Shown piece after piece: positions 1 through 64,000 of a stretch of 64,000 nt of DNA. Location: positions 1-64,000 of the forward strand of contig JAFRPL010000029.1 of assembly GCA_017429165.1 (NCBI GenBank), in the 5' to 3' direction. Source of the stretch: Clostridia bacterium. GTDB taxonomy: Bacteria; Bacillota; Clostridia; Oscillospirales; CAG-382. The notes under the pieces are model-generated. The model saw only the letters and a list, made by a program, of their open reading frames with translations, was not told the DNA's origin and did not search any database. Made by a program: the position numbers and the translations under genes. Positions within the stretch are counted from its first letter, which is position 1; every line of letters begins with the position of its first letter.

Positions 1-903
1 GGTGCCATACTCGTTGTCGCCGCTACCGACGGCCCCATGCCCCAGACCCGTGAGCACGTTCTGCTTGCCCGTCAGGTCGGCGTTCCCGCAATGGTAGTTT
101 ATATGAACAAGACCGACCTCGTGGACGACGAAGAACTCCTCGAGATCGTCGAAATGGAAGTTCGCGACCTGCTTTCCGAATACGGATTCCCCGGTGACGA
201 CGTTCCCATTATCCGCGGTTCCGCCCGTGAAGCTCTCCTTTCCGAATCCAAGGATCCCAACGACCCCGTCTATGCTTCCATCAAAGAGCTCATGGACGCT
301 GTCGATGAATACATCCCCACTCCGGAAAGAAACGACGCGCTCCCCTTCCTTATGCCTGTTGAAGACGTCTTCTCCATCTCCGGCCGCGGCACCGTTGCCA
401 CCGGCAGAGTTGAGCGTGGCGTTATCAAAGCTTACGACAACGTCGAAATCGTCGGCCTTCAGGACGAAGCCAAGAACGTCGTCGTTACTTCGCTCGAAAT
501 GTTCCGTAAGATCCTCGACTTCGCAGAAGCCGGCGATAACGTCGGCTGCCTGCTCCGCGGCGTAGACAGAAAAGAAATCGAACGCGGCCAGGTCCTTGCT
601 AAGCCCGGTTCCATCCATCCGCACACCAAGTTCGTCGGTCAGGTTTACGTCCTTACCGAAAAAGAAGGCGGCCGTCATAAGCCCTTCTTCTCCAACTACC
701 GTCCTCAGTTCTATTTCAGAACTACCGACGTTACCGGCGTTATCACTCTTCCCGACGGCGTGGATATGTGCCGTCCCGGCGATAACGTAGATATGTCCGT
801 TGAACTTATCACCCCTATCGCTATAGAAAAAGGTCTTCGTTTCGCTATTCGTGAAGGCGGCAGAACCGTCGGTTCCGGCGTCGTTATCGATATAAAGGAA
901 TAA
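1..903 (+). CDS. tuf: Elongation factor Tu, 3' part (5' end outside window)
   Basis: EF-Tu delivers aminoacyl-tRNA to the ribosomal A site in a GTP-dependent manner. The open frame runs in from base 1 without a start, so this is the C-terminal 300 residues of a protein usually of about 395. The fragment enters the GTPase domain just before the PQTREH stretch, shows the guanine-specificity motif NKTD (NKxD) near residue 36, then the two beta-barrel domains (for example TGRVERG and the C-terminal GRTVGSGVV). The ATG at base 37 is internal, not a start. The stop is TAA at 901-903. An FMN riboswitch begins only 23 bases after it, with no terminator visible between. Identification is secure. Confidence 0.98.
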
Positions 904-926
904 TCGACCTGTATTGAATAACCGTT

Positions 927-1038
927 TGCTTCGGGGCGGGGTGCAAATCCCCACCGGCTGTATAGTCAGCTAACGCGGTCTTCCGCGCCGAACGGGTGAA
1001 ATTCCCGTACCGACGGTATAGTCCGGATGACAGAAGCA
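927..1038 (+). promoter_or_regulatory. FMN riboswitch (RFN element)
   Basis: The conserved FMN aptamer is present: closing stem P1 TGCTTC (927-932) pairs with GAAGCA (1033-1038), and the core contains the typical GGGGCGGGGTGCAAATCCCC, CCGGC, GGGTGAAATTCCC and GTCCGGATGACAGAAG elements. FMN binding stabilises P1 and normally lets the downstream terminator form. It precedes an unknown gene and ribU, which matches the known role of such switches in riboflavin uptake genes. No strong promoter is obvious in the 23 bases between tuf and P1, so the start of the leader RNA is unclear. Confidence 0.95.
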
Positions 1039-1055
1039 CAAGCACAAGCTTTTTG

Positions 1056-1093
1056 CGCCCCGGTGTATGTTTTACATCGGGGCGTGCTTTTTT
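1056..1093 (+). terminator. Riboswitch expression-platform terminator
   Basis: A 12-base stem, CGCCCCGGTGTA (1056-1067) with TACATCGGGGCG (1073-1084), has one G-U pair, a 5-base loop and is followed by TGC and six T. It lies 17 bases after the FMN aptamer and 13 bases before the start codon at 1107, so it should stop transcription when FMN is bound. Confidence 0.9.
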
Positions 1094-1106
1094 CGGAGGC
1101 GTTAGT

Positions 1107-1601
1107 ATGACTCAAACAGAAAAAGACGCGCTGAATTCCGTTTATTCACGGATGTACGAATCTGCGCTGCAGCTCGACGCCGCGCTCAATTCGGGCGGCT
1201 ATGAATGCGACTGGGGCTGGTACAATCACGGGATCGATCCTAATACCGGCGACGTGGTCCCGTACCCGGTGCCGGTGTTCACCGTCTACGGCGTGGGCGG
1301 GATCGCGATCACGCCCGAAGGCAGTGTTTTTGATTCCCGCCTTTCCAAGATCAAGCTTATGTCCATGAACCCCGAGACCGTGTTTTCGGGCAGGAGGGCG
1401 GAGGTTTACGATATGGAAAACGGTGAAACCGTGGTGTTTTCGAGCGGCGACGACGTAAAGACGTTCATATCGCGGCTGTTTCTCACCCCGTCGGACGATT
1501 TCAGGGTGTGCGTTTATATGCCGGGCGCTGTCTCGTTCAACGAATTCAGGTCGCTGCTCGCGGAATTTGCGGTAAGGGAGGAAGAAACGGATGAAGAATG
1601 A
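1107..1601 (+). CDS. Unknown protein, first gene under the FMN riboswitch
   Basis: A 164-residue soluble protein that I do not recognise. It has no signal peptide or membrane segment; the N-terminal 25 residues look helical (MTQTEKDALNSVY...), followed by a beta-rich part with a WGWYNHG segment near residue 40 and a PVPVFTVYGVGGI segment, and an acidic tail ending EEETDEE. The frame is open upstream to 996 inside the riboswitch, but the ATG at 1107 has a good GGAGG 7 bases before it, after the terminator, so this start is chosen. Its last 11 bases overlap the start of ribU, implying translational coupling and a shared response to FMN. The function is unknown; a role linked to flavin supply is only inference from position. 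Confidence 0.8.
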   Translation: MTQTEKDALNSVYSRMYESALQLDAALNSGGYECDWGWYNHGIDPNTGDVVPYPVPVFTVYGVGGIAITPEGSVFDSRLSKIKLMSMNPETVFSGRRAEVYDMENGETVVFSSGDDVKTFISRLFLTPSDDFRVCVYMPGAVSFNEFRSLLAEFAVREEETDEE

Positions 1602-2205
1602 AAGGATTAAAAAGCTCGCCGTCATAGCGATCTTTTCGGCGCTGGCGTTCGTGCTTATGCTTATCGAGTTTTCCACTCCGGTCATCCCTTCGTTCGTCAA
1701 GCTCGATTTTTCCGAGATCCCGGCGCTGCTCGCCGCGTTTCTGTTCGGTCCGCTCGAAGGGATAGCGGTCTGCCTGGTCAAAAACGTCATACATCTCGCC
1801 ATCACTTCCACCGGCGGCGTGGGCGAGCTCGCCAACTTCCTGCTCGGCGCGGCCTTCGCCGGTACCGCGGGGCTCGTTTACCGTTTCAAGCACACGTTTT
1901 GGGGCGGATTCTGGGGGTGCGTGAGCGGCAGCGTCGCGATGGCGATGATAAGTTTCCCGGTCAACCTCTTTGTGACGTATCCGTTTTACGCCAATTTGTT
2001 CTTCAAAGGGGATATGCAGGGGATAATCGAAATGTACAAGGCCCTGCTGCCTTCGTCGGATACGCTTGTCAAGTCGCTGCTCATATTCAACACGCCGTTC
2101 AATTTTGTAAAAGGGCTGCTCGTTTCGGCCGTGGTAATGCTTTGCTATAAGCGGCTTTCGGTGTTCTACAAGAATATCGGCAGCAAAAAGAAAAGCGCGG
2201 AATAG
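1591..2205 (+). CDS. ribU: Riboflavin transporter RibU (ECF transporter S component)
   Basis: A 204-residue membrane protein of ECF S-component type, the substrate-binding subunit that works with a shared EcfA-EcfA'-EcfT energising module to import riboflavin. About six hydrophobic helices are visible. The N-terminal region has the RibU-like pattern with a short helix, KLDFSEIPALLAAFLFGPLEG, and GGVGELANFLLGAAF. The C-terminus is Lys-rich (KKKSAE). The start lies inside the end of the preceding gene (ATG at 1591, stop of the neighbour at 1599-1601). The FMN riboswitch upstream independently supports riboflavin as substrate. No ecfA/ecfT genes are in the window, as expected for group II ECF systems. 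Confidence 0.93.
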   Translation: MKNERIKKLAVIAIFSALAFVLMLIEFSTPVIPSFVKLDFSEIPALLAAFLFGPLEGIAVCLVKNVIHLAITSTGGVGELANFLLGAAFAGTAGLVYRFKHTFWGGFWGCVSGSVAMAMISFPVNLFVTYPFYANLFFKGDMQGIIEMYKALLPSSDTLVKSLLIFNTPFNFVKGLLVSAVVMLCYKRLSVFYKNIGSKKKSAE

Positions 2206-2279
2206 TCATAAATCGTTTACACAGGGCACACACGGCGTCCACAAGTTAGGTGTATCATAAATACGGGAGGGCAGTAATA

Positions 2280-2690
2280 ATGAATGCCGCGTTTTATATC
2301 ACACCTAAAAGCAGCGTTACATATCTATTCGAAGACTGGACTGTCAAATACGCGCTCAGCCAGCTCAAAAAGCACGGCTACAACGCCGTTCCGGTCATAG
2401 ACCGCGACGGCTGCTACACCGGTTCGCTGAGCCAGGGCGACGTCCTTTGGTTCATATACGAGCTGATGCAGCACGGCGAGACCGATATTTTGGCGCAGTG
2501 CGAACGCACGCTCGTAAAGCAGATCGTCCCTCAGGGCAAATATCCGGCCGCGCATATAGATATCCCGGAATCCGAACTCGTGGAGCGCGCGCTGGAACAG
2601 AATTTCGTCCCGCTCGTCGACGACCGCAAGAGTTTTATCGGTATCGTCACCCGGCGTTCCATAATGAGCAAAAAGTTCAAACCGCTCTAA
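2280..2690 (+). CDS. Protein with two CBS domains
   Basis: A 136-residue protein made almost entirely of a CBS pair. The first CBS repeat covers about residues 10-60 (ALSQLKKHGYNAVPVIDRDGCYTGSLSQGDVLW) and the second about 75-130 (ELVERALEQNFVPLVDDRKSFIGIVTRRSIM). Such pairs bind adenosine nucleotides and act as energy sensors, often as free-standing regulators of other proteins. The frame also opens at a GTG at 2250, but the ATG at 2280 has a GGGAGGG 9 bases upstream and gives the normal domain boundary. The gene stands alone and ends in a bidirectional terminator. The partner is unknown. Confidence 0.88.
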   Translation: MNAAFYITPKSSVTYLFEDWTVKYALSQLKKHGYNAVPVIDRDGCYTGSLSQGDVLWFIYELMQHGETDILAQCERTLVKQIVPQGKYPAAHIDIPESELVERALEQNFVPLVDDRKSFIGIVTRRSIMSKKFKPL

Positions 2691-2695
2691 TATCG

Positions 2696-2732
2696 CAAAA
2701 AAGACCGGAAGGCATGCGCCTTCCGGTCTTTT
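2696..2732. terminator. Bidirectional terminator between convergent genes
   Basis: A 13-base perfect stem, AAGACCGGAAGGC (2701-2713) with GCCTTCCGGTCTT (2718-2730), has A residues before it and T residues after it. It serves the CBS gene (plus) and the DHHW gene (minus), which converge here. Confidence 0.9.
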
Positions 2733-2743
2733 GATATATTTGC

Positions 2744-3982
2744 TTAATCGACTAAGTCGGGGACCGACCTGAGCTGGAGCAGATTGTTCGTGGTGATAAG
2801 GTTTTCGAGATTGAAACAGATTATCACGCAGTCGTATTCGCGCGGGTCGATCTTTATGCTCGAAAGATTCGCTATGTTCAGCACGGTGAGATCGTATCTG
2901 CACGCCAGAAACTGCGCCAGCGAATGCCCGAACGAATCCTTTAGAAGCAGCGCCTTCTTATGGTAAGCGCCGTCTTCGTGCACCACTTCGGTATATACGT
3001 TGGTGCCGGAAAGGAACATACCGTATTTGTCGTAGCTTTCGAGATACGAAAGATCGAACAGGGAATTGTATTCCACGGCGTCTTCGCCCGTGTATTTTTT
3101 GGAAACATACATTTTGAGCTGCACGTTGGAATTGTCGCGCGCGGTCCAGTATTCTATGGTGTCGGGTTCGTTGTGCAGCATCCCGGCCTTGGCGGCGGTG
3201 GTGCCGATAAAGTCTTCCGCGGCGGTGTGCACTACGAACCTTTCAGGGTCGGGCGGGATATATCCCGCCGCCTTGCACAGCTCGGCGTACGCGTAATACG
3301 CGCCGAGCGTGGTCCAGTGGTGGTCAGTCTTGTAATAGACGTATTCGCCGTTGTCATAACGCGCGCGATAGATGTCGTACATATCTATAAAATGCCCGAG
3401 CCCTTCGGCGTTTTCGCGCACGCATTCTATAAGCGCGTCGCTGTTGTCTTTCGGGTAGGTGAACGCGCTGCACGCAACGTCCACGGTGCGCGGCGGCAGA
3501 AGCACGTAAAGCGGAACGCCCTTTTCGGCGAGCGCCGATTCAAGCGTTTTTATCGCCGCAAACTGCTTTTCTATATTCTTTGCGTAAAACGAATCGGTGT
3601 ACGGTTCTGCGGCGTAATTCCCGTCCTTGTCCACGTGGATCTCGCCGTCGGTGGCCTCGAAATATCTCACCGCGAGCTGACCGTTTTTGCCGATCAGCAC
3701 CCCGTTGTTTTCGCCTTTCAAAAGCAGGCGTTCCACCGAAGTTTTAAGTTCAAGGAACGCTTCGCGCAAAGGAAACTGGTCGTTGAAATAATCGTTGATC
3801 TGCGAACCGAATTTACCTGACGAAAACGATTCCCAGTTAAGTTCGGGGAACTGCTGCAGATATCGCCGCTCGGTGGGGGATTCCGCCTTGTCGGGTATTA
3901 TTATGAACGCCGCGGTAAGCGCAAAGATGAACAAAACGAACACGGCGGCGGTCACTATGCTTATCGTACGCTGTTGTTTCAT
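2744..3982 (-). CDS. DHHW/AlgJ-like SGNH-fold protein for polysaccharide O-acetylation
   Basis: A 412-residue protein with one N-terminal membrane anchor (about residues 8-29) and an extracytoplasmic domain of the DHHW/AlgX-AlgJ family. The diagnostic DHHW motif is at residues 220-223 within YYKTDHHWTTLGA, the catalytic Asp-His pair of these SGNH-like acetyltransferases. A later KDSFG motif (LLLKDSFGHSL) would carry the nucleophilic Ser, as in AlgJ/AlgX. Such proteins accept acetyl groups passed across the membrane by an MBOAT partner and place them on an exopolysaccharide or cell-wall glycan. The MBOAT gene lies 11 bases upstream and is surely the partner. The acceptor polymer cannot be read from the sequence. 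Confidence 0.88.
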   Translation of the reverse strand: MKQQRTISIVTAAVFVLFIFALTAAFIIIPDKAESPTERRYLQQFPELNWESFSSGKFGSQINDYFNDQFPLREAFLELKTSVERLLLKGENNGVLIGKNGQLAVRYFEATDGEIHVDKDGNYAAEPYTDSFYAKNIEKQFAAIKTLESALAEKGVPLYVLLPPRTVDVACSAFTYPKDNSDALIECVRENAEGLGHFIDMYDIYRARYDNGEYVYYKTDHHWTTLGAYYAYAELCKAAGYIPPDPERFVVHTAAEDFIGTTAAKAGMLHNEPDTIEYWTARDNSNVQLKMYVSKKYTGEDAVEYNSLFDLSYLESYDKYGMFLSGTNVYTEVVHEDGAYHKKALLLKDSFGHSLAQFLACRYDLTVLNIANLSSIKIDPREYDCVIICFNLENLITTNNLLQLRSVPDLVD

Positions 3983-3993
3983 GTTCCCGCCTC

Positions 3994-5406
3994 CTAAAAG
4001 ATAAAGTACAAAAACGGGCTGAAAGTGGAAGAAACTATATACGCAACCGCCACGCAGAGCACCGCGAGCATAAGCGCGGGGACCGCCCAGCGGAACGCGG
4101 CGTATTTTTCGTGCAGTTTTTCAAACAGCCGTTTGGGGACCGGAGTGGACGCAACGCCGCATATCGCAAGGATAGGCAGATACCTGAGCAGGTCGTAAAG
4201 GTCGGTGGAAGAGGCGAACCGCTCCACCCCTATACCGAACATGGCGCCCAGACAGTTCGCGCCCGCCGAAAGATCGGTGTGATAAAAGATGAGCCAGCCG
4301 ATAGCTATAAAGAACAGCGCGTATATGCGCGAAAACGCGCCGGGAAGTTTTTCCAGCAGTTTCAGCAGGAATACTTTTTCGATAATGAGTAAAACGCCGA
4401 AATACACGCCCCATATCAAAAAGTTCCAGCTCGCGCCGTGCCAGAATCCGGTGAGCAGCCATACCACGGCGATGTTGCGGAACTGCCTGAGCTTGCCCTT
4501 GCGGTTGCCGCCGAGCGGGATATAGACGTATTCCTTGAACCAGGTCGAAAGCGATATGTGCCATCTGCGCCAGAATTCGGTTATGGAGCGCGAAACGTAA
4601 GGGTAGTTGAAGTTTTCCAAAAATTCAAATCCGAACATCCGCCCGAGCCCTATCGCCATATCGGAATAACCCGAAAAATCAAAATAGATCTGGAACGTAT
4701 ATGCGATGACGAGCATCCACGCGGCAAGCGTTGTGGCGTGCACCGAAAGCGAAACGTCGGCGTTTTTCACTATTTCCGCCATCGCGTCGGCGAGTAATAT
4801 CTTTTTGGCGAGCCCGCAGACGAATCGGCGCGCGCCGGAAGCGAACTTATCGACGTTCTCTTCGCGGTGTACGAGCTGTTCGTCTATGTCCTTGTAGCGG
4901 ACAATAGGACCGGCTATGAGCTGAGGAAACAGGGTGACATAGGTGCCGAACGGTATGAAACGGCGCTGCAGCGCGGCGTCGCCGCGGTACACGTCTATGG
5001 AATAAGACATTATCTGGAACGTGTAGAACGATATGCCTATGGGCAGTTTGAGCCACGATATCGGCGCGAGCGACGAAAGCCCGGGAATGAGCGATAGGTT
5101 GGAAATAAAGAAATTAGTGTATTTGAAAAACAGCAGGAACGCCAGGTTTATGCCCAACGAAATGCCCAGGAACAGTCTGGCTTTTTTGGTATCGGTCTCG
5201 CGATACTTGGCTATAAGGAACCCGAATCCGTACGCCGCTGTGATCGAGACCGCCATGACGATAATGAATACCGGCTCGCCCCAGCCGTAGAATACGAGAC
5301 TGACGGCGAAAAGCACGGGCATGCGCAGCTTTTTGGGCACGATGAAATACAGTACCAGAAGTACCGCTAAAAAAGCAAATATGAATACCAGCGATGAAAA
5401 TACCAT
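3994..5406 (-). CDS. MBOAT family O-acyltransferase (AlgI/DltB/PatA-like)
   Basis: A 470-residue polytopic membrane protein with about ten to eleven hydrophobic segments. It has the AlgI-type signatures NFNYPYVSRSITEFWRRWHIS and GFWHGASWNFLIWG, the latter containing the invariant catalytic His (WHG). In AlgI-type systems this enzyme moves acyl groups from a cytoplasmic donor to the outer face of the membrane. It is immediately upstream of the DHHW protein, giving the usual MBOAT plus SGNH pair for O-acetylation of a surface polysaccharide. The first residues MVFSSLVFIFAFLAVLL are typical for the family start. Confidence in the family is very high; the target glycan is unknown. Confidence 0.93.
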   Translation of the reverse strand: MVFSSLVFIFAFLAVLLVLYFIVPKKLRMPVLFAVSLVFYGWGEPVFIIVMAVSITAAYGFGFLIAKYRETDTKKARLFLGISLGINLAFLLFFKYTNFFISNLSLIPGLSSLAPISWLKLPIGISFYTFQIMSYSIDVYRGDAALQRRFIPFGTYVTLFPQLIAGPIVRYKDIDEQLVHREENVDKFASGARRFVCGLAKKILLADAMAEIVKNADVSLSVHATTLAAWMLVIAYTFQIYFDFSGYSDMAIGLGRMFGFEFLENFNYPYVSRSITEFWRRWHISLSTWFKEYVYIPLGGNRKGKLRQFRNIAVVWLLTGFWHGASWNFLIWGVYFGVLLIIEKVFLLKLLEKLPGAFSRIYALFFIAIGWLIFYHTDLSAGANCLGAMFGIGVERFASSTDLYDLLRYLPILAICGVASTPVPKRLFEKLHEKYAAFRWAVPALMLAVLCVAVAYIVSSTFSPFLYFIF

Positions 5407-5425
5407 TATTGCTTACGCCTTTCGG

Positions 5426-6322
5426 TCATTTATCTTCCAATTCCAAAAGCGATTTGTCCACCGCGTCGCCTTTCGCCACGCCTATCACTTTTATTTCGGA
5501 AGGCGAAACGGTCTTCAGGGTGCCGTTGGCGTCGTTCAAGCGGATCTTGACTTTGCCGGTGAGGAAGTTCGATTCCACTATAACGCCTTTGCCGGCGCCG
5601 TAGGTGACGATGGAATCGACCTTGGGGAAAGTGCGGTATTCGTTTTCATAAACTTCGTTTTCAAATTTAAGGCAGCACATCAGTCTGCCGCAGGTGCCGG
5701 ATATCTTTGCCGACGAAAGCGAAAGGTTCTGTTCTTTCGCCATCTTTATTGATACCTGGTTGAAATCCGAAAGGAACGTCTTGCAGCAGAAAGGCCTGCC
5801 GCATATCCCTATGCCGCCTATCAGCCGCGCCTCGTCGCGCACGCCGATCTGCCGCAGTTCTATGCGCGTGCGGAACGTGGACGCCAGGTCTTTTACCAGT
5901 TCGCGGAAATCCACGCGCCCGTCGGCGGTGAAATAGAATATGAGCTTGGCGTTGTCAAACGTGTATTCCACGTCCACGAGCTGCATCATAAGGTCGTGCT
6001 TTTTGACTGCGTCTTCAAACAGCGGGCGCGCAGCTATTTCAAGTTCGCGGTTCTGCGCCTCCTTTTCGGCGTCTTCGGGAGTGGCTTTGCGCAGAACGGT
6101 CTTCAAGGGCGAAACTATCTCGCCCGAACTCACCATACGGTTGTCAAGCGCCACCTCGCCGTATTCCACGCCGCGCACGGTCTCGACTATCGCGTGTTCG
6201 CCTTCCGAAAACTTTATGTCTCCGGGCGAAAAATAGTAGACCTTGCCGGTGTTTCTGAATTTTATGCCTATTATCTCCACGAGTTCGGAGAGTTCGCTTG
6301 TTTTAATGGGTTCGTTGTCCAT
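5426..6322 (-). CDS. ricT: PSP1-domain protein RicT (YaaT)
   Basis: A 298-residue cytoplasmic protein of the PSP1/RicT family. In Bacillus subtilis RicT forms the Fe-S-containing RicA-RicF-RicT complex that influences RNase Y specificity, competence and sporulation. The family cysteines are all here: C174, C179, C180, C211, C216 and C217, in GIGICGRPFCC and CGRLMCC. The frame opens at a GTG three codons earlier, but the ATG at 6322 fits the family start (MDNEP). It follows holB by 14 bases, the same order as in many Bacillota (holB-yaaT), which supports both calls. No ricA or ricF is visible in this window. Confidence 0.94.
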   Translation of the reverse strand: MDNEPIKTSELSELVEIIGIKFRNTGKVYYFSPGDIKFSEGEHAIVETVRGVEYGEVALDNRMVSSGEIVSPLKTVLRKATPEDAEKEAQNRELEIAARPLFEDAVKKHDLMMQLVDVEYTFDNAKLIFYFTADGRVDFRELVKDLASTFRTRIELRQIGVRDEARLIGGIGICGRPFCCKTFLSDFNQVSIKMAKEQNLSLSSAKISGTCGRLMCCLKFENEVYENEYRTFPKVDSIVTYGAGKGVIVESNFLTGKVKIRLNDANGTLKTVSPSEIKVIGVAKGDAVDKSLLELEDK

Positions 6323-6336
6323 AGTCCGCACCTGCT

Positions 6337-7314
6337 TTATAAAATAGAATTGATATCGGCGCCCATTGCGGTGAGCGTCAGGTTTATGTTGGCGTTGCCG
6401 TCTATCTCTTCAAACGCCGAAAGCGCGCGTTCGGCGAGAAAAGTAATTTTGCGTTCGGTAGTCTGCCGCGCGTAAGATACCGCCTGCTCAGTATCGAGAA
6501 AAGCGAAATTCTGAGTGCGCTCTTTGGCGCGCAAGACGTCCGAAAACAGCGAAAACAGCATAAGCAGAAAATCTTTTGCCTTTTGCCTGTCGTAGCGTTT
6601 TGCCTTGAAGAACGATATCAGCTTGAATCCGTCGCGCCCGAACACCGCGCGCGCGTATTCCTCGGCGTCGGCGCGGATCTGCGAAAAACGCTTTTCCAAA
6701 AGCGTAAGCGCCTTGCCGGGTATGCCTTCGCACATCCTTACCGCGGGCTCGATCTCTTCGTTCGTCTTGCGCGGGAACATCTGCCGCAGCCACGATCCCA
6801 CGTCGGCGTTCGAAGCGGGGTAGAGCGTTATTATCTGTCCGCGCGAAATGACCGTGGGCAGCAGCGCTTCGCGTTTGTCGGTCAGCACAAAGAACACGGC
6901 GCTTTCGGGCGGTTCTTCAAAGAATTTCAGCAGCGCGTTTTGCGCCTGTACGTTCATCTTCTGTCCGTCCCTAATTATGTAAACCTTTTTGGCGCCTTCG
7001 TTGGGCATGAGGTATATGCTTTTCTTTATCTCGCGAACCACGTTCACGGTCAGCTGTGAGGCGTCCTTTTCTGGCGCGAAAACGAACAGGTCGGGGTGCG
7101 AGCCCGCCGCGAATTTTACGCAGTCGGAACACTTTCCGCACGGTTTCGGCTCGCCGCCGCACAGAATGGCGTTGGCGGCGAACGAAGCGAACGTGAATTT
7201 GCCCACGCCTTCGGCGCCTTCCACGATGTAGGCGTGCGAAAGCCGCCCGGAAGCGAGCTCTTTAAGAAAAGATTCTTTTTCTCTGCGGTTGAACCGCATA
7301 TCGGCGATATCCAT
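6337..7314 (-). CDS. holB: DNA polymerase III delta' subunit
   Basis: A 325-residue clamp-loader subunit that helps place the beta sliding clamp on DNA. The P-loop GAEGVGKFT lies at residues 33-41. The zinc module has cysteines at 52, 59, 62 and 65 (CGGEPKPCGKCSDC). The sensor region NVQAQNALLKFFEEPPESAVF and the ISRGQ motif follow. The C-terminal collar domain is poorly conserved, as usual. Downstream ricT is the normal neighbour. The start ATG encodes MDIADMRF; upstream are 56 bases to the GH38 stop. Confidence 0.95.
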   Translation of the reverse strand: MDIADMRFNRREKESFLKELASGRLSHAYIVEGAEGVGKFTFASFAANAILCGGEPKPCGKCSDCVKFAAGSHPDLFVFAPEKDASQLTVNVVREIKKSIYLMPNEGAKKVYIIRDGQKMNVQAQNALLKFFEEPPESAVFFVLTDKREALLPTVISRGQIITLYPASNADVGSWLRQMFPRKTNEEIEPAVRMCEGIPGKALTLLEKRFSQIRADAEEYARAVFGRDGFKLISFFKAKRYDRQKAKDFLLMLFSLFSDVLRAKERTQNFAFLDTEQAVSYARQTTERKITFLAERALSAFEEIDGNANINLTLTAMGADINSIL

Positions 7315-7370
7315 TCTTTCACGCCTTCTTTCATAGCATTATATCACATTTCGCGCCGTTTGAAAAGGGG

Positions 7371-10370
7371 TCATTTGCGACGGAGTTTCAGCGTGTGTAT
7401 CTCGAACGGCCTGAACTCGAGAGCGAGCATGCCGTTTTCGATATCCAGCCGTTTTATCTCGTTTTCGCTAAGGTCGCAAAGGTATGCTTCTTTTACGCCG
7501 AAACCGAACTCCAGGCGCGCAAAAGTGCGCATGTTGCGGCTTTCCGCAAGACGCAGCACCACGTCGTCAGAATCGTACGCCTTCTTTGTGGCGCCGAGCG
7601 TTATGTTGGGCGCGCCGCACGTTACGAGCGAATAATTCCCGCCTGCTCTGCGTTCGCATATAACGGGCGGATCGTTGAGCAGGGTCGCTTCTTCAATAAC
7701 TCCGGCGGATCTGAAATCGCCTTCGTGCGGCAGCAGGGAATAGGTGAATTCGTGCACGCAGTCGTCGATGTGTTTATTGGGATATTCCGAAGCTTTTATG
7801 AGCGAAAGCATGAGCCTGCCGCGCCGCGCGGAATGGCCGTATTTGCAGTCGTTGAGTACGGCTATACCGTAACCGCCGTCGGAAATGTCGGCGTATTTCT
7901 GCCCGCAGGTCTCGAACTTCGCCGCGTCCCACGACGTGTTGCGGTGCGCGGGGCGGCGGATGAAGCCGTACTGGATGTCGAACGCGGCGTCGTCGTTGTT
8001 GACGTCGGCGTCGAAAACGGATTTGAGTATTATATCCTTTTCTTTCCAGTCCACGCGCGTGACGAAATCTATGCGGCGCGAGGTATCGAAGAAGATTATC
8101 TCCTGCGTTATTTCGGAATCCATAAAGCGCCTCACCGTGCGGAATCCCGCGCCGGCGCCGCGATCGACCCGCTCGAACGATACAAGTCCTTCCACGGCGT
8201 AGGGCTTATCTTCGTGGTAGTATTCAAGGTTCCAGCAATCGTAATTGACCGGCCTGTCTTCAAAAGCCGCAAAACCGCCTAAGATACCGGCGCTCACTTC
8301 GCGTCCGGCGGATCTGTCGTAAAGCGAGCAAAGGTAGCCGTTTTCGTCAAAGACCGCCTTGTAAAACGCGCTTTCAAGCGTTCTGCCTTCGGTTTTTACG
8401 GAGTTTTCGAATACGGGCGCGCATTCGCCGTAACCCGCCTGCGGCATAGAGGGGACGTAAAGGTATCTGCCGTCTTTTTTCGCCAGCCCCGACGTGCAGA
8501 GCGTGGGGTTGAACACGGCGTATCCGCGCGTACCGTCCGTAAGCAGTTCAACTGCGTGTGAGATCATCGCCGTATCTGCGCCTAGAAGCTGTTCGTACTG
8601 CACGCGGCTCAGTTCATACACCTCGGGGATGCACGAGCCGGGGATTATATCGTGGAACTGGTTGAGGAGCACCGTTTCCCAGTTTTCGTAAAGTTCGCGT
8701 TCCGGGTATTCCGCGCCGCGTACGACGTGCGATATCAGCGAAAACAGTTCGGCGTTCTTATTTGCGAATTCCGCTTTGCGGTTATAGCGCTTGTTGCGCG
8801 CGACCGAAGTGTAGGTGCCGCGGTGGTATTCCAGATACAGTTCGCCTTCCCACACGGGAAGTCTTCCGCTGTTTTCGGCAGAGTCTTTTATTTTTTCGAG
8901 CGCGGGCGAAGCGTGGTCGAACACCGCCTGAGGGATCCCGGGGATCCCCTTGCTCATCCTGCGCGCGGTCTCGCACATATCACGCGAAGGACCGCCGCCG
9001 CCGTCGCCCCAGCCCATAGTCAGTATGACCGTGTCGGTAAGCGATTTATCGGTAAAGCGGTCGAAACAACCCGCCAGATATTCCGGGTCGGGAGTCGCGA
9101 CGTAGGTGGTGTAGTTGGGGCTTTCCTCTCCGCGGTGTTTTTCCTGAGCGGTGAGGAAATATGTGAATATCCCGGTGCCGTCTATGCCTTTCCATTCAAA
9201 TACGTCGTGCGGCATACGGTTTGTGTCGTTCCACGAAATCTTTGAGGTAACAAATATATCCACGCCCGCCTTGCGGCAGATCTGCGGCAGCGACGCTGCG
9301 TAGCCGAATACGTCGGGAAGCCACAAGATATGGCTTTCTATGCCGAATTCTTCCTTTAAAAACCGCTTGCCGTGCACTATCTGCCTCACCAGGCTTTCGC
9401 CGGAAGGTATATTGCAGTCGGCTTCCAGCCACATCGCGCCTTCGAGCTCAAAGCGGCCTTCTTTAACGCGCTGTTTGATGCGTTCGTACAGAGCTTCGTC
9501 TTCCTGCTTTACGTATTTCAAAAGCTGCGGCTGACTCGACATAAACGTGAATTCGGGGTACTTGTCCATAAGTGCAAGCACCGTGGAAAAAGTGTGCTGC
9601 GCCTTTTCTCTGGTCTGAGCCAGAGTCCAGAGCCATGCGACGTCTATGTGAGTGTGGCCCAGGCATACCACCTTGCGCGTCTGCTCGCCACATCTTCCGG
9701 CGTAGAACGCGTTTATGTATTCGCCGGCGGCGCATACCGAATTGCGGAAACGGGCGGAAGTCACGTCGCGCAGGTCGAGTATCCTGCACGCGCCTTCCAG
9801 CGCCGATATGATATCGGCGTATTCTTTGCTTTGCTTTTCTAGCACAAGCGCGGATTTGAACAGCGCGAGCATATCGAAATAAAGCGATTCCGCGCGTTCG
9901 TCTATGACGTCCACGCCTATGCGCAGATCGAGGCCGTGTCCCATCGAGCCGGTATAAGCGTAGATGAAAAGTTCGTATTCGGGGGCGTATTCAAGTTCCA
10001 TATCGCGGTGGTAGGTATCCAGCCCCTGCAGCGCCTTACCGTCTTTGTACACTATGAACTGGGGATTATACACGTTCCACCCGTCGTTTGAACGGTCGGG
10101 CGTTGTGTCGCAGCGCAGGCGCAGTTTGCAGAAAGCGTACTTTTTCGGCAGTGCGAACCGCACGAAAAACCAATAATGTTCATCCGGCGCGTCGCCCCAT
10201 CGCGTATTCTCCGCGAACGGGATGAACCCTTCTTTGCCGGGCATATCCGTCCCGTTTTTGTATTCGCACTTTTTGTACGATACGTCACCGACCGGCAGCG
10301 TTTCGGCTGCGCGCGCCTTGCCGAGCAGAGATATGACTTGCGAAATGTGTTTTTCGTTAAGGTCCATCAT
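7371..10370 (-). CDS. Alpha-mannosidase, glycoside hydrolase family 38
   Basis: A 999-residue GH38 alpha-mannosidase without signal peptide, so probably cytoplasmic, acting on imported manno-oligosaccharides. An N-terminal beta-domain (residues 1-230) precedes the catalytic barrel with the zinc motif GHTHIDVAW (H241 and D243 as ligands) and the nucleophile Asp in WLPDVFGYA (D353). The mid-domain HFDIIPGS-like motif appears as QFHDIIPGSCIPE. The long beta-sandwich C-terminal half is of normal length. The start codon overlaps the stop of the PfkB kinase gene (ATGA, 10367-10370), so it is translationally coupled to the kinase and the isomerase upstream. Mannose released here would feed those enzymes. 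Confidence 0.95.
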   Translation of the reverse strand: MMDLNEKHISQVISLLGKARAAETLPVGDVSYKKCEYKNGTDMPGKEGFIPFAENTRWGDAPDEHYWFFVRFALPKKYAFCKLRLRCDTTPDRSNDGWNVYNPQFIVYKDGKALQGLDTYHRDMELEYAPEYELFIYAYTGSMGHGLDLRIGVDVIDERAESLYFDMLALFKSALVLEKQSKEYADIISALEGACRILDLRDVTSARFRNSVCAAGEYINAFYAGRCGEQTRKVVCLGHTHIDVAWLWTLAQTREKAQHTFSTVLALMDKYPEFTFMSSQPQLLKYVKQEDEALYERIKQRVKEGRFELEGAMWLEADCNIPSGESLVRQIVHGKRFLKEEFGIESHILWLPDVFGYAASLPQICRKAGVDIFVTSKISWNDTNRMPHDVFEWKGIDGTGIFTYFLTAQEKHRGEESPNYTTYVATPDPEYLAGCFDRFTDKSLTDTVILTMGWGDGGGGPSRDMCETARRMSKGIPGIPQAVFDHASPALEKIKDSAENSGRLPVWEGELYLEYHRGTYTSVARNKRYNRKAEFANKNAELFSLISHVVRGAEYPERELYENWETVLLNQFHDIIPGSCIPEVYELSRVQYEQLLGADTAMISHAVELLTDGTRGYAVFNPTLCTSGLAKKDGRYLYVPSMPQAGYGECAPVFENSVKTEGRTLESAFYKAVFDENGYLCSLYDRSAGREVSAGILGGFAAFEDRPVNYDCWNLEYYHEDKPYAVEGLVSFERVDRGAGAGFRTVRRFMDSEITQEIIFFDTSRRIDFVTRVDWKEKDIILKSVFDADVNNDDAAFDIQYGFIRRPAHRNTSWDAAKFETCGQKYADISDGGYGIAVLNDCKYGHSARRGRLMLSLIKASEYPNKHIDDCVHEFTYSLLPHEGDFRSAGVIEEATLLNDPPVICERRAGGNYSLVTCGAPNITLGATKKAYDSDDVVLRLAESRNMRTFARLEFGFGVKEAYLCDLSENEIKRLDIENGMLALEFRPFEIHTLKLRRK

Positions 10371-11239
10371 ATTCCCAACCTTTGTTTAAGTTCTTCGGGG
10401 TAGCGGCACACTGCGCCGACCACGGTCACGACGTAGTCGCTCAGCGTTATAGCTCTGTCAAGGCACTCTTCGGTAGAAAGACCGCCGAGCATCCCGTGGA
10501 AAAACGCCGCCGAAAAACTGTCTCCGGCGCCGACTGTAGATACCGGCTTGCTCTGCGGCTTGCGCGAATAGATTGTCTTTCCGCTTGCAGCTTCGTAAAC
10601 GAACGCGCCGTCTTTGTCGAGCGTCACCACGACCGTGCCTATGGAGTACTTTTCCGCAAGAGATTTGCTTATGTCTTCGGGGTCGTCGTATCTGCAAAGC
10701 CCGAGCGTTTTGAATACGCCGGATTCTTCGCGCGATACTTTCAGCACGTCGCACCGCTTGAGCGAACGGTCTATAATGCTTTTGGTGTAAAAGTTCTGGC
10801 GTATGTTAATATCGAAAAACGCTTTTGCGCGCGTGTTTTCGAGCAGTTTCCAAAGAAAACGGCGCGAAATCCCGCCGCGCTGCGCCAGAGTGCCGAAATA
10901 CACTCCCTGCGCGTCATACGGCAGTTCTTTGAACCGTATGCAGTCGTATGCCACGGGGTAAACGAGATCGTACGACGGGGCGCCGTCTTTGAGCGTGACG
11001 AGGCAATAGCCCGTGGGTTTTCTTGAAAACGCCACGTGCGACGTGTCCACGCCGTAGGAACGCGCTTCCGCAAGCGCCTCGGTTCCCGGTCCGTCGCGCC
11101 CGACGGCCGAGATCATAACGGCGTCGCCGCCGAGATTTGCAAAATGGCAGCCGAAATTCAGCGGAGCTCCGCCCAGTTTGCGTTCGCTGCCGAAGATATC
11201 GTAAAGGATCTCGCCGAATACCAGAACGGTGTTTTTCAT
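10367..11239 (-). CDS. PfkB-family sugar kinase, probable fructokinase
   Basis: A 290-residue ribokinase-fold kinase. The N-terminal GE/GGAPLNFG motif (residues 23-30) and the C-terminal PfkB signature STVGAGDSFSAAF, with catalytic Asp at 240 in GAGD (237-240), are intact. The frame extends upstream to a GTG at 11272, but the ATG at 11239 overlaps the stop of the isomerase gene (ATGA) and gives the usual MKNTVLVFGE start. The GGAPLNFG motif is that seen in fructokinases. Together with the D-lyxose/mannose isomerase and the GH38 enzyme it would phosphorylate fructose made from mannose. Substrate is inferred, family is clear. Confidence 0.9.
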   Translation of the reverse strand: MKNTVLVFGEILYDIFGSERKLGGAPLNFGCHFANLGGDAVMISAVGRDGPGTEALAEARSYGVDTSHVAFSRKPTGYCLVTLKDGAPSYDLVYPVAYDCIRFKELPYDAQGVYFGTLAQRGGISRRFLWKLLENTRAKAFFDINIRQNFYTKSIIDRSLKRCDVLKVSREESGVFKTLGLCRYDDPEDISKSLAEKYSIGTVVVTLDKDGAFVYEAASGKTIYSRKPQSKPVSTVGAGDSFSAAFFHGMLGGLSTEECLDRAITLSDYVVTVVGAVCRYPEELKQRLGI

Positions 11240-11925
11240 AGCGTTTGCTCCGCGGCGGGATATTCGTTGCACAGCAGATAAAGGGGCGGCTCGTCCTCTT
11301 CTATGGTGGGGAATCTGCCCATTTGCTCGTAAAAGCGGTTGTCGGTGTTGTCGTCGTTGACCATCGAAACTTCGCCTATAAGCACCTTACCCGAACCTTT
11401 TTCCGCCCAGAACGCGTGGTACTGGTAAGGCGGAAGGGTAATGGATTCGCCGGGAAGCAGGCGCAGTCTTGTCCCCGCGGGGACGGTGCGGACGTGTCCG
11501 TCGGTGGTGACGGTGACGGGGGTGTCGGCGAGCGTTTCGTTTTCGCCGCAGTTATACACTTCCACCACCAGCACGCCGCCGCCGCGGTTGATTATATCTT
11601 CCATTTTGTGAAAATGAAAATGCATGGGCGAATACTGATCCTCGTCCGAGATCAGCAGCTTTTCGGCGTAAGTCTTTTTGCAGTCCTTGTCGCCCAGCTT
11701 GCCGTTTCTTATAGTGAACAGGAACAGGCCGATCTTTTCAAAATCGCCTTTGCCGTAATCGGTAATGTCCCAGCCCAGCATATGGTCGCGGATCTCGTCG
11801 TATTCGTGACCTTTATGTTTCCATTCCTCGGGCGTGAACCACGCGAACGGCGGCAGATTGAAGTTTTGCGATTTTATAAAAGCTATGTTTTCCTTGAGTA
11901 TGGCGTTTATCTCGGAGCGTTTCAT
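11236..11925 (-). CDS. D-lyxose ketol-isomerase (mannose isomerase activity likely)
   Basis: A 229-residue cupin-type isomerase of the D-lyxose isomerase family (EC 5.3.1.15). The metal site is seen as MHFHFHKMEDIINRGGG (H102, H104 and E109 as likely ligands), with the last ligand at H170 in PPYQYHAFWAEKG. Known members interconvert D-lyxose/D-xylulose and also D-mannose/D-fructose. The gene is the first of three with overlapping stop-start codons (isomerase, PfkB kinase, GH38), so mannose to fructose is the most sensible reaction here. The start ATG at 11925 follows an AAAGGGATTATGAC-type leader. Family confidence is high; the physiological sugar is inference. Confidence 0.92.
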   Translation of the reverse strand: MKRSEINAILKENIAFIKSQNFNLPPFAWFTPEEWKHKGHEYDEIRDHMLGWDITDYGKGDFEKIGLFLFTIRNGKLGDKDCKKTYAEKLLISDEDQYSPMHFHFHKMEDIINRGGGVLVVEVYNCGENETLADTPVTVTTDGHVRTVPAGTRLRLLPGESITLPPYQYHAFWAEKGSGKVLIGEVSMVNDDNTDNRFYEQMGRFPTIEEDEPPLYLLCNEYPAAEQTL

Positions 11926-11954
11926 GTCATAATCCCTTTCAAAAATGAATATTG

Positions 11955-12587
11955 TCAGCGCTTGAACCGTCTCATATACGGATTGCTTTCGCGCTCGTCC
12001 GAAAGCGTGGTGGGCGCGTCGTGCCCTGGGAACACCGCGTAGTCGCCGGGGTAATTGTAAAGCCGCCGCAGCGATTCGTTGAGCTCGTCCTCGTCGCCGC
12101 CGAAAAGCACTGTCCCCGCCGCTCCGCGGAAGAGCGTGTCGCCGGTGAACATACAGTCTTCAAAGACGTAGACGCACGAACCTCTGGTGTGTCCGGGCGT
12201 ATGGATCACGTTGAATTCGAATTCGTCTATCTTATACCTGCCCTCGTGGTCGAATACCACGTCGGCGGGGTAGAGCGGACGCGGATCATACGGGACCATC
12301 GTAGAGAACACGTCTTTTTCGTAAAGCATATGTTCGTCGTCCTTGTATATGCCCACCCTGGTGAGCTTGTTCCTAAGGTCGTCCACCGCAAAAATGTGAT
12401 CGAAATGTCCGTGCGTGAGCAGTATCACCTTACAGGCGGCGTTTATTGAATCGAGTTTTTCTTTTATTTTGCCGTAATCGGCGCCCGGATCTATAACAAG
12501 CGCGTTGCGCGTTCTTTTTTGTTTTAATATATAGCAGTTCGTGGCAAGCTGCGAAACGGTAACCCTGTATAATTCTATACCTACCAT
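11955..12587 (-). CDS. Metallo-beta-lactamase-fold hydrolase (YcbL/glyoxalase II-like)
   Basis: A 210-residue cytoplasmic MBL-fold hydrolase. The zinc motif THGHFDH is at residues 58-64. Further ligands are in HTPGHTRGS (His), FTGDTLF (Asp) and FPGHD (His). The length fits the small hydrolases related to hydroxyacylglutathione hydrolase that lack the long glutathione-binding domain; the substrate is usually unknown. A GGGAGG 9 bases before the ATG supports the start. It sits 29 bases upstream of the isomerase-kinase-mannosidase cassette and may be cotranscribed, though a functional link is not evident. Confidence 0.9.
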   Translation of the reverse strand: MVGIELYRVTVSQLATNCYILKQKRTRNALVIDPGADYGKIKEKLDSINAACKVILLTHGHFDHIFAVDDLRNKLTRVGIYKDDEHMLYEKDVFSTMVPYDPRPLYPADVVFDHEGRYKIDEFEFNVIHTPGHTRGSCVYVFEDCMFTGDTLFRGAAGTVLFGGDEDELNESLRRLYNYPGDYAVFPGHDAPTTLSDERESNPYMRRFKR

Positions 12588-12679
12588 ATAATATCCTCCC
12601 TATATATCATTATATAGAAAATATTTATAATTACAATAGCAATTTTCGCATTTAAGGTAAATTTTCTGTGCGTTTCCTC

Positions 12680-12708
12680 TTGAAAACGGCTTGACGCTGT
12701 TGTATAAT
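12680..12708 (+). promoter_or_regulatory. Sigma-A-type promoter for argS
   Basis: TTGAAA (12680-12685), a 17-base spacer and a perfect TATAAT (12703-12708) lie 34 bases upstream of the argS start. Confidence 0.75.
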
Positions 12709-12742
12709 AATATATCAATTTGTATCAAAGGAAAACGTTTTT

Positions 12743-14422
12743 ATGAAAGATGTCAAACAGGAACTCGCTTACGCCGTTGCTTCGGCGACCGGCGTTATCG
12801 CCGCCGAAGACGCGCTGCGCCTGTTCGAAACGCCTCCGGATCCTTCCAAAGGCGATATCGCGTTCCCGTGCTTTCGCCTTTCCAAGCTTTTGCGCAAGCC
12901 GCCCGCGGTCATAGCTCAGGAGCTGTCGGGCACGATCGGATTGCCGGACGCAATAGAAAAAGCGGAACCCGTAAACGGGTATCTCAATTTCTTCGTCCGC
13001 CCTTCGTATTACGCTCAAATGCTCGCTTCGCTCGGCGACCATTCCGCATTGTGCGAAAGCGGCAAAGGCAAGACAGCGTGCATAGATTTTTCTTCGCCTA
13101 ATATCGCAAAGAAATTCCATCTGGGGCATATAGGCACCACGATGATAGGCAACGCGCTGCGCAATATCTTCGAGTACTGCGGCTGGAAAGTTATCGCCAT
13201 CAACTACCTGGGCGACTGGGGGACGAGCTTCGGCAAGCTCATCTGCGCTTATAAGATGTGGTCTTCGCGCGAGGCTATCGAGCGAAACGGCGTTATCGAA
13301 CTCGAGCGCATCTACGCGCGGTTCAACAAAGAGGCGCAGACCGACGAATCGCTCAACCAGGCGGCGCGCGACGCGTTCTGTGCGCTGGAGCAGGGCAACG
13401 AGGAATATCGCGAGATCTGGCGCTATTTCCGCGAGATATCGCTCAAAGAGTATATGAAGACCTACGATCTGCTGGGGATAAAGTTCGATTCGTACAACGG
13501 CGAATCGTTCTATACCGATAAAATGCCCGCGGTCGTTGAAGAACTAAGGGAAAAAGGTTTGCTCAAGCTGGACGACGGCGCGAGCGTGGTGGACCTTTCG
13601 GCGTACGATATGCCGCCCGCGCTCATACTCAAGCGCGACGGTTCCACGCTGTATCCCACGCGCGATATCGCCGCCGCCAAGTGGCGCAAGCAGGAATACG
13701 ATTTTGATAAATGCATTTACGTAACGTCCGCGGGGCAGTCGCTGCACTTTGCCCAGTGGTTCAAAGTCGTGGAACTTATGGGCTACGACTGGGCGTCTGA
13801 ACTGGTGCACGTCCCGTACGGAACTATGTCGTTCGGCGGCGAAAAGCTTGCGTCCAGGACGGGGAACATCATTTATCTCGACGATCTGCTCGCCCAGGCC
13901 ATAGAAAAGGCCGAAAGCATTATAGATGAAAAGAACGCCGATCTGAAAGACAAGCACGAGACCGCCGTCGCCATAGGCGTAGGCGCCGTGGTGTTCAACG
14001 CGCTGTTCAACGCGCGTATAAAAGACGTCGATTTTTCGTGGGATTCGGCGCTTTCGTTCGAAGGCAACACCGGACCTTATCTGCAGTACACTTACGCGCG
14101 CGCTTCGAGCGTGCTGCGCAAGTGCCCCGATGCGGGCGACTGCGCAGGATATTCGCCCAACGCGGACGAGATCGCGCTCATCAAACAGCTTACGCTGTTC
14201 GACAATAAAGTCGCGCAGGCGCTCGAGCAGTACGAGCCTTCGGTGATAACCCGTTATCTGCTCGATACCTGCGGAGCATACAATCAGTTTTACCACAGTT
14301 CGCCGGTCGTGCGCGCCGAGGGCGCGGAACAGAACTTCCGCATTTCGCTCACCGCCGCTTTCCGCGAGACCGCCGGCAAATGTTTAGAGCTTCTCGGAAT
14401 GAGAAGGACCGAAGAGATATAG
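12743..14422 (+). CDS. argS: Arginyl-tRNA synthetase
   Basis: A 559-residue class I synthetase that charges tRNA-Arg. The N-terminal Add-1 domain (residues 1-100) is followed by the HIGH-type motif SPNIAKKFHLGHIG and ArgRS-specific NYLGDWGTSFGKLI. The KMSKS loop has the ArgRS form GGEKLASRTGN. The DALR anticodon-binding domain covers the end (RYLLDTCGAYNQFYHSSPV ... LLGM). Length is normal. A consensus promoter precedes it and yebC follows after 10 bases, so the two are probably cotranscribed. A TCT-anticodon tRNA-Arg lies elsewhere in the window, unlinked. Confidence 0.96.
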   Translation: MKDVKQELAYAVASATGVIAAEDALRLFETPPDPSKGDIAFPCFRLSKLLRKPPAVIAQELSGTIGLPDAIEKAEPVNGYLNFFVRPSYYAQMLASLGDHSALCESGKGKTACIDFSSPNIAKKFHLGHIGTTMIGNALRNIFEYCGWKVIAINYLGDWGTSFGKLICAYKMWSSREAIERNGVIELERIYARFNKEAQTDESLNQAARDAFCALEQGNEEYREIWRYFREISLKEYMKTYDLLGIKFDSYNGESFYTDKMPAVVEELREKGLLKLDDGASVVDLSAYDMPPALILKRDGSTLYPTRDIAAAKWRKQEYDFDKCIYVTSAGQSLHFAQWFKVVELMGYDWASELVHVPYGTMSFGGEKLASRTGNIIYLDDLLAQAIEKAESIIDEKNADLKDKHETAVAIGVGAVVFNALFNARIKDVDFSWDSALSFEGNTGPYLQYTYARASSVLRKCPDAGDCAGYSPNADEIALIKQLTLFDNKVAQALEQYEPSVITRYLLDTCGAYNQFYHSSPVVRAEGAEQNFRISLTAAFRETAGKCLELLGMRRTEEI

Positions 14423-14432
14423 GAGGGACAGT

Positions 14433-15158
14433 ATGTCAGGGCATTCCAAGTGGAACAATATCAAACACAAAAAAGAAAAGACCGACGCCCAGCGCGCCAG
14501 CGTCTTCACCAAGATCGGCAAGGAAATATCCATCGCCGTGCGCGAAAGCGGGCCCGATCCCGCCGCGAATTCCAAGCTGCAGGCGCTTATCGCCAAGGCG
14601 AGGTCGCTCAACGTGCCTAACGACAACATCGACCGCATCATCAAAAAAGCCGCCGGCAACGACGCCGCGCAGTACGAGGTCGTGTATTACGAAGGCTACG
14701 GCATAGGCGGCGTGGCGGTGATAGTGGAAACCACCACCGACAACCGCAACCGCACCGCGGCGGAGATACGTCATTATTTCGATAAATACGGCGGAAACAT
14801 GGGCACCAACGGCTGCGTTTCGTTTATGTTCACCGATCGCGGTATAATCGTCATAGACGCCGAGACGGTCAAGGACGAAGACAAGCTTATGGAAGACGCT
14901 CTGGAATGCGGCGCCGACGATATCGAAGGCGACGGCGAGAGCTTCGAGATCTATACCGATTATCTCCAGGTCGACAAAGTCGCTGAATCTCTCCGCGGGC
15001 TCGGATACGAGATCGCTTCCGCCGAGGCGGAAAAGGTGCCTTCCACCTATACCGCTCTCACCGATCCCGAGCAGATCGAGAAATTCAACAAGATGCTCGA
15101 CATAATGGAAGATAACGACGACGTCCAGAACGTGTGGCACAATCTCGAAGAGGAATAA
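14433..15158 (+). CDS. yebC: YebC/PmpR family protein
   Basis: A 241-residue YebC/PmpR/TACO1 family protein, once annotated as a transcription regulator and also implicated in translation of difficult peptide sequences such as polyproline. The start MSGHSKWNNIKHKK is the family hallmark. The central GYGIGGVAVIVETTTDNRNRT and the Gly-rich NMGTNGCVSFMF motif are intact, and the length is normal. An AGGAGG lies 8 bases before the start. It is followed by an intrinsic terminator, closing an argS-yebC unit. Confidence 0.96.
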   Translation: MSGHSKWNNIKHKKEKTDAQRASVFTKIGKEISIAVRESGPDPAANSKLQALIAKARSLNVPNDNIDRIIKKAAGNDAAQYEVVYYEGYGIGGVAVIVETTTDNRNRTAAEIRHYFDKYGGNMGTNGCVSFMFTDRGIIVIDAETVKDEDKLMEDALECGADDIEGDGESFEIYTDYLQVDKVAESLRGLGYEIASAEAEKVPSTYTALTDPEQIEKFNKMLDIMEDNDDVQNVWHNLEEE

Positions 15159-15201
15159 CGTTTAGTTGCATATTATTCATTTTTATTCCGTCTGAATACA
15201 G

Positions 15202-15238
15202 ACGCCGCACCGTGCAATACGCCCGGCGCGGCGTTTTA
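15202..15238 (+). terminator. Terminator after yebC
   Basis: The stem ACGCCGCACCG (15202-15212) pairs with CGGCGCGGCGT (15224-15234) with one A-C mismatch, followed by TTTTATT. It lies 43 bases after the yebC stop. Confidence 0.75.
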
Positions 15239-15307
15239 TTCATAAATTGTTTACAAAAGATATTAATATATATACAGATTTTTTTAGTGCTTTGCCGTAA
15301 CATATAG

Positions 15308-15323
15308 TTAGTTAACAAACTAA
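15308..15323. promoter_or_regulatory. Candidate MarR operator
   Basis: TTAGTT-AACA-AACTAA is a perfect 6-base inverted repeat with a 4-base centre, 21 bases before the marR start. It abuts a possible -10 hexamer TATAGT (15303-15308), a position suited to repression by the MarR protein encoded just downstream. The -35 is weak, so the exact promoter is uncertain. Confidence 0.5.
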
Positions 15324-15344
15324 TAAAGCGAAAGGAAAACGGCA

Positions 15345-15773
15345 ATGAAAAAAAGCAAAGAATGTACACCCACGCCAATGATGGCACTGAATGAGGTCAG
15401 CTGCATCTATTACCAGAAAGTGCACGCAAAAGAGCCGCGCATCAATAAAAGTTACCGTTACATTCTGTACCATCTCGCAAACAAGGACGGAATAAGCCAG
15501 CTCGAGATCGCCAACCTCACTCACCTCAAGCCGCCCACCATTTCCATCACGCTTCACGCAATGGAAGAAGCGGGCTACGTAGTTCGCGCCACCGACGAAA
15601 AAGACAAACGTCAGGTAAACGTGTTCCTCACGGCAAAGGGCAAGAGGTATAATTCCGAAGTGTCTTCGATCCTCAAGCGCACAGAAGGCATCGCGCTCGA
15701 AGGACTTACCGAAGAAGAAAAAGCGGCTTTTATGGAAACGCTTAAAAAAATCAAGGAAAATCTTGTGCAGTAA
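15345..15773 (+). CDS. MarR-family transcriptional regulator
   Basis: A 142-residue winged-helix regulator. The recognition region is at about residues 55-85 (SQLEIANLTHLKPPTISITLHAMEEAGYV) and the wing at VRATDEKDKRQVNVFLTAKGK, the classic MarR wing with Asp/Arg. MarR proteins usually repress themselves and adjacent efflux genes until a small ligand binds. Two ABC exporter genes follow after 37 bases on the same strand, and an inverted repeat lies in its own promoter region. The ligand is unknown. Confidence 0.93.
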   Translation: MKKSKECTPTPMMALNEVSCIYYQKVHAKEPRINKSYRYILYHLANKDGISQLEIANLTHLKPPTISITLHAMEEAGYVVRATDEKDKRQVNVFLTAKGKRYNSEVSSILKRTEGIALEGLTEEEKAAFMETLKKIKENLVQ

Positions 15774-15810
15774 CGGGTTTTCCCAATAAGGGGGGCAGTA
15801 TAAGGCAGCA

Positions 15811-17550
15811 ATGTTAAAACTGCTTAAATACTTAAAAAAGTACTGGTTTTTCGCGCTTATGACGCCTTTGACCATGGTACTTGAAGTGTGGGTCGACCTT
15901 AAACAGCCCGACCTGCTTTCGCGTATCGTTGACGAAGGCGTTAAAAAAGGGAATATCGATCTTATCAAAAGTACCGGTCTGCTCATGATCGGGCTCGTTT
16001 TTTTGGGCGGGCTCGCCGGTCTTTCGTCGGCGTTTTTCGGTTCCACCGCGTCTCAGTCTTTCGGGCGCGATCTCAGGAACGCCTCTTTTCGCAAAGTGAT
16101 GTCGCTTTCGCTGGAGCAGGCGGATGATTTCACGACCGGTTCGCTGGTCACGCGTCTGACCAACGATATCACCACCGTACAGAATATGGTGAATATGGGG
16201 CTGCGCTTTTTCGTGCGGGCGCCTCTCACGTTTATAGGCGGCATAATAATGGCGCTTGGCATAAGCTGGAAATTCGGCGTGGTCATCGCCGTGGCGCTGC
16301 CGATCGAAGGAATAATAATGTTCCTCGTCATGCGCAAAGCCACCCCGCTGTTCACCACGGTCCAGCAAAAGCTCGACACGGTCAACTCGGTCGTTGAAGA
16401 AAACGTCAACGGCGTGCGCGTTGTTAAGGCGTACGTGCGCGAAGAGCACGAAAAAGGCCGTTTCGACAAAGCTAACGCCGAACTGTCGGGCGTCAACTAC
16501 CGCGTGCTTATGATACTCGCGTACATAATCCCCGCGATGACTATCATAATGAACGCCACCGTCATAGCGGTCATTGCCGTCGGCGGTTACGACATAGGCA
16601 CGGTCGGCACGCTCGAAGTCGGGCAGATAATGTCCGGCGTCACGTTCGTCACTATGATACTTTCGTCGCTTCTTATGGTCGGCTTTATGTTCCAGCAGAT
16701 CACCAGAGCGATGGCGAGCGCCAAGCGTATCAACGAAGTGCTCGACTGCATCCCCGTAATCAGGGGCGGCGAGCTCAGGACTGAAGAGCGCGGCGAAGGC
16801 AGCGTCGTTTTCAAGGACGTCAGCTTCCATTATCCCGGTACCGTGGGACGCCCCGTGCTCTGCGATATCGACCTTGATATCAAGCCGGGCGAATATATCG
16901 CCATACTCGGCGCCACGGGATCCGGCAAGACTTCGCTCGTCAATCTCATCACGCGCTTCTACGACGCCACGAGCGGCGAAATACTCGTCGACGGCGTAAA
17001 CGTTAAGGAATACGACCTTGAAACGCTCAGGAGCAAGATAGCGTTCGTGCTGCAGAAGAGCGAGCTTTTCGCCGGCACTATAGCCGAAAATATACGCTGG
17101 GGCGCTCCCGACGCCACCGATGACGAAGTCCGCAACGCCGCGCGCATTGCGCAGGCGGACGAATTCATCACCTCTTTCGTCGACGGTTACAACACCGTCG
17201 TCGACCAGAAAGGTTCGTCGCTTTCGGGCGGCCAGAAACAGCGCGTTTCAATAGCGCGCGCTCTCGTGCGCAAGCCCGAAATAATCATTTTCGACGATTC
17301 CACATCCGCGCTTGATATCGGCACCGAATCGCGCCTGCGCGCCGCGCTGCGCACTTCGCTCGCCGATACGACCGTCATTATGATAGCTCAGCGCATAGCG
17401 TCCGTTATGCAGGCCGACCGCATAGCCGTGCTTGAAAACGGCGTCATCACCGCGTGCGGCACTCATAAAGAGCTTATGCGCACCTCTGCCGCGTACCGCG
17501 ACATCTACGATTCACAGATAAGGGACGGAGGTGAGACGGATGAACGATAA
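15811..17550 (+). CDS. ABC exporter half-transporter with degenerate catalytic site
   Basis: A 579-residue type IV (ABCB-like) exporter half: six transmembrane helices to about residue 300, then an ATPase domain. Walker A GATGSGKT is at 367-374, signature LSGGQ at 471-475 and Walker B IIIFDD at 491-496. The residue after the Walker B Asp is Asp (D496) instead of the catalytic Glu. This is typical of one partner in heterodimeric exporters such as TM287/288, LmrCD and BmrCD, which have only one fully active site. The other partner is encoded next, overlapping by 11 bases. The substrate is unknown; control by the upstream MarR suggests drug or lipid export. Confidence 0.94.
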   Translation: MLKLLKYLKKYWFFALMTPLTMVLEVWVDLKQPDLLSRIVDEGVKKGNIDLIKSTGLLMIGLVFLGGLAGLSSAFFGSTASQSFGRDLRNASFRKVMSLSLEQADDFTTGSLVTRLTNDITTVQNMVNMGLRFFVRAPLTFIGGIIMALGISWKFGVVIAVALPIEGIIMFLVMRKATPLFTTVQQKLDTVNSVVEENVNGVRVVKAYVREEHEKGRFDKANAELSGVNYRVLMILAYIIPAMTIIMNATVIAVIAVGGYDIGTVGTLEVGQIMSGVTFVTMILSSLLMVGFMFQQITRAMASAKRINEVLDCIPVIRGGELRTEERGEGSVVFKDVSFHYPGTVGRPVLCDIDLDIKPGEYIAILGATGSGKTSLVNLITRFYDATSGEILVDGVNVKEYDLETLRSKIAFVLQKSELFAGTIAENIRWGAPDATDDEVRNAARIAQADEFITSFVDGYNTVVDQKGSSLSGGQKQRVSIARALVRKPEIIIFDDSTSALDIGTESRLRAALRTSLADTTVIMIAQRIASVMQADRIAVLENGVITACGTHKELMRTSAAYRDIYDSQIRDGGETDER

Positions 17551-19429
17551 ACGCAGAAAAGCCGAACAGCAGAAAGAAGAGGAAATGAAATTCCTCAAAG
17601 AGCAGCAGCTGGCGGGCAAGGATATCCGCCGCCGCGGCCCCGGAGGCCAGCTGCTCAAAGAAAAGCCTAAAAACCTCAAAGGTACGCTGCGCAGGCTGCT
17701 TTCGTATATAGGTAAAAGCAAATATCTGCTTTTGGGCCTGTTCGCCGCCTCGCTGTGCGTTACTGTCATAGGGCTCGCCTCGCCGGTGCTTCAGAAAGAA
17801 GCCATCGACTCGATGTACTACGAAGTTTCGGAAGGCGTGCATATCTTCAACGGTGAGCGAATGGTATCCATGCTCGTATTCATGGGCATACTGTTCCTCG
17901 TGAACGCGGTGTTCAATTTCTTCCTTTCCACCGGCGCCGCAAAGCTTTCGCAGCGCACGGTGTATTCGCTGCGCAAAGACCTGTTCAACAATATGGTCAA
18001 TTTGCCGGTCAAATTCACCGACACCCACCAGCACGGCGATCTTATGTCCCGTATGACCAACGACGTGGACAACGTTTCGAACACCATTTCGCAGTCGATG
18101 ACCTCGCTGTTTTCGGGCATCGTTTCCATTGTTGGCACGTTTGGAATAATGTTCTACTATTCGTGGCAGATGACGCTCATAGCGTTCGTCACCATACCGG
18201 CGACGATCGCGGTCTCCATGCTTATGGGCAAGCTTATGCGCAAGTATTTCGTGCGTCAGCAGAAAGTGCTGGGTCAGCTCAACGGCCATATAGAAGAGAT
18301 GGTCACCGGTTATTCCACGGTCGCCGCGTACAGTCACGAAGACGTTTCGGTAAATGAATTCGAAAGCCTTTCGGACGAACTCAAACGCACCGGTATAAAA
18401 GCGAATATCTTCGGTTCGGTCATGGGGCCCATAATGAACTGCATAGGCAACGCGGGCTTTTTGCTCGTCGCCGTCGCCGGCGGTTACTTTGCCGTCCAAG
18501 AAGTCATCACCATAGGCGCCATACTCATGTTTATCCAGTATTCCAAGAACATCACGCGGCCGATCAACGAGATCGCCAACCTCTACACCAGCTTCCTCAC
18601 TGCGATAGCGGGCGCCGAGCGCGTGTTCGAGATAATGGATTCCAAAAAAGAAAACGAAGAGCCCGCAAGGGATATCGACGTCGCTTCGGTGCGCGGCGAT
18701 ATCGACTTTGACGATATCGGCTTTGCCTATAAAGAAGGCGAGCCGGTGCTCAAAGGGTTCGATCTTCACGTCAAACAGGGCCAGAAGATCGCCATCGTCG
18801 GCAGGACCGGTTCGGGCAAGACGACCGTGGTCAACCTGCTCACGCGGTTTTACGATATCGATACGGGCAGAATACGGCTCGACGAAGAGGATATCGCGGA
18901 GATCTCCAAAAACTCTCTGCGCTCGTCCATAGCGATAGTGCTCCAGGATACGGTACTGTTCACCGACACCATAGCTAATAATATCCGCTACGGCAAGCTC
19001 GACGCCACGGACGAAGAGATCCGCGCCGCCGCGCACACCGCCAACGCGGACGTGTTCATCGAGCGTCTGCCGGAAGGGTACGACACCGTGCTCACGGCTT
19101 CGGGCGGCAATCTCAGCGCGGGTCAGCGGCAGCTTATTTCCATAGCGCGCGCTGTGCTCGCAGACCCCAAGATACTCATACTCGACGAGGCGACGTCTTC
19201 GGTCGATACCAGGACCGAGATGCAGATCCAGCAGGCGATGCTCAACCTGATGCACAACCGCACGTCGCTGGTCATAGCGCACCGGCTTTCGACTATCCGC
19301 GACGCGGATAAGATAATAGTCCTTTCCGACGGACATATCGTCGAATCCGGCAGCCACGACGAACTGCTCGCTCAGGGCGGAGTATATTACGATTTGTATA
19401 TGACGCAATTTTCGGGTGTGCAGACTTAA
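17540..19429 (+). CDS. ABC exporter half-transporter, catalytically complete partner
   Basis: A 629-residue half-exporter with a charged, Lys/Arg/Glu-rich cytosolic N-terminal extension of about 60 residues before the first helix. Walker A GRTGSGKT is at 421-428, Walker B LILDE at 546-550 with the catalytic Glu E550, and the H-loop in VIAHRLS. The signature motif is LSAGQ (525-529) rather than LSGGQ. In a heterodimer the complete site combines this Walker B with the LSGGQ of the partner, and the weak site pairs D496 of the partner with this LSAGQ. The start is the ATG at 17540, seven bases after GGAGGTG; the GTG at 17531 lies inside that ribosome binding site. Confidence 0.94.
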   Translation: MNDKRRKAEQQKEEEMKFLKEQQLAGKDIRRRGPGGQLLKEKPKNLKGTLRRLLSYIGKSKYLLLGLFAASLCVTVIGLASPVLQKEAIDSMYYEVSEGVHIFNGERMVSMLVFMGILFLVNAVFNFFLSTGAAKLSQRTVYSLRKDLFNNMVNLPVKFTDTHQHGDLMSRMTNDVDNVSNTISQSMTSLFSGIVSIVGTFGIMFYYSWQMTLIAFVTIPATIAVSMLMGKLMRKYFVRQQKVLGQLNGHIEEMVTGYSTVAAYSHEDVSVNEFESLSDELKRTGIKANIFGSVMGPIMNCIGNAGFLLVAVAGGYFAVQEVITIGAILMFIQYSKNITRPINEIANLYTSFLTAIAGAERVFEIMDSKKENEEPARDIDVASVRGDIDFDDIGFAYKEGEPVLKGFDLHVKQGQKIAIVGRTGSGKTTVVNLLTRFYDIDTGRIRLDEEDIAEISKNSLRSSIAIVLQDTVLFTDTIANNIRYGKLDATDEEIRAAAHTANADVFIERLPEGYDTVLTASGGNLSAGQRQLISIARAVLADPKILILDEATSSVDTRTEMQIQQAMLNLMHNRTSLVIAHRLSTIRDADKIIVLSDGHIVESGSHDELLAQGGVYYDLYMTQFSGVQT

Positions 19430-19446
19430 TAAAGCGAATAAAAACG

Positions 19447-19479
19447 AACGCCGAAAGGGAAAATACCTTTCGGCGTTTT
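19447..19479. terminator. Bidirectional terminator, copy 1
   Basis: A 12-base perfect stem AACGCCGAAAGG (19447-19458) with CCTTTCGGCGTT (19466-19477) is flanked by AAAA and TT. It lies between the convergent ABC exporter gene and HTH gene. The same stem recurs at 20873-20905. Confidence 0.88.
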
Positions 19480-19502
19480 ATAATATTAAATGAACTGATT
19501 AT

Positions 19503-20708
19503 TCATTCTTTTGCTTCACGTTCGATAATGCATTTTTTCAGGCGTGCCGTCAGTGAATCAAATCTTTCGCAGGATATGGATATCGGGCCGTACCACGAAT
19601 CGTTTTTTACTGATCTTAATATATCTTGTGGGCATATCCATTCGTTCCAGCCGTTGCTTTCCAGTTGAAGATCGCGGTATTCTTTTCCGTCAGAACCGCC
19701 CGATATCCAATAAAAGGCGCATTTCAATGAAAATCCTTTGAGCGCCGGGGAAGAACACGCGAGCTCGAATTCGTCGTCCGTGATGTTCATCACCCGTTCT
19801 ATCACGCCTACGGTGTCTTCAAAAGCGTCAAGCGACGCTTCAGTTTCACCGAGCTTCGCAAGCGATTTGGCGTAGCTTAGTCCGAGAATCACGCGAGGTT
19901 GGCACCAAAGATCCATCCCGGCGCCGCCGCTTACTAGATGTTTTTTATCGGGTGTCAGACAATTCACGGCGTTCAGATAATTGAGCTGCGTTTCGCAGAA
20001 CCATCTGAGATTTTCGGGAGAAAAGGAACTACGGTTATCTAACCATACTGCCGGAACAGTCAACAAATCGTTCAAGCCGTTCCAAAGAATAAAATGCCGC
20101 ATTTGTTCTGCTTTGTCAAGCTCACCCCTTCCTTTATACCTGTAATACAGCAGCCGCTGGCGGCGCAGATCGTGTATGCTTGCATAATCTTTCAGGAAAG
20201 CTTCAATATGTTCGTCGTCCTCCATGTTTGCCATGCTTTCTATCACGCAGCCGTGATCTTCTTTGGGATAGACGGCGAATATTTCTTCAGCCAGCATACG
20301 CATTTCGTCAAGCACTTTTTTGTCCGTATAAAGCCGCGATTTCCAAAGTTCATCAAACAATCCCCACAGCCAATAGCCATGGTGATATTCTCTGAGATTA
20401 CGTCTGATCTCGCGTAATAGTTCCATGGTCTTTTCCGCGTCTTTATCTTTCGCGGCCGTTGTCAGTTCGTTTTGAATATCGTTGCAGAATTTTTCTTTTT
20501 CTTGATCCGTACAGCCGAGCAGCGCGTCGACTGATGTGCCGAAAAACGAAGCGATCATCGGAAGCATTTCGATATCGGGGTAAGTAGTACCGTTTTCCCA
20601 GCGTGATATCGCCTGCGGCGATGTGCCGAATTCGTCGGCAAGTTGTTCTTGCGTAAGGTCCATTCTGCGTCTGTTCGAACGGATCTGATTTCCTAAATTC
20701 AATTTCAT
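19503..20708 (-). CDS. XRE-family HTH regulator with large C-terminal domain
   Basis: A 401-residue protein. Residues 1-65 form a Cro/C1-type helix-turn-helix (LTQEQLADEFGTSPQAISRWENGTTYPD), and the remaining 330 residues are helical and TPR-like, a plan seen in peptide- or stress-responsive regulators. Its base composition is visibly more A+T-rich than the neighbouring ABC and spoVT genes. The start is the ATG at 20708 with a GGAG upstream. It is framed by two almost identical terminator segments (19418-19479 and 20845-20905). The target is unknown. A second gene of the same plan is at 47499-48527. Confidence 0.88.
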   Translation of the reverse strand: MKLNLGNQIRSNRRRMDLTQEQLADEFGTSPQAISRWENGTTYPDIEMLPMIASFFGTSVDALLGCTDQEKEKFCNDIQNELTTAAKDKDAEKTMELLREIRRNLREYHHGYWLWGLFDELWKSRLYTDKKVLDEMRMLAEEIFAVYPKEDHGCVIESMANMEDDEHIEAFLKDYASIHDLRRQRLLYYRYKGRGELDKAEQMRHFILWNGLNDLLTVPAVWLDNRSSFSPENLRWFCETQLNYLNAVNCLTPDKKHLVSGGAGMDLWCQPRVILGLSYAKSLAKLGETEASLDAFEDTVGVIERVMNITDDEFELACSSPALKGFSLKCAFYWISGGSDGKEYRDLQLESNGWNEWICPQDILRSVKNDSWYGPISISCERFDSLTARLKKCIIEREAKE

Positions 20709-20844
20709 AAAACATTCTTCTCCTGTTTGTCTTTTTTGCTCTGTACAGAGGATCGCTTACCGGTATCTGCATTATACAGTATTTTCAATATGTAATCAAG
20801 CGCGCATTTTGTGAGATTTTTTCTCACTATATGGGGGACCAAGC

Positions 20845-20905
20845 GTGCAGACGTAACGGATACGGTAAAACGAACGCCGAAAGGAAGAATACCTTTCGGC
20901 GTTTT
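20845..20905. repeat. Direct repeat of the ABC-exporter 3' tail and terminator
   Basis: The segment GTGCAGAC (20845-20852), about 20 variable bases, AAAACGAACGCCGAAAGG and TACCTTTCGGCGTTTT repeats, with the same spacing within one base, the segment 19418-19479 that holds the last codons and terminator of the ABC gene. The two copies bracket the HTH gene. Confidence 0.65.
20873..20905. terminator. Terminator, copy 2, after spoVT
   Basis: The stem AACGCCGAAAGG (20873-20884) pairs perfectly with CCTTTCGGCGTT (20892-20903), with TTTT on the plus side and CGTTTT on the minus side. It lies 17 bases past the spoVT stop. Confidence 0.85.
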
Positions 20906-20921
20906 GGTTTTTGCAAAAGAT

Positions 20922-21464
20922 TCACACTTCGAACTGTTTTGAAAGGAACAGCGCGCCTGCGTTTATCATTTTGCGGTCGGCGTCGTCCGGGCGCGCGCCG
21001 GATTCGCCGTTCTGCAATAGCATTATGCCGCCTATGACGTCGCCTTCGCTTATTATGGGCGAAAGGTACGATATCCTTCCGCTGCCGTTTGCCGTGAGGA
21101 ACGGACACCCGGCGCTTTCGGATACGGAAAACGGCTTGCGCGATTCCAGCATCGAAGACACCTGCTCGGAAATGGAACGTTCCGCCACGTCTTTGCTGCC
21201 GGAGCCGTAAGCCGCCACCACAGTGTCGCGGTCGCAGACCGCCACCGTGAGCCCCGTGACCTTGCTTATCGCTTCGGCGTACTGCGCGGAATACGCGCTT
21301 AATTCGCCCAGTGGCGAGTATTTTTTAAAAATGACCTCGCCTTCCTTGTCCGTGAATATCTCCAAGGCGGCGCCTTCGCGTATCCTCATCGTGCGGCGTA
21401 TCTCTTTAGGTATGACCACCCGCCCCAGATCGTCTATGCGGCGAACGATTCCCGTTGCTTTCAT
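20922..21464 (-). CDS. spoVT: Stage V sporulation protein T
   Basis: A 180-residue AbrB-family regulator. The swapped-hairpin DNA-binding domain is at residues 1-50 (MKATGIVRRIDDLGRVVIPKEIRRTMRIREG), the GAF-like domain at about 56-178. In Bacillus SpoVT tunes sigma-G-dependent genes in the forespore and affects germination. Length and both domains match. A CATAATA element suited to sigma-F/sigma-G lies upstream. The gene is preceded by a terminator and followed by another, so it is a single-gene unit. This is strong evidence that the organism forms endospores. Confidence 0.95.
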   Translation of the reverse strand: MKATGIVRRIDDLGRVVIPKEIRRTMRIREGAALEIFTDKEGEVIFKKYSPLGELSAYSAQYAEAISKVTGLTVAVCDRDTVVAAYGSGSKDVAERSISEQVSSMLESRKPFSVSESAGCPFLTANGSGRISYLSPIISEGDVIGGIMLLQNGESGARPDDADRKMINAGALFLSKQFEV

Positions 21465-21492
21465 ATATATTTTCTCCTTGCTTTTTTGTTTT

Positions 21493-21522
21493 TATTATGC
21501 GCAGAACGGGCGAAAATATAAC
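21493..21522 (-). promoter_or_regulatory. Candidate forespore (sigma-G-type) promoter of spoVT
   Basis: On the minus strand CATAATA (21499 to 21493) matches the sigma-F/G -10 pattern CATWMTA. GTTATA (21522 to 21517) 17 bases upstream is a weak -35. The spoVT start is about 28 bases downstream. Confidence 0.4.
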
Positions 21523-21556
21523 AAGTCCTCTTTTGTTCGCAAAAAGAGGACTTTTT
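21523..21556 (-). terminator. Terminator after the nitroreductase gene
   Basis: AAGTCCTCTTTT (21523-21534) pairs with AAAAGAGGACTT (21542-21553), flanked by A/T runs. It separates the nitroreductase unit from spoVT. Confidence 0.8.
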
Positions 21557-21633
21557 ATCAGAGTTTTTTGATTTTTGCTTTTTTTCTAACGCTTAACGCT
21601 TGTCGCCCGCGATCACGCGTTTGTTACGGCGGA

Positions 21634-22149
21634 TCAGATGAATTTTACCGTATCGCAAAGCGGTTTTCTTTGCGCGTGCCTGGGCGAAGGAGCCGCGTCC
21701 GGCGCAGGGTAACCTATCGGCATGAGCAGAACGGGTATTTCGTTTTGCGGCAGTCCGAGCAAGCGTTTCGTTTCGGTGGGCGGGAACATATTCACCCATA
21801 CGGTGCCAAGACCGAGCTCTGATGCCTTAAGCATTATATGAGTCGCGGCTATGCTCACGTCCTGCTGCCCCGAACATACGCCCGGCTCGAGCGGGTTCTG
21901 CCATTGCTCCGCCGCGTCGTAAGCGAACAGAAGGATGACCGGCGCGCCATAATGGCATTGCGTAAGGACGCGGATCTTTTGCAGATTTTCAGCCGATCTT
22001 ATGACGTATATCCGCTGCGGCTGCTGATTTTTCGCCGTTGGGGCCAAATTGCCGGCTTCGAGCGCGGCGAGCAGCTTTTCTTCCTCTATCGGTTTGCCGG
22101 CGAATTTTCTGACAGAATACCTTTCTTTTGCGAGTTGTGTCAGATCCAT
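21634..22149 (-). CDS. Nitroreductase-family FMN oxidoreductase
   Basis: A 171-residue protein of the nitroreductase/BluB-like fold. The N-terminal FMN-phosphate-binding signature KERYSVRKFAGKPIEEEKL, the NLAPTAKNQQPQRIYV motif and the GLGTVWVN motif are present, followed by a PIGYPA segment. Such enzymes bind FMN and reduce nitro- or quinone-type compounds with NAD(P)H. The natural substrate is unknown. It lies 13 bases after the thioesterase gene on the same strand and ends in a terminator. Confidence 0.92.
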   Translation of the reverse strand: MDLTQLAKERYSVRKFAGKPIEEEKLLAALEAGNLAPTAKNQQPQRIYVIRSAENLQKIRVLTQCHYGAPVILLFAYDAAEQWQNPLEPGVCSGQQDVSIAATHIMLKASELGLGTVWVNMFPPTETKRLLGLPQNEIPVLLMPIGYPAPDAAPSPRHAQRKPLCDTVKFI

Positions 22150-22162
22150 ATACTTTTCCTCC

Positions 22163-22585
22163 TCAGTCTGTTGCCGTCGCGTTCAGCAAGGCGTCTATCG
22201 CCGCGCAGAAATCGGGCTCTTCACGTCTCAACCGAACGAAACGTCCGTTTTTATCCAAAAAAGTGTGCGCGGACTTCGCTTCGCAGACGATATCGCCGTC
22301 TTTGCCGCGCATCTCGTATGCGAGCGTCAGCTTTACTCCGCCGAGCGATTCCACCGACACGGTCACGGTTATCTCGTCGCCGAATTTGCAGGGCTTTTTG
22401 TAATTGCAGGATAGCTCCACAACCGGCGATATCAGCCCTTTGGCTTCCATGGCCGAATACGGGAACCCCAGCTGATCCATAAAATCTATCCGCGCTTCTT
22501 CCATCCAATGTATGTAATTCGCATGATGCACGACGCCCATCATGTCGGTCTCATAGTAATGCACCGGTCTGACGTACAGTCTCAT
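22163..22585 (-). CDS. Acyl-CoA thioesterase, YbgC/4HBT hotdog fold
   Basis: A 140-residue hotdog-fold thioesterase. The catalytic segment YETDMMGVVHHANYIHWMEEARIDF contains the Asp of the 4-hydroxybenzoyl-CoA thioesterase family. It hydrolyses acyl-CoA or acyl-ACP; chain-length preference cannot be seen. The open frame extends 19 codons further upstream to 22642, but the ATG at 22585 has AAAAAAGGAG 9 bases before it and starts the domain directly (MRLYVRPVHYYETD). Confidence 0.92.
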   Translation of the reverse strand: MRLYVRPVHYYETDMMGVVHHANYIHWMEEARIDFMDQLGFPYSAMEAKGLISPVVELSCNYKKPCKFGDEITVTVSVESLGGVKLTLAYEMRGKDGDIVCEAKSAHTFLDKNGRFVRLRREEPDFCAAIDALLNATATD

Positions 22586-22666
22586 TGAACAAATCTCCTT
22601 TTTTAACGGAATTCCAAAAGGCGTTTCAGCCGTTTGCGGCAAATGAACGAGCCGTTTTGATTTGCG

Positions 22667-23545
22667 TTATTCTGTTTTTGCCTTTTCTTTTTCCGGTATC
22701 AGTTCGCTTATCACGGCGGCGGCAAGCACTGTCACGGCGCCGAGCCATCCCGTCCACCCCAGCGTTTCGTGCAGGAAGATCGCCGAGCAGATGACCGAGA
22801 CCACCGGCTCCAGATACCCGAGTATAGCCACGCTCTGCACGGGCAGCGCCGCCATGCCGTTGAAATACAGACAGTATGCTATGCCGGTATGCACTATGCC
22901 CAGCGTAAGGACTATCGCGCCCGAACGCAGGTCCGGCAGCGGAAGAGTGCCGTTTTTGACGATCACGTACGGCAGTACCGTCAGCGACGATATCGCAAGC
23001 TGCACGAGCGCGCGATCGAACGCGGAAATGCCTTTCAGCTTGCGGTTGCAGAAAACTATTCCGGTAAAGCAGCACGCCGCGGCAAGCCCGAAAGCAATGC
23101 CGGCGCCGCCGTTGATCCCGCCGCTCAAAACGCCCGAGACCATCACTATTCCGAAAAACGCGGCGATAATGCACGGTATTTTCCGTATATCTATCTTTTC
23201 TCTCAGCACGAGCGGCGTAAGCGCCAGCACGAAGACCGGAGCCATGTAGTTGCACAGACTTGCGACCGCCACCGTGGTGTTCATATACGCCGCAAAAAGG
23301 AATACCCAGTTAAGGCCGAGCCCCACGCCGGAAACTATAAGCCAGAACGCGTTTTTGCGCATAGAGCCAAAGTCCGGTCTTTCGCCGCGTGCGAGCCGGT
23401 ACAGAAAGATGAAAGCCGCACCTATCGCTCCGCGGTAAAACGCCGTCGCTTCGCTGGGCAGCGCGGAATAGCGCAGCAAAAGACCTATGGTGCCGTAAAG
23501 CGCTACCGCAAGTATGAATCCGGAACGTTCTTTAATAAGCGTCAT
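22667..23545 (-). CDS. EamA/DMT-family transporter
   Basis: A 292-residue membrane protein with ten predicted helices in two EamA repeats (about residues 8-135 and 147-285). The repeats show the usual patterns: SEATAFYRGAIGAAFIF in the first half and AILGYLEPVVSVICSAIFLHETLG in the second. Family members export amino acids or other metabolites, or are of unknown substrate. Its ATG overlaps the stop of the HD-domain gene (ATGA at 23542-23545), so the two are coupled. The last residues are charged (PEKEKAKTE). Confidence 0.92.
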   Translation of the reverse strand: MTLIKERSGFILAVALYGTIGLLLRYSALPSEATAFYRGAIGAAFIFLYRLARGERPDFGSMRKNAFWLIVSGVGLGLNWVFLFAAYMNTTVAVASLCNYMAPVFVLALTPLVLREKIDIRKIPCIIAAFFGIVMVSGVLSGGINGGAGIAFGLAAACCFTGIVFCNRKLKGISAFDRALVQLAISSLTVLPYVIVKNGTLPLPDLRSGAIVLTLGIVHTGIAYCLYFNGMAALPVQSVAILGYLEPVVSVICSAIFLHETLGWTGWLGAVTVLAAAVISELIPEKEKAKTE

Positions 23546-24123
23546 AATGCCGTCGTTTTACCCCCTGTCCCCGCAAGTTCTATTTCGGCGGCGTGCGGTT
23601 TCATGCCTTCTATGCATATCTCCGCAACTTCCGCCACATCCATGCCCAGCATTTCGCAGCCGCGCAGTATAAGATCTCTGTCGCACTTGGCGGCGAACTT
23701 GCGGTCCTTGAATTTTTTCATAAAGCTCTTTTTTTCAAGGTCGGTTATCCCCAGCGGACGCATGCGCGCGCACGCTTGTATTATACCGGTGAGCTCGTCT
23801 ACCGTGAACAGGGATTTTTCCATATTCGTTTCGGGCTTTATATCGGTGCAGATACCGTAACCGTGGCTGAGTATTGCGCGCACGTCGGCCGATTCGACCC
23901 CTTCGCCGAGCAGTTCTTTTTCCGTGTGTTTAAGATGTTCGTCGGGGAATTTTTCATAATCGTAATCGTGCAGGTATCCTACCGCCATCCAGTGTTCGCG
24001 GTCTTCGCGGAAATGGTCTGCCATAGCGCCCATGGCGTACATCACGTTTTTTGCGTGTATGACGAGATGATGCTCTGTCACCTGCGCGTCGTTCAGTTCT
24101 TTGGCTCTTTCTAACGTAAGCAT
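23542..24123 (-). CDS. HD-domain hydrolase
   Basis: A 193-residue HD-superfamily metal-dependent phosphohydrolase-like protein. The metal ligands are seen as an early His (HHLVIHAKNVMYAMGAMA), the HD doublet in VGYLHDYDYEKFPDEHLKH and a later His in ILSHGYG. The closest type is the small HDIG-like proteins found in many Clostridia with unknown nucleotide or phosphate substrate. It begins with ATG 24123 preceded by AGAGG and is coupled to the EamA gene by an ATGA overlap. Confidence 0.88.
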   Translation of the reverse strand: MLTLERAKELNDAQVTEHHLVIHAKNVMYAMGAMADHFREDREHWMAVGYLHDYDYEKFPDEHLKHTEKELLGEGVESADVRAILSHGYGICTDIKPETNMEKSLFTVDELTGIIQACARMRPLGITDLEKKSFMKKFKDRKFAAKCDRDLILRGCEMLGMDVAEVAEICIEGMKPHAAEIELAGTGGKTTAL

Positions 24124-24261
24124 GATATCCTCTTGTCTGTTTCATTCCGGCGTACGCGCCACGCGCATACCGCTTATACCGTTATTATACAGTGTTTCCG
24201 CATAAAAATCAAGCATTTAGGCCATATTGGGCGAAAAAATACGCCGATATGCATTATACTG

Positions 24262-24289
24262 TTGACATTCAACCGTAAGATGATATAAT
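24262..24289 (+). promoter_or_regulatory. Sigma-A promoter for the 24340 lipoprotein gene
   Basis: TTGACA (24262-24267), a 16-base spacer and TATAAT (24284-24289), both perfect consensus, lie 50 bases upstream of the start. Confidence 0.8.
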
Positions 24290-24339
24290 GGAAACAGACG
24301 ACGTATATTCTTTCCGCGACATCGGAACGGAGGAAAAAA

Positions 24340-26883
24340 ATGAAAAAATCAAGAGTATTGATTTGCTTGATCATAGTGCTGGCGTTTCTTATGCAGGTCG
24401 CCTGCTCAAACACGCCCGCCGAAAACAGTTCGGCGGAAGGATCGACCGATAACGGAATGTCGGTCGACGACGGCGGCTCTTCCGAAGTCAGCGAAAGTCC
24501 TTCCGAAGAAAGCGAGGCCTCCGTAGAAGTCCCTACGCGCGCGCTGACTGCCGAAGAGCTTAAAGACCGCATAGAAGGCTCGTGGGCTGCGCAGATGATC
24601 GGCGTCACGTGGGGCGCGAGCACCGAATTCGGATATCAGGGAAGGATCATCCCCGTAAACGAAGTCCCCGCGTGGAAAGCGCAGATGATAAACGACGCGT
24701 TCGGCCAGGACGACCTTTACGTTGAGATACCTTTTTTGGACACTATGTATAAAGAAGGCGTCGACTGCTCCATAACCGCGCTCGCGGAAGCGTTCCGCGC
24801 CACGGAGTTCGGGCTCGATCACGCCAACTATCAGGGGCGCGCCAATCTGCGCGCGGGCATCCCCGCGCCTCAGAGCGGCAGCTACCTTTACAACTATCAT
24901 TGCGATGATATCGACTGGCAGATAGAGGCGGATTTCTTGGGCAACCTGTATCCCGGTCAGCCCGCCAGGGCGGCGGAGCGCGCATTTGAGATAGGGCACA
25001 TTATGAACTACGGCGACGGCGTCTACGGCGGCGTATATATCGCGGTGATGCACGCCGCGGCGTATACGGCGGAAAGCATCATGGATATTGCCGAAGCCGG
25101 ACGGCTCGCGATCCCCGAAGGTTCCAAATTCCGCGCCGTGCTCGACGACGTCACCGAATGCTATAACAGCGGCAAGGGCTGGCAGGAATGTTGGGATATC
25201 ATACAGACCAGATACGGCTCTTCCGCGAGATGCGTGAAATGGCGCGGTCTTGCGGCGAATATCGACGCCAAGCTCAACGCCGCATACGTGCATATGGGTC
25301 TGCTCTGGGGCAACGGCGACCTCGCCGAAACGATCAAGATCTCGATGCGCTGCGGTCAGGATTCCGATTGCAACCCCTCGAGCGCGGCGGGCGTGCTCGG
25401 CGCGTTCTACGGTATGTCGGGGCTTGCGGAAGAATACGTTTCCGCGCTCGATCGCTCCGGGACCGTGTTTTCCAACACCGAATACGATTTTGAAAAATGC
25501 ATAAAAGTCTCGTACGAGCTCGCGCTGCAAACGCTCGAAGCGATCGGCGCCGCCGAAAAAGACGGCGCGTACGCCGTGCCGGCTCCCGGCGTCGAAGCGG
25601 CTGTCGGTGCCGTTCCGCTCGAACAGTGGCCTTCGGACGAGATCACCGCTTACCTCACCGTATCGGTAGGCGCACGCGGCAAGATCCGCTTGGAAAGCGC
25701 GTACGCGCTGCCCGAAGGATACGAAGGCGATGTAACGCATTCCTTCGATATGGGCGACGGAATGGTGATACCGTTTATCACGGGCTCTTATGAATATTCC
25801 GCTGACGGCACTTACGAGATCCGTTATACCGCCAAAGCCGGAGATAAAGAATCTACCGCGTCCGTCACGGTCACGGTGACCGGCGCAGGTAACGGCGACA
25901 GGGGATTCATTATGACTCCCTCCTGCTCGACCAGAATGCCTGCGGGCGGCGGCAGCAAGGACATTTCCGTGATAGCGGACGGTTTCTATCCCGATTACGC
26001 GACCTGGCAGAGTTCGGAACAGTACGATACCTTTACCGGGGCGTATTCCGGCAGCGAATGGTTCGCGCTCGAATTCGATCATTCCGTACATGTTACGGAC
26101 GTGCTCTTTACCGAAGGTATGCATTTCAACAACGGCGGATGGTTCGATTCCGCTCCGTCGGTGCAGATACTCAAAGACGGCGCCTGGACCGACGCCGCGG
26201 CGGATTGCGACCCCGCTTACGGCGAACACAGCCCGTTCACGCATTTCAAATTCACGCTGGAGTCTCCCGAATGGTGCGAAGGCGTGCGCGTCATAGGCAA
26301 GCCCGGCGGAAGCGCCACGTTCGTTTCGTGTTCCGAACTGGACGTGATTTTCAACGAAGTAAAGGATCCCACGTATGGAGAAACGACTTCCGATCCCGCA
26401 AAGAACGCGGTGATAATCATATCGGTGACCGATCCCAAAGGGACCGGCTGCAAGGATATTGAGATAATACGCGACGGCTATATACCGTCTCGCGGCGACA
26501 ACTACGTGAGCGTTTCGTACGATACTTTCGCTTACGATTCGACCGATCACGAAGAATACGTGGGCTATGTGTTCCTGGGCCTGCAGAAGCTGGCGGCGGT
26601 GACGTTTACCGAAGGCGCCAATTTCCACGACGGCGGTTTCTTCAAGGACGGAAGCATCCGTGTTGAGATACTCGTCGACGGCGTGTGGCAGACCGCTGAA
26701 GCGACGCCCGACAAGCCGTACCCGGTAGGCAACACGCAGGGCGCTTTCGGCGCAGATTACGAAAGCTACCGTTTCGTGTTCGATTCTCCTGTCGAATGCA
26801 GCGGCGTGCGCATAATCGGTTCGGCCGGCGGGTCCATGCATTTCATCTCAGTCTCCGAACTTTCGGTCGAAGTCGCGGAATGA
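24340..26883 (+). CDS. Secreted lipoprotein with ADP-ribosylglycohydrolase fold and discoidin-like repeats
   Basis: An 847-residue lipoprotein. The signal peptide ends in a lipobox with Cys22 (MQVAC), then an acidic Ser/Glu linker to residue 65. Residues about 70-420 look like an ADP-ribosylglycohydrolase (ARH) domain: metal-ligand candidates D124/D125 in FGQDDLYVE and D341/D343 in GQDSDCNPSSAAGVLGA, the DxD-type motif of ARH enzymes. An Ig/PKD-like segment follows (about 430-525), then two similar F5/8-type (discoidin) domains (about 535-680 and 695-847), each with a TF/TEG...F.DGG or NGG motif. It probably sits on the outer surface; substrate could be ADP-ribosylated protein or a related N- or O-glycosidic bond. 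Own promoter and terminator. Confidence 0.85.
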   Translation: MKKSRVLICLIIVLAFLMQVACSNTPAENSSAEGSTDNGMSVDDGGSSEVSESPSEESEASVEVPTRALTAEELKDRIEGSWAAQMIGVTWGASTEFGYQGRIIPVNEVPAWKAQMINDAFGQDDLYVEIPFLDTMYKEGVDCSITALAEAFRATEFGLDHANYQGRANLRAGIPAPQSGSYLYNYHCDDIDWQIEADFLGNLYPGQPARAAERAFEIGHIMNYGDGVYGGVYIAVMHAAAYTAESIMDIAEAGRLAIPEGSKFRAVLDDVTECYNSGKGWQECWDIIQTRYGSSARCVKWRGLAANIDAKLNAAYVHMGLLWGNGDLAETIKISMRCGQDSDCNPSSAAGVLGAFYGMSGLAEEYVSALDRSGTVFSNTEYDFEKCIKVSYELALQTLEAIGAAEKDGAYAVPAPGVEAAVGAVPLEQWPSDEITAYLTVSVGARGKIRLESAYALPEGYEGDVTHSFDMGDGMVIPFITGSYEYSADGTYEIRYTAKAGDKESTASVTVTVTGAGNGDRGFIMTPSCSTRMPAGGGSKDISVIADGFYPDYATWQSSEQYDTFTGAYSGSEWFALEFDHSVHVTDVLFTEGMHFNNGGWFDSAPSVQILKDGAWTDAAADCDPAYGEHSPFTHFKFTLESPEWCEGVRVIGKPGGSATFVSCSELDVIFNEVKDPTYGETTSDPAKNAVIIISVTDPKGTGCKDIEIIRDGYIPSRGDNYVSVSYDTFAYDSTDHEEYVGYVFLGLQKLAAVTFTEGANFHDGGFFKDGSIRVEILVDGVWQTAEATPDKPYPVGNTQGAFGADYESYRFVFDSPVECSGVRIIGSAGGSMHFISVSELSVEVAE

Positions 26884-26912
26884 TTTAATAAAAGAAAAAC
26901 AGAACAAATTAC

Positions 26913-26939
26913 ACGGCGCCGCAGCACGGCGCCGTTTTT
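26913..26939 (+). terminator. Terminator after the ARH lipoprotein gene
   Basis: The perfect 9-base stem ACGGCGCCG (26913-26921) with CGGCGCCGT (26927-26935) has a CAGCA loop and five T from 26935. Confidence 0.9.
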
Positions 26940-26942
26940 CTG

Positions 26943-26971
26943 TTGCATTTCGGCTTTTTATATGGTACAAT
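26943..26971 (+). promoter_or_regulatory. Sigma-A promoter for the zinc-ribbon gene
   Basis: TTGCAT (26943-26948), a 17-base spacer and TACAAT (26966-26971) lie 29 bases upstream of the start at 27001, immediately after the preceding terminator. Confidence 0.7.
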
Positions 26972-27000
26972 GATATCATAAAAGCGAAAAGGGTGGTTTT

Positions 27001-27639
27001 ATGAACTGCAAAAACTGCGGAGCGTTCCTGCCGGACGGCGTCGAAAAGTGCGCCTATTGCGGCTGCGATCCCAAAAAGGGCAAAACAGGCAAAAAGAAGA
27101 CAACGATCATAATCATCGCGGCAGTCGCCGTAATTGCTGTCGCCGCCGCGGCTGTGTGCCTTGCGCTGTTTACGCGTTCCGGCGGGCTCGGAGCCGACAC
27201 GCCCGAAGAGGCGGTCGAAACGCTTATGAGCTCGATCTTTGGCGACGATATACGCACCGCGCTCGATATGATACCCGATTTTTTACTGACCGAGTTTTCG
27301 GAAAACTGGAACAAGGGCGGCGAATACAAAGAACGCGATTCAATAGCTCAGGCGTATTCGTACAGCGACGCCCGGATAAGAGTAAGGTCGCTAAAAGGCA
27401 GATTCGGTGTGTGTCTTGGCAAGAATGTATACCCTAAGCATATGGAGGAAGAATTCGCCGAACAGCTTGGCAAATTGGAGCGCCGCTATGCTGCAAAAGG
27501 ATTGGACGCCGGCAAAATAGAGGAAATCAACACCGTGGCATATTCATACACGATAACCGTTGCAAATAATGAAAAGGAGCTGACGGATGAGATCACCTGC
27601 GTCAAAATCGGCGGCAGATGGTTCGTCATAACGAATTGA
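27001..27639 (+). CDS. Zinc-ribbon single-pass membrane protein
   Basis: A 212-residue protein with an N-terminal cytosolic zinc ribbon (CKNCGAFLPDGVEKCAYCGC; Cys pairs at residues 3/6 and 17/20), a Lys-rich linker, one membrane helix (about residues 35-58), and an extracytoplasmic domain of about 150 residues. That domain starts with DTPEEAVETLMSSIFGDD and resembles the NTF2-like/DUF4878 type domains of such proteins. The function is unknown; similar proteins are common in gut Clostridia. It overlaps the next lipoprotein gene by one base (TGATG), indicating coupled expression. Confidence 0.82.
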   Translation: MNCKNCGAFLPDGVEKCAYCGCDPKKGKTGKKKTTIIIIAAVAVIAVAAAAVCLALFTRSGGLGADTPEEAVETLMSSIFGDDIRTALDMIPDFLLTEFSENWNKGGEYKERDSIAQAYSYSDARIRVRSLKGRFGVCLGKNVYPKHMEEEFAEQLGKLERRYAAKGLDAGKIEEINTVAYSYTITVANNEKELTDEITCVKIGGRWFVITN

Positions 27640-30257
27640 TGAAAAGATTTGTCTTATTACTGCTCGCGCTGTGCCTGCTCGTTTCGGCTGTCGCCTGCGC
27701 CGCGCCGGGTCCGGAAAGTTCCGGATCTCAGGAAGACGTTTCGGTTGAGGATGAAAGTTCCGCCGGGCCCGTTACGGAAGACAGTTCCGAAGAAATAAGT
27801 ATCCCCGAATGCGAAAAGAAGGCCGAGATCGACGCGCTTTATCAAGGCGAAGTCGAAAAAGACCTTCCGCGCGCCAACGCGCTTTTGGGCAGGCCGTACG
27901 GCGTAAACGCGCGCGTAAGCAGCTCGTATCCGGACCGCGGAAACCTGCTTTCGGACGGCGCGGTCCCTGAAAGTTTCAACAATTATTCCTGGATCGGCTT
28001 TGAAACCGGCACCTGCCGGATAGATTTCGATCTGGGCGAAGTATGTGAAAAAATAGGCGCGTTCCGCGCCGTGTTCCTTTCGCAGACCGAATACGCGATC
28101 TACCTGCCGCAGGACGTCACCGTTTATATTTCCGAAGACGGCGAAAATTTCGTAAAGATCTGCAAAATGAGCGGGATATCCGATCCGGAGCGCGCCCAGA
28201 CCTACGATTTTGAGTTCAATCTCGGCGAGTACGTCAATGCGAGATACGTGCGGTTCTGGTTCAGGTGCGCCGCGGGGTTCGCTTTCCTGGGCGAACTGGA
28301 AGCGTACGTTTACGGGGCCGAACGCGACGATAGCCTTGACCTCGTGAGCGTTTACCCCGAATACACGACTCCGCATTGCGAACCCGAATTCCGCCTCGAC
28401 GGCAGCGCGGAAGAAAAGAACCTGGCGCTCGGCGCCGAAGTCCACGCGATGTCGTTTGCAATGATCACCAAAAAGAACGTCGACGGCTACGCCAACGTTC
28501 AGGATACTTCCATCCTTTGCGACGGCAAGACGCTCAAAGCGCCTGCGTGGGATTCCGACCTTAGCTTCCGTATGACGCGCGGCGACGGCAGGGAGATCAC
28601 GTTCGACCTCGGCTACGCGTCATCCGTAAGCCGTTTTTCGGCGCAGTCGATATATATACCTTCCTGGGCCGTTTTCCCGCCCGACGACATATGCGTTTCG
28701 GTTTCCGCCGACGGCGAAGAGTGGCAGAGCGTCGCCGTTATGAGCGTGGATAAAGCGCTGCTCGACGGCAGCAACCGGCTCATTGAATTCGAAGCGGACG
28801 CCGGAGCTGTCTATATCGCGCGGTTCGTAAGGTTCACTTTCCTGTTCAACACGCACACCGCGTTCACCGAATTCTGCATATTCGGCACGGAAAAAGCGCT
28901 TGAAAACGCAATAATGCCCGACAGTTCGGCAAGCGGCGGAAAAATGCCGTACTCGTATCCCGACCCCGGCAAAATCGGCGGCGCGCAGAACATACTCTGC
29001 TCGTACCTGTGCAACACCAAGAGCGCGTGCGGAGTGTATTCCGAAATGCTCACCGCGCAGGATTATTTAAACATTATAGGGTATTATGAGGAAGGCGAGC
29101 TCAAAGACGTCATATTCGAAAATATGGTCATAACGCCGCATAACAATTTCGCTTCCGCAAGCGAACGCGAACTGCTCAAGGGCTGGACCCCGTATTTCGA
29201 AACGCAGTTCACCAAAGACCGCGGTATCGAAGCCATTTCACAGGCGGCGGAAGAGATCGCAAAAGCCAAAGGCGACGCGGAATACAAGGAAGGCATATAC
29301 CTTTCGGTGATCCGTCCGCGCGCGGTGCTTGACGGAAAAGTCAACACGTTCGGCGATATAGACGGCGACGGGATCGACGAATCGTTCGATTCGCTCGAAA
29401 ACCGCAAAAAGGTGATCCGCTGGGAAGTCGATATGCAGCTGGAATGGCTTTCGCAGATCGACGCGCCCAACGTAAAGCTTATGGGGTTCTACTGGCTTTC
29501 GGAAGCGCTGTACTACGACGAGCCCGACGAAATAGAGATAGTCAAATACGCCATTGATTACGTGCATTCCAAGGGATATCTTATGTTTTGGATCCCGTAC
29601 TACAACGCGGCGGGCTGGAACACCTGGCGCGAACTGGGGTTTGATTTCGCCTGCCTGCAGCCCAACTATTCGTTCTCGTCCGAAGCAGACGAGGGCCGGC
29701 TGCGCGCCGCGGCGCTCAAAGCCAAGCTCTACGGAATGTCGGTGGAGGTGGAACTGAACAACGCAAATAGCGACGAAAACGTGCGCCGTTACAAAGAATA
29801 TCTGCTGGCGTCGCTCGAATACGGCCACAATGAAACTACCAAGATCTATTATCTGGGCGGCGTGCCTTCGGATCTCATCGCGGCAAGAGACAGCGCGTAC
29901 GGATACGAAAATTCCATATACTATGACACGTATCTCTATTCCAAGGGCCTGCTCGACAAGTCGGACTATAAGACCGATCCCGAAATACCGTTTGCCGCGC
30001 CTTACGGCGAGAATATGACCGGCAAGGCGGGCAAGCGCATCACCGGGAAGATAAACGTGGAAAGCGAATACAGGTATGTTTTGACGGTCACGGTTCAGCC
30101 GAAGTACGGCTCGCTGCAGCTCTACGCCGACGGCAGAGTCATCTATATGCCCGAAAGGGGATTCTACGGCGAAGACTGTTTCTGCGTGGCGGCGAAATAC
30201 CTCACGGGAGTGAGCGAAGACGTGCGCATAGATATCACGGTCGAATACGTCCCGTAA
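27639..30257 (+). CDS. DUF4855 lipoprotein with two discoidin-like domains
   Basis: An 872-residue lipoprotein: lipobox Cys20 (VSAVAC), acidic Ser/Glu linker, two F5/8 type C-like domains (about residues 85-225 and 265-430), a DUF4855 domain (about 446-742, from GGAQNILCSYLC to IYYLGGVPSDL) and a C-terminal Ig-like (Big_9-type) domain with YMPERGFYGEDCF. DUF4855 looks like a TIM-barrel glycosidase (GDIDGDGIDES, KLMGFYWLSEALYY, GYLMFWIPYYNAAGW), but activity is unproven to my knowledge. The ATG at 27639 overlaps the TGA of the preceding gene; the in-frame GTG at 27618 lies inside that gene. A paralogue is encoded convergently at 30322-33864. Confidence 0.88.
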   Translation: MKRFVLLLLALCLLVSAVACAAPGPESSGSQEDVSVEDESSAGPVTEDSSEEISIPECEKKAEIDALYQGEVEKDLPRANALLGRPYGVNARVSSSYPDRGNLLSDGAVPESFNNYSWIGFETGTCRIDFDLGEVCEKIGAFRAVFLSQTEYAIYLPQDVTVYISEDGENFVKICKMSGISDPERAQTYDFEFNLGEYVNARYVRFWFRCAAGFAFLGELEAYVYGAERDDSLDLVSVYPEYTTPHCEPEFRLDGSAEEKNLALGAEVHAMSFAMITKKNVDGYANVQDTSILCDGKTLKAPAWDSDLSFRMTRGDGREITFDLGYASSVSRFSAQSIYIPSWAVFPPDDICVSVSADGEEWQSVAVMSVDKALLDGSNRLIEFEADAGAVYIARFVRFTFLFNTHTAFTEFCIFGTEKALENAIMPDSSASGGKMPYSYPDPGKIGGAQNILCSYLCNTKSACGVYSEMLTAQDYLNIIGYYEEGELKDVIFENMVITPHNNFASASERELLKGWTPYFETQFTKDRGIEAISQAAEEIAKAKGDAEYKEGIYLSVIRPRAVLDGKVNTFGDIDGDGIDESFDSLENRKKVIRWEVDMQLEWLSQIDAPNVKLMGFYWLSEALYYDEPDEIEIVKYAIDYVHSKGYLMFWIPYYNAAGWNTWRELGFDFACLQPNYSFSSEADEGRLRAAALKAKLYGMSVEVELNNANSDENVRRYKEYLLASLEYGHNETTKIYYLGGVPSDLIAARDSAYGYENSIYYDTYLYSKGLLDKSDYKTDPEIPFAAPYGENMTGKAGKRITGKINVESEYRYVLTVTVQPKYGSLQLYADGRVIYMPERGFYGEDCFCVAAKYLTGVSEDVRIDITVEYVP

Positions 30258-30272
30258 ACAAAGTAAAAATAT

Positions 30273-30309
30273 ACGCGGCTTTCGTAGTTTTACGAAAGCC
30301 GCGTTTTTT
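30273..30309. terminator. Bidirectional terminator between the two DUF4855 genes
   Basis: The 13-base perfect stem CGCGGCTTTCGTA (30274-30286) with TACGAAAGCCGCG (30291-30303) has a GTTT loop, six T on the plus side and A/T-rich sequence on the other. Confidence 0.9.
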
Positions 30310-30321
30310 ACTTGAGCGCCG

Positions 30322-33300
30322 TCATTTTATTGTCACGGTCACCGTCGCCGGGTCGGAATAGTCGAGCCCGACCGAGTAGGATACCGTGAACGTGTCTTTG
30401 CCGGTATAACCCTTGTTGGGGTAGTAGGTGTAGGTGCCGTCCGCCTCAAGAGTCAGAGTGCCGTGGTCGGGCATCTTGACCACCTTGAACACCGCGCTTT
30501 CGCCGACGTTGGTGCCTGCTGCGCTCGAATAGGGTTTGCCCGCGTTGCAGGTCACGCTGCGGTTGGAAAGCTTTTTGGGCTTGAGCACCATCGTGCCCTT
30601 AATGAACTGGTAGGTGTAATCGTATATCTGCCTCTGATCGGCGTCGCTCGATCTTGCAAAGCTCTGCAGACTTGCGCCTATATAGTACAGATGCGGGCAG
30701 CCGGACTGATATCCGAGCTTGAAGCCCTGCTTTAGATATTCGAAATAGCGCTGCTTGTAGCGTATATCCAGCGCAACGCGGTGATCCATTTCTATTTCCA
30801 GGCACATGCCTCCCGTCTGAGCTATGCGCGCCGCGGCGGGGATGCGCGTATCGGGAACGTCGGTGTTGAACGCGTAGTTGGGCTGCAGGCAGGCGACGTC
30901 AAAGCCGTATTTCTGCCATTCCGTCCAGCCGTTCGCCGTGAAATAGGGTATCCAGAAGAACACGCTGCCTCTTGAATGGATGGCGTCCGCGACCGCGTTG
31001 GTTATGACTTCGTCGCCGCTGTTCATCGATTCGTTGTACCAATAGTAGCCGCCGAATTCGATATTGACGTAATTGTGCTTTGCGCGCTCGGTTTCGAACT
31101 TTTCCATCCACCACAAAAGCACTTTTATCTTGCCGGCAGTAGTCGAAAGGTCTTCGCTCTTGCCGTCGCCGTCGATATCGCCGAAATTGTCGCAGCTGGG
31201 ATAATACAGCGATACGTAATACTTGACTTTATAGCTGCTCGGAAGGTTCAGCTTCTGTTTCAGCGTTCCCGCCGCCGATTCAAGCGCGGGGATGTTCTGG
31301 TTCGGGTCGAAGAGCTGCGATATCAGCCATTCGGCGTCGCTCTTGTTGTATCTGAGTACGCCGCCGGTGCCGCCGCCGAGCCCGGAGGGGAATCCGCCGG
31401 ACATTAAAAACAGCGCGCCGTCGAACATGGTGTCGTCATATTTACCGTCGGTGCCGAGATGCCCGAGTATGGGCAGCAGATCGTCTGCGCTGGGGTGTCT
31501 GCTCGTGCCGTGGTATGCAAGGTAAATATCCTTTGCGCCCAGAGTCGCGTCGTATTCGCCCCACGTAAGCTCGCCTGACGCCGAGCCCCATTCCACGTCG
31601 GTGAATTCCGCTAATCCGGCGTTATTTGCGAGCGGCGTGCCGGATTCCACTTCTTTCTTGCCGGTGACTTCCAGCTCGTCAACGCCTGCCCAGCCGGAAA
31701 CGTCGACTACAAAGCAGACGAATCTCGCCGCCACGGGCGTTTCGAGCGTGAGCGTGCCGCTGAGGCGCGCGCCGTCTCTTGTGTTGTCGATCGGTATACC
31801 GCCGGCGGAATACCATTTGACGGCGTCGGTCGAAACGAGCACGGGTATGGAGGCAGGGGCGTAAACCGCCCACGATTTCTGCTGCATCATTTCGCCTTTG
31901 AACGAGTATACGGTGCTCAGATTGGTCAGATCGAAGAAAATAAACCGTTTTCCGCCGCCGTACATCTTAAAGTATTTGCCGCCGTGGAAATCGAGATCGT
32001 TCGCGTATACGCCGTCGGTGAGTATCGGCGACGAAGCGGGCGTGTTGTTTTCCGCGTTGACGCCGGACGACGCTGCGTAGTAGATCTGCGGACGCTTGGC
32101 TTTGATAAGATCGGTCACGAGTTTGTAAAACTGATCCGAGCTTGGCCAGTAGGTGTTTTCGGTGACAGTCGGGAACCTTACGGGCGGATACACATCGCCT
32201 TCGTAGAGACGGCTGTCGTTATAGGCGTACGCCGCGACTTCGTCGATAAGGACCATGTCGCTGCCTTCGGTGATTAGTGTGAAGCGCACGTATTTGGCGC
32301 TCACCGTATTGGGGAGTTCGGCGATAAACGTGAAATCTTTCTGGCTTCCCACGGGCGCGTAGCACCGCGCGAGCTGTTTCCAGCTGTTTCCGTCGGAAGA
32401 GACGGAGAATATCACGCATCGCGGGTATTCTATATTGCCCGCGCCGGTGGAATAGGCGTGCAGTTCGAACGCGGCGATATCGGTCGCCTTTGAACCTATG
32501 GGCACGGTGATGTTTATATCTTTGCCGCCGGAGAATCCCACCCAGGTGTTTTCGTCGATATTCGCGCCGGTATATGTGTCGGTCAGCATGCCGCCTTTAT
32601 CGGGGAAAGAGCCGTTGGGCTTGATATCGGTGCGGTACGATTTTTTTGCCAGGATGTCGACTCTCGCCTGAGTCTTGTCGGGTGTGCCGGTCTTTACTGA
32701 ACTGATCGCCGCTTTCAGCGAGGATTCGGTAAACGATTCGTTGTCGTACAATCTGCGTATCACCTCTTCTGCGGAATCTTTGTGTTCTATTTCGGCTATG
32801 GCGTAGACCGAAAGCTCGTCGAGGAACAGCCACGCGCCGCCCCTTTGGAAATGGAACCTGACGTAGCGGCATTCGACGCCTTTGGTCAGCTCGAGCGTAA
32901 AAGTGCGCGCCGAATCGTCGGGGAATTCGGCGGGGCTCTTCAGATCGCCGGCGGTCTTCCAGTTCTTTTTGTCATTGGAATACTGCACCGTCACCTTTGA
33001 AGGCGGACATACGCCCGCGGAACGGTTGCTCATACAGTCGGCTTCGAAGCGGTAGACTTCCGGCGTCACTGCGCCGAGATCTATCGTTACGTCGCATACG
33101 GTGGAGCCGCTGTTGAGCAGATATCCCGCGTAGTTGGGATCGCTGTAGCTTACGCCGGAACGGGCGGATATGACGCCGTCGGTGAGCTGCATGCCGTAGG
33201 AATCCTGATACTGTTCGTCGGGCGCGGGATCGCTGGCGTAGGATTTGCCGAGCGACACGCAGACAGGTCCCATTTCGGGCGGTTCGCTCGGTTCTTCACT

Positions 33301-33864
33301 CGGCTCTTCGCTCGGCTCTTCGCTCGGTTCCTCGCTGGGTTCCTCGCTCGGTTCGGCGGAAGGTTCTTCGCTGGATTCCTCTTTGGATTCTTCCTTGGAA
33401 GGCTCTTCCTTGGATTCTTCTTTGGATTCTTCTTTGGATTCTTCCGCGGAGGATTCTTCCTCGCTTATCTCTTCGCTCGGTTCAGCCGAAGGCTCTTCCG
33501 AAGGTTCTTCCGAAGGCTCTTCCGAAGGCTCTTCCGAAGGCTCCGCAGAAGGTTCCTCGCTGGGTTCCTCGCTCGGTCCTTCGGAAGATCCTTCGCTTAT
33601 TGCTTCAGAAGGCTCTTCCGATACCGGTTCCGATACCGGTTCCGATACCGGTTCGTCCGCGGAACTTTCCGGGGGAACGGAACTTTCTTCTGCGGCGCTG
33701 CTTTCCTCGCCTTCGCTCTGCGCGCTTTCGGTCGACAAAATTTCGCTCTGTTCTTCCGGAACGGAAGATTCTTCTGCTGCCGGGCCGCACGAAGCGAGCA
33801 GCGCGCACAGCAGGCACGCGCAGAGAATGAGCGATACGAATCGTTTTGCTGAAATTGAAATCAT
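30322..33864 (-). CDS. DUF4855 lipoprotein on a long Ser-Glu-Pro stalk
   Basis: An 1180-residue lipoprotein, lipobox Cys26 (LLASC). Residues about 30-195 are a low-complexity acidic stalk of SEEP, SAEP and SKEE units, which probably holds the rest away from the membrane through the cell wall. Three F5/8 type C-like domains follow (about 200-355, 400-545, 600-735), then DUF4855 (about 778-1065) with the same GDIDGDGKSED, YYWYNESM and FWIPYFTANGW motifs as the paralogue, and a C-terminal Ig-like domain with YTYYPNKGYTGKDTFTVSY. The extra discoidin domain and stalk distinguish it from the 27639 gene. It likely binds and processes an extracellular glycan; the enzyme activity is inference. Confidence 0.88.
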   Translation of the reverse strand: MISISAKRFVSLILCACLLCALLASCGPAAEESSVPEEQSEILSTESAQSEGEESSAAEESSVPPESSADEPVSEPVSEPVSEEPSEAISEGSSEGPSEEPSEEPSAEPSEEPSEEPSEEPSEEPSAEPSEEISEEESSAEESKEESKEESKEEPSKEESKEESSEEPSAEPSEEPSEEPSEEPSEEPSEEPSEPPEMGPVCVSLGKSYASDPAPDEQYQDSYGMQLTDGVISARSGVSYSDPNYAGYLLNSGSTVCDVTIDLGAVTPEVYRFEADCMSNRSAGVCPPSKVTVQYSNDKKNWKTAGDLKSPAEFPDDSARTFTLELTKGVECRYVRFHFQRGGAWLFLDELSVYAIAEIEHKDSAEEVIRRLYDNESFTESSLKAAISSVKTGTPDKTQARVDILAKKSYRTDIKPNGSFPDKGGMLTDTYTGANIDENTWVGFSGGKDINITVPIGSKATDIAAFELHAYSTGAGNIEYPRCVIFSVSSDGNSWKQLARCYAPVGSQKDFTFIAELPNTVSAKYVRFTLITEGSDMVLIDEVAAYAYNDSRLYEGDVYPPVRFPTVTENTYWPSSDQFYKLVTDLIKAKRPQIYYAASSGVNAENNTPASSPILTDGVYANDLDFHGGKYFKMYGGGKRFIFFDLTNLSTVYSFKGEMMQQKSWAVYAPASIPVLVSTDAVKWYSAGGIPIDNTRDGARLSGTLTLETPVAARFVCFVVDVSGWAGVDELEVTGKKEVESGTPLANNAGLAEFTDVEWGSASGELTWGEYDATLGAKDIYLAYHGTSRHPSADDLLPILGHLGTDGKYDDTMFDGALFLMSGGFPSGLGGGTGGVLRYNKSDAEWLISQLFDPNQNIPALESAAGTLKQKLNLPSSYKVKYYVSLYYPSCDNFGDIDGDGKSEDLSTTAGKIKVLLWWMEKFETERAKHNYVNIEFGGYYWYNESMNSGDEVITNAVADAIHSRGSVFFWIPYFTANGWTEWQKYGFDVACLQPNYAFNTDVPDTRIPAAARIAQTGGMCLEIEMDHRVALDIRYKQRYFEYLKQGFKLGYQSGCPHLYYIGASLQSFARSSDADQRQIYDYTYQFIKGTMVLKPKKLSNRSVTCNAGKPYSSAAGTNVGESAVFKVVKMPDHGTLTLEADGTYTYYPNKGYTGKDTFTVSYSVGLDYSDPATVTVTIK
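33279..33654. repeat. In-gene tandem repeat encoding the acidic stalk
   Basis: About 375 bases made of imperfect 12-base units (forms of GGTTCTTCGCTC and GGCTCTTCCGAA on the plus strand) encode SEEP/SAEP/SKEE repeats, residues about 71-195 of the stalk protein. Three exact copies of GGTTCCGATACC end the array. Such tracts change length easily by slippage or recombination. Confidence 0.9.
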
Positions 33865-33907
33865 TGTAGAGACCTCCGCTGACGTCCGCGTGCGGGCACG
33901 AAGCCCT

Positions 33908-34840
33908 TCACGCTTTGAAAAAGTCGGTTATTTGTTTAAAATACGGCGCCGTCACTTCGTCCGGAGAAAGGAACAGTTCGTGCTTTACGTCTTTGACGAA
34001 CTCCAGTCTGCCGTGTTTCAGCCGATCGACGAATTCTTTTTGTTTATCGTTTAGCACCGCGTTGTCCAGCTCCGCGGAAAATATCAGCACGGGTGCGTCG
34101 ATGCGCTCGGGCGCGCCCTTTTTGAGTATTTTTTTTGTGACGCACAGCGATTGAAGCAGCCAGCCGTACGTGGGCGAATAGTTGTGAAAGTCTTCGCAAT
34201 TCCGCTTTATTTCCTCGTAATACGCGAACTTTTCTTCGCAAGTCGCGCACGATGAGGCGAAATCCTCTTTTCCGGGGTACTTTGGCGCTATGAAGATGCG
34301 CTTGCGCTTTCTGCCGGTGAGAATGCAGAAACGGCAGATGAGCTTGGGTATAAACAGCGGCATATTGCCGTGCGTGGGAGCGATCATCGGCGAAGACATC
34401 ACGGCTTTTCCGAACACGCCAGGGTGTTTTTCCATAAACAGAGCCGAAACGGCGCCGCCCATCGAATGCGAAAACAGAAAATACGGTTTTGGCATATCGG
34501 CGGCTTCTTCCAGCACCGTCTCAAGATCCTCGACGTATTCTTCAAAGCGGTCGATATGTGTGAGCGTTTTGTCGGCGATGGTCCTGTAAGATCTTCCGTG
34601 ACCGCGCTGCTCGTATATGAAAACGCAGAAATTTTCGCATAAGAAGCGGTAGATCACTTCGCTGTATTTGGCGGCGTTTTCGGTGAATCCGTGCAGAATG
34701 AACACCGTGCCGCGCGCGTTTTCGGCGGAATACGATTCGCCGTATAGGCTATTGCCGTCGCGCATGACGAGCTCGCGCACCGTGCGGCGTGCCGTGATAT
34801 ACGGCGACACGGTCTGCGACATAAAAGCGGAATAACTCAT
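33908..34840 (-). CDS. Alpha/beta hydrolase, monoacylglycerol-lipase-like
   Basis: A 310-residue serine hydrolase. The oxyanion segment is FILHGFTENAAKYSEVIYRF, the EQRGHGRS segment is typical of lysophospholipase/monoacylglycerol lipases, the nucleophile elbow is SHSMGG, and the acid and base are likely the Asp in ELDNAV and the His in VKHELF. There is no signal peptide, so it acts inside the cell on a lipid ester or a small ester. Its ATG overlaps the stop of the sugar symporter gene (ATGA, 34837-34840). The coupling might point to an acylated or esterified sugar, but that is only inference. Confidence 0.92.
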   Translation of the reverse strand: MSYSAFMSQTVSPYITARRTVRELVMRDGNSLYGESYSAENARGTVFILHGFTENAAKYSEVIYRFLCENFCVFIYEQRGHGRSYRTIADKTLTHIDRFEEYVEDLETVLEEAADMPKPYFLFSHSMGGAVSALFMEKHPGVFGKAVMSSPMIAPTHGNMPLFIPKLICRFCILTGRKRKRIFIAPKYPGKEDFASSCATCEEKFAYYEEIKRNCEDFHNYSPTYGWLLQSLCVTKKILKKGAPERIDAPVLIFSAELDNAVLNDKQKEFVDRLKHGRLEFVKDVKHELFLSPDEVTAPYFKQITDFFKA

Positions 34841-36225
34841 TCTTTCTTACCCGTTTCGACGCCGAGCGTGGAATATATCTTCTTTTCGTTATACGCAAGC
34901 AGGAACAGGCCGCCTATTATGCACGCCGCGGCCGCGGAGACAGCCACCAGACGGTAGCCGAGTCCGATATCGGTGCGTATTGTGGCAAGCGACGTGACGA
35001 GCAGCATCGCCACGCCCTGGCCGAGCTTCATTGCAAAGGTGCGCGCTGCAAAGAACATACCCGAACGGTTCACGCCCGTGGTCTTTTCTTCGCTTTCGGC
35101 TATATCGGCGACCATCGCCTGCGGTATAATGCCGAAAAGCGCCTGCGCCGGCGAAGCGAACAGACAAAGCAGTACGCCCTGCACCAGCGGCGGTATGAAC
35201 GAAAGCGTGTCGCCCAGCAGCGCGGCGTAGCCGAACGAGAACGCAAAGATGGCGAACGCTATGAGCACGAGCTTCTTCTTGCCCAATTTGCGCGTGAGCT
35301 TGCTTACGAACGGGTAGAACAGCACCGAAAGACCGGTGAGCAGTATAAAGAACAGCGTGGAATACCCCTCGTCCATTTTAAGCAGCGAAGTCACAAAGAA
35401 CGGCAGCGCCGTCTGGAACATCGTTATGCCGAGGAAATATACTATATCCGATGCCACGAAATGGCGGAATTCCTTGTTTTTGAACGTCGCGGTCAGCGAA
35501 CGGAAAGCCGAATCCTCGGTCGGGCGGATATCTATATAATCGCTTTCTTTTATGGTGAACACGGGGACGAACATGCATCCCACGCCTACAAGCGCGAGCC
35601 CTGCCATGGTAATGCGTATGGCGAGCATGCGTTCAAGGCCGAAACCCATCAGCGCGCCCCAGATGACCGGCGCGAGATATGCGAACGCCATACCGGCGAT
35701 AAAGGTGAACGAAATGCAGGTGGAAATGGACATCCTGACCTTCTGAGTGCTGCCGAGCTCGGCGATGAGCGCGTTATACGGCGTGCAGTACATGGTCATA
35801 AAGAGGTAGAACAGCGTTACCATAACGAACAGGAATATGGCGTTTACGGTTCCCGCGGCGCCGCTGTTGCCCGACATCGGCGAAAAGAACACCAGCGCGG
35901 TGGCCGCGCCGAACGGGACTGCCGCCCATTTCATAAACGGTATGCGGCGGCCGTTTTTGGATCTGCATCTATCGGAAGCGGAAGCGATGAGCGGATCGGT
36001 CACGGCGTCGAACACGCGGCCGAACGCGGTTATGAGCCCTATTATCGTCATTCCCAGAATAATCGCTCCCTGCGGGACAAAAAGCGCGTGACCGCCTTCT
36101 ATCGTGGCCCGGTCGGGCTGATAATAGTTGACCAGCCAGCTCGAAATAAGCGCCGAGAGTATCGACCAGCCCAGCTGGCCTACGGCAAAACACCAGATCT
36201 TGCCTTTGGAAATAGTTTTTTTCAT
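34837..36225 (-). CDS. GPH-family (melibiose-type) sugar:cation symporter
   Basis: A 462-residue, 12-helix transporter of the glycoside-pentoside-hexuronide family in the major facilitator superfamily. The typical loop GRVFDAVTDPLIASASDRCRSKNGRRIPFM is present, as is MYCTPYNALIAELG. Substrates of this family are oligosaccharides, glycosides or uronides moved with Na+ or H+. The open frame reaches 36312, but the ATG at 36225 starts the family consensus (MKKTISKGKIW) after GAAAGGAAA; the longer start would add 29 residues not seen in the family. The alpha/beta hydrolase is coupled downstream. Confidence 0.9.
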   Translation of the reverse strand: MKKTISKGKIWCFAVGQLGWSILSALISSWLVNYYQPDRATIEGGHALFVPQGAIILGMTIIGLITAFGRVFDAVTDPLIASASDRCRSKNGRRIPFMKWAAVPFGAATALVFFSPMSGNSGAAGTVNAIFLFVMVTLFYLFMTMYCTPYNALIAELGSTQKVRMSISTCISFTFIAGMAFAYLAPVIWGALMGFGLERMLAIRITMAGLALVGVGCMFVPVFTIKESDYIDIRPTEDSAFRSLTATFKNKEFRHFVASDIVYFLGITMFQTALPFFVTSLLKMDEGYSTLFFILLTGLSVLFYPFVSKLTRKLGKKKLVLIAFAIFAFSFGYAALLGDTLSFIPPLVQGVLLCLFASPAQALFGIIPQAMVADIAESEEKTTGVNRSGMFFAARTFAMKLGQGVAMLLVTSLATIRTDIGLGYRLVAVSAAAACIIGGLFLLAYNEKKIYSTLGVETGKKE

Positions 36226-36610
36226 TACGAATACGTTTCCTTTCGGTATTGTAGCGGCGTTTTCGGACACAAAAAAAGATCGCGTCCGTATTACATATCG
36301 ATTATAACACAAACTGATTTGTTTTACAACCGTTTTTTAGTGAAAAACGCACAATTTTTCCGTGCCCGGCCCGCGCGGAAAAAAATTTTTTAAAAAAATT
36401 GCAATTTATTTGAAGGAGGCAGGGGGGTTAGGACTGTTTATATATATGAACAGCAAAACACGCCGTGCGCACGGCGGTACGCCAAAAGAAAAAATGCTCC
36501 TGCCGGGCCCGGCACGGAAAAAACCGCACTTCGGACCGCCGAACTGTTGTGTTTTGCTTTCGTTATGGTATAATATACCAAAAGCACCAAAAGTAAAGGC
36601 GGTAAGACCA
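36226..36610. other. Long intergenic region rich in perfect palindromes
   Basis: No gene is supported in these 385 bases. It holds an AT-rich block (36376-36412), a purine-rich GAAGGAGGCAGGGGGG run, and three dyads in a row: CTGTTTATATATATGAACAG (36434-36453, two mismatched positions), a perfect 16-base CGCCGTGCGCACGGCG (36461-36476) and a perfect 14-base TGCCGGGCCCGGCA (36501-36514). A G+C-rich arm at about 36359-36374 is also near-complementary to 36503-36517. The sigma-factor promoter lies at its right end. The frame from 36362 into the sigma gene is open, but no ribosome binding site or protein motif supports translating it. Confidence 0.6.
36547..36574 (+). promoter_or_regulatory. Promoter for the sigma-factor gene
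   Basis: TTGTGT (36547-36552), a 16-base spacer and a perfect TATAAT (36569-36574) lie 36 bases before the start at 36611. Confidence 0.6.
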
Positions 36611-37162
36611 ATGTTCCCGATCATTCTTTCGGCTTTGCTGGACGAAAAAACCGACGAAACGGAATTTGAAACGTTTGTCGGCGAACACCAATCCCTTATG
36701 TTAAGCGCCGCTTACGCGGTATTGCAGGATCATCACGACGCGGAAGACGCGGTGATAAACGCGCTGACGTCTATTGCGAAAAAGTTTTCGGCGGTGTCAA
36801 AGCTCGACCCAAAGGCAAGACGCGTTTACGCCGCGCGCTGCGCGCGCAACTGCGCACTCAATATATACAACGTGCGCGCCCGCCGGCACAAGAACGAATC
36901 GCTTGCCGAGACCGAACTTCCGGACCGCGCTGTGGACGGCGAGATCGATTCGCTGATCGATAAGCTGACGTTCGAGCAGGCGATGGAATGCATTGTCAAG
37001 CTCGACGATCTTTACCGCGACGTGCTGTATCTGCATTACGTGCGCGATATGTCCGCGCGGCAGATAGCGCGCGAGCTCGCGCTCAACCGCAAGACCGTTG
37101 AAGCGCGCATATCAAGGGGCAAAAAGCTGCTTGCAGCTATTATGAAAGGAGAAACCGAATGA
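36611..37162 (+). CDS. ECF-like RNA polymerase sigma factor
   Basis: A 183-residue sigma-70 family protein. Region 2 lies at about residues 20-85 (FVGEHQSLMLSAAYAVLQDHHDAEDAVINALTSIAKKF) and region 4 at about 125-180 (LDDLYRDVLYLHYVRDMSARQIARELALNRKTVEARISRGKKLL). It directs RNA polymerase to a dedicated regulon, usually under control of a membrane anti-sigma factor. The start ATG at 36611 follows AAGGCGG; upstream sequence in frame is not protein-like. The next gene overlaps by four bases (ATGA) and encodes a membrane protein, the standard arrangement of a sigma/anti-sigma pair. Confidence 0.9.
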   Translation: MFPIILSALLDEKTDETEFETFVGEHQSLMLSAAYAVLQDHHDAEDAVINALTSIAKKFSAVSKLDPKARRVYAARCARNCALNIYNVRARRHKNESLAETELPDRAVDGEIDSLIDKLTFEQAMECIVKLDDLYRDVLYLHYVRDMSARQIARELALNRKTVEARISRGKKLLAAIMKGETE

Positions 37163-38040
37163 AAAATAACGAAAAACTCAAAAACGCGTTCGCGGCGGCG
37201 GACGAGATACTGTTCGATCCTGTCGACGCAAACGCCGTGACTCCCTCGGAAGAATTCATACGCAAGACCGGCGCGCTCGTGCGCAAGGACCGGGCCGCGT
37301 GGTGGAAAATATTGAATACGGCGGGCAAAAGAGTAGCCGCCGCGGCGCTTGCGCTGCTTATAGTCGCGTCCGCCGCTATAGGCGTTATGGCTTTACGCGG
37401 CGATATAAACGGTATTTCCGCGGTTGTGGATTCAACCACAGCTGGCGACAGAAACCTAATATATCGTTCCGAAGACGGCGAATTTTCGATTTGGAAAGTC
37501 GAACCACTGGAGAATCCTATATATTTCAGTCGTATATCGATGCCGATATCAGATGAAATGATAAATAAACCCACTGACGTGGTTTTGGGCAAGATCACAG
37601 ATGTGACTGAAATTTTCATTGAGACCGAGCATAAACCCGATGATTATTATATAGAAGGCGTGGGGTATGTCAGTGATCTTTTGCGTTACCGCTCGCTTGT
37701 TAGCGTGGAAGTCAAAGATTCGATCAAAGGCGATATTTCCGCAGGGGATACGGTGACTTTTGTGTTCGCAGTCTCTTCTCGCAATATGGAATATACTGTA
37801 GATTATAGGGGGAAGCTCCCCAAGGTAGGCGAAGAATACGTTTTATATCTTAGCAAAACTTCGGGTCTGGAGGAGGGGAATTATTACATTCCGATCGCAG
37901 ACTATTATTACAACGCATCCTTGCCCTGCTTTGTTCCTTATGACGAACCGCAACGTCCTGAATTGCTGGAGGTCATCGGTTGCGAAAAAGAGACCTGTGG
38001 AGAGGAATTCGTTGTAGCATTGAAGAAATATTACGAATAA
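37159..38040 (+). CDS. Single-pass membrane protein, probable anti-sigma factor
   Basis: A 293-residue protein: cytosolic N-terminus of about 57 residues (MKNNEKLKNAFAAADEILFD... RKDRAAWWK), one membrane helix (about 58-78, AAAALALLIVASAAIGV), and an extracytoplasmic domain of about 210 residues with a beta-rich part (VVLGKITDVTEIFIE, LVSVEVKDSIKGDISAGDTV, LPKVGEEYVLYLSKTSG). It has no zinc-type anti-sigma motif, so the role is inferred from its ATGA coupling to the sigma gene, ribosome binding site AAAGGAGA and topology. The 3' half is more A+T-rich than the 5' half. The extracytoplasmic part could be the sensor. Confidence 0.75.
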   Translation: MKNNEKLKNAFAAADEILFDPVDANAVTPSEEFIRKTGALVRKDRAAWWKILNTAGKRVAAAALALLIVASAAIGVMALRGDINGISAVVDSTTAGDRNLIYRSEDGEFSIWKVEPLENPIYFSRISMPISDEMINKPTDVVLGKITDVTEIFIETEHKPDDYYIEGVGYVSDLLRYRSLVSVEVKDSIKGDISAGDTVTFVFAVSSRNMEYTVDYRGKLPKVGEEYVLYLSKTSGLEEGNYYIPIADYYYNASLPCFVPYDEPQRPELLEVIGCEKETCGEEFVVALKKYYE

Positions 38041-38105
38041 GAGCAACCGATAAACGAAAAAAAAAGAATTAATAAAATGTGAATTTTCAATTATTAGGAG
38101 GCATT

Positions 38106-38843
38106 ATGAAAAAACGAGTTCTTTGCTATGTATTTCTACTGTTCGTTTTCATTTTTATTTGTTGCCTTAATATATTTGCGAATGATTTGGCAGATATAGA
38201 TGCTAACACAACCGTTTCCGGTTGGTCGCTTACAACTCCATATCATATGGGCACAAAAAACTGTTCATATTCATATGATAATTCTAGCGTAAAGACAGCA
38301 TATGAGGATTATTTCACCGCAGCTATAGGGCTTTGGGGGAATAATATTAATATGACATACACGTCTAATTTGGAATCTGCAGTGTTAGTATTAATGGAAT
38401 ATGACTTGACCGATAATGAGATTATGGGGACACTTAACTTTTTATATGAAACCACAACTGGGCATAAAGTGAAGTGTTTCATTGTCATAGATCCGGTTAT
38501 GTTTAATGATCCCAGTATAACAGTCGAAGGGAAAAACATATTGCTGGCACATGAAATCGGTCACGTATATGGACTTGACCACGCCCCTTCAAGCAGCAGC
38601 ATTATGTATGATGGGTACAGTACTACAAAAAATGTTACTTCACAAGACATCTGGGGAATGAAGGTCGTAACTCACGTACACACTCACGGACCTGTAGTAA
38701 TGGGGACGACTTATGATTTCATTGACGCGTCGTATCACTACGTCACCTGTAATTCGTGCAAGGGCAAAGTCAAGCGCGTACACGCTCCCAACGCTTACGG
38801 CGTCTGTGCGTGCGGATATACCGGTCCGTTCCTTTATCCGTGA
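38106..38843 (+). CDS. Secreted matrixin-like zinc metalloprotease
   Basis: A 245-residue secreted protein. The signal peptide spans about residues 1-25 (ends NIFA). The metzincin zinc motif HEIGHVYGLDH (149-159; HExxHxxGxxH form) is followed by a Met-turn SIMYDG (165-170), as in matrixins (M10-like). A short C-terminal tail has two Cys pairs (CNSC and CACGY), resembling a small zinc knuckle. The first 620 bases are clearly A+T-rich compared with the neighbours, while the tail (from about 38725) returns to the local composition, so the protease part may be recently acquired. The start is the ATG at 38106 after AGGAGG. It follows the sigma/anti-sigma pair on the same strand and ends in a strong terminator. 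Confidence 0.88.
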   Translation: MKKRVLCYVFLLFVFIFICCLNIFANDLADIDANTTVSGWSLTTPYHMGTKNCSYSYDNSSVKTAYEDYFTAAIGLWGNNINMTYTSNLESAVLVLMEYDLTDNEIMGTLNFLYETTTGHKVKCFIVIDPVMFNDPSITVEGKNILLAHEIGHVYGLDHAPSSSSIMYDGYSTTKNVTSQDIWGMKVVTHVHTHGPVVMGTTYDFIDASYHYVTCNSCKGKVKRVHAPNAYGVCACGYTGPFLYP

Positions 38844-38902
38844 TCCGTAATGCGATAACTTGCTATTGCTTTTAAACAACTCTATCCTCCTATGAACGTT
38901 TT

Positions 38903-38946
38903 CCTCCGCGCGTCGGCGAAACAGTCCGGCGCGCGGGGGATTTTTT
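38903..38946 (+). terminator. Terminator after the metalloprotease gene
   Basis: CCTCCGCGCG (38903-38912) pairs with CGCGCGGGGG (38930-38939) with one wobble, extended by a CGG/CCG inner stem, followed by ATTTTTT. The next promoter starts two bases later. Confidence 0.85.
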
Positions 38947-38947
38947 A

Positions 38948-38976
38948 TTGACAATTCCGGCGAAAGGGTATAGAAT
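38948..38976 (+). promoter_or_regulatory. Sigma-A promoter for the 39007 glycosidase gene
   Basis: Perfect TTGACA (38948-38953), a 17-base spacer and TAGAAT (38971-38976) lie 30 bases before the start. Confidence 0.75.
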
Positions 38977-39006
38977 AAGCGTATAAATAAACGAAGGCGG
39001 TTTATT

Positions 39007-40998
39007 ATGGAACGAATGACACAACGCGAATACACACTCAGATCCGGCTCCCTTGCGTTTACGGTCTCCGGCGACGCTTCTCACTGCCGCTGGGCGGCGG
39101 AAGGAACGCCGATGCAGGCGAGCGAAAACGCCGATTTCTGGCGCGCGTACCTCGATGACGGCTACGAGCGCGAAATGACAGTGCGTTCGTCGCTCCAGCG
39201 CGGAAAAGTCACGCGCAAAGGCGAAACGCTCGCGGTGGAATACGAAAAGCTTATCGCCGATTGCGGCAAGAGCTTTGAAGTGTCGCTCACCGTCACGGTG
39301 AAGGCGTGCGTAAGCACCTGCCCGGGCTTTTCGTTTTCGGCTTTGGTGCGCGGCTGCGCGGGAGTGCGCGTTAATGAGCTGCAGCTGCCGTTCGTCGACC
39401 TGTTCAAGGCGTGCGACGACGTGCGCGAAAACGACGTGTTTTACCACGTCAACGGTTTGGGTTGGACCATAAACGATCCGTGGGAACGCATAAAAAAGAC
39501 CTGCCACACCGAGTATATTTCTTCCGATAACCACGTTATATGGAACGCAATGCGCTACCCCGGTGACGCGGCGATGAGCTGGTTCGGGCTTTCGAGCGGC
39601 GGAAAATTCCTTTATATGGGCAGGCACGGCAAAGAGCTGAAGATATGCGTGATGGCGGTCGGCGTTTCGCCGCGCGGCGCGGAAAAACGCCTTATGATGA
39701 CTGTTTCGCATTTTCCTTTTGCAAGGGAAGGCGAGACCGTCCGCACGAGCGAATGCTTTGTGGCGCTCTGCGACGGCGGCTGGGAAAAGGGTTCGGATAT
39801 CTACGGCGCCTACGCGCGCGCAAACTGGTACAAGCCGCCAGAAGTCCCCGAATGGGTCAAGAATATCACCGGCTGGCAGCGCGTGATACTGCGCCACCAG
39901 TTCGGCGAAAAGATCTTTGAATACAAAGACCTTCCGCGCATCTACGACGAAGGCGCGAAATGCGGGTTGAACATGCTCATGGTGTTCGGCTGGTGGAAAG
40001 GAAGGTTCGATAACGGCTACCCCGTATATGAGCCGGATGACGGGCTCGGCGGCGCCGAAGAGCTCAAAAAAGCCATAAAGGCGGTACAAGAAAAAGGCGG
40101 ATACGTCGCGCTCTACACCAACGGACAGCTCATAGACGTGAACACCGATTATTACCGCACCGTGGGTAAAGACGTCTGCCGCATAGACATAGACGGCAAC
40201 GAATACCGCGACCATTACCGGTTCGGCAACGACGGCTTCACGCTCCGCGCGTTCGGCTACAAGTCGTTCGTCACCGCCTGCCCCGCCAACGAAGAATGGC
40301 AGAATATGCTTCTGGAGCACGAACGGATCAAATTCGAATACGGCTGCGATTCGGCGTTCTTTGACCAGATAGGCGGCGCCGCCCCGTTGCCGTGCTTCAA
40401 CGAAAAACATTTTCACGGTCCCCGCGCCGACGAATGCGAAAAATGGCGCGTCGAAGCGTTCAGGAATATGTATTCCGCCTGCCCGGAAGGGAAGGCGATA
40501 GGTACCGAGATGGTCAACGATATGGTGCTCCCGTACGTCCATTATATCCACGGCATACAGATCGGCGCCGTGTACGTGCCGGGGTGCTTCCCCGAAATGT
40601 TCATGCGCACTTTCCCGGAAGTCATACAGACCGACCGTTTCGTCCACGACGCCAAGCCCGGCACCGATTCTTCGCTCGCCAACGCTTTCGTTCACGGGTT
40701 CCGGCTGGACGTTTCGCCGTGGCGCGGGCGCGCGCACATAGGCGAGCTGCCCGATCTTGCGCAAAAGATAAAGACATTGCTTGAAATAAAAGAAAAATAC
40801 CGCCGTTTCTTCTACGGCGGGAGCTACGTTTACGACCGTCCGGCAACTATCCCGGCGTGCGTAAAAAGCGGCTGTTTCGCCGACGGAAACGACCGCATTT
40901 ACGCGCTCTGGAACGATTCGCAGACCACACAGACTTTTGAGCTCTGCGGCAAGACCGTGACGCTCGCCGCGCAGGAAACGCGCGTGTTCGAAGCGTAA
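39007..40998 (+). CDS. DUF6259-type putative glycoside hydrolase
   Basis: A 663-residue protein without signal peptide. An N-terminal beta-sandwich (residues 1-270) precedes a TIM-barrel-like part (about 275-590) with MLMVFGWWKGRFDNGYP, GYVALYTNGQLID, and FEYGCDSAFFDQIGG, where the Asp pair in DSAFFDQ is a candidate for catalysis, as in alpha-galactosidase-like (clan GH-D) and related DUF6259 enzymes. A C-terminal beta-domain ends TVTLAAQETRVFEA. The substrate is unknown. The ATG at 39007 has AAGGCGG upstream; a second in-frame ATG is four codons later. An MBL-fold gene follows after 26 bases. Confidence 0.75.
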   Translation: MERMTQREYTLRSGSLAFTVSGDASHCRWAAEGTPMQASENADFWRAYLDDGYEREMTVRSSLQRGKVTRKGETLAVEYEKLIADCGKSFEVSLTVTVKACVSTCPGFSFSALVRGCAGVRVNELQLPFVDLFKACDDVRENDVFYHVNGLGWTINDPWERIKKTCHTEYISSDNHVIWNAMRYPGDAAMSWFGLSSGGKFLYMGRHGKELKICVMAVGVSPRGAEKRLMMTVSHFPFAREGETVRTSECFVALCDGGWEKGSDIYGAYARANWYKPPEVPEWVKNITGWQRVILRHQFGEKIFEYKDLPRIYDEGAKCGLNMLMVFGWWKGRFDNGYPVYEPDDGLGGAEELKKAIKAVQEKGGYVALYTNGQLIDVNTDYYRTVGKDVCRIDIDGNEYRDHYRFGNDGFTLRAFGYKSFVTACPANEEWQNMLLEHERIKFEYGCDSAFFDQIGGAAPLPCFNEKHFHGPRADECEKWRVEAFRNMYSACPEGKAIGTEMVNDMVLPYVHYIHGIQIGAVYVPGCFPEMFMRTFPEVIQTDRFVHDAKPGTDSSLANAFVHGFRLDVSPWRGRAHIGELPDLAQKIKTLLEIKEKYRRFFYGGSYVYDRPATIPACVKSGCFADGNDRIYALWNDSQTTQTFELCGKTVTLAAQETRVFEA

Positions 40999-41024
40999 GC
41001 GCAAACGTCGAAAGGAACGGTAAA

Positions 41025-41747
41025 ATGAAACTCACTTTCATCGGGACGAGCCACGGTGTGCCGGAAGCGGAGCACAGGTGCTCGTGCAATATGCTCACCG
41101 TGGGCGAAAACGTATATTTTGTGGACATGGGCACTCAGGCGATTGAAGATCTGAGACGTATGGACATTGCGCCCGAGCGCGTAAAGGGCGTGTTCATCAC
41201 CCATATGCACGGCGACCACGTCAACGGCCTGCTTTCGTTCGTGGATATATGCAACTGGTTCTTTACGTCGGCGGATCCCGGGATATTCCTCCCCACGCGT
41301 GAAGGCGCCGCCGCGGTAAAAAACTGGATACTCGCGCTCGACAAGCGCGACGTCTGCCGCATAGAACCGTGCGTGACCGAAGAGGGCGTCATTTTCGACG
41401 ACGGGACGCTGAGCGTCACCGCCGTGCGCACTCAGCACACGCGGCGCTCGTTCGCCTATTTTATTCGTGCGGAAGGGAAGACGCTGCTTTTCACGAGCGA
41501 TCTCAAGGGCGCGGAAGTCGATTTTCCGGCGGTCCCCGAAGGGACGACGCTCGACGCCGTTATATGCGAATCGGCGCATGTCCCGCCAATGGATTACGTC
41601 CCGGTATTTGAAAAACTCAGAATAAAGCGGGCGTTCGTCACGCACGTCCAGCCGCGCAAGGCGGAACAGGCGCGCGAGCTCATGTCGGCGCTGGAAGGGA
41701 AAATACCGGTATTCATCCCGCGCGACGGCGACGAATACGAGCTTTGA
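41025..41747 (+). CDS. MBL-fold hydrolase, RNase Z/PhnP-like
   Basis: A 240-residue metallo-beta-lactamase-fold protein. The zinc motif THMHGDHVNG is at residues 59-68, with later ligands in QHTRRS (His), FTSDLKG (Asp) and FVTHVQP (His). The start LTFIGTSHGVPEAEHRCSC matches the tRNase Z/PhnP branch, whose members cleave phosphodiesters, but the tRNase Z exosite arm is absent, so a small-molecule phosphodiesterase or unknown activity is more likely. It follows the DUF6259 glycosidase by 26 bases and may be cotranscribed. Confidence 0.88.
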   Translation: MKLTFIGTSHGVPEAEHRCSCNMLTVGENVYFVDMGTQAIEDLRRMDIAPERVKGVFITHMHGDHVNGLLSFVDICNWFFTSADPGIFLPTREGAAAVKNWILALDKRDVCRIEPCVTEEGVIFDDGTLSVTAVRTQHTRRSFAYFIRAEGKTLLFTSDLKGAEVDFPAVPEGTTLDAVICESAHVPPMDYVPVFEKLRIKRAFVTHVQPRKAEQARELMSALEGKIPVFIPRDGDEYEL

Positions 41748-41766
41748 CAGGCGCGGAAGAAAAAAG

Positions 41767-41795
41767 TTGAAATATCGCTATGCGCGTGATATAAT
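41767..41795 (+). promoter_or_regulatory. Sigma-A promoter for mscS
   Basis: TTGAAA (41767-41772), a 17-base spacer and perfect TATAAT (41790-41795) lie 32 bases before the start. Confidence 0.75.
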
Positions 41796-41827
41796 CTAAA
41801 TGAATAATATCGAAAGGAAGCAACGAA

Positions 41828-42640
41828 ATGGAACAGTTCTGGAACAAAGTCGTGGATATCGCGAGCACTTACGGCGGGAAAGTCGTGCTTGCGGTCGTAA
41901 CGCTCGTCGTCGGCCTGCTCGTCATCAAGGGTCTGAGCAAGGCGATCAAGAAAGGGCTCGAAAAGAGCAAACTCGCGGACCTCGCGAAACTCGTCATACT
42001 CAAAGTCGTAAAGATCCTGCTTTACATTATCCTCATAGTCGCGCTTATCGAAATACTCGGCGTACCTATGACCAGCGTCGCCGCGCTCATCGCCAGCGGC
42101 GGACTTGCAATGGGACTCGCTTTCCAGGGCGCGCTTTCGAACCTTGCGGGCGGATTCATGATACTCATCTTCAAGCCGTTCAAGATCGGCGATTATATCG
42201 AATCCACCGGCGCTCAGGGGATCGTGCGCGACATAAGCATATTCTATACCAAGCTCGTCACGCTCGATAACAAACAGGTGCTCGTCCCCAACGGCGACCT
42301 TATGAGCGCCAACGTCACCAACTACAGCGCCGAAGATCTCCGCCGCATAGACCAGAGCTTCAAGATCACCAATGATATCGATCAGGAGCTCGTCAAAACG
42401 GTGCTGCTCGAAGCCGCAAAGAAGACACCCGGCGTGCTCGAAAAGCCCGAAGCTTTCGCACGGCTCACCGAAGTGGACGATGATACGTATATCTTCACCG
42501 TCCGCGCCTGGTGCGAAACGCCCAATTACTGGGACGTGTACTTTGACCTTATAGAAAACTGCAGCAAGGCGCTCGCCGAAAACGGCATCGACGACCCGGA
42601 AGAACGTATCGCGGTGCGCATAGTGGAGCATAAGCAATAA
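41828..42640 (+). CDS. mscS: Small-conductance mechanosensitive channel, MscS family
   Basis: A 270-residue channel that opens under membrane tension to release solutes during osmotic downshock. Three helices are visible: about residues 18-36, 57-77 and the pore helix TM3 at about 82-115 (VPMTSVAALIASGGLAMGLAFQGALSNLAGGFMIL), with the usual Gly/Ala packing pattern. The cytosolic beta-domain follows (KPFKIGDYIESTGAQGIVRDI, LVPNGDLMSANVTNYS). Length is normal for a minimal MscS. A CGAAAGGAAGC leader supports the start. It may be cotranscribed with the GHL10 gene 43 bases downstream. Confidence 0.95.
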   Translation: MEQFWNKVVDIASTYGGKVVLAVVTLVVGLLVIKGLSKAIKKGLEKSKLADLAKLVILKVVKILLYIILIVALIEILGVPMTSVAALIASGGLAMGLAFQGALSNLAGGFMILIFKPFKIGDYIESTGAQGIVRDISIFYTKLVTLDNKQVLVPNGDLMSANVTNYSAEDLRRIDQSFKITNDIDQELVKTVLLEAAKKTPGVLEKPEAFARLTEVDDDTYIFTVRAWCETPNYWDVYFDLIENCSKALAENGIDDPEERIAVRIVEHKQ

Positions 42641-42683
42641 GGCAGAACGCGGTGTGTCCCGCAGTTTGAGGAGGAGTCCGCAA

Positions 42684-45038
42684 ATGATATTCAAAAGATA
42701 TATTTCACTTTTAGCGGCACTGTGCTTCACGTTAGCGCCGCTTTGCGGCGCGGTTCGCGCCAAAGGGAAAGAGACGTACGTTTTCCACGCCGATTCCCTC
42801 AACGGCACGCGCTGGGCGGATACGCTTGTGGTCTACCGCGGTATAGAGCGCGACGGCCAGAACGAATGGGGCGATAACGTGCTGGTCGACAGCACGGGTC
42901 TGATAATCGGAAAGATCCCGCGCGGCGACGCAGCGGGCAAAAACCTCGCCGTCCCCGAAGGCGGCATGATCGTTTCGGGCACCGGCGATATAGGCAAAGA
43001 AGTGTATGAATGCGCGCAGATCGGCGGCAAGGTGTTTTTCGATGAATATTCCATGAACGTGTATATCTGCGAAGACGAGCCGGATCCGTATTATTCGCGC
43101 ACCGTCAGGGCGACTCATTTCAACGGGGTGCGCTACGCGGGGCGGCTGGTCATCTACGACCGGTCCGGCGAATCCACAGGCACGAACACGCACGGCTACG
43201 AGGTCTGCGTTTCAAAAGACGGCACGGTGATCTCGGCGGGCGGCAACGACAACGTCGTTCCACAGGGCGGATACGTCATTTCGGCGATAGAAGGCGCCGA
43301 TAAAACGCTGCTTAAGACTTATTTTCAGGTCGGCGCGGTCTGCACGCGCAGCGGGCTGAATATTCAGGTCACTTATGACCGCAGCTGTCTGGGCGCTACT
43401 CTTCAAGCCGAGATCGCGCTTTTGAAAGCCGAGATCGAAAAGGCAAAAGCCCAGCTGCGGCTGGTGGATTACGATTCCGTGACGCGCAGATGCGAAGAAC
43501 TGAACATAGACAATCCGCAAGATATACCGCAGCGCAACGCGCTGATAGCCGAAATAAGGTCGCTGTTCAACGAACTTATAGAAAACAGCGCGGTCCAGGT
43601 GCGCGCGGTGTGGTACCGCGCCACCGAAAACAAAGCTTCCGATATCGCATCAGAAGTCGCCGAAATGGCGGAATGCGGCGTCAACGAGCTCGTGCTCGAC
43701 GCCACGGTGAGCGGCGGTTCGATCGCCTCGCTTCCCGAAGGTTCGCCGTTCAGGGCCGCGTCCGTGACGAAAAGGCTCGACGTTATAAACGAATATATCG
43801 CGCGGTGCCGCGAACACGGCATACGCGTGACTTTGGTCGTGCCAGTGATGAGCAACCATCTCGTCGCGAACGGCAAGCACGCGGAATGGTATTCGCTCCG
43901 CAGCGACGGGCAGACCGGCGACGAAATATTCTATTCGCCCGCCAACGCCGAATACCGCGCCGCGTTTACGGAATACATACGGCATATCGTAACGAATTAC
44001 GATATAGACGGGCTGCAGCTCGATTACATACGTTATCCGTATTCTGACGGCAGCGTTGATTTCGGCTACGACGACGCCACCGTCGCCGCGTTCTGCGAGC
44101 AGGTGGGCGCCACGCGTGCAGAAGTCGAAGAACTGCGCGCGCAGCTCGCTTCGCACAGTCTTTGGAATAAATGGCAGGAATTCAAATGCGGCCTTATAAA
44201 CGGATGGGTGGAAGAAATATACGGCATATGTTCCGAACTCCGCCCCGATATCGCCGTTTCCGCCGCAGTTGCGGCCACCGGAGGAAAGCGTTCGTACTGC
44301 CAGGATTCCACCTTGTGGGTGACCGAAGGATATATAGACTCGCTTTACGTGATGTCTTACACCGAAGGCGTCAACGACCAAAGCACGGCCGCGTTCACAC
44401 CTGCGTTTGCCGAAAGCGGCTGCCTTGTGATGGGCTGCGGTGCGTACCTTTCGCTGACCGATAACGACGTGATATCCGATACTTCGTCGTCTATGCTCTG
44501 CGGCGCCGACGGGATCGCGTATTTCGAATGGTCGGCGTATAAGGCCCACGGCTTTGCGCATATGCTGCATGAGACGCTGTTTGCAAACGGCGCGCTGCAT
44601 TTCTTCGGCGATCCCGCCGAAGTCAGATCGGCGCTCATATCGCGCGCAAAAGAGCGTTTTGCGCTTGCGGGGAGCGACGCTGCCGAAGCGTTGACATTCG
44701 AAAGCGGCGTCGACGAGATACGCGCCGTTATGGAAAAAGTCAAAGGAGAAAGCAATTACGAATACCTTACCCGCGATCTTTCGTGCGCGGTGCGCGTGAT
44801 AAACGGCGCCAAAGCGCCGCATATCACGGTCGGTCCCGAGCCAAGCGGCGAAGAGCCTTCCGCCGAAGAAAGTCCGGCGGAGCCCGTTTCCGGGGGATCT
44901 TCCGTAACGTCATCCGAAACTTCCGCCCCCGGCGAAAGCAGCAGCGCCGGCGGTATCGCGCTCGCCATAGGTATCGTCTGCGCGGCGGCGATCTGTGCCG
45001 CGGCTGCCGTGATCGTTTTGAGAAAGAAGAAGAAATGA
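42684..45038 (+). CDS. Cell-surface GHL10-type glycoside hydrolase-like protein
   Basis: A 784-residue exported protein. The signal peptide covers about residues 1-25 (ends VRA). Two similar beta-repeats (about 28-120 and 125-220; FHADSLNGTRWADTLVVYRG and RATHFNGVRYAGRLVIYDRS) are followed by a coiled-coil stretch (about 225-295) and the GHL10 barrel (about 300-660): VRAVWYRATENKASDIASEV, FYSPANAEYR and DGLQLDYIRYP, the family hallmark with its candidate acid residues. A Pro/Ser/Glu linker, one C-terminal helix and KKKK tail anchor it in the membrane. The frame opens ten codons earlier, but the ATG at 42684 follows GAGGAGGAG. Its stop overlaps the next start (ATGA). Confidence 0.87.
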   Translation: MIFKRYISLLAALCFTLAPLCGAVRAKGKETYVFHADSLNGTRWADTLVVYRGIERDGQNEWGDNVLVDSTGLIIGKIPRGDAAGKNLAVPEGGMIVSGTGDIGKEVYECAQIGGKVFFDEYSMNVYICEDEPDPYYSRTVRATHFNGVRYAGRLVIYDRSGESTGTNTHGYEVCVSKDGTVISAGGNDNVVPQGGYVISAIEGADKTLLKTYFQVGAVCTRSGLNIQVTYDRSCLGATLQAEIALLKAEIEKAKAQLRLVDYDSVTRRCEELNIDNPQDIPQRNALIAEIRSLFNELIENSAVQVRAVWYRATENKASDIASEVAEMAECGVNELVLDATVSGGSIASLPEGSPFRAASVTKRLDVINEYIARCREHGIRVTLVVPVMSNHLVANGKHAEWYSLRSDGQTGDEIFYSPANAEYRAAFTEYIRHIVTNYDIDGLQLDYIRYPYSDGSVDFGYDDATVAAFCEQVGATRAEVEELRAQLASHSLWNKWQEFKCGLINGWVEEIYGICSELRPDIAVSAAVAATGGKRSYCQDSTLWVTEGYIDSLYVMSYTEGVNDQSTAAFTPAFAESGCLVMGCGAYLSLTDNDVISDTSSSMLCGADGIAYFEWSAYKAHGFAHMLHETLFANGALHFFGDPAEVRSALISRAKERFALAGSDAAEALTFESGVDEIRAVMEKVKGESNYEYLTRDLSCAVRVINGAKAPHITVGPEPSGEEPSAEESPAEPVSGGSSVTSSETSAPGESSSAGGIALAIGIVCAAAICAAAAVIVLRKKKK

Positions 45039-45721
45039 AACGGTTTGAGGTTTACATAACTAAAAAAGAAGACCTTACGGACGCCATACGGGAATACGGA
45101 TTCGTACCGCTTTTCGCAAATTCCATCCCCGGCTTTTCGGTGGAAGAAAACGTCGATCCCAAGGTGTGGTATTCGGCGGGCAGCTCCAAATGGGACGTCT
45201 GGGAATGGAAGGGCCCGGTAATACGCGATACCGGCTGCGCATACGGCAAGTTTTTCGATAAAAAAGCGGTGTTCGCAAGCCCCGAATGGTTCACCGAGCT
45301 CGCCAACTACCGCCGCGACGGGTACGATTTCGACGCGCGTTTCGACGACGGGCTCGCGCCCTTGCGCGACAAAGAGCTTTTCGATCTCATAGCCGCCAAC
45401 GAGCCCGTGATTTCTAAAGATCTTAAGGTGATGGGCGATTACGTGAAGGGCGGGAAAAAGGGATTTGAAAGCATTATCACCAAACTGCAGGAACAGTGCT
45501 ACGCGCTGATCTCGGATTTCGTTTACGAACGCGATTCCAAAGGGAACGCCTACGGCTGGGGAGTGGCGGAATATTCCACGCCCGAAGCTTTCCTTGGCGA
45601 AAGCTTTACGCAAAACGTGTATAAACGTTCCCCGCGCGAATCGTACGAGCTGCTTTATGAGCATCTGCGCTCCATGCTGCCGCAGGCTACGGAAAAGCAG
45701 ATAGAAAGGTTGTTGAAATAA
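45035..45721 (+). CDS. AlkZ-related protein
   Basis: A 228-residue soluble protein matching the AlkZ-related family of Clostridia, seen in VWEWKGPVIRDTGCAYGKFF, ANYRRDGYDFDARFDDGLA and KGGKKGFESIITKLQEQCY. The conserved Trp/Tyr-rich core resembles the AlkZ/YcaQ group of DNA glycosylases that excise bulky or crosslinked bases, but these short relatives are not characterised to my knowledge. The long in-frame upstream extension (to 44783) lies antiparallel to no gene but inside the GHL10 coding frame shift; the ATG at 45035 overlaps the GHL10 stop and fits the family start. The next gene overlaps by one base (TAATG). Confidence 0.85.
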   Translation: MKRFEVYITKKEDLTDAIREYGFVPLFANSIPGFSVEENVDPKVWYSAGSSKWDVWEWKGPVIRDTGCAYGKFFDKKAVFASPEWFTELANYRRDGYDFDARFDDGLAPLRDKELFDLIAANEPVISKDLKVMGDYVKGGKKGFESIITKLQEQCYALISDFVYERDSKGNAYGWGVAEYSTPEAFLGESFTQNVYKRSPRESYELLYEHLRSMLPQATEKQIERLLK

Positions 45722-47424
45722 TGGCTGAAGAAGCGGGAAATAGTTTACATAATTATTCACACTCTCAGCTAAAGGAGCTTCGCGTCTGCAGTTACGCGTA
45801 CGAAAGCGCAGTCAATGCGCTGGGCGGCGACGTGGTCACGGCGGACCGTGAGCAAAAGCTCGCTCAAAGACATATCGCCGAAGAGTATCTCCGTACATAC
45901 TACAGAGAGGATCTCTACGCAGATTACCGCGAGCTGCCCGACGACAGGCTTTGGGAAAAGATCAAAGCCAACGCCCTGCTCTGGAAAGAGTACGGCTCCG
46001 CGCGCGAAAGCGAATTCGTGGCGTTTGTTGAAACGCTCGATCCCGAAAAGGCGCGCGAGATACGCAGCGTCACCAAAAACAGACCGCTTTTGGAAGCGTT
46101 TACCGATTACGCCTGGGCGGCGGGACGGAAAGAGCTTTCGCTCGTGATCGATACCGGCATGTCATTCGAGCTGGGTCTTGTGCTGACGGACGTCGTCTGG
46201 GAAGGGGAAAGTCCCGAAAAGCCGAGCTGCGGGCCAGGCGCCCGTTTAGAGCTTTTCGCTTTTTCCGCGCAAAAGGTCTGCTTTGATATTCTCCCCAACG
46301 AGTTTTCGTCAGAAAGCGGCGCCGGAAAAAGCTACGCCGCCTCTTTCAACGGGATCCGCATTAGGAAACGGGTATATGACGCCTTGCGCGGCAATCTGTT
46401 TTTCCCCGGCGTTTTTCCCTATTCCGCGCTGTTCGTGTGCGCCCATGACATAGTTGATAAGGCCAAAGCGGATCCGGAGCTGATAAACGAAAAAGAACGC
46501 GAGCTCATGCCGCTTATCCGCGAGCTTGCGTCCCTGTGGCTGCCCGAAAAAGACGAGCAGTTCCCGCTCCTTTCACGCGCCGCGCGTGAGCACGGGCTGG
46601 ACGACTTGCCCGAAATGCTCGTTTCGCTGAAATACGCAAACGAACACGACGCGGCTCACAACAAGCTCTGCGACCGGCTCGCGCAGCCGCAATGCGAACC
46701 GTTCGCGCTCGATCTGTTCGCTGAAATAGCCGAAACGCAAAAGGATTATCCCACACGGCCGGTAAAGAAAGAGACGGCGCGCGCCGTCGAAGACGAGCTG
46801 CGCGCGTTGGGCTACACGGGCAGTTTTCCCGAATTCCGCAAGCGCGGCACGACAAAGGGCGCGTTATGGGAGCAGGGAAGACATATTTCCGGCGGCGACG
46901 CCGAGTTCTGCGTTTACTGCGACAGACGGGTAGACGGAACGCTCGCCTTTTACAGCGGGATCCATATAATAGACGGCCCCGACGGGGTCGAGGGCGGGAT
47001 ATTTTCTTGCTTGTACGCCGAAAAAAGAAAGCGTATGATAAGCAATTTTACGGTGGATGCGGTCGATCTGGTCAAAAACGATGTGCGCGAATACGCGCGC
47101 ATAGCCGCAAAGCGAGCCGAGCTGAAGAAGCGCGGCAAAAGCGAACGCAAGCTCGTTCCCGATAAAGGCTCGGGCGTGTTCGGCTTCGCCGGTACGGCCG
47201 CGGCAAACGTTTTTGTGTTTGTCTCGCTTTATATCCTGCTTGCCTTCTTTGTGTTGGCTCTCATATTGATCGGCGGGCTGTTGATATCGCTTATAAAGCT
47301 GGATATTTCATTTGTCGGCTCGGCGTTCGCCGGGTACTGGCGGTATATAGTTATACTGCCTTTGATCGGATTAGCCGTGATGCTCGCTTTCGCAACAGTA
47401 AAGGCTTTCAAAGATAAGTGCTGA
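45721..47424 (+). CDS. Unknown protein with two C-terminal membrane helices
   Basis: A 567-residue protein I do not recognise. Residues 1-490 appear soluble and mixed alpha/beta, beginning HNYSHSQLKELRVCSYAYESAV, with a Cys pair CVYC in the second half (EFCVYCDRRVDG) and a stretch KKRGKSERKLVPDKG before two membrane helices (about residues 498-530 and 538-560). The last residues KAFKDKC are charged. The A of its ATG is the last base of the AlkZ-related stop (TAATG), so the three genes from GHL10 onward form a coupled series. A cytosolic domain tethered to the membrane is likely. Confidence 0.75.
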   Translation: MAEEAGNSLHNYSHSQLKELRVCSYAYESAVNALGGDVVTADREQKLAQRHIAEEYLRTYYREDLYADYRELPDDRLWEKIKANALLWKEYGSARESEFVAFVETLDPEKAREIRSVTKNRPLLEAFTDYAWAAGRKELSLVIDTGMSFELGLVLTDVVWEGESPEKPSCGPGARLELFAFSAQKVCFDILPNEFSSESGAGKSYAASFNGIRIRKRVYDALRGNLFFPGVFPYSALFVCAHDIVDKAKADPELINEKERELMPLIRELASLWLPEKDEQFPLLSRAAREHGLDDLPEMLVSLKYANEHDAAHNKLCDRLAQPQCEPFALDLFAEIAETQKDYPTRPVKKETARAVEDELRALGYTGSFPEFRKRGTTKGALWEQGRHISGGDAEFCVYCDRRVDGTLAFYSGIHIIDGPDGVEGGIFSCLYAEKRKRMISNFTVDAVDLVKNDVREYARIAAKRAELKKRGKSERKLVPDKGSGVFGFAGTAAANVFVFVSLYILLAFFVLALILIGGLLISLIKLDISFVGSAFAGYWRYIVILPLIGLAVMLAFATVKAFKDKC

Positions 47425-47456
47425 TAAAAAGATCCCCAAACTTGCGTAAAAATGCG

Positions 47457-47495
47457 CCGGGACCGAAGCAAACACGCTTCGGCCCCGGATTTTTG
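47457..47495. terminator. Terminator between convergent genes
   Basis: CCGGGACCGAAGC (47457-47469) pairs with GCTTCGGCCCCGG (47476-47488), followed by ATTTTT. The one imperfect position is A-C on the plus transcript but G-U on the minus transcript, so it fits the minus-strand HTH gene best and probably serves both. Confidence 0.8.
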
Positions 47496-47498
47496 CCG

Positions 47499-48527
47499 TT
47501 ATTGTTTTTGCGCCAGCTCCAGCAGACGTGTTTTTTCTTTTTGCGCCGCTTTCAGCACGGTGTCTTCGGTCAGACCCCATTCGTTCCGGATATTGTCTAT
47601 TATACGGTCGTAGGTTTTTGCCGCGGAAGCGCAGTCGCCGGAGATCTCATGGATATCCGCTATCGCGTACAGCGCGTCGGTAAACCGCGGACGGCGGACG
47701 TCGTTTTCGTAGGCGGTCTCGTATAATCCTATCGCTTTGGAGTAATCGCTTTTCTTTGCGTAATACTGCGCCGCCTCGAAAAGCGCGTCGTCTTTGAGCG
47801 GGAACTCTTCGAGCATATCTTCTATTATCTTATCCGCTGTCTTTTCGTCAAAACGCGCCAGCGCTATGTGCGCGCGGTAAACGCACACCATTACGGGGTT
47901 GCCGTTCAGCATTTCGTAACGGGCGAGAGCCTGCTCGGCTTCGTCGGCGCGGTGGTCGGCGATGAGGTTGTCTATGAGATACATATACGAAAGCCGGCTT
48001 TCCGGCGCGTCTTTCAGCACGCTGCGGTAGAATTCGATCGCGCGTGAATGATTGGCGAAATTCCAGTCCCACACGGCGTGGCCTTCGGCCATGTTCAGCA
48101 TCCACTGGCATTCCTTTTCGTCCGGAGCCATCCGTATGGATTCCTTGGCGTAACGCTTTACCTTCTGTGCGTCGGAACCCATGCGGTGCCGGTAAAGGTA
48201 CGCTGCCAGATACGCGGCGCGCTTTTTATACGCCGCGTCGCCGAGCAGCGGCTGAAGATAGTCTTCGTATTCCCTGAACACGTCCTGCGGAAGTTCGCTT
48301 TCGTTGTCCATGCGGTTAAGGCGCTGCTCTACCGAAAGGTCGAACAGATCGTCTATGCTCACGCCGAAAACCTCGGCTATCTTCGGCAGCAGCGAAATAT
48401 CGGGCATGGCGACCGAATTTTCCCATTTGGAAACCGACTGCGGCGCAACGCCCAGCTTTTCCGCGAGCTGTTCCTGCGTGAATCTGGCTTTGGCGCGGAG
48501 CGCTTTGATCTTGTTTGAAAGTTCCAT
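47499..48527 (-). CDS. XRE-family HTH regulator with TPR-like domain
   Basis: A 342-residue protein: helix-turn-helix at residues 1-65 (FTQEQLAEKLGVAPQSVSKWENSVAMPDISLLPKIAEVFGV) and a helical repeat part from about 80 with TPR-like units (for example SRAIEFYRSVLKDAPESRLSYMYLIDNL and YSKAIGLYETAYENDVRRPRFTDALYAIADI). This plan resembles RRNPP-type regulators that bind short peptides, though no peptide gene is visible beside it. GGAGG lies 8 bases before the ATG. The nearby genes are unrelated metabolic or unknown ones, so the target is not evident. Confidence 0.88.
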   Translation of the reverse strand: MELSNKIKALRAKARFTQEQLAEKLGVAPQSVSKWENSVAMPDISLLPKIAEVFGVSIDDLFDLSVEQRLNRMDNESELPQDVFREYEDYLQPLLGDAAYKKRAAYLAAYLYRHRMGSDAQKVKRYAKESIRMAPDEKECQWMLNMAEGHAVWDWNFANHSRAIEFYRSVLKDAPESRLSYMYLIDNLIADHRADEAEQALARYEMLNGNPVMVCVYRAHIALARFDEKTADKIIEDMLEEFPLKDDALFEAAQYYAKKSDYSKAIGLYETAYENDVRRPRFTDALYAIADIHEISGDCASAAKTYDRIIDNIRNEWGLTEDTVLKAAQKEKTRLLELAQKQ

Positions 48528-48655
48528 AACTGTATTCCTCCGTAAAGGTTTTTGTTTACGGTTCTATTATATCATCGTTCGCGCGCGGTTCAATAACTTG
48601 TTTTTCTTCTTTTCTCGCCCGTTTGGCGAAAAAGCAAAAACCGGGCGTACGGTTG

Positions 48656-49204
48656 TCAGACAAGCTCCAGCCGCATCAGGATCAGTTCCTGTTTACCGCC
48701 GTTTCGCGGGCGGAAACCGTTCGGGTTCCTGCCGTATTCGACGAACCCCGCGCTCTTGTAAAGCGAAACGGCGCGTTCGTTCGCAGCAACTACGTCCAGC
48801 TCCAGTTGCGAATACCCGGCTCTTTTTGCGCATTCTATGCAGGCGTTCGTCAGCGCGCGGCCTATACCCAGATTCCAGAAAGATTTGTCTATGCTTATGC
48901 CGAACGAGGCGCGGTGGCGCACTTTGGCGTATTTGCCGGGGGCGTAGATCCCCGCCGTGCCGGCGACTTTTCCGTCCACAACGGCTATAAGTTCCGCTTC
49001 GCGTTCGCTTTCGGCCATGTTTTTAAGATATTCGCGCTCTTTTTCGACGGTGAGCGTTATTTCGTCCGGGTACGACGTCAAAAAATCCGTCTGCCCGTGG
49101 GTGAGGACGAAGTTCGCAAGCACGTCTTCGGCGTCCCGCTCAGTGCCGTTCCGTATGATACAGTTCCTGCCGTCTTTCAGCACGGTCTCTTTTCTGAATT
49201 CCAT
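48656..49204 (-). CDS. GNAT-family N-acetyltransferase
   Basis: A 182-residue acetyltransferase. The acetyl-CoA-binding motif A is FGISIDKSFWNLGIGRALTNACIECAKRAG, followed by motif B LELDVVAANERAVSLYKSAGFVEYGRNP. This is typical of the RimI/RimL-like group that acetylates small amines or protein N-termini. The acceptor is unknown. The N-terminus MEFRKETVLKDGRNCIIRNGTERDAEDVL is the usual family start. It appears to be a single-gene unit. Confidence 0.92.
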   Translation of the reverse strand: MEFRKETVLKDGRNCIIRNGTERDAEDVLANFVLTHGQTDFLTSYPDEITLTVEKEREYLKNMAESEREAELIAVVDGKVAGTAGIYAPGKYAKVRHRASFGISIDKSFWNLGIGRALTNACIECAKRAGYSQLELDVVAANERAVSLYKSAGFVEYGRNPNGFRPRNGGKQELILMRLELV

Positions 49205-49266
49205 AATGCGTTCCTTTGCCGAATATTGTTATGTGTTTTTAATAACGCGGTATACTTTGTTTTTAT

Positions 49267-49680
49267 TTATAGTTTGTACAGAATGCCGCAAACGAGAAAT
49301 GCCGTACCGAGAACGAAAAAGGCGAAGGATATGAACGGCTGGATCGGAATGGTCATATTTTTGATATACGCATATTTCGGGCGCTTTTTCTGATATATGA
49401 CAGTCACCGATTGTAAGACCTGATCGGGCTTGCCGGCGTTTTCGCTGCTGATCTGATACTCTTTTCCATCGACGACGTATTTATAAGAACACTTGACCCA
49501 ATGTTTATACAAATGTGCCGGCATTCCCACATATACGTTCTTTTGATAATCGTTGTTGTACAGAAATCCCTTTGCTTTTGCGGTGTGCTTGTTTGAAAAA
49601 CACAACGAAACGTGCAAAAAAGCAAAGCAAAGCAATAATAAGACACATCCGACACCGATTAAAATAATCTTGAATATCAC
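49267..49680 (-). CDS. DUF3592-like small membrane protein
   Basis: A 137-residue protein with two membrane helices (about residues 2-22 and 112-133) around an extracytoplasmic segment of beta-strands (KCSYKYVVDGKEYQISSENAG, QSVTVIYQKKRPKYAYI) that resembles the DUF3592 domain. The function is unknown. The open frame reaches 49761, but GTG at 49680 has an ideal AAAGGAGG 8 bases upstream, so translation starts there. It is A+T-rich compared with the neighbours. It is not clearly in an operon. Confidence 0.75.
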   Translation of the reverse strand: MIFKIILIGVGCVLLLLCFAFLHVSLCFSNKHTAKAKGFLYNNDYQKNVYVGMPAHLYKHWVKCSYKYVVDGKEYQISSENAGKPDQVLQSVTVIYQKKRPKYAYIKNMTIPIQPFISFAFFVLGTAFLVCGILYKL

Positions 49681-49829
49681 TCGATATCCTCCTTTTTTTA
49701 ATATAGATAGTCGGAATTCGTTTTTTGAATACCGTATTGTATCATTGCTTGTATTATACACGAAAGGATCGGGTTTTTCAATCGGTCGACCGAAAAAAAG
49801 TTACGTTTGCGCAGCGTATGCAAATAAAA

Positions 49830-49883
49830 ATGATATACGGCTTACGCCGTAAGGCGTATATCATCCGCTTCAGCGGATATCAT
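49830..49883. repeat. REP-like double-hairpin element
   Basis: ATGATATACG...CGTATATCAT forms a long imperfect dyad (49830-49864), and ATATCATCCGCTTCAGCGGATATCAT contains the perfect 7-base arms ATCCGCT and AGCGGAT (49863-49878). The TGATATA/TATATCA borders recur at each hairpin edge. Elements of this look are common intergenic repeats in gut Clostridia. It lies just before the terminator of the tRNA-Arg gene. Confidence 0.75.
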
Positions 49884-49886
49884 TGC

Positions 49887-49916
49887 AAAAAGGCACTGCA
49901 AACGCAGTGCCTTTTT
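49887..49916 (-). terminator. Terminator after tRNA-Arg
   Basis: The 13-base perfect stem AAAAAGGCACTGC (49887-49899) with GCAGTGCCTTTTT (49904-49916) lies three bases past the CCA end of the tRNA on the minus strand. Confidence 0.9.
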
Positions 49917-49918
49917 GC

Positions 49919-49995
49919 TGGCGTGCCTTGGGGGATTCGAACCCTCGACCTACTGCTTAGAAGGCAGTTGCTCTATCCTGCTGAGCTAAAGGCAC
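49919..49995 (-). tRNA. tRNA-Arg (anticodon TCT)
   Basis: On the minus strand a full cloverleaf of 77 bases starts GTGCCTT and ends AAGGCAC-G-CCA, so the CCA is encoded. The D-arm has TAGCTCAGCAGGATAGAGCA, the anticodon stem-loop ACTGC-CTTCTAA-GCAGT gives TCT, which reads AGA/AGG arginine codons, and the T-arm has GAGGGTTCGAATCCCCC. A terminator follows at once. Confidence 0.96.
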
Positions 49996-50054
49996 ATATG
50001 GTTTTTGGCGGCGGGTGATACGGAAAGCGGGCGCAAAAAGTGATTTACGGCAAG

Positions 50055-50078
50055 AAAAAGCAGCGACATCTGCTTTTT
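50055..50078 (-). terminator. Terminator after tRNA-Gly
   Basis: The perfect stem AAAAAGCAG (50055-50063) with CTGCTTTTT (50070-50078) has a 6-base loop and lies 17 bases past the tRNA-Gly 3' end on the minus strand. Confidence 0.85.
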
Positions 50079-50095
50079 CTTACCGTCGTCGCTTA

Positions 50096-50169
50096 TGGAG
50101 CGGGTGACGGGAATCGGACCCGCACGGCCAGCTTGGAAGGCTGGAATTCTGCCATTGAACTACACCCGC
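50096..50169 (-). tRNA. tRNA-Gly (anticodon TCC)
   Basis: A 74-base cloverleaf on the minus strand starts GCGGGTG and ends CACCCGC-T-CCA with encoded CCA. The anticodon arm CCAGC-CTTCCAA-GCTGG gives TCC (glycine, GGA/GGG), and the T-arm is GCGGGTCCGATTCCCGT. It lies 62 bases downstream of the rpsT stop. Confidence 0.96.
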
Positions 50170-50231
50170 GGGCAAAACGCGCTGCTGTTTTGCAAGCAGC
50201 GCCGTAAAAGCTTGACCTTTGGGAGTATAAA

Positions 50232-50495
50232 TTACGCCAGGGAATTGAGCATAAGAGCGAACTGGCTCTTTTTGCGCGCGGCGTTGTTGGCGTGAAGGAT
50301 CCCTTTTGCAACGGATTTATCGACCATGGAAACCGCCTTGGTATAGGCCTGTTCCGCGGCCGCCTTGTCGCCGGCTTCGACTGCGAGCTTGAACTTCTTT
50401 ATGGAAGTTTTGAGCAGGGACTTATACATTTTGTTCTGCAGGGCCTTGGTCTCGCTGACTTTAACTCTCTTCTTTGCGGATTTGATGTTAGGCAT
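50232..50495 (-). CDS. rpsT: 30S ribosomal protein S20
   Basis: An 87-residue primary 16S rRNA-binding protein of the small subunit. The start MPNIKSAKKRVKVSETKALQNK is the S20 signature, and the helical rest (AEQAYTKAVSMVDKSVAKGILHANNAARKKSQFALMLNSLA) is complete. AGGAGGAG lies 7 bases before the ATG, and a good promoter is seen upstream. The stop is 62 bases before tRNA-Gly, so read-through into the tRNA genes is possible. Confidence 0.96.
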   Translation of the reverse strand: MPNIKSAKKRVKVSETKALQNKMYKSLLKTSIKKFKLAVEAGDKAAAEQAYTKAVSMVDKSVAKGILHANNAARKKSQFALMLNSLA

Positions 50496-50541
50496 TCGTA
50501 CTCCTCCTGTTTAGAATTGCGCTATTTACAAGCGCTTTGAT

Positions 50542-50570
50542 ATATTATCACATTTTTTTGAGTTTTGCAA
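50542..50570 (-). promoter_or_regulatory. Sigma-A promoter for rpsT
   Basis: On the minus strand TTGCAA (50570 to 50565), a 17-base spacer and TAATAT (50547 to 50542) lie about 47 bases upstream of the rpsT start. Confidence 0.65.
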
Positions 50571-50600
50571 TAGGAAAACGGCAAAAAAACAAAAATATTT

Positions 50601-50645
50601 GCGTCCCGCGCGCGGTTTTTTGCCTTTATCCGCCGCGCGGGACGC
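50601..50645 (-). terminator. Terminator after the serpin gene
   Basis: A long stem pairs GCGTCCCGCGCGCGG (50601-50615) with the complementary arm at 50630-50645, with one bulge. On the minus strand it is followed by AAATATTTTTGTTTTTTT. It lies about 70 bases past the serpin stop. Confidence 0.75.
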
Positions 50646-50713
50646 TATTATGGTGTTATGAGCTGTGTAGGACCGGTCCTGCCGGCGGCAGCGCGCGGCG
50701 GCCGGCGAACTGT

Positions 50714-52189
50714 TTATTGGATATTCGATACGGTTCCCGTGAACAGCGGCACGCCGTTGTTGACGACCATAAATACGAACGGCTTATCGAGCGTAAAATC
50801 ATAATCCTTATGGTCTTCCGCGTAACCGTTGGCAATGCGTATTCCGGTAAACGCCGCGCCTTCCACGCCTTCTTTATCGGCTTTGAAGCGCGCCGCGTGG
50901 ATGATTTGATTGACAAATATGTCGTCGTCTGTCAGTTCCGAAAAATCCGCTTTTGAAGAGATCGTACAATCGGTAACGCCGAGCGCGTACAGTATATCTA
51001 TGATCGATTCGTTGAAATCGACGTCAAAATCCGGCATCCTTACCGTAACGTCGTACGTTTTACCGGTCTTTTCCGAACCGATGAAAGAAATGAGATCGGA
51101 CTTAACAACGTCTTCCGTGCTTTTGCCGTAATCGGGCAGGAAGAACCACATTCTGTTGCCGTCCGAAAGCGTGTCGTGGAACGCGGTGAACCCGTCGCCG
51201 TAATAGATCTCGCTTGTGAACGATTTTTTATTAAAAACGCAGTCTGTTCTGCCGTCCGTACCCTTGAACACGCCCTCTTCGGTTTCTCTGTATTGTATAG
51301 CCCATTTAACTTTGTAATAAAGAGTAGACGCGAGCACAGCGCGGGTATCGTCGCTGATATCGAGCGCATTGATGAAACCGTCGAGCAGACCGCAGGTTTG
51401 ATCCGAAAGCCATTGTTTCAGCGCTTTCTTATATTCATCGCTTGCAAAATTGCCGGTGAAAGTCGAAGCATAGTGATCGTTTTTCAGTATTTCGACGCAG
51501 TTTTCCTTGACAGGCATATCGCTTGAAAGCCATACGGAATTACCGAGCAGCGATTTGCCGAATTCGTCGTCGCGGCTGTTATACAGCCATATGATTTTTG
51601 ATTGCTCGCGGAGTTCTTCTATACTTGACACGCCTATGATATCGAGTATCTGCTTGCGCGACGTTCCGCTCGTGCATTCCGCAAGCATCGAAAGCGCCAT
51701 ATAGATATTGACCGGCGAAACGACCGCGCTTTCGCGGCCTTCGAGCAGTTTTTGCGTCAGCTTGTCAAAGAAGGCTCCAAGCTCTGCCGCGTTTTGCCGG
51801 TATGTTTTCTGAACTTTGCGGTATTCGCGTCCGTAAACGTTCGAAGCAGTAAAAGAAACGTCCGCAAGGCACATATAAAGCGCGCCGGAATAATCGCCCG
51901 CGGTGCCCTTGAAGGGCTCTACGTTTGGCCTTGTCGTGTGCGGGTCTGAACTCGTCGTGTGCGGATCCGTCACAGCGGCTTTTTTTATGCTGAAGGTGAC
52001 CGCAAGCGCCGTAACGACGAGCGTTAACGCCAGGACGGCGGCTATAAGAGATCTTCTGTTTATAAAAGCGTCTTTCCTTCTTCGCTCTGAGACAGCCGGA
52101 TCTTTTTGCGTTCCGCCGATAATATTGTCGATAAGCGTTTCGGTGATATGAGCCGTGGCGTCGTATAAGTATTTGTTTTTATCGTCCAT
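50714..52189 (-). CDS. Membrane-tethered serpin
   Basis: A 491-residue protein: cytosolic N-terminus (1-46, RRRKD near the membrane), one helix (about 47-67), a TDPHTT/SDPHTT spacer, then a full serpin fold (about 115-490). Serpin landmarks are VSPVNIYMALSMLAECTSGTSRKQI (155-181), YYKVKWAIQY, the hinge KEGVEGAAFTG (439-449) and KPFVFMVVNNGVPLFTGTV (469-487). The hinge has Gly at P15 and small residues at P12-P10 but Phe at P9, and the loop is about four residues longer than in antitrypsin, so P1 (somewhere in RIANGY) cannot be fixed. It would trap an extracellular protease. Its start overlaps the HTH/sigma-4 regulator gene by 11 bases with GGAGG upstream, like an anti-sigma pair. Confidence 0.93.
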   Translation of the reverse strand: MDDKNKYLYDATAHITETLIDNIIGGTQKDPAVSERRRKDAFINRRSLIAAVLALTLVVTALAVTFSIKKAAVTDPHTTSSDPHTTRPNVEPFKGTAGDYSGALYMCLADVSFTASNVYGREYRKVQKTYRQNAAELGAFFDKLTQKLLEGRESAVVSPVNIYMALSMLAECTSGTSRKQILDIIGVSSIEELREQSKIIWLYNSRDDEFGKSLLGNSVWLSSDMPVKENCVEILKNDHYASTFTGNFASDEYKKALKQWLSDQTCGLLDGFINALDISDDTRAVLASTLYYKVKWAIQYRETEEGVFKGTDGRTDCVFNKKSFTSEIYYGDGFTAFHDTLSDGNRMWFFLPDYGKSTEDVVKSDLISFIGSEKTGKTYDVTVRMPDFDVDFNESIIDILYALGVTDCTISSKADFSELTDDDIFVNQIIHAARFKADKEGVEGAAFTGIRIANGYAEDHKDYDFTLDKPFVFMVVNNGVPLFTGTVSNIQ

Positions 52190-52637
52190 CGTTTTGCCTC
52201 CGTATCATTTTTATCAGTTTTTTTCGCGATTTTGAAAGGCGGCTGCGGATGTGGTTTTCGCGCATGCCTTTCTTTTCCGAAATGGCGGCGATACTCTCGG
52301 TCAGGTAGTACCTGCGCACAAATATCTCAGCTTCGTCTATGCCCGCCTTGCTCAAAAACTCGTTCAGCACTTTGGTGAATTCGGATTCAGGCATTTGTAT
52401 CCCGTCGGGAATGCATTCCGAAAGCTCTTCAAAAACATAAACGTCTTTTTCAATTATCACGTCCGGTTCTACTCCGAAAACTTCAGCGATCCTTTCGATC
52501 GCCGAATAGTCCGGACGTCTGACTCCGGTTTCCCATTTTGAAACAAGGTCTTTCGACACAAACAGCATCCCTGCGAGAGTTTCCTGCGTCCATCTGCGTT
52601 CATGCCGCAGCTGCGCTATGACGCTCCCAACGTTCAC
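52179..52637 (-). CDS. Hybrid regulator: XRE helix-turn-helix plus sigma region 4-like domain
   Basis: A 152-residue protein with two DNA-binding parts. Residues 5-60 are a Cro/C1-type domain (WTQETLAGMLFVSKDLVSKWETGVRRPDYSAIERIAEVFGV). Residues 86-146 resemble sigma-70 region 4 (IDEAEIFVRRYYLTESIAAIS ... MRENHIRSRLSKSRKKLIKMI). Region 2 is absent, so it is not a complete sigma factor. The start is a GTG at 52637 with AGGAGG 7 bases before it. The next gene, a membrane serpin, begins inside its last codons. I infer that it controls, or is controlled by, the serpin; target promoters are unknown. Confidence 0.88.
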   Translation of the reverse strand: MNVGSVIAQLRHERRWTQETLAGMLFVSKDLVSKWETGVRRPDYSAIERIAEVFGVEPDVIIEKDVYVFEELSECIPDGIQMPESEFTKVLNEFLSKAGIDEAEIFVRRYYLTESIAAISEKKGMRENHIRSRLSKSRKKLIKMIRRQNDGR

Positions 52638-52760
52638 GTCGTTTTCCTCCTCTTGCTTTTCTGATAATATTCTAACAGATAGTTAGCGGTATGTAAAGGG
52701 ACGATTCGCACCCTTTATTCAGCGCTTTATGCAAAGAAATATGTTCGCCGTTACGTTTTT

Positions 52761-52789
52761 AGCATAGCATATACGAAATAAAAAGTCAA
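52761..52789 (-). promoter_or_regulatory. Promoter for the HTH/sigma-4 and serpin genes
   Basis: On the minus strand TTGACT (52789 to 52784), a 17-base spacer and TATGCT (52766 to 52761) lie about 124 bases upstream of the GTG start, so the leader is fairly long. Confidence 0.6.
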
Positions 52790-52807
52790 CGCAAAGCCTC
52801 AGCAAAA

Positions 52808-52832
52808 GGCGCCGCGCATTACGCGCGGCGCC
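52808..52832 (-). terminator. Terminator after the 30-residue peptide gene
   Basis: The perfect 10-base stem GGCGCCGCGC (52808-52817) with GCGCGGCGCC (52823-52832) is followed on the minus strand by TTTTGC. It separates the peptide gene from the promoter of the regulator-serpin unit. Confidence 0.8.
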
Positions 52833-52900
52833 CTGTTTTGCCGGGTGGTCTTATGTTGCGGCGGGCAGATATCAGCCCGCGCATTTTTCGCTTTAAGCCT

Positions 52901-52993
52901 TCAGCCGCCGCAGCAGCAAAGAATGACGATAGCGATGAGTATGACTATCCAACAACTGTTCTGGTTCCCGAAGAACGAATCGAAGCATCCCAT
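52901..52993 (-). CDS. YjcZ-like 30-residue sporulation peptide
   Basis: A very short gene: MGCFDSFFGNQNSCW followed by a hydrophobic helix IVILIAIVILCCCGG and a TGA stop. The pattern (Gly/Cys/Asn-rich head, single hydrophobic helix of Ile/Val/Leu, CCCGG tail) is that of the YjcZ/coat-associated peptides of spore formers. An ideal AAGGAGG lies 8 bases before the ATG, a terminator follows, and a CATAGTATA element with an AC 17 bases upstream matches the sigma-K promoter pattern. These three signals make it a real gene despite its size. It probably sits in a spore membrane or the coat. Confidence 0.8.
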   Translation of the reverse strand: MGCFDSFFGNQNSCWIVILIAIVILCCCGG

Positions 52994-53015
52994 CTGTGCA
53001 TCCTCCTTCCTTCTA

Positions 53016-53043
53016 TATACTATGAAGGAAAGGGAAATACGGT
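53016..53043 (-). promoter_or_regulatory. Candidate sigma-K promoter of the peptide gene
   Basis: On the minus strand CATAGTATA (53024 to 53016) fits the sigma-K -10 pattern CATANNNTA, and AC (53043 to 53042) stands 17 bases upstream as the -35. Transcription would start close to the ribosome binding site. sigK itself is 3 kb away. Confidence 0.45.
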
Positions 53044-53073
53044 TACATCGCTTTACGTTCTTTTATGCGTCTT

Positions 53074-54771
53074 TCACACGTCGATCCATTCGCCGGGGAC
53101 TTTGACCGCCTTGTGCATGGTTTCGATTATGCCCATTATGGCGACGGTCTCGTCGTGCTGCGCCTTGATCTCGCCGGTGCGGAAGAAATCGCACATTTCG
53201 ACTATGAAGTTGGGGAAATAATCCGACATCTGCGGTATGGTGTAGTTTGCGCCGTCCTCGTAGCTGAGGATGAGGTTGAAGTCGGGCGTGTCTTTCCAGC
53301 CGAAGTGGGACATCACGGCGCGCCTGCCGCCTTCGAATTCGATTGCGAACGAGGCGTGCTGACCGGCGCCTATAGCCATAACGCGTTTGACCTTGCTGCC
53401 CATAAGTATGACGATGGGTTCGAGCTGGTGGATGGCGTAGGTGTCGTATTCGCCGGGCCCGCGCGAAGAAATGAACGCTATGCCGTCTTTCTTAACGCCC
53501 TTGAGCTCGTTTGCAAAGCGCAGTGCGGAAGTCGAGAAGAACGGAGTGTTGTGGCTTTCGGCTATGTCCACAAGTCCCTGAGCTATCTTCTTGGAAAGCG
53601 AGAAGGTCTTGTCTACGTAAACGCGCTTGCCGCTCCTGAGCGGTATCTGGCACAGATCCCAGTGGCGTTCGGGGTTATCGGGTGAAAGGACGATGATGCA
53701 ATCGGATTTTTCGACGACTTCTTCAATGCTCATGCATCTCTGAACGCCGAACTTTTCGCACCACTGATCGGTGGTGAAACCGGTCTTGGGGCTGTCGATC
53801 TCGGCGTAGGCGTACGCGACCTTGAATTCGTTGCCGCAGGCGTTCTTAATGAACTGCGGATAGTTGTTCGCGTGCCACTCGTCGAGATAATATTCCACAA
53901 AGCCTATCTTCTTTACGCGCGCCTTTTCGTTTAAGAAATCGGCGGCTTTCTTTATGTCGGCGAACGGGTCGGCGCCGCATTCGCGTTCGATCGTGAGGAA
54001 TCCGGTGTAGCCGATCTCGTCGAGCGCTTTGAGGTAGGCGTTGAAATCGACTTTGCCTTCGCCCAGAGGGACCTCCTTGAAATAATCTTCCATACGCATA
54101 TCTTCTATGCCGCCTTCGGCAAAGAAAGTGTAAATGCGTTTGGGATCGGTCTGCTGCAGCATAACGCCGTCCTTGGCGTGGGTGTGGACGATGAAATCCT
54201 TGAGCACTTTGACGCCTTCAACGGGATCGACGCCGGTGACCATTACGAGGTTCGCGGGGTCAAAGTTGACGCCAATGCCTTTTGAATCGACGTCGAGTAT
54301 GAAATCGCGCAGAGTCTCGGGCTTTTCGGGGCCGGTCTCTATTGCGAAAGTGACGCCTATGGAAGCGCCGTAATCGCCTATCCCCTTGCAGGCGGCTTTC
54401 ATTCTGGCGTAGTTGCCGCTCTTATCCGCGGGGACGACGCCTATGTGTGTGGTGACGACTTTGCTGCCCAGAGCTTTTGCTATATCCGCCACTTTTTTGG
54501 AAGCGGGGATCTTCCAGGCGTTTTCTTCTTCGCTTTCAAAACCGTGGCCGCCGAAATCGCCGCAAACGGCGGAAACGACGAGCCCGCGGTCGGCGAGCAG
54601 CTTCTTTGTCTGCTCGATCTTCGCTTCGTCAAACGTGGAATAGAGCATTTCGCCGCCGGTGACGTAAAGCTGAATGCCTTCCGCGCCGACCGCGACCGCT
54701 TTATCCAGAGCGACGGCGAACGGAGTCCTGAACGAATCGGTCATGACGCCGATCTTGAATCTTTTTTCCAT
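53074..54771 (-). CDS. Fusion of sugar-phosphate isomerase/epimerase-like and Gfo/Idh/MocA-like domains
   Basis: A 565-residue two-domain protein. Residues 1-284 are a TIM barrel of the xylose-isomerase-like AP endonuclease 2 family with metal-ligand candidates E145 (AIETGPE), D171 (NFDPAN), H198 (HTHAKD) and E262 or E264 (IEREC). Residues about 287-565 resemble a Gfo/Idh/MocA oxidoreductase: the catalytic-lysine segment reads YVDKTFS (D387-K388; usual EKP), followed by GPGEYDTYAIHQLEP. The Rossmann GxGxxG motif is not visible at the domain start (KKIGFVEYYLDEWHA), so NAD binding is doubtful. Sugar acid or inositol-type chemistry is likely, possibly a two-step conversion in one chain. Confidence 0.85.
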   Translation of the reverse strand: MEKRFKIGVMTDSFRTPFAVALDKAVAVGAEGIQLYVTGGEMLYSTFDEAKIEQTKKLLADRGLVVSAVCGDFGGHGFESEEENAWKIPASKKVADIAKALGSKVVTTHIGVVPADKSGNYARMKAACKGIGDYGASIGVTFAIETGPEKPETLRDFILDVDSKGIGVNFDPANLVMVTGVDPVEGVKVLKDFIVHTHAKDGVMLQQTDPKRIYTFFAEGGIEDMRMEDYFKEVPLGEGKVDFNAYLKALDEIGYTGFLTIERECGADPFADIKKAADFLNEKARVKKIGFVEYYLDEWHANNYPQFIKNACGNEFKVAYAYAEIDSPKTGFTTDQWCEKFGVQRCMSIEEVVEKSDCIIVLSPDNPERHWDLCQIPLRSGKRVYVDKTFSLSKKIAQGLVDIAESHNTPFFSTSALRFANELKGVKKDGIAFISSRGPGEYDTYAIHQLEPIVILMGSKVKRVMAIGAGQHASFAIEFEGGRRAVMSHFGWKDTPDFNLILSYEDGANYTIPQMSDYFPNFIVEMCDFFRTGEIKAQHDETVAIMGIIETMHKAVKVPGEWIDV

Positions 54772-54807
54772 TGTGGTACACCATCCTTAATTTTTATATT
54801 TGAATAT

Positions 54808-55263
54808 TCAGAACAGAGTTATTTGGAACACGAACGAGAGCACCGAAACTATCGCCGCCGCGGTCAGCACGCCCAGCACTATTGCGGGGAACGATTCGCG
54901 CAGCTTGAGTTTGAGCGTGAGCGCTATCAGCGCGCCGGTCCAGGCGCCCGTGCCGGGGAGCGGTATCGCCACAAAAAGCCAAAGCCCCACAAAAAGGGTC
55001 TTTTTCATTTTGGCGACCTTTTTTTCGCCCAGACTGAGGATCCATCTGAATAATTTGCCGAAGCGGGGGAATTTGGCGAAATATTCCAGCACTCGCCTGC
55101 CGTAGACTATGGCAAAAGGTATCGGCAAAAGGTTGCCTATTATCGCGAGCGTAATGGTGAGCGGGTACGAAAGCCCCAGACTCAGCCCCACGGGGATCGC
55201 GCCGCGGAGCTCAATTACGGGCACCATGCTTATAAGCAGTACCCAAAGGCAGTTGAGCAGCAT
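54808..55263 (-). CDS. Small multidrug export protein family (COG2426)
   Basis: A 151-residue membrane protein with about four hydrophobic segments. The family motifs VPVIELRGAIPVGLSLGL and GNLLPIPFAIVYGRR near the start and IPLPGTGAWTGALIALTLKL in the middle are intact. Despite the name, the transported substrate is not established. It lies 36 bases upstream of the fusion gene and 85 bases downstream of sigK on the same strand. Confidence 0.9.
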   Translation of the reverse strand: MLLNCLWVLLISMVPVIELRGAIPVGLSLGLSYPLTITLAIIGNLLPIPFAIVYGRRVLEYFAKFPRFGKLFRWILSLGEKKVAKMKKTLFVGLWLFVAIPLPGTGAWTGALIALTLKLKLRESFPAIVLGVLTAAAIVSVLSFVFQITLF

Positions 55264-55348
55264 AATCCATCCTTAACGGTTTTTATCATTCTCATTATAT
55301 CCCGTGCCGCGCCGTATGTCAAGTGAAAGACGGCACTTTTGCAAAAAC

Positions 55349-56044
55349 TTATGCCCCGTGCGATACTATGTAATCGCGTATCTTTTCGAGCGCGGTCTTT
55401 TCGATGCGCGAAACGTAACTGCGCGATATCCCAAGCAGGTTCGCCGCTTCGCGCTGAGTCCGGCATTTGCCGTCTTCGGTCATTCCGTAGCGCAGCGCCA
55501 CTATCCTGCGTTCGCGGCCGCACAGCGCGTCGCGCATGGCACTTTTTATAAGTGAAGATTTCATTTTCAGGTCGATCTTTTCGGTGATATCCTCATCGCT
55601 GCAGAGTATATCCATATACGTCAGAGGATTGCCGTCTTTGTCGGTATCGACGGGATCGTTAAGCGAGCTTTCGAGCAGCGTTTTCTTCTGCGCGCGGAAA
55701 TACATAAGTATCTCGTTCTGCAGACATTTTCCGGCGTAGGTGGCGAACCTCGTGCCGTTTTCGGGATCGTACGAATCTATCGCTTTGATAAGTCCCACGC
55801 TGCCCACCGAGATCAGGTCTTCCTGGTCCTTGCAGGTGGAATAATACTTTTTCACAATATGCGCCACCAGCCGCAGATTGTGTTCTATGAGTTTGCAGCG
55901 CGCGTCTTTGTCGCCGGCTTTCATGCGCCGGAAAAGTTCTTTTTCTTCCTCCTTGCCCAAAGGCGGCGGAAAACTGCCGGCGCTCTGCGTGCGCAGCAGC
56001 AGAAAAACGAGTTTTGAAACGAACGAAACAAGTAAAGAAAACAT
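55349..56044 (-). CDS. sigK: RNA polymerase sporulation sigma factor SigK
   Basis: A 231-residue late mother-cell sigma factor. The N-terminal pro-sequence is hydrophobic (SLLVSFVSKLVFLLLRTQSAGSFPPPL) and the body matches sigma-K: EHNLRLVAHIVKKYYSTCKDQEDLISVGSVGLIKAIDSYDPENGTRFATYA in region 2 and GISRSYVSRIEKTALEKI in region 4. The gene is intact, with no skin element. GGAGGG lies 6 bases before the ATG, but it is buried in a 12-base hairpin (56046-56079). Upstream on the same strand are the ACP and acyl ligase genes, an unusual context. Confidence 0.95.
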   Translation of the reverse strand: MFSLLVSFVSKLVFLLLRTQSAGSFPPPLGKEEEKELFRRMKAGDKDARCKLIEHNLRLVAHIVKKYYSTCKDQEDLISVGSVGLIKAIDSYDPENGTRFATYAGKCLQNEILMYFRAQKKTLLESSLNDPVDTDKDGNPLTYMDILCSDEDITEKIDLKMKSSLIKSAMRDALCGRERRIVALRYGMTEDGKCRTQREAANLLGISRSYVSRIEKTALEKIRDYIVSHGA

Positions 56045-56045
56045 A

Positions 56046-56079
56046 AACGCCCTCCGCGTAAATATATGCGGAAGGCGTT
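56046..56079 (-). promoter_or_regulatory. Hairpin covering the sigK ribosome binding site
   Basis: AACGCCCTCCGC (56046-56057) and GCGGAAGGCGTT (56068-56079) form a 12-base stem with a 10-base A/T loop, ending one base before the sigK ATG. The single imperfect pair is G-U in the minus-strand RNA but A-C in the plus-strand RNA, so the fold belongs to the sigK transcript. It hides the GGAGGG; the sequence after it (TTTATGTTTTCTTT) also resembles a terminator tail. Confidence 0.7.
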
Positions 56080-56095
56080 GATTTATTGCGCTTTT

Positions 56096-56320
56096 TCAGG
56101 CGTTTGCTTCGAGATAATCCACTACGTCGCGCACGGTGACGAGAGTGGGCAGCACTTCGTCGTCGAATCTGACGTCGAATTTTTCTTCGCAGATGACCAC
56201 GAGGTCGGCGAGTTCGAGCGAATTGAAACCGAGATCGGCTATAAATTCAGCGTCGGGCGTGATCTCGCGCTCGTTGATGTTCATTTCTTCTACAAGTATT
56301 TGTTTGAGCTTTTCGTACAT
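56096..56320 (-). CDS. Acyl carrier protein
   Basis: A 74-residue ACP that carries acyl chains on a phosphopantetheine arm. The attachment Ser is S34 in LGFNSLELADL; the residue before it is Asn instead of the nearly invariant Asp, which might affect recognition by the holo-ACP synthase. The four-helix pattern and acidic composition are normal. An upstream in-frame TTG at 56326 exists, but ATG 56320 has AAAGGTGA at good distance. It lies 32 bases downstream of the acyl ligase, so it is probably the dedicated carrier for that enzyme. Confidence 0.92.
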   Translation of the reverse strand: MYEKLKQILVEEMNINEREITPDAEFIADLGFNSLELADLVVICEEKFDVRFDDEVLPTLVTVRDVVDYLEANA

Positions 56321-56352
56321 AAACAATCACCTTTTAGGAAAATATATTTATA

Positions 56353-58071
56353 TCAGACCTTGTAACGAAGGATCTTTTTGGTCGAAGTCTTTTCGAATTC
56401 GGTCTTTTTGATCTCGATATGATGCACCTGCTTGAACGACGGCAGTTCGCGGTTTATATTGGCGATCTCTTTTTTGAACGTCTCTTTGATCTCGTCTTCC
56501 GAACGGTCGGCGAACTTTTCGTAATCGGGGAATATCACCGCGGTGAGCATCTGGTCGCCGTTGACGTCCCGGGCGCAGACCACGCATTCCTTGACTATGT
56601 CGAGCCGGTAGATGTATTCTTCTATCTCTTCGGGGTAGACGTTCTTGCCGTTGTCGAATATTATTATGTTCTTCTTGCGGCCGGTGATGTAAAGATACCC
56701 GTCTTCGTCGAGTCTGCCGTAGTCGCCGGTCTTGAAGAAGCCTTCTTTGTTGAACGCTTCGGCGGTGGCTTCGGGATTCTTGTAATAGCCCTTCATAACG
56801 TGGGGGCCCTTTACGCAGATCTCGCCGATCTCGCCTACCGGGAGATCGTATTCCTCGCCGTTTTCGTCCTCGCCCATTATCTTGACTATACTGCCGGGGA
56901 TGGGGAGCCCCACGGAATCGTACTTGACCTTTTTCCACGGCGTGACCGAAACGAGCGGGGCGCATTCGGTAATGCCATAGCCCTGGGCTATGGAAATGCC
57001 GAACTCCTCAAACCGCTTGACATACCGGGGATCCAGCGCGGCGCCGCCGCAGATTATGGTCCTGAGCCTGCCTCCCAGCGTGGAATGCACCTTGGCGTAG
57101 AGCAGACGGCGGAAATCTATGCCCACCTTGCGAGCCTTGTTGCTTACGAACGTGCCGCCTTTGAGCAGAGGCGCGAGATGGCTCTTTTCTATGCCCGATT
57201 CTATTTTGGAAGCGAGCGTTGAAACGAACATCGGCACCAGTACCATGGCGGTCGGGCGGAAAAGCTGTATGTTCTTGGTAAAATACTTTAAGCTGTTGTT
57301 TATGCACACCGTGGTGCCTATGCAGATAGGCGTGAGCAGGCCGCAGCACAGCTCGTAGGTGTGGTGATAGGGAAGCACCGAAAAGATGGTGTCTTTGTCG
57401 TCGATATTGACCATGTTCGAAGACGCGTGTATGCAGGCGAGGATGTTGTCTTCGGTGAGCATGACGCCCTTGCTGGTGCCGGTGGTGCCGGACGTGAATA
57501 TTATGGCGCACACGCGCGACGAATCGGTGCGGATGCGGCGCATATCCACTTTGCCTGTGGCAACGGCGATATCGCCCGAGGAAATGCAGCGGCGCAGCGT
57601 GGTGAAACGCGGCCAGCCGTCTATCTCGAGACCGTCTAAGCATATGAATTTTTTGATGCCGCAATCGGGCATCGCGGCGATCTTTGCGGCGAACGTGGAA
57701 GAATACACCAGCGTGTCGGCTTCGGCGATCTGCATAAAGGCGGACGCCTGGTCGAACGAAAGCTCTTTGTCGAGCGGGATGACGGTCTTGCCCGCCGCCA
57801 CGGCGGCGACGTAGGTCACGAGCCACTCAAAGCGGTTTTCCGAAAGGATCGCTATGCGGTCGCAGCCGTTTTCGGGCATATAAAAATACGCGCTCAGATC
57901 TTCTACCAGCAGCGAAAAACCGTGGAACGAGATCTCGCCGATCGTTTTGTCGGGGCGGAAAAAGCGCAGGTATGTCTTTTCGCCGTATTTTTCGGCGGAA
58001 TCGTATACCATCTCGCGCATATTCAGATACAGCGGGTATTTATCTTTTATAAGTGATTTCAATTCTTTCAA
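56353..58071 (-). CDS. AMP-forming acyl-CoA/acyl-ACP synthetase
   Basis: A 572-residue ANL-superfamily ligase, closest in appearance to long-chain fatty acid ligases. Motifs: P-loop IIFTSGTTGTSKGVMLT (about 190-206), YGITECAPLVSVTP, TGDYGRLDEDGYLYITGRKKN and the C-terminal catalytic-Lys segment with EKTSTKKILR. It activates a carboxylic acid as acyl-AMP and transfers it to CoA or, given the ACP gene next to it, to that ACP. The start is uncertain: TTG at 58071 gives the track of family residues but its AAAGG is only two bases away. A perfect sigma-A promoter lies 62 bases upstream. Confidence 0.92.
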   Translation of the reverse strand: MKELKSLIKDKYPLYLNMREMVYDSAEKYGEKTYLRFFRPDKTIGEISFHGFSLLVEDLSAYFYMPENGCDRIAILSENRFEWLVTYVAAVAAGKTVIPLDKELSFDQASAFMQIAEADTLVYSSTFAAKIAAMPDCGIKKFICLDGLEIDGWPRFTTLRRCISSGDIAVATGKVDMRRIRTDSSRVCAIIFTSGTTGTSKGVMLTEDNILACIHASSNMVNIDDKDTIFSVLPYHHTYELCCGLLTPICIGTTVCINNSLKYFTKNIQLFRPTAMVLVPMFVSTLASKIESGIEKSHLAPLLKGGTFVSNKARKVGIDFRRLLYAKVHSTLGGRLRTIICGGAALDPRYVKRFEEFGISIAQGYGITECAPLVSVTPWKKVKYDSVGLPIPGSIVKIMGEDENGEEYDLPVGEIGEICVKGPHVMKGYYKNPEATAEAFNKEGFFKTGDYGRLDEDGYLYITGRKKNIIIFDNGKNVYPEEIEEYIYRLDIVKECVVCARDVNGDQMLTAVIFPDYEKFADRSEDEIKETFKKEIANINRELPSFKQVHHIEIKKTEFEKTSTKKILRYKV

Positions 58072-58132
58072 TGCCTTTCGTGGAAAAAAGTGACGAAGTA
58101 TACGGAGCGCCGTTACGCCACGGCACGAGATA

Positions 58133-58160
58133 ATTATATATTTTTCTTCCGATATGTCAA
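58133..58160 (-). promoter_or_regulatory. Consensus sigma-A promoter for ligase-ACP(-sigK)
   Basis: On the minus strand TTGACA (58160 to 58155), a 16-base spacer and TATAAT (58138 to 58133), both perfect. It should be a strong vegetative promoter. Confidence 0.8.
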
Positions 58161-58219
58161 TAGATTTACCCGAATTTTAACAATTTACTCAAAAACGACA
58201 CCGTAACGGAGAACGCTTT

Positions 58220-58663
58220 ATGGATAAAAACTCTTATTTAAAGCTGGCGTCAAAGCGCGAAAAGACCTCGCCATGCCTTAAAAACTGCCTGTTTGCTTTT
58301 TTGTCGGGCGGCGCGGTGTGCCTTCTGGGACAAGCGATGAAAGATCTGTACGCTTTGCTCGGAGCAGAAGAAAAAACGGCATATTCGCTCGTGGCGGTGA
58401 CGCTCGTGTTCGCCGCGGGGCTGTGCACGGGGCTGGGATTCTACGACAAAGCGGCGCGCGTGTGCGGCGCGGGGCTCTTCGTGCCCATAACCGGATTTTC
58501 CAACGCGGTAGCTTCGCCCGCCATAGAAGCGCGGTGCGAAGGCGCGGTGACCGGAGTGGGATCCGAGATATTCAAGATCGCGGGGCCCGTCATAGTTTAC
58601 GGCAATATCGCGTCGGTAATATACGGCGTCATCTACTATATATACCTATGTTTCGCGGGGTGA
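58220..58663 (+). CDS. spoVAC: Stage V sporulation protein AC
   Basis: A 147-residue membrane protein of the SpoVA channel that moves dipicolinic acid into the forespore and out during germination. The typical elements are present: LKNCLFAFLSGGAVCLLGQ, FAAGLCTGLGFYDKAARVCGAGLFVPITGFSNAVASPAIE, and a C-terminal helix pair. It has about four to five helices. GTAACGGAGAACGC gives a ribosome binding site. It begins a three-gene set with spoVAD 7 bases later. In Bacillus this operon is sigma-G-dependent; I could not assign such a promoter in the 148-base gap. Confidence 0.95.
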   Translation: MDKNSYLKLASKREKTSPCLKNCLFAFLSGGAVCLLGQAMKDLYALLGAEEKTAYSLVAVTLVFAAGLCTGLGFYDKAARVCGAGLFVPITGFSNAVASPAIEARCEGAVTGVGSEIFKIAGPVIVYGNIASVIYGVIYYIYLCFAG

Positions 58664-58670
58664 GGTTATT

Positions 58671-59657
58671 ATGAAAGCGCTCGTGTTTGATAAAGCGTAT
58701 ATATCGTGCTGCGCCGCCGTGGGAGGCGCGCTGGAAAAGCGCGGACCTTTGGGAAATATGTTCGATATCACGGCGGAAGACAGCTATTTCGGAACAGGAT
58801 CGTGGGAACAGGCGGAAAGCGAGATGTCGCGCTTATCGGTGAATATGCTGCTCAAAAAGGCGTCGCTTGCCGAAAAAGATATAGACGTCCTGCTCGGCGG
58901 CGACCTGCTCAACCAGTGCACGGCGACCGGCTTTGCGGCAAATTCCTTGCCCGTGCCGTATCTTGGGCTGTATAACGCCTGCGCCACAGCGGCGGAAGCG
59001 CTGCTGTTGGGCGCGTCTCTCGTTTCGGGCGGGCACGCTGAAAAGGCGGTCGCGGCGGTCTCTTCACATTTCTGCTCGTCGGAACGGCAGTTCCGCTTTC
59101 CGCTGGAATACGGCAGTCAGCGGCCGCCGTATTCGCAGAACACGGTCACCGGCGCGGGCGCGTTCCTGCTTGAGCGAAGCGGCAGCGTGCGGGTGACGCG
59201 CGCGCTGATAGGCAAAGTGACCGAAAAAGGCGTGACCGACGCCAACAATATGGGCGCCGCCATGGCGCCGGCCGCCGCACAGACGTTGACTGATTTTTTG
59301 GAACTTACCGGCGAGCGGATGGAAAACTACGACGCCGTCGTCACCGGAGACCTTGGGCGCGAGGGCAGCGCGCTGCTTGCAAAACTGCTTGAAAGCGGCG
59401 GGGTCGCTTCGGCTGACGCGCTTGACGACTGCGGCCTGATCGTCTATGGCCCGGAATGCCGGGGAGTGAACGCGGGCGGCTCGGGCTGCGGATGTTCCGC
59501 CTGCGTTTTGGCGACGTATTTCTGGCAAAAGCTTTGCAAAAAAGAAATACGGCGGATGCTGTTCGTCGGGACCGGCGCGCTGCTTTCGCCGCGTACAGTA
59601 ATGCAGAAACAGGTCATCCCCTGTATAGCGCATCTGGTGGAGCTGGAAAGCATATGA
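58671..59657 (+). CDS. spoVAD: Stage V sporulation protein AD
   Basis: A 328-residue thiolase-fold protein; in Bacillus SpoVAD binds dipicolinic acid at the inner spore membrane. Family motifs are DSYFGTGSWEQAESEM, LGGDLLNQCTATGFAANSLPVPYLGLYNACATAAEALLLGA and HFCSSERQFRFPLEYGSQRPP. The length is normal. Its stop overlaps the spoVAE start (ATGA, 59654-59657). Confidence 0.96.
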   Translation: MKALVFDKAYISCCAAVGGALEKRGPLGNMFDITAEDSYFGTGSWEQAESEMSRLSVNMLLKKASLAEKDIDVLLGGDLLNQCTATGFAANSLPVPYLGLYNACATAAEALLLGASLVSGGHAEKAVAAVSSHFCSSERQFRFPLEYGSQRPPYSQNTVTGAGAFLLERSGSVRVTRALIGKVTEKGVTDANNMGAAMAPAAAQTLTDFLELTGERMENYDAVVTGDLGREGSALLAKLLESGGVASADALDDCGLIVYGPECRGVNAGGSGCGCSACVLATYFWQKLCKKEIRRMLFVGTGALLSPRTVMQKQVIPCIAHLVELESI

Positions 59658-60013
59658 ATTATCTTTACGCTTTTTTGTCGGGCGGCGCGATATGCCTGCT
59701 CGCTCAGATACTTGTCGATAAGACCAAACTGACTCCGGCAAAGATCCTGGTCCTCTACGTCTGCACCGGCGTTTTTCTGGGTGCGTGCGGCGTCTACGCG
59801 CCGTTCGTCCGGTTTGCAGGAGCGGGGGCGACCGTGCCGCTGACCGGATTCGGCTACACGCTGTTTTCGGGTGTGAAAGAGGCGGTGGAAACGCAGGGGC
59901 TAACGGGATGCCTGACGGGAGGGCTCACCGCGTCCTCGGCGGGCATTTCCGCCGCGATCATCTTTGCCGCCCTTTGGGCGCTGCTTTTTAAGAGCAGGGA
60001 TAAGAATATATAA
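59654..60013 (+). CDS. spoVAE: Stage V sporulation protein AE (SpoVAEb)
   Basis: A 119-residue membrane protein with four helices. The signatures YLYAFLSGGAICLLAQILVDKTKLTPAKILV, VRFAGAGATVPLTGFGYTLFSGVKEAV and GLTGCLTGGLTASSAGISAAI are those of SpoVAE(b). The frame is open far upstream (59456), but the ATG at 59654 overlaps the spoVAD stop and fits the family. The minimal C-D-E set, without spoVAA/AB/AF, is common in Clostridia. Confidence 0.95.
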   Translation: MNYLYAFLSGGAICLLAQILVDKTKLTPAKILVLYVCTGVFLGACGVYAPFVRFAGAGATVPLTGFGYTLFSGVKEAVETQGLTGCLTGGLTASSAGISAAIIFAALWALLFKSRDKNI

Positions 60014-60019
60014 AAAGGT

Positions 60020-60060
60020 ACGGCCTTCCGCCGCAAGCCGCGGCGAAAGACCGTTTTTTT
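60020..60060. terminator. Terminator between spoVAE and the convergent gene
   Basis: ACGGCCTTCCGCCGC (60020-60034) pairs with GCGGCGAAAGACCGT (60040-60054); T7 follows on the plus side and TACCTTTTT lies on the minus side. Two imperfect pairs are wobbles only in the minus-strand RNA. Confidence 0.85.
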
Positions 60061-60065
60061 GCCGT

Positions 60066-61241
60066 TTATCCCTTCAGGAGTTTGCTCACGCCGATCAGAC
60101 CGTCCATTATGTTGGAACAGCACCAGCCGGTGTAGACCGAATACATACCGCCTTCGTCGATGCCGTTGTTCTGGTTGGCTCTGCCTTCCCAGCATTTGCG
60201 GATCACGCTGTACGCTCCGCGCCAGGCGCCGTCCCAAAGCGGACTTTCGCCTTTACACTGTATGGAAACCAGAAAATCCGCCAGTCGCACCGCCGCTTTT
60301 TTGAACTTTTCGTCGCCGGTCAGCCGGAACGCCTCTACGAAACCTTCGAGCGCGAACCCTTCGGTGTAGACGAGGTCGCATCTCATCCGGTCGTCCTGCA
60401 GCGAAGCCGAAAACCCTTCTTCGTCGGAATTGAGCACGCCGCCGCACTCATGCTGTATCGAAAGCACGTAGCCGCACACTTTGTCGAACGCCGCTTTGTA
60501 TTCGGGATCCGGGATATATTTGAGTATGCGCGCCAGGCAGAACATGGCGATGGAAGCCTCGGAAGAGGCGGGGCGCCAGTCTTCGCATTTCATAAGCTCG
60601 TACGAAGTCCTGAACCTGCCGCTTTCCAGCTGCAGCGAAAGCGCGTAGCGCAGCGCTTTGCGCGCCGAAACGAGATATTTTTCTTCGCCGGTGACGCCGT
60701 AGCACATCGCGATCCCGGCGGCCATCCAGAATACGAAGCAGGGCCCCCTGTAAGGCGACTGCGTTATGCCGCGGTCGTATTGGATGAACCAGCCCTCTTC
60801 GCGCTGGATCTTCATCCAGTAGGAAGCGAGCTTGAGCGCCGCAGTTTTGAACTTTTCGTCTTTTGTGATATCGTACATATCCAGCAGGGCAATAAGCACT
60901 TTGCCGTTGTCGTTCTGCCACCGCGCCTGACCGTTGGGGGCGATGATCTCGCCGTCATTGAGGAAGAAGGGGAACGAACCGTACCAGCACGAAAGCGGCT
61001 CGTTGTCCTGCGTGGAAAGCAGCCAGTCCACTATGTTGCGGCACACGTCGTAGTCGGCCTTGCCGCGCTTCATGTAAACGCGAGCGATCTCGCTGTTGCA
61101 GTCGGGGCGAGTCCAGTTGACGCGGCGGTTCACGTCTATGCGTATGCGTTCGTAAACGCCTACGCTCCCGCGGTTGAACGAAAGCATCTGGCTTTCGATC
61201 CAGCCGAGACATCTGTCCACCGATTCAATGTATTTATCCAT
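60066..61241 (-). CDS. Six-hairpin ((alpha/alpha)6 barrel) glycosidase-like protein
   Basis: A 391-residue soluble protein with repeated helical hairpins (for example YDVCRNIVDWLLSTQDNEP, KVLIALLDMYDITKDEKFKTAALKLASYWMKIQRE, KALRYALSLQLESGRFRTSYELM and DEKFKKAAVRLADFLVSIQCKGE), the six-hairpin glycosidase plan. Conserved-looking acids lie in ARWQNDNGK and FIQYDRG. No signal peptide is present. It may be an intracellular hydrolase or epimerase; the substrate is unknown. The frame opens at 61274, but the ATG at 61241 follows GGAGGG by 8 bases. Confidence 0.78.
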   Translation of the reverse strand: MDKYIESVDRCLGWIESQMLSFNRGSVGVYERIRIDVNRRVNWTRPDCNSEIARVYMKRGKADYDVCRNIVDWLLSTQDNEPLSCWYGSFPFFLNDGEIIAPNGQARWQNDNGKVLIALLDMYDITKDEKFKTAALKLASYWMKIQREEGWFIQYDRGITQSPYRGPCFVFWMAAGIAMCYGVTGEEKYLVSARKALRYALSLQLESGRFRTSYELMKCEDWRPASSEASIAMFCLARILKYIPDPEYKAAFDKVCGYVLSIQHECGGVLNSDEEGFSASLQDDRMRCDLVYTEGFALEGFVEAFRLTGDEKFKKAAVRLADFLVSIQCKGESPLWDGAWRGAYSVIRKCWEGRANQNNGIDEGGMYSVYTGWCCSNIMDGLIGVSKLLKG

Positions 61242-61342
61242 ATAAGTACCCTCCGTTCGTTTGTTCAAGACCATTATACACCCATAATCCGACTTGTCAA
61301 CAGCAAATGCTCCGAAACCGCGCTGCAGTCAGGCAACAAAGC

Positions 61343-61370
61343 AAAAGACCGACGTCGCCGTCGGTCTTTT
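61343..61370 (-). terminator. Terminator after the response regulator gene
   Basis: The perfect 12-base stem AAAAGACCGACG (61343-61354) with CGTCGGTCTTTT (61359-61370) lies about 70 bases past the response regulator stop and could act in either direction. Confidence 0.85.
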
Positions 61371-61440
61371 GCCGGAAAGGATTACTATGAAAAAACTATG
61401 GAATATTGAAAAATGAAGAAACAGTCGGTCGAAATGCGGT

Positions 61441-62133
61441 TTACTGCTCGGAAGCGACGTCGAATTTATAACCCACGCCCCAGACGGTCTTGAGCGACCA
61501 TTTGTCGCTTGCGCCGTCTAATTTTTCGCGCAGGCGCTTGATATGCACGTCCACGGTGCGCGAATCGCCCAGATAGTCGAAGCCCCAGACTTTATCCAGA
61601 AGCTGGTCGCGGGTGAAGACGCGGTTGTAGTTGGCAGCGAGGAAATAGAGCAGCTCGAGTTCCTTGGGAGGGAGGTCGATGGTCTTGCCCTTGATGCGGA
61701 GCTCGTATTTCTGCAGCGAAATTTCGATATTGTCGAACTTTATGAGCTCGCCGTCGCCGGTCTCGTGCTTTGCGTAGCGGCGCAGCACGGCTTTGATGCG
61801 GGCGAAGACTTCTTTCATATCAAAGGGTTTGACGATAAAATCGTCGGCGCCCAGTTCCAGACCCAGGACTTTATCTATAGTCTCGCCCTTTGCGGTGAGC
61901 ATTATGATGGGCTTGGAAGAATGCTCGCGGATCTCGCGGCAGACCTGCCAGCCGTCTTTTTTGGGCATCATGATATCGAGCAGTACGAGGTCGGGTTCGT
62001 ACATACGGAAAGTGGTTATGCCTTCCACGCCGTCGGCGGCGGTCTTCACTTCGTAACCTTCTTTTTCAAGATACATTCTCAAAAGCTCGCTTATGTTAGC
62101 GTCGTCGTCGACGACAAGTATTTTGGTCATCAT
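61441..62133 (-). CDS. OmpR/PhoB-family response regulator, orphan
   Basis: A 230-residue two-domain response regulator. The receiver (1-120) has the acidic pair in VVDDDAN, the phospho-acceptor Asp in DLVLLDIMMPKKDGW, Thr in MLTAKGE and Lys in VKPFDMKE. The winged-helix effector (about 130-228) shows LPPKELELLYFLAANYNRVFTRDQLLDKVWGFDYLGDSRTVDVHIKRLREKL. It is nearest in look to the WalR/ResD/PhoP group. The downstream gene is not a histidine kinase; a terminator follows, so the kinase lies elsewhere. The ATG at 62133 has GGAGG 8 bases upstream and a good promoter. Confidence 0.94.
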   Translation of the reverse strand: MMTKILVVDDDANISELLRMYLEKEGYEVKTAADGVEGITTFRMYEPDLVLLDIMMPKKDGWQVCREIREHSSKPIIMLTAKGETIDKVLGLELGADDFIVKPFDMKEVFARIKAVLRRYAKHETGDGELIKFDNIEISLQKYELRIKGKTIDLPPKELELLYFLAANYNRVFTRDQLLDKVWGFDYLGDSRTVDVHIKRLREKLDGASDKWSLKTVWGVGYKFDVASEQ

Positions 62134-62204
62134 TGCGCAAACCTCCTTGATTCAATTACAGTTTATATTTAAATTTTTAATGTGCGGTTACTCGTTGCAT
62201 CTGT

Positions 62205-62233
62205 AATATACCACGTTTTTTGTTATTTGTCAA
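62205..62233 (-). promoter_or_regulatory. Sigma-A promoter for the response regulator
   Basis: On the minus strand TTGACA (62233 to 62228), a 17-base spacer and TATATT (62210 to 62205) lie about 72 bases upstream of the start. Confidence 0.75.
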
Positions 62234-62313
62234 TAGTTTTAGCGAAAAAAATTCGCCGGTTGTAAATTTAAGTTAATTTTTCAACGCGGAAAAATATGAC
62301 TTAAAATTTATTA

Positions 62314-62342
62314 TTGAAAAGCGCGGAGCTATGTTGTATAAT
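62314..62342 (+). promoter_or_regulatory. Sigma-A promoter for ychF
   Basis: TTGAAA (62314-62319), a 17-base spacer and TATAAT (62337-62342) lie 46 bases upstream of the ychF start. The preceding stretch 62217-62313 is A+T-rich and holds nothing else that I can name. Confidence 0.75.
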
Positions 62343-62388
62343 ATATAAGTTATAAGATATATTTCCGCTGCAAAAGGAGCATCAATAA

Positions 62389-63495
62389 ATGAAATTAGGC
62401 ATAGTAGGTCTGCCCAACGTGGGCAAATCCACGCTGTTCAACGCGCTCACCAAAGCCGGCGCAGAAGCCGCGAATTACGCGTTCTGCACCATAGACCCCA
62501 ACGTGGGCGTGGTACCCGTGCCGGACAAACGGCTCGACGTGCTGGCTTCGATATACAATCCGGAAAAATACACACCCGCCACCGTGGAATTCGTCGATAT
62601 CGCGGGTCTCGTGCGCGGCGCGTCCAAGGGCGAGGGTCTGGGCAATAAATTCCTTTCGCACATACGCGAAGTGGACGCCATAGTCCACGTGGTGCGCTGT
62701 TTCGACGGCAGCGACGTCATACACGTCGAAAACACCGTCGATCCCGTCCGCGACGCCGATACCATCAACACCGAACTTATCCTTGCGGATATCGAAGTCA
62801 TGGAGCGCCGTGTCGACCGCGTGAAAAAGCAGCTCAAGGGCGATCCCGGCGCAAAGACCGAACTCGAAGTGTGCGAACGCGTCGCAGATGCGCTCAACCG
62901 CGGTTCCTCCGCGCGCGACGTTGAGCTCACCGCCGACGAAAAAGCGCTCATAAAAGACGCCGGACTGCTTTCTTCCAAGCCGGTCATCTACGTCGCCAAC
63001 GTCGATGAAGAGACGCTCAGGCATCCGCTCGAAGAGAATAAATATTACGCCGCCATCGCCGAAAAAGCGGCTTCCGAACACGCCGGCATAATCGCCGTCT
63101 GCGCCGAGACCGAAGCCGAGCTCGCCGAGCTCGACGACGACGAACGCATACAGTATCTCGAGGAAGTCTACGGCGGGATGGGGCTCGAGGACACGGGGCT
63201 CAACAAACTCATACGTTCATCCTACGAGTTGCTCGGGCTCATTTCGTTCCTGACCGCCGGTCCCAAAGAAGTGCGCGCGTGGACCATAGTCAAAGGGACC
63301 AAGGCGCCCGGCGCCGCAGGGAAGATACATTCCGATTTCGAACGCGGGTTCATCAGGGCCGAGGTGGTCGCATACGACGATCTCGTCGCCAAGGGCTCGT
63401 TCAACGCAGCCAAGGAAGCCGGACTTGTCCGCAGCGAAGGCAAGGAATACGTTATGAAAGACGGCGACGTGGTACTGTTCCGCTTCAACGTGTAA
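62389..63495 (+). CDS. ychF: Redox-regulated ATPase YchF (Obg-like)
   Basis: A 368-residue P-loop protein of the Obg/YchF group that prefers ATP and binds ribosomes. G1 is GLPNVGKST (residues 7-15), G3 DIAGLVRGASKGEGLGNKFL, and the specificity region is YVANVDEE in place of the GTPase NKxD, as in YchF. The C-terminal TGS-like domain (LISFLTAGPKEVRAWTIVKGTKAPGAAGKIHSDFERGFIRAEV) is complete. AAAGGAG lies before the start. A HAD phosphatase gene begins 7 bases after the stop. Confidence 0.96.
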   Translation: MKLGIVGLPNVGKSTLFNALTKAGAEAANYAFCTIDPNVGVVPVPDKRLDVLASIYNPEKYTPATVEFVDIAGLVRGASKGEGLGNKFLSHIREVDAIVHVVRCFDGSDVIHVENTVDPVRDADTINTELILADIEVMERRVDRVKKQLKGDPGAKTELEVCERVADALNRGSSARDVELTADEKALIKDAGLLSSKPVIYVANVDEETLRHPLEENKYYAAIAEKAASEHAGIIAVCAETEAELAELDDDERIQYLEEVYGGMGLEDTGLNKLIRSSYELLGLISFLTAGPKEVRAWTIVKGTKAPGAAGKIHSDFERGFIRAEVVAYDDLVAKGSFNAAKEAGLVRSEGKEYVMKDGDVVLFRFNV

Positions 63496-63501
63496 AGAAT
63501 A

Positions 63502-64000
63502 ATGATAAAGCTGTTGTTTTTCGACCTCGACGGTACGCTCGCGCCGGTGGGGCTCCCCGTGCCCGGGCGGTGCGTCCGCGCGCTGCGCAAGATCAGCCGT
63601 CACGGCGTGCGCATAGCGGTGTGCTCGGGCAAGCCGGTCGCCTACCTCAACGGGTTCGCGCGGCAGCTCGGGATAGAGGATATAATACTCTGCGGCGAAA
63701 ACGGACTTACATATCAGCTCGGCGTCGGCCTTCCTCCGTCAGAATACGGCGCGCTCGGGATCGACTCCGCCGATATCGGGGCCCTCGCCCGCGTTTCCGC
63801 TCACTTCAAAGCTGAATTCGGCGACAGTTGCTGGTATCAGCCCAACGAATACGCGTTCACGCCGTTTCCGCACGACGTGCGCGATTTTCCCCGGATGCGC
63901 GCTTTTCTGGAAAATGCGCTCAAAGGTACCCGGCTCGCGCTCTACGATCACCCCGACTGTTTCGATATACTTCCGCGCGGCGCGGACAAAGGCAAGGCGC
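63502..64000 (+). CDS. HAD-superfamily (Cof-type) phosphatase, 5' part
   Basis: A frame begins with ATG at 63502, 6 bases past the ychF stop, and runs off the window after 166 codons. The N-terminus IKLLFFDLDGTLAP contains the HAD motif I DxDGT, and motif II is seen in IAVCSGKP. The later segment GENGLTYQLG resembles the class IIB (Cof/phosphomannomutase-like) cap region. The enzyme probably removes phosphate from a sugar phosphate or related metabolite. There is no clear ribosome binding site in the short gap, so coupling to ychF translation is likely. The C-terminal half is outside the window. Confidence 0.85.
   Translation, partial: MIKLLFFDLDGTLAPVGLPVPGRCVRALRKISRHGVRIAVCSGKPVAYLNGFARQLGIEDIILCGENGLTYQLGVGLPPSEYGALGIDSADIGALARVSAHFKAEFGDSCWYQPNEYAFTPFPHDVRDFPRMRAFLENALKGTRLALYDHPDCFDILPRGADKGKA

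Follow-up and report, generated by a model that had tools for sequence, protein, structure and literature searches.

Two overlapping genes in the window, the 64,000-nucleotide stretch of DNA from a gut-type Clostridia bacterium that was analysed here, would form a two-protein transmembrane transcription switch, in which a membrane-tethered serpin acts as the sensor of an anti-sigma-like receptor. A regulatory link between the DNA-binding regulator and its membrane partner is very likely, because such genes are paired regularly, tail and regulator are exchanged together and a candidate operator is present. As to the input, we favour with modest confidence a reading in which the serpin head does the sensing and the signal is a protease, because of the analogy to RsiV and the variability of the reactive loop.

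The regulator and its membrane partner

The gene pair and the parts of the serpin protein are located as follows:

52179..52637, (-) strand: XRE/sigma-4 regulator of 152 aa with a GTG start (ORF and Pfam)
50714..52189, (-) strand: membrane-tethered serpin of 491 aa with an ATG start, the partner of the regulator (ORF and Pfam)
52052..52189, (-) strand: charged cytosolic tail, residues 1-46 of the serpin protein (sequence)
51986..52051, (-) strand: single transmembrane helix, residues about 47-68, a hydrophobic stretch (topology)
50723..51763, (-) strand: serpin domain, residues 143-489 (Pfam Serpin, 1.6e-48)

The two genes share an overlap of 11 bp, and a GGAGG ribosome site lies immediately 5' of both start codons. 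The N-terminal part of the regulator, residues 4-60, matched the Pfam families HTH_31 (3.7e-13) and HTH_3 (1.6e-10), i.e. it contains the HTH_3-type domain of XRE/Cro-CI regulators. Residues 101-141 matched Sigma70_r4_2 (5.4e-6), and residues 68-149 constitute a linker and a sigma-4-like (σ4) domain by homology to the corresponding region of the class B ECF sigma factors described below. According to Pfam region 2 is absent and the XRE domain occupies its place. ECF sigma factors have both sigma-2 and sigma-4; with sigma-4 alone the regulator is not one of them.

Residues 1-30 of the serpin's tail bear the motif LYDAxxxIxxxLID, which is common to other partners, and a linker separates the helix from the serpin domain. 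The pair fits the layout of membrane anti-sigma factors, being co-operonic with a single-pass, N-in protein that has a short cytosolic domain beside a sigma-type gene. Searches of the serpin protein with Pfam and NCBIfam gave no match to a catalogued anti-sigma domain. The sequence-only reading of this DNA had placed an 11-base overlap between the GTG at 52637 and the ATG at 52189, had described the regulator as an XRE domain joined to sigma region 4 without region 2 and had assigned about 46 cytosolic residues, one helix and an extracellular serpin to the partner. The coordinates confirmed the first point, Pfam upheld the second, and topology and Pfam agreed with the third. It made no mention of three features described below, namely the candidate operator with its promoter, the five paralogous pairs of this genome and the joint exchange of tail and regulator among relatives. 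The AlphaFold models, with a mean pLDDT of 43 for the serpin (6 rows) and 62 for the regulator (2 rows), were discarded as too poor.

Directly downstream of the serpin gene and on the same strand are genes for tRNA-Arg (tct), tRNA-Gly (tcc) and an S20-like ribosomal protein (50232-50495), together covering 49919-50495 of the window. Further downstream, again on this strand, a second XRE regulator with TPR repeats is encoded at 47499-48527.

Pairing of tethered serpins with sigma-type genes

The genome of the window (2.16 Mb) contains five further full-length relatives of the regulator with 37-49% identity. Each is followed at once, with an overlap of 1-8 bp, by a partner whose tail is related (MNxxxLYDAxxxIDExL) and which has one helix and an ectodomain of another kind. 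In the whole family 11 XRE/σ4 regulators were found, all 11 with an adjacent tail partner and with varied ectodomains; a twelfth match of that search was an ECF sigma. The genome of the window has a single serpin gene. The serpin is thus one exchangeable head on a standard receptor, because the partners of the paralogs share the tail and differ in the ectodomain. In one such partner (L200, G000:C37) the ectodomain weakly matched SurA_N (E 0.0036), and this protein is possibly a folding-stress sensor on the same type of tail. Another one showed a weak match to DUF4179 over the helix (E 0.017).

Serpins were present in 40 of 63 genomes of the family and in 184 of 394 genomes of the order. We surveyed the loci of 250 distinct serpins from the family, the order and the phylum Bacillota, which were taken from the higher-scoring matches and are not a random draw. 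A sigma-type gene was located directly upstream of 37 out of 39 serpins with a cytosolic tail and helix, usually with an overlap of 4 bp, whereas among about 200 lipoprotein or secreted serpins with room upstream a single one followed a sigma-type gene. This lone case (L248) has an ECF remnant before the serpin and was scored against the association. The difference corresponds to a Fisher p of about 7e-40 when relatedness is ignored, and the 39 tethered serpins were split from the others by hand from their N-termini as wrong start codons confound automatic classes. The exceptions among the tethered serpins were L190 and L271; the clearest is L190:2761-4122, which has no sigma-type gene nearby. 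Mapped on a tree of 118 serpin rows, the tethered state underwent at least 13 changes, 8 of which are forced by well-supported branches. Because of these label changes, at least 8 to 13 in number, we concluded that the pairing of sigma-type genes with serpins was built repeatedly. The window pair itself is retained in the second species of the genus (L055/L093).

The sequence-only reading had proposed to check whether the gene upstream of such serpins is regularly an HTH/sigma-4 hybrid. Tethered serpins do regularly follow a sigma-type gene, but there are at least three classes of regulator, the hybrid being only one of them, and the majority of tethered serpins are paired with complete ECF sigma factors. 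It had also named a lack of conserved pairing in relatives as evidence against a switch. The pairing is conserved, and the tail class tracks the regulator class.

Three regulator classes were distinguished. Class A comprises the XRE/σ4 proteins of the window's genus; classes B and C are ECF sigmas, of the type MQDxxIVELYxxRDE and MDNGxSSYRRFLDGD, respectively. The ECF partners of the other tethered serpins matched both sigma-2 and sigma-4. The tails go with the class of the regulator. Those of classes A and B are homologous over the 28 residues that precede the helix (a score of 37.7 in hhalign versus a maximum of 13.0 in 150 column-permuted controls), and comparison of the tails revealed no homology of class C to either of them. 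The regulators of classes A and B share only the linker and σ4 (window residues 68-149; P 1.5e-19). Because the tails are homologous while the common part of the regulators is limited to linker and σ4, the tail probably grips σ4, and we consider a contact of the tail with linker/σ4 likely from this comparison. The cytosolic tail would hold the regulator via its sigma-4-like part in the manner of an anti-sigma factor. The simplest reading of the sequences is that class A arose when an XRE domain replaced σ2.

Among named relatives, the closest to the window serpin are those of L093 (UBA1206, the sister species), of L094 and of the L095 cluster. L094, from water-buffalo rumen, encodes the nearest serpin relative outside the genus with 59% best-segment identity, and the rumen cluster L095 is 55% identical to the window serpin. 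In both L094 and L095 the tethered serpin has a class-B-like tail and lies behind a true ECF sigma. In L095 the gene order is ECF sigma, tethered serpin and then two lipoprotein serpins, and the latter are nearer to the window serpin (55-56%) than is the tethered serpin of L095 itself (43%). These relationships argue that the serpin head on the one hand and the tail with its regulator on the other are separate modules: judged from the sequences, tail and regulator move as one while the serpin head is kept.

Overlapping genes are common in compact bacterial genomes, and the two genes could be chance neighbours without a functional link. Given the contrast of 37/39 to 1/~200, the repeated fusions and the joint exchange of tail and regulator, this explanation is extremely improbable and we rejected it on the evidence of the survey.

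In the operons of L009, L018, L027, L065, L066 and L067 a class B ECF sigma is followed by a serpin-less membrane protein of the tail type, in which an acidic or proline-rich linker leads to a small domain at the C-terminus; one or two lipoprotein serpins come next. Some tethered serpins carry extra regions: in L024 the serpin is followed by a bacterial Ig-like domain, and L060 and L069 have long unassigned stretches.

Candidate operator, promoter and candidate regulon

Two elements were identified just upstream of the regulator gene:

52692..52716, (-) strand: candidate operator AAAGGGTGCGAATCGTCCCTTTACA, the inverted repeat AAAGGG-N10-CCCTTT running into the -35 box TTTACA (motif)
52669..52697, (-) strand: promoter TTTACA-N17-TAGAAT with an extended -10 (TG) and the -10 box TAGAAT at 52674-52669

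The regulator would bind this inverted repeat at the -35 box of its own promoter. The operator fits the genome-wide motif AAGGGTGCGNNTTGTMCCTTKACA with 1 mismatch. All XRE/σ4 operons have the element GTMBCTTTACW with a -10 box 16-17 bases on, and most have the fuller element [GA]NTTTGT[AC]CCTTTAC[AT]. A pattern search with AAGGGTGCGNNTTGTMCCTTKACA at up to 3 mismatches yielded 7 matches in the genome of the window and 0 in a reversed control. Three of them lie upstream of XRE/σ4 operons, the other four upstream of genes for lipoproteins or secreted proteins. A second type of half-site, TGTAACGA, was found at two more operons, which are those of the other regulator subgroup.

Across the 63 genomes matches with 0-2 mismatches were confined to G000, the genome of the window, and G045. 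G047, which has one regulator, contained three matches with 3 mismatches, while G046, a member of the same genus without a regulator, had none. Elsewhere in this set two matches with 3 mismatches occurred, which equals the control level. Because the operator is located at the regulators' own promoters and is largely confined to regulator-bearing genomes, the pattern supports autoregulation together with a small envelope regulon. The regulator and its paralogs may thus bind the operators of a few secreted or lipoprotein genes as well. For the upstream regions of class B and C operons no shared promoter element stood out in simple k-mer counts.

The four promoters with an operator that do not drive regulators are L287 (G000:C8:146851), L288 (C14:82078), L289 (C30:521) and L291 (C8:26089). 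The genes behind them are mostly without a known family; that of L289 resembles an ORF beside L036 (KEYTGK..SVxLSPF).

The serpin head as a candidate sensor

Serpins are known as irreversible inhibitors. The window serpin is a member of PF00079 with 166.3 bits against a cut-off of 27, covers profile positions 9-369 of 370 and aligns with the chains of conserpin and tengpin. Its loop is located as follows:

50807..50875, (-) strand: hinge and variable reactive-centre loop KEGVEGAAFTGIRIANGYAEDHK, residues 439-461

The hinge reads G15 V14 E13 G12 A11 A10 F9 T8, with an unusual V at P14 and an unusual F at P9. The sequence GVEGAA(F/Y)T does not vary across the window clade; its inward-pointing residues P12, P10 and P8 are small, and the adjoining loop is the most variable part. 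Judged by sequence, the hinge of this clade is compatible with insertion, as in an inhibitory serpin.

The serpin genes of the two species in the genus differ by 9 non-synonymous and 2 synonymous changes of codons, and 3 of the 9 are located in the loop. At loop codons 449, 451 and 452 there were 4 non-synonymous and 0 synonymous differences to the sister species. In six close pairs of tethered serpins the loop differed at 25 of 79 sites (31.6%) versus 178 of 2164 (8.2%) elsewhere, an odds ratio of 5.2. The corresponding odds ratio of ten secreted pairs was 2.0; pairs in this comparison were few and picked automatically, and several secreted pairs were left out for want of clear loop boundaries.

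The tethered serpin may instead be an effector, i.e. an on-demand shield of the cell surface against proteases, with the tail exerting a simple negative feedback where more serpin leaves less free regulator. In L009, L018 and L065-L067 an ECF sigma and a tail protein that lacks a serpin are followed by a lipoprotein serpin as a separate protein, and L095 has its two additional lipoprotein serpins; as plain lipoproteins in ECF operons serpins may be product rather than input. Furthermore, a two-component system of Bifidobacterium breve governs a serpin that is its product and is induced by protease (PMC8012564). Yet effector serpins in these bacteria are normally lipoproteins without a tail, a repeated head-to-tail fusion is unnecessary for a shield, and loop variation, measured against the remainder of the domain, is faster in tethered than in secreted serpins. 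We regard this alternative as rather unlikely, though as the main rival.

In the favoured reading, with the serpin as sensor, a protease would attack the reactive loop or get trapped by it, and the serpin would change its shape irreversibly. Membrane proteases would then probably degrade the partner, so that the tail is altered or removed. The genome encodes M50 membrane proteases, which could carry out the second cut of the partner. With its tail contact changed, the regulator would alter expression of the operon and the small regulon. The sequence-only reading had already suggested that the serpin could be a bait whose attack by a protease frees the regulator, and such a step would fit both the fast-evolving loop and the RsiV precedent. 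We infer the operator binding, the tail-sigma-4 contact, the protease signal and the direction of control. It is conceivable, and we suggest it tentatively, that the suicide reaction of a serpin with its target protease acts as a one-shot transcription signal via the anti-sigma-like tail, and that this device was built repeatedly, with at least three regulator classes, its bait loop being changed to match new proteases.

A sigma-type regulator and a membrane partner with differing ectodomains is a known kind of system, exemplified by RsiV and RsgI. RsiV is an anti-sigma factor the ectodomain of which binds the active site of lysozyme, whereupon stepwise regulated proteolysis frees the sigma factor (PMC5014341). 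As with SigV/RsiV of Bacillus subtilis and others, a sigma-type gene is followed here by a single-pass membrane partner with a cytosolic N-tail; the RsiV ectodomain binds the active site of a hostile enzyme like an inhibitor (PMC5014341). However, this ectodomain is DUF4163/DUF3298 and not a serpin, a relationship of the tails is undetectable by Pfam, and the window regulator has an XRE domain and no sigma-2. The SigI/RsgI systems of Clostridium thermocellum and relatives likewise comprise many regulator-partner pairs in one genome with ectodomains that differ per input (PMC3413522, PMC12484212, PMC12203970). There, the inputs are carbohydrate-binding modules and enzymes, the sigma and tail families differ from those seen here, and no serpin ectodomain was found among the RsgI family in the papers searched. 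Expression of the B. breve serpin operon, from a gut bacterium too, responds to proteases (PMC8012564) as we propose for the window pair; yet in B. breve sensing is the task of a two-component system and the serpin is what gets produced, while here the serpin is fused to a regulator-linked membrane tail. In BlaR1/BlaI a sensor reacts covalently with the threat and signals across the membrane to a DNA-binding regulator (PMC9834060), a course that may apply here. In contrast, BlaR1 has its own metalloprotease domain and senses beta-lactams, and a sigma-type domain is absent from that system.

The literature searched contained neither a serpin input nor an XRE/σ4 hybrid in the place of a sigma factor nor the repeated fusion. 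Searches for serpins with sigma or anti-sigma factors returned no serpin-sensor system and those for XRE fused to region 4 returned nothing, absence being no proof in either case. If the proposal is true, a suicide reaction as a transmembrane transcription input would be a new role for the serpin superfamily and a new route for gut bacteria to read proteases of host or competitors. The parts are defined, comprising the tail, the σ4-bearing regulator, the operator and the fast-evolving loop that should set specificity, and class A shows a σ4 domain grafted onto an XRE domain with the membrane partner kept.

Finally, the serpin fold may be a non-inhibitory binding domain on the tail that senses another ligand, such as a peptide, mucin or the state of the envelope. 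The partners of the paralogs carry unrelated ectodomains, so that an ectodomain needs merely to bind something, a few tethered serpins have a degraded hinge, and the window hinge has its V at P14 and F at P9. On the other hand, an invariant hinge with small residues at P12, P10 and P8 beside the most variable loop is what an inhibitory bait loop predicts for the window clade, and for this serpin we consider a non-inhibitory head rather improbable. The tethered serpins with a degraded hinge are L059, L061 and L062:2883-4487. Judged by their sequences these heads have probably lost inhibition, and because of them a working inhibitor appears not always to be needed.
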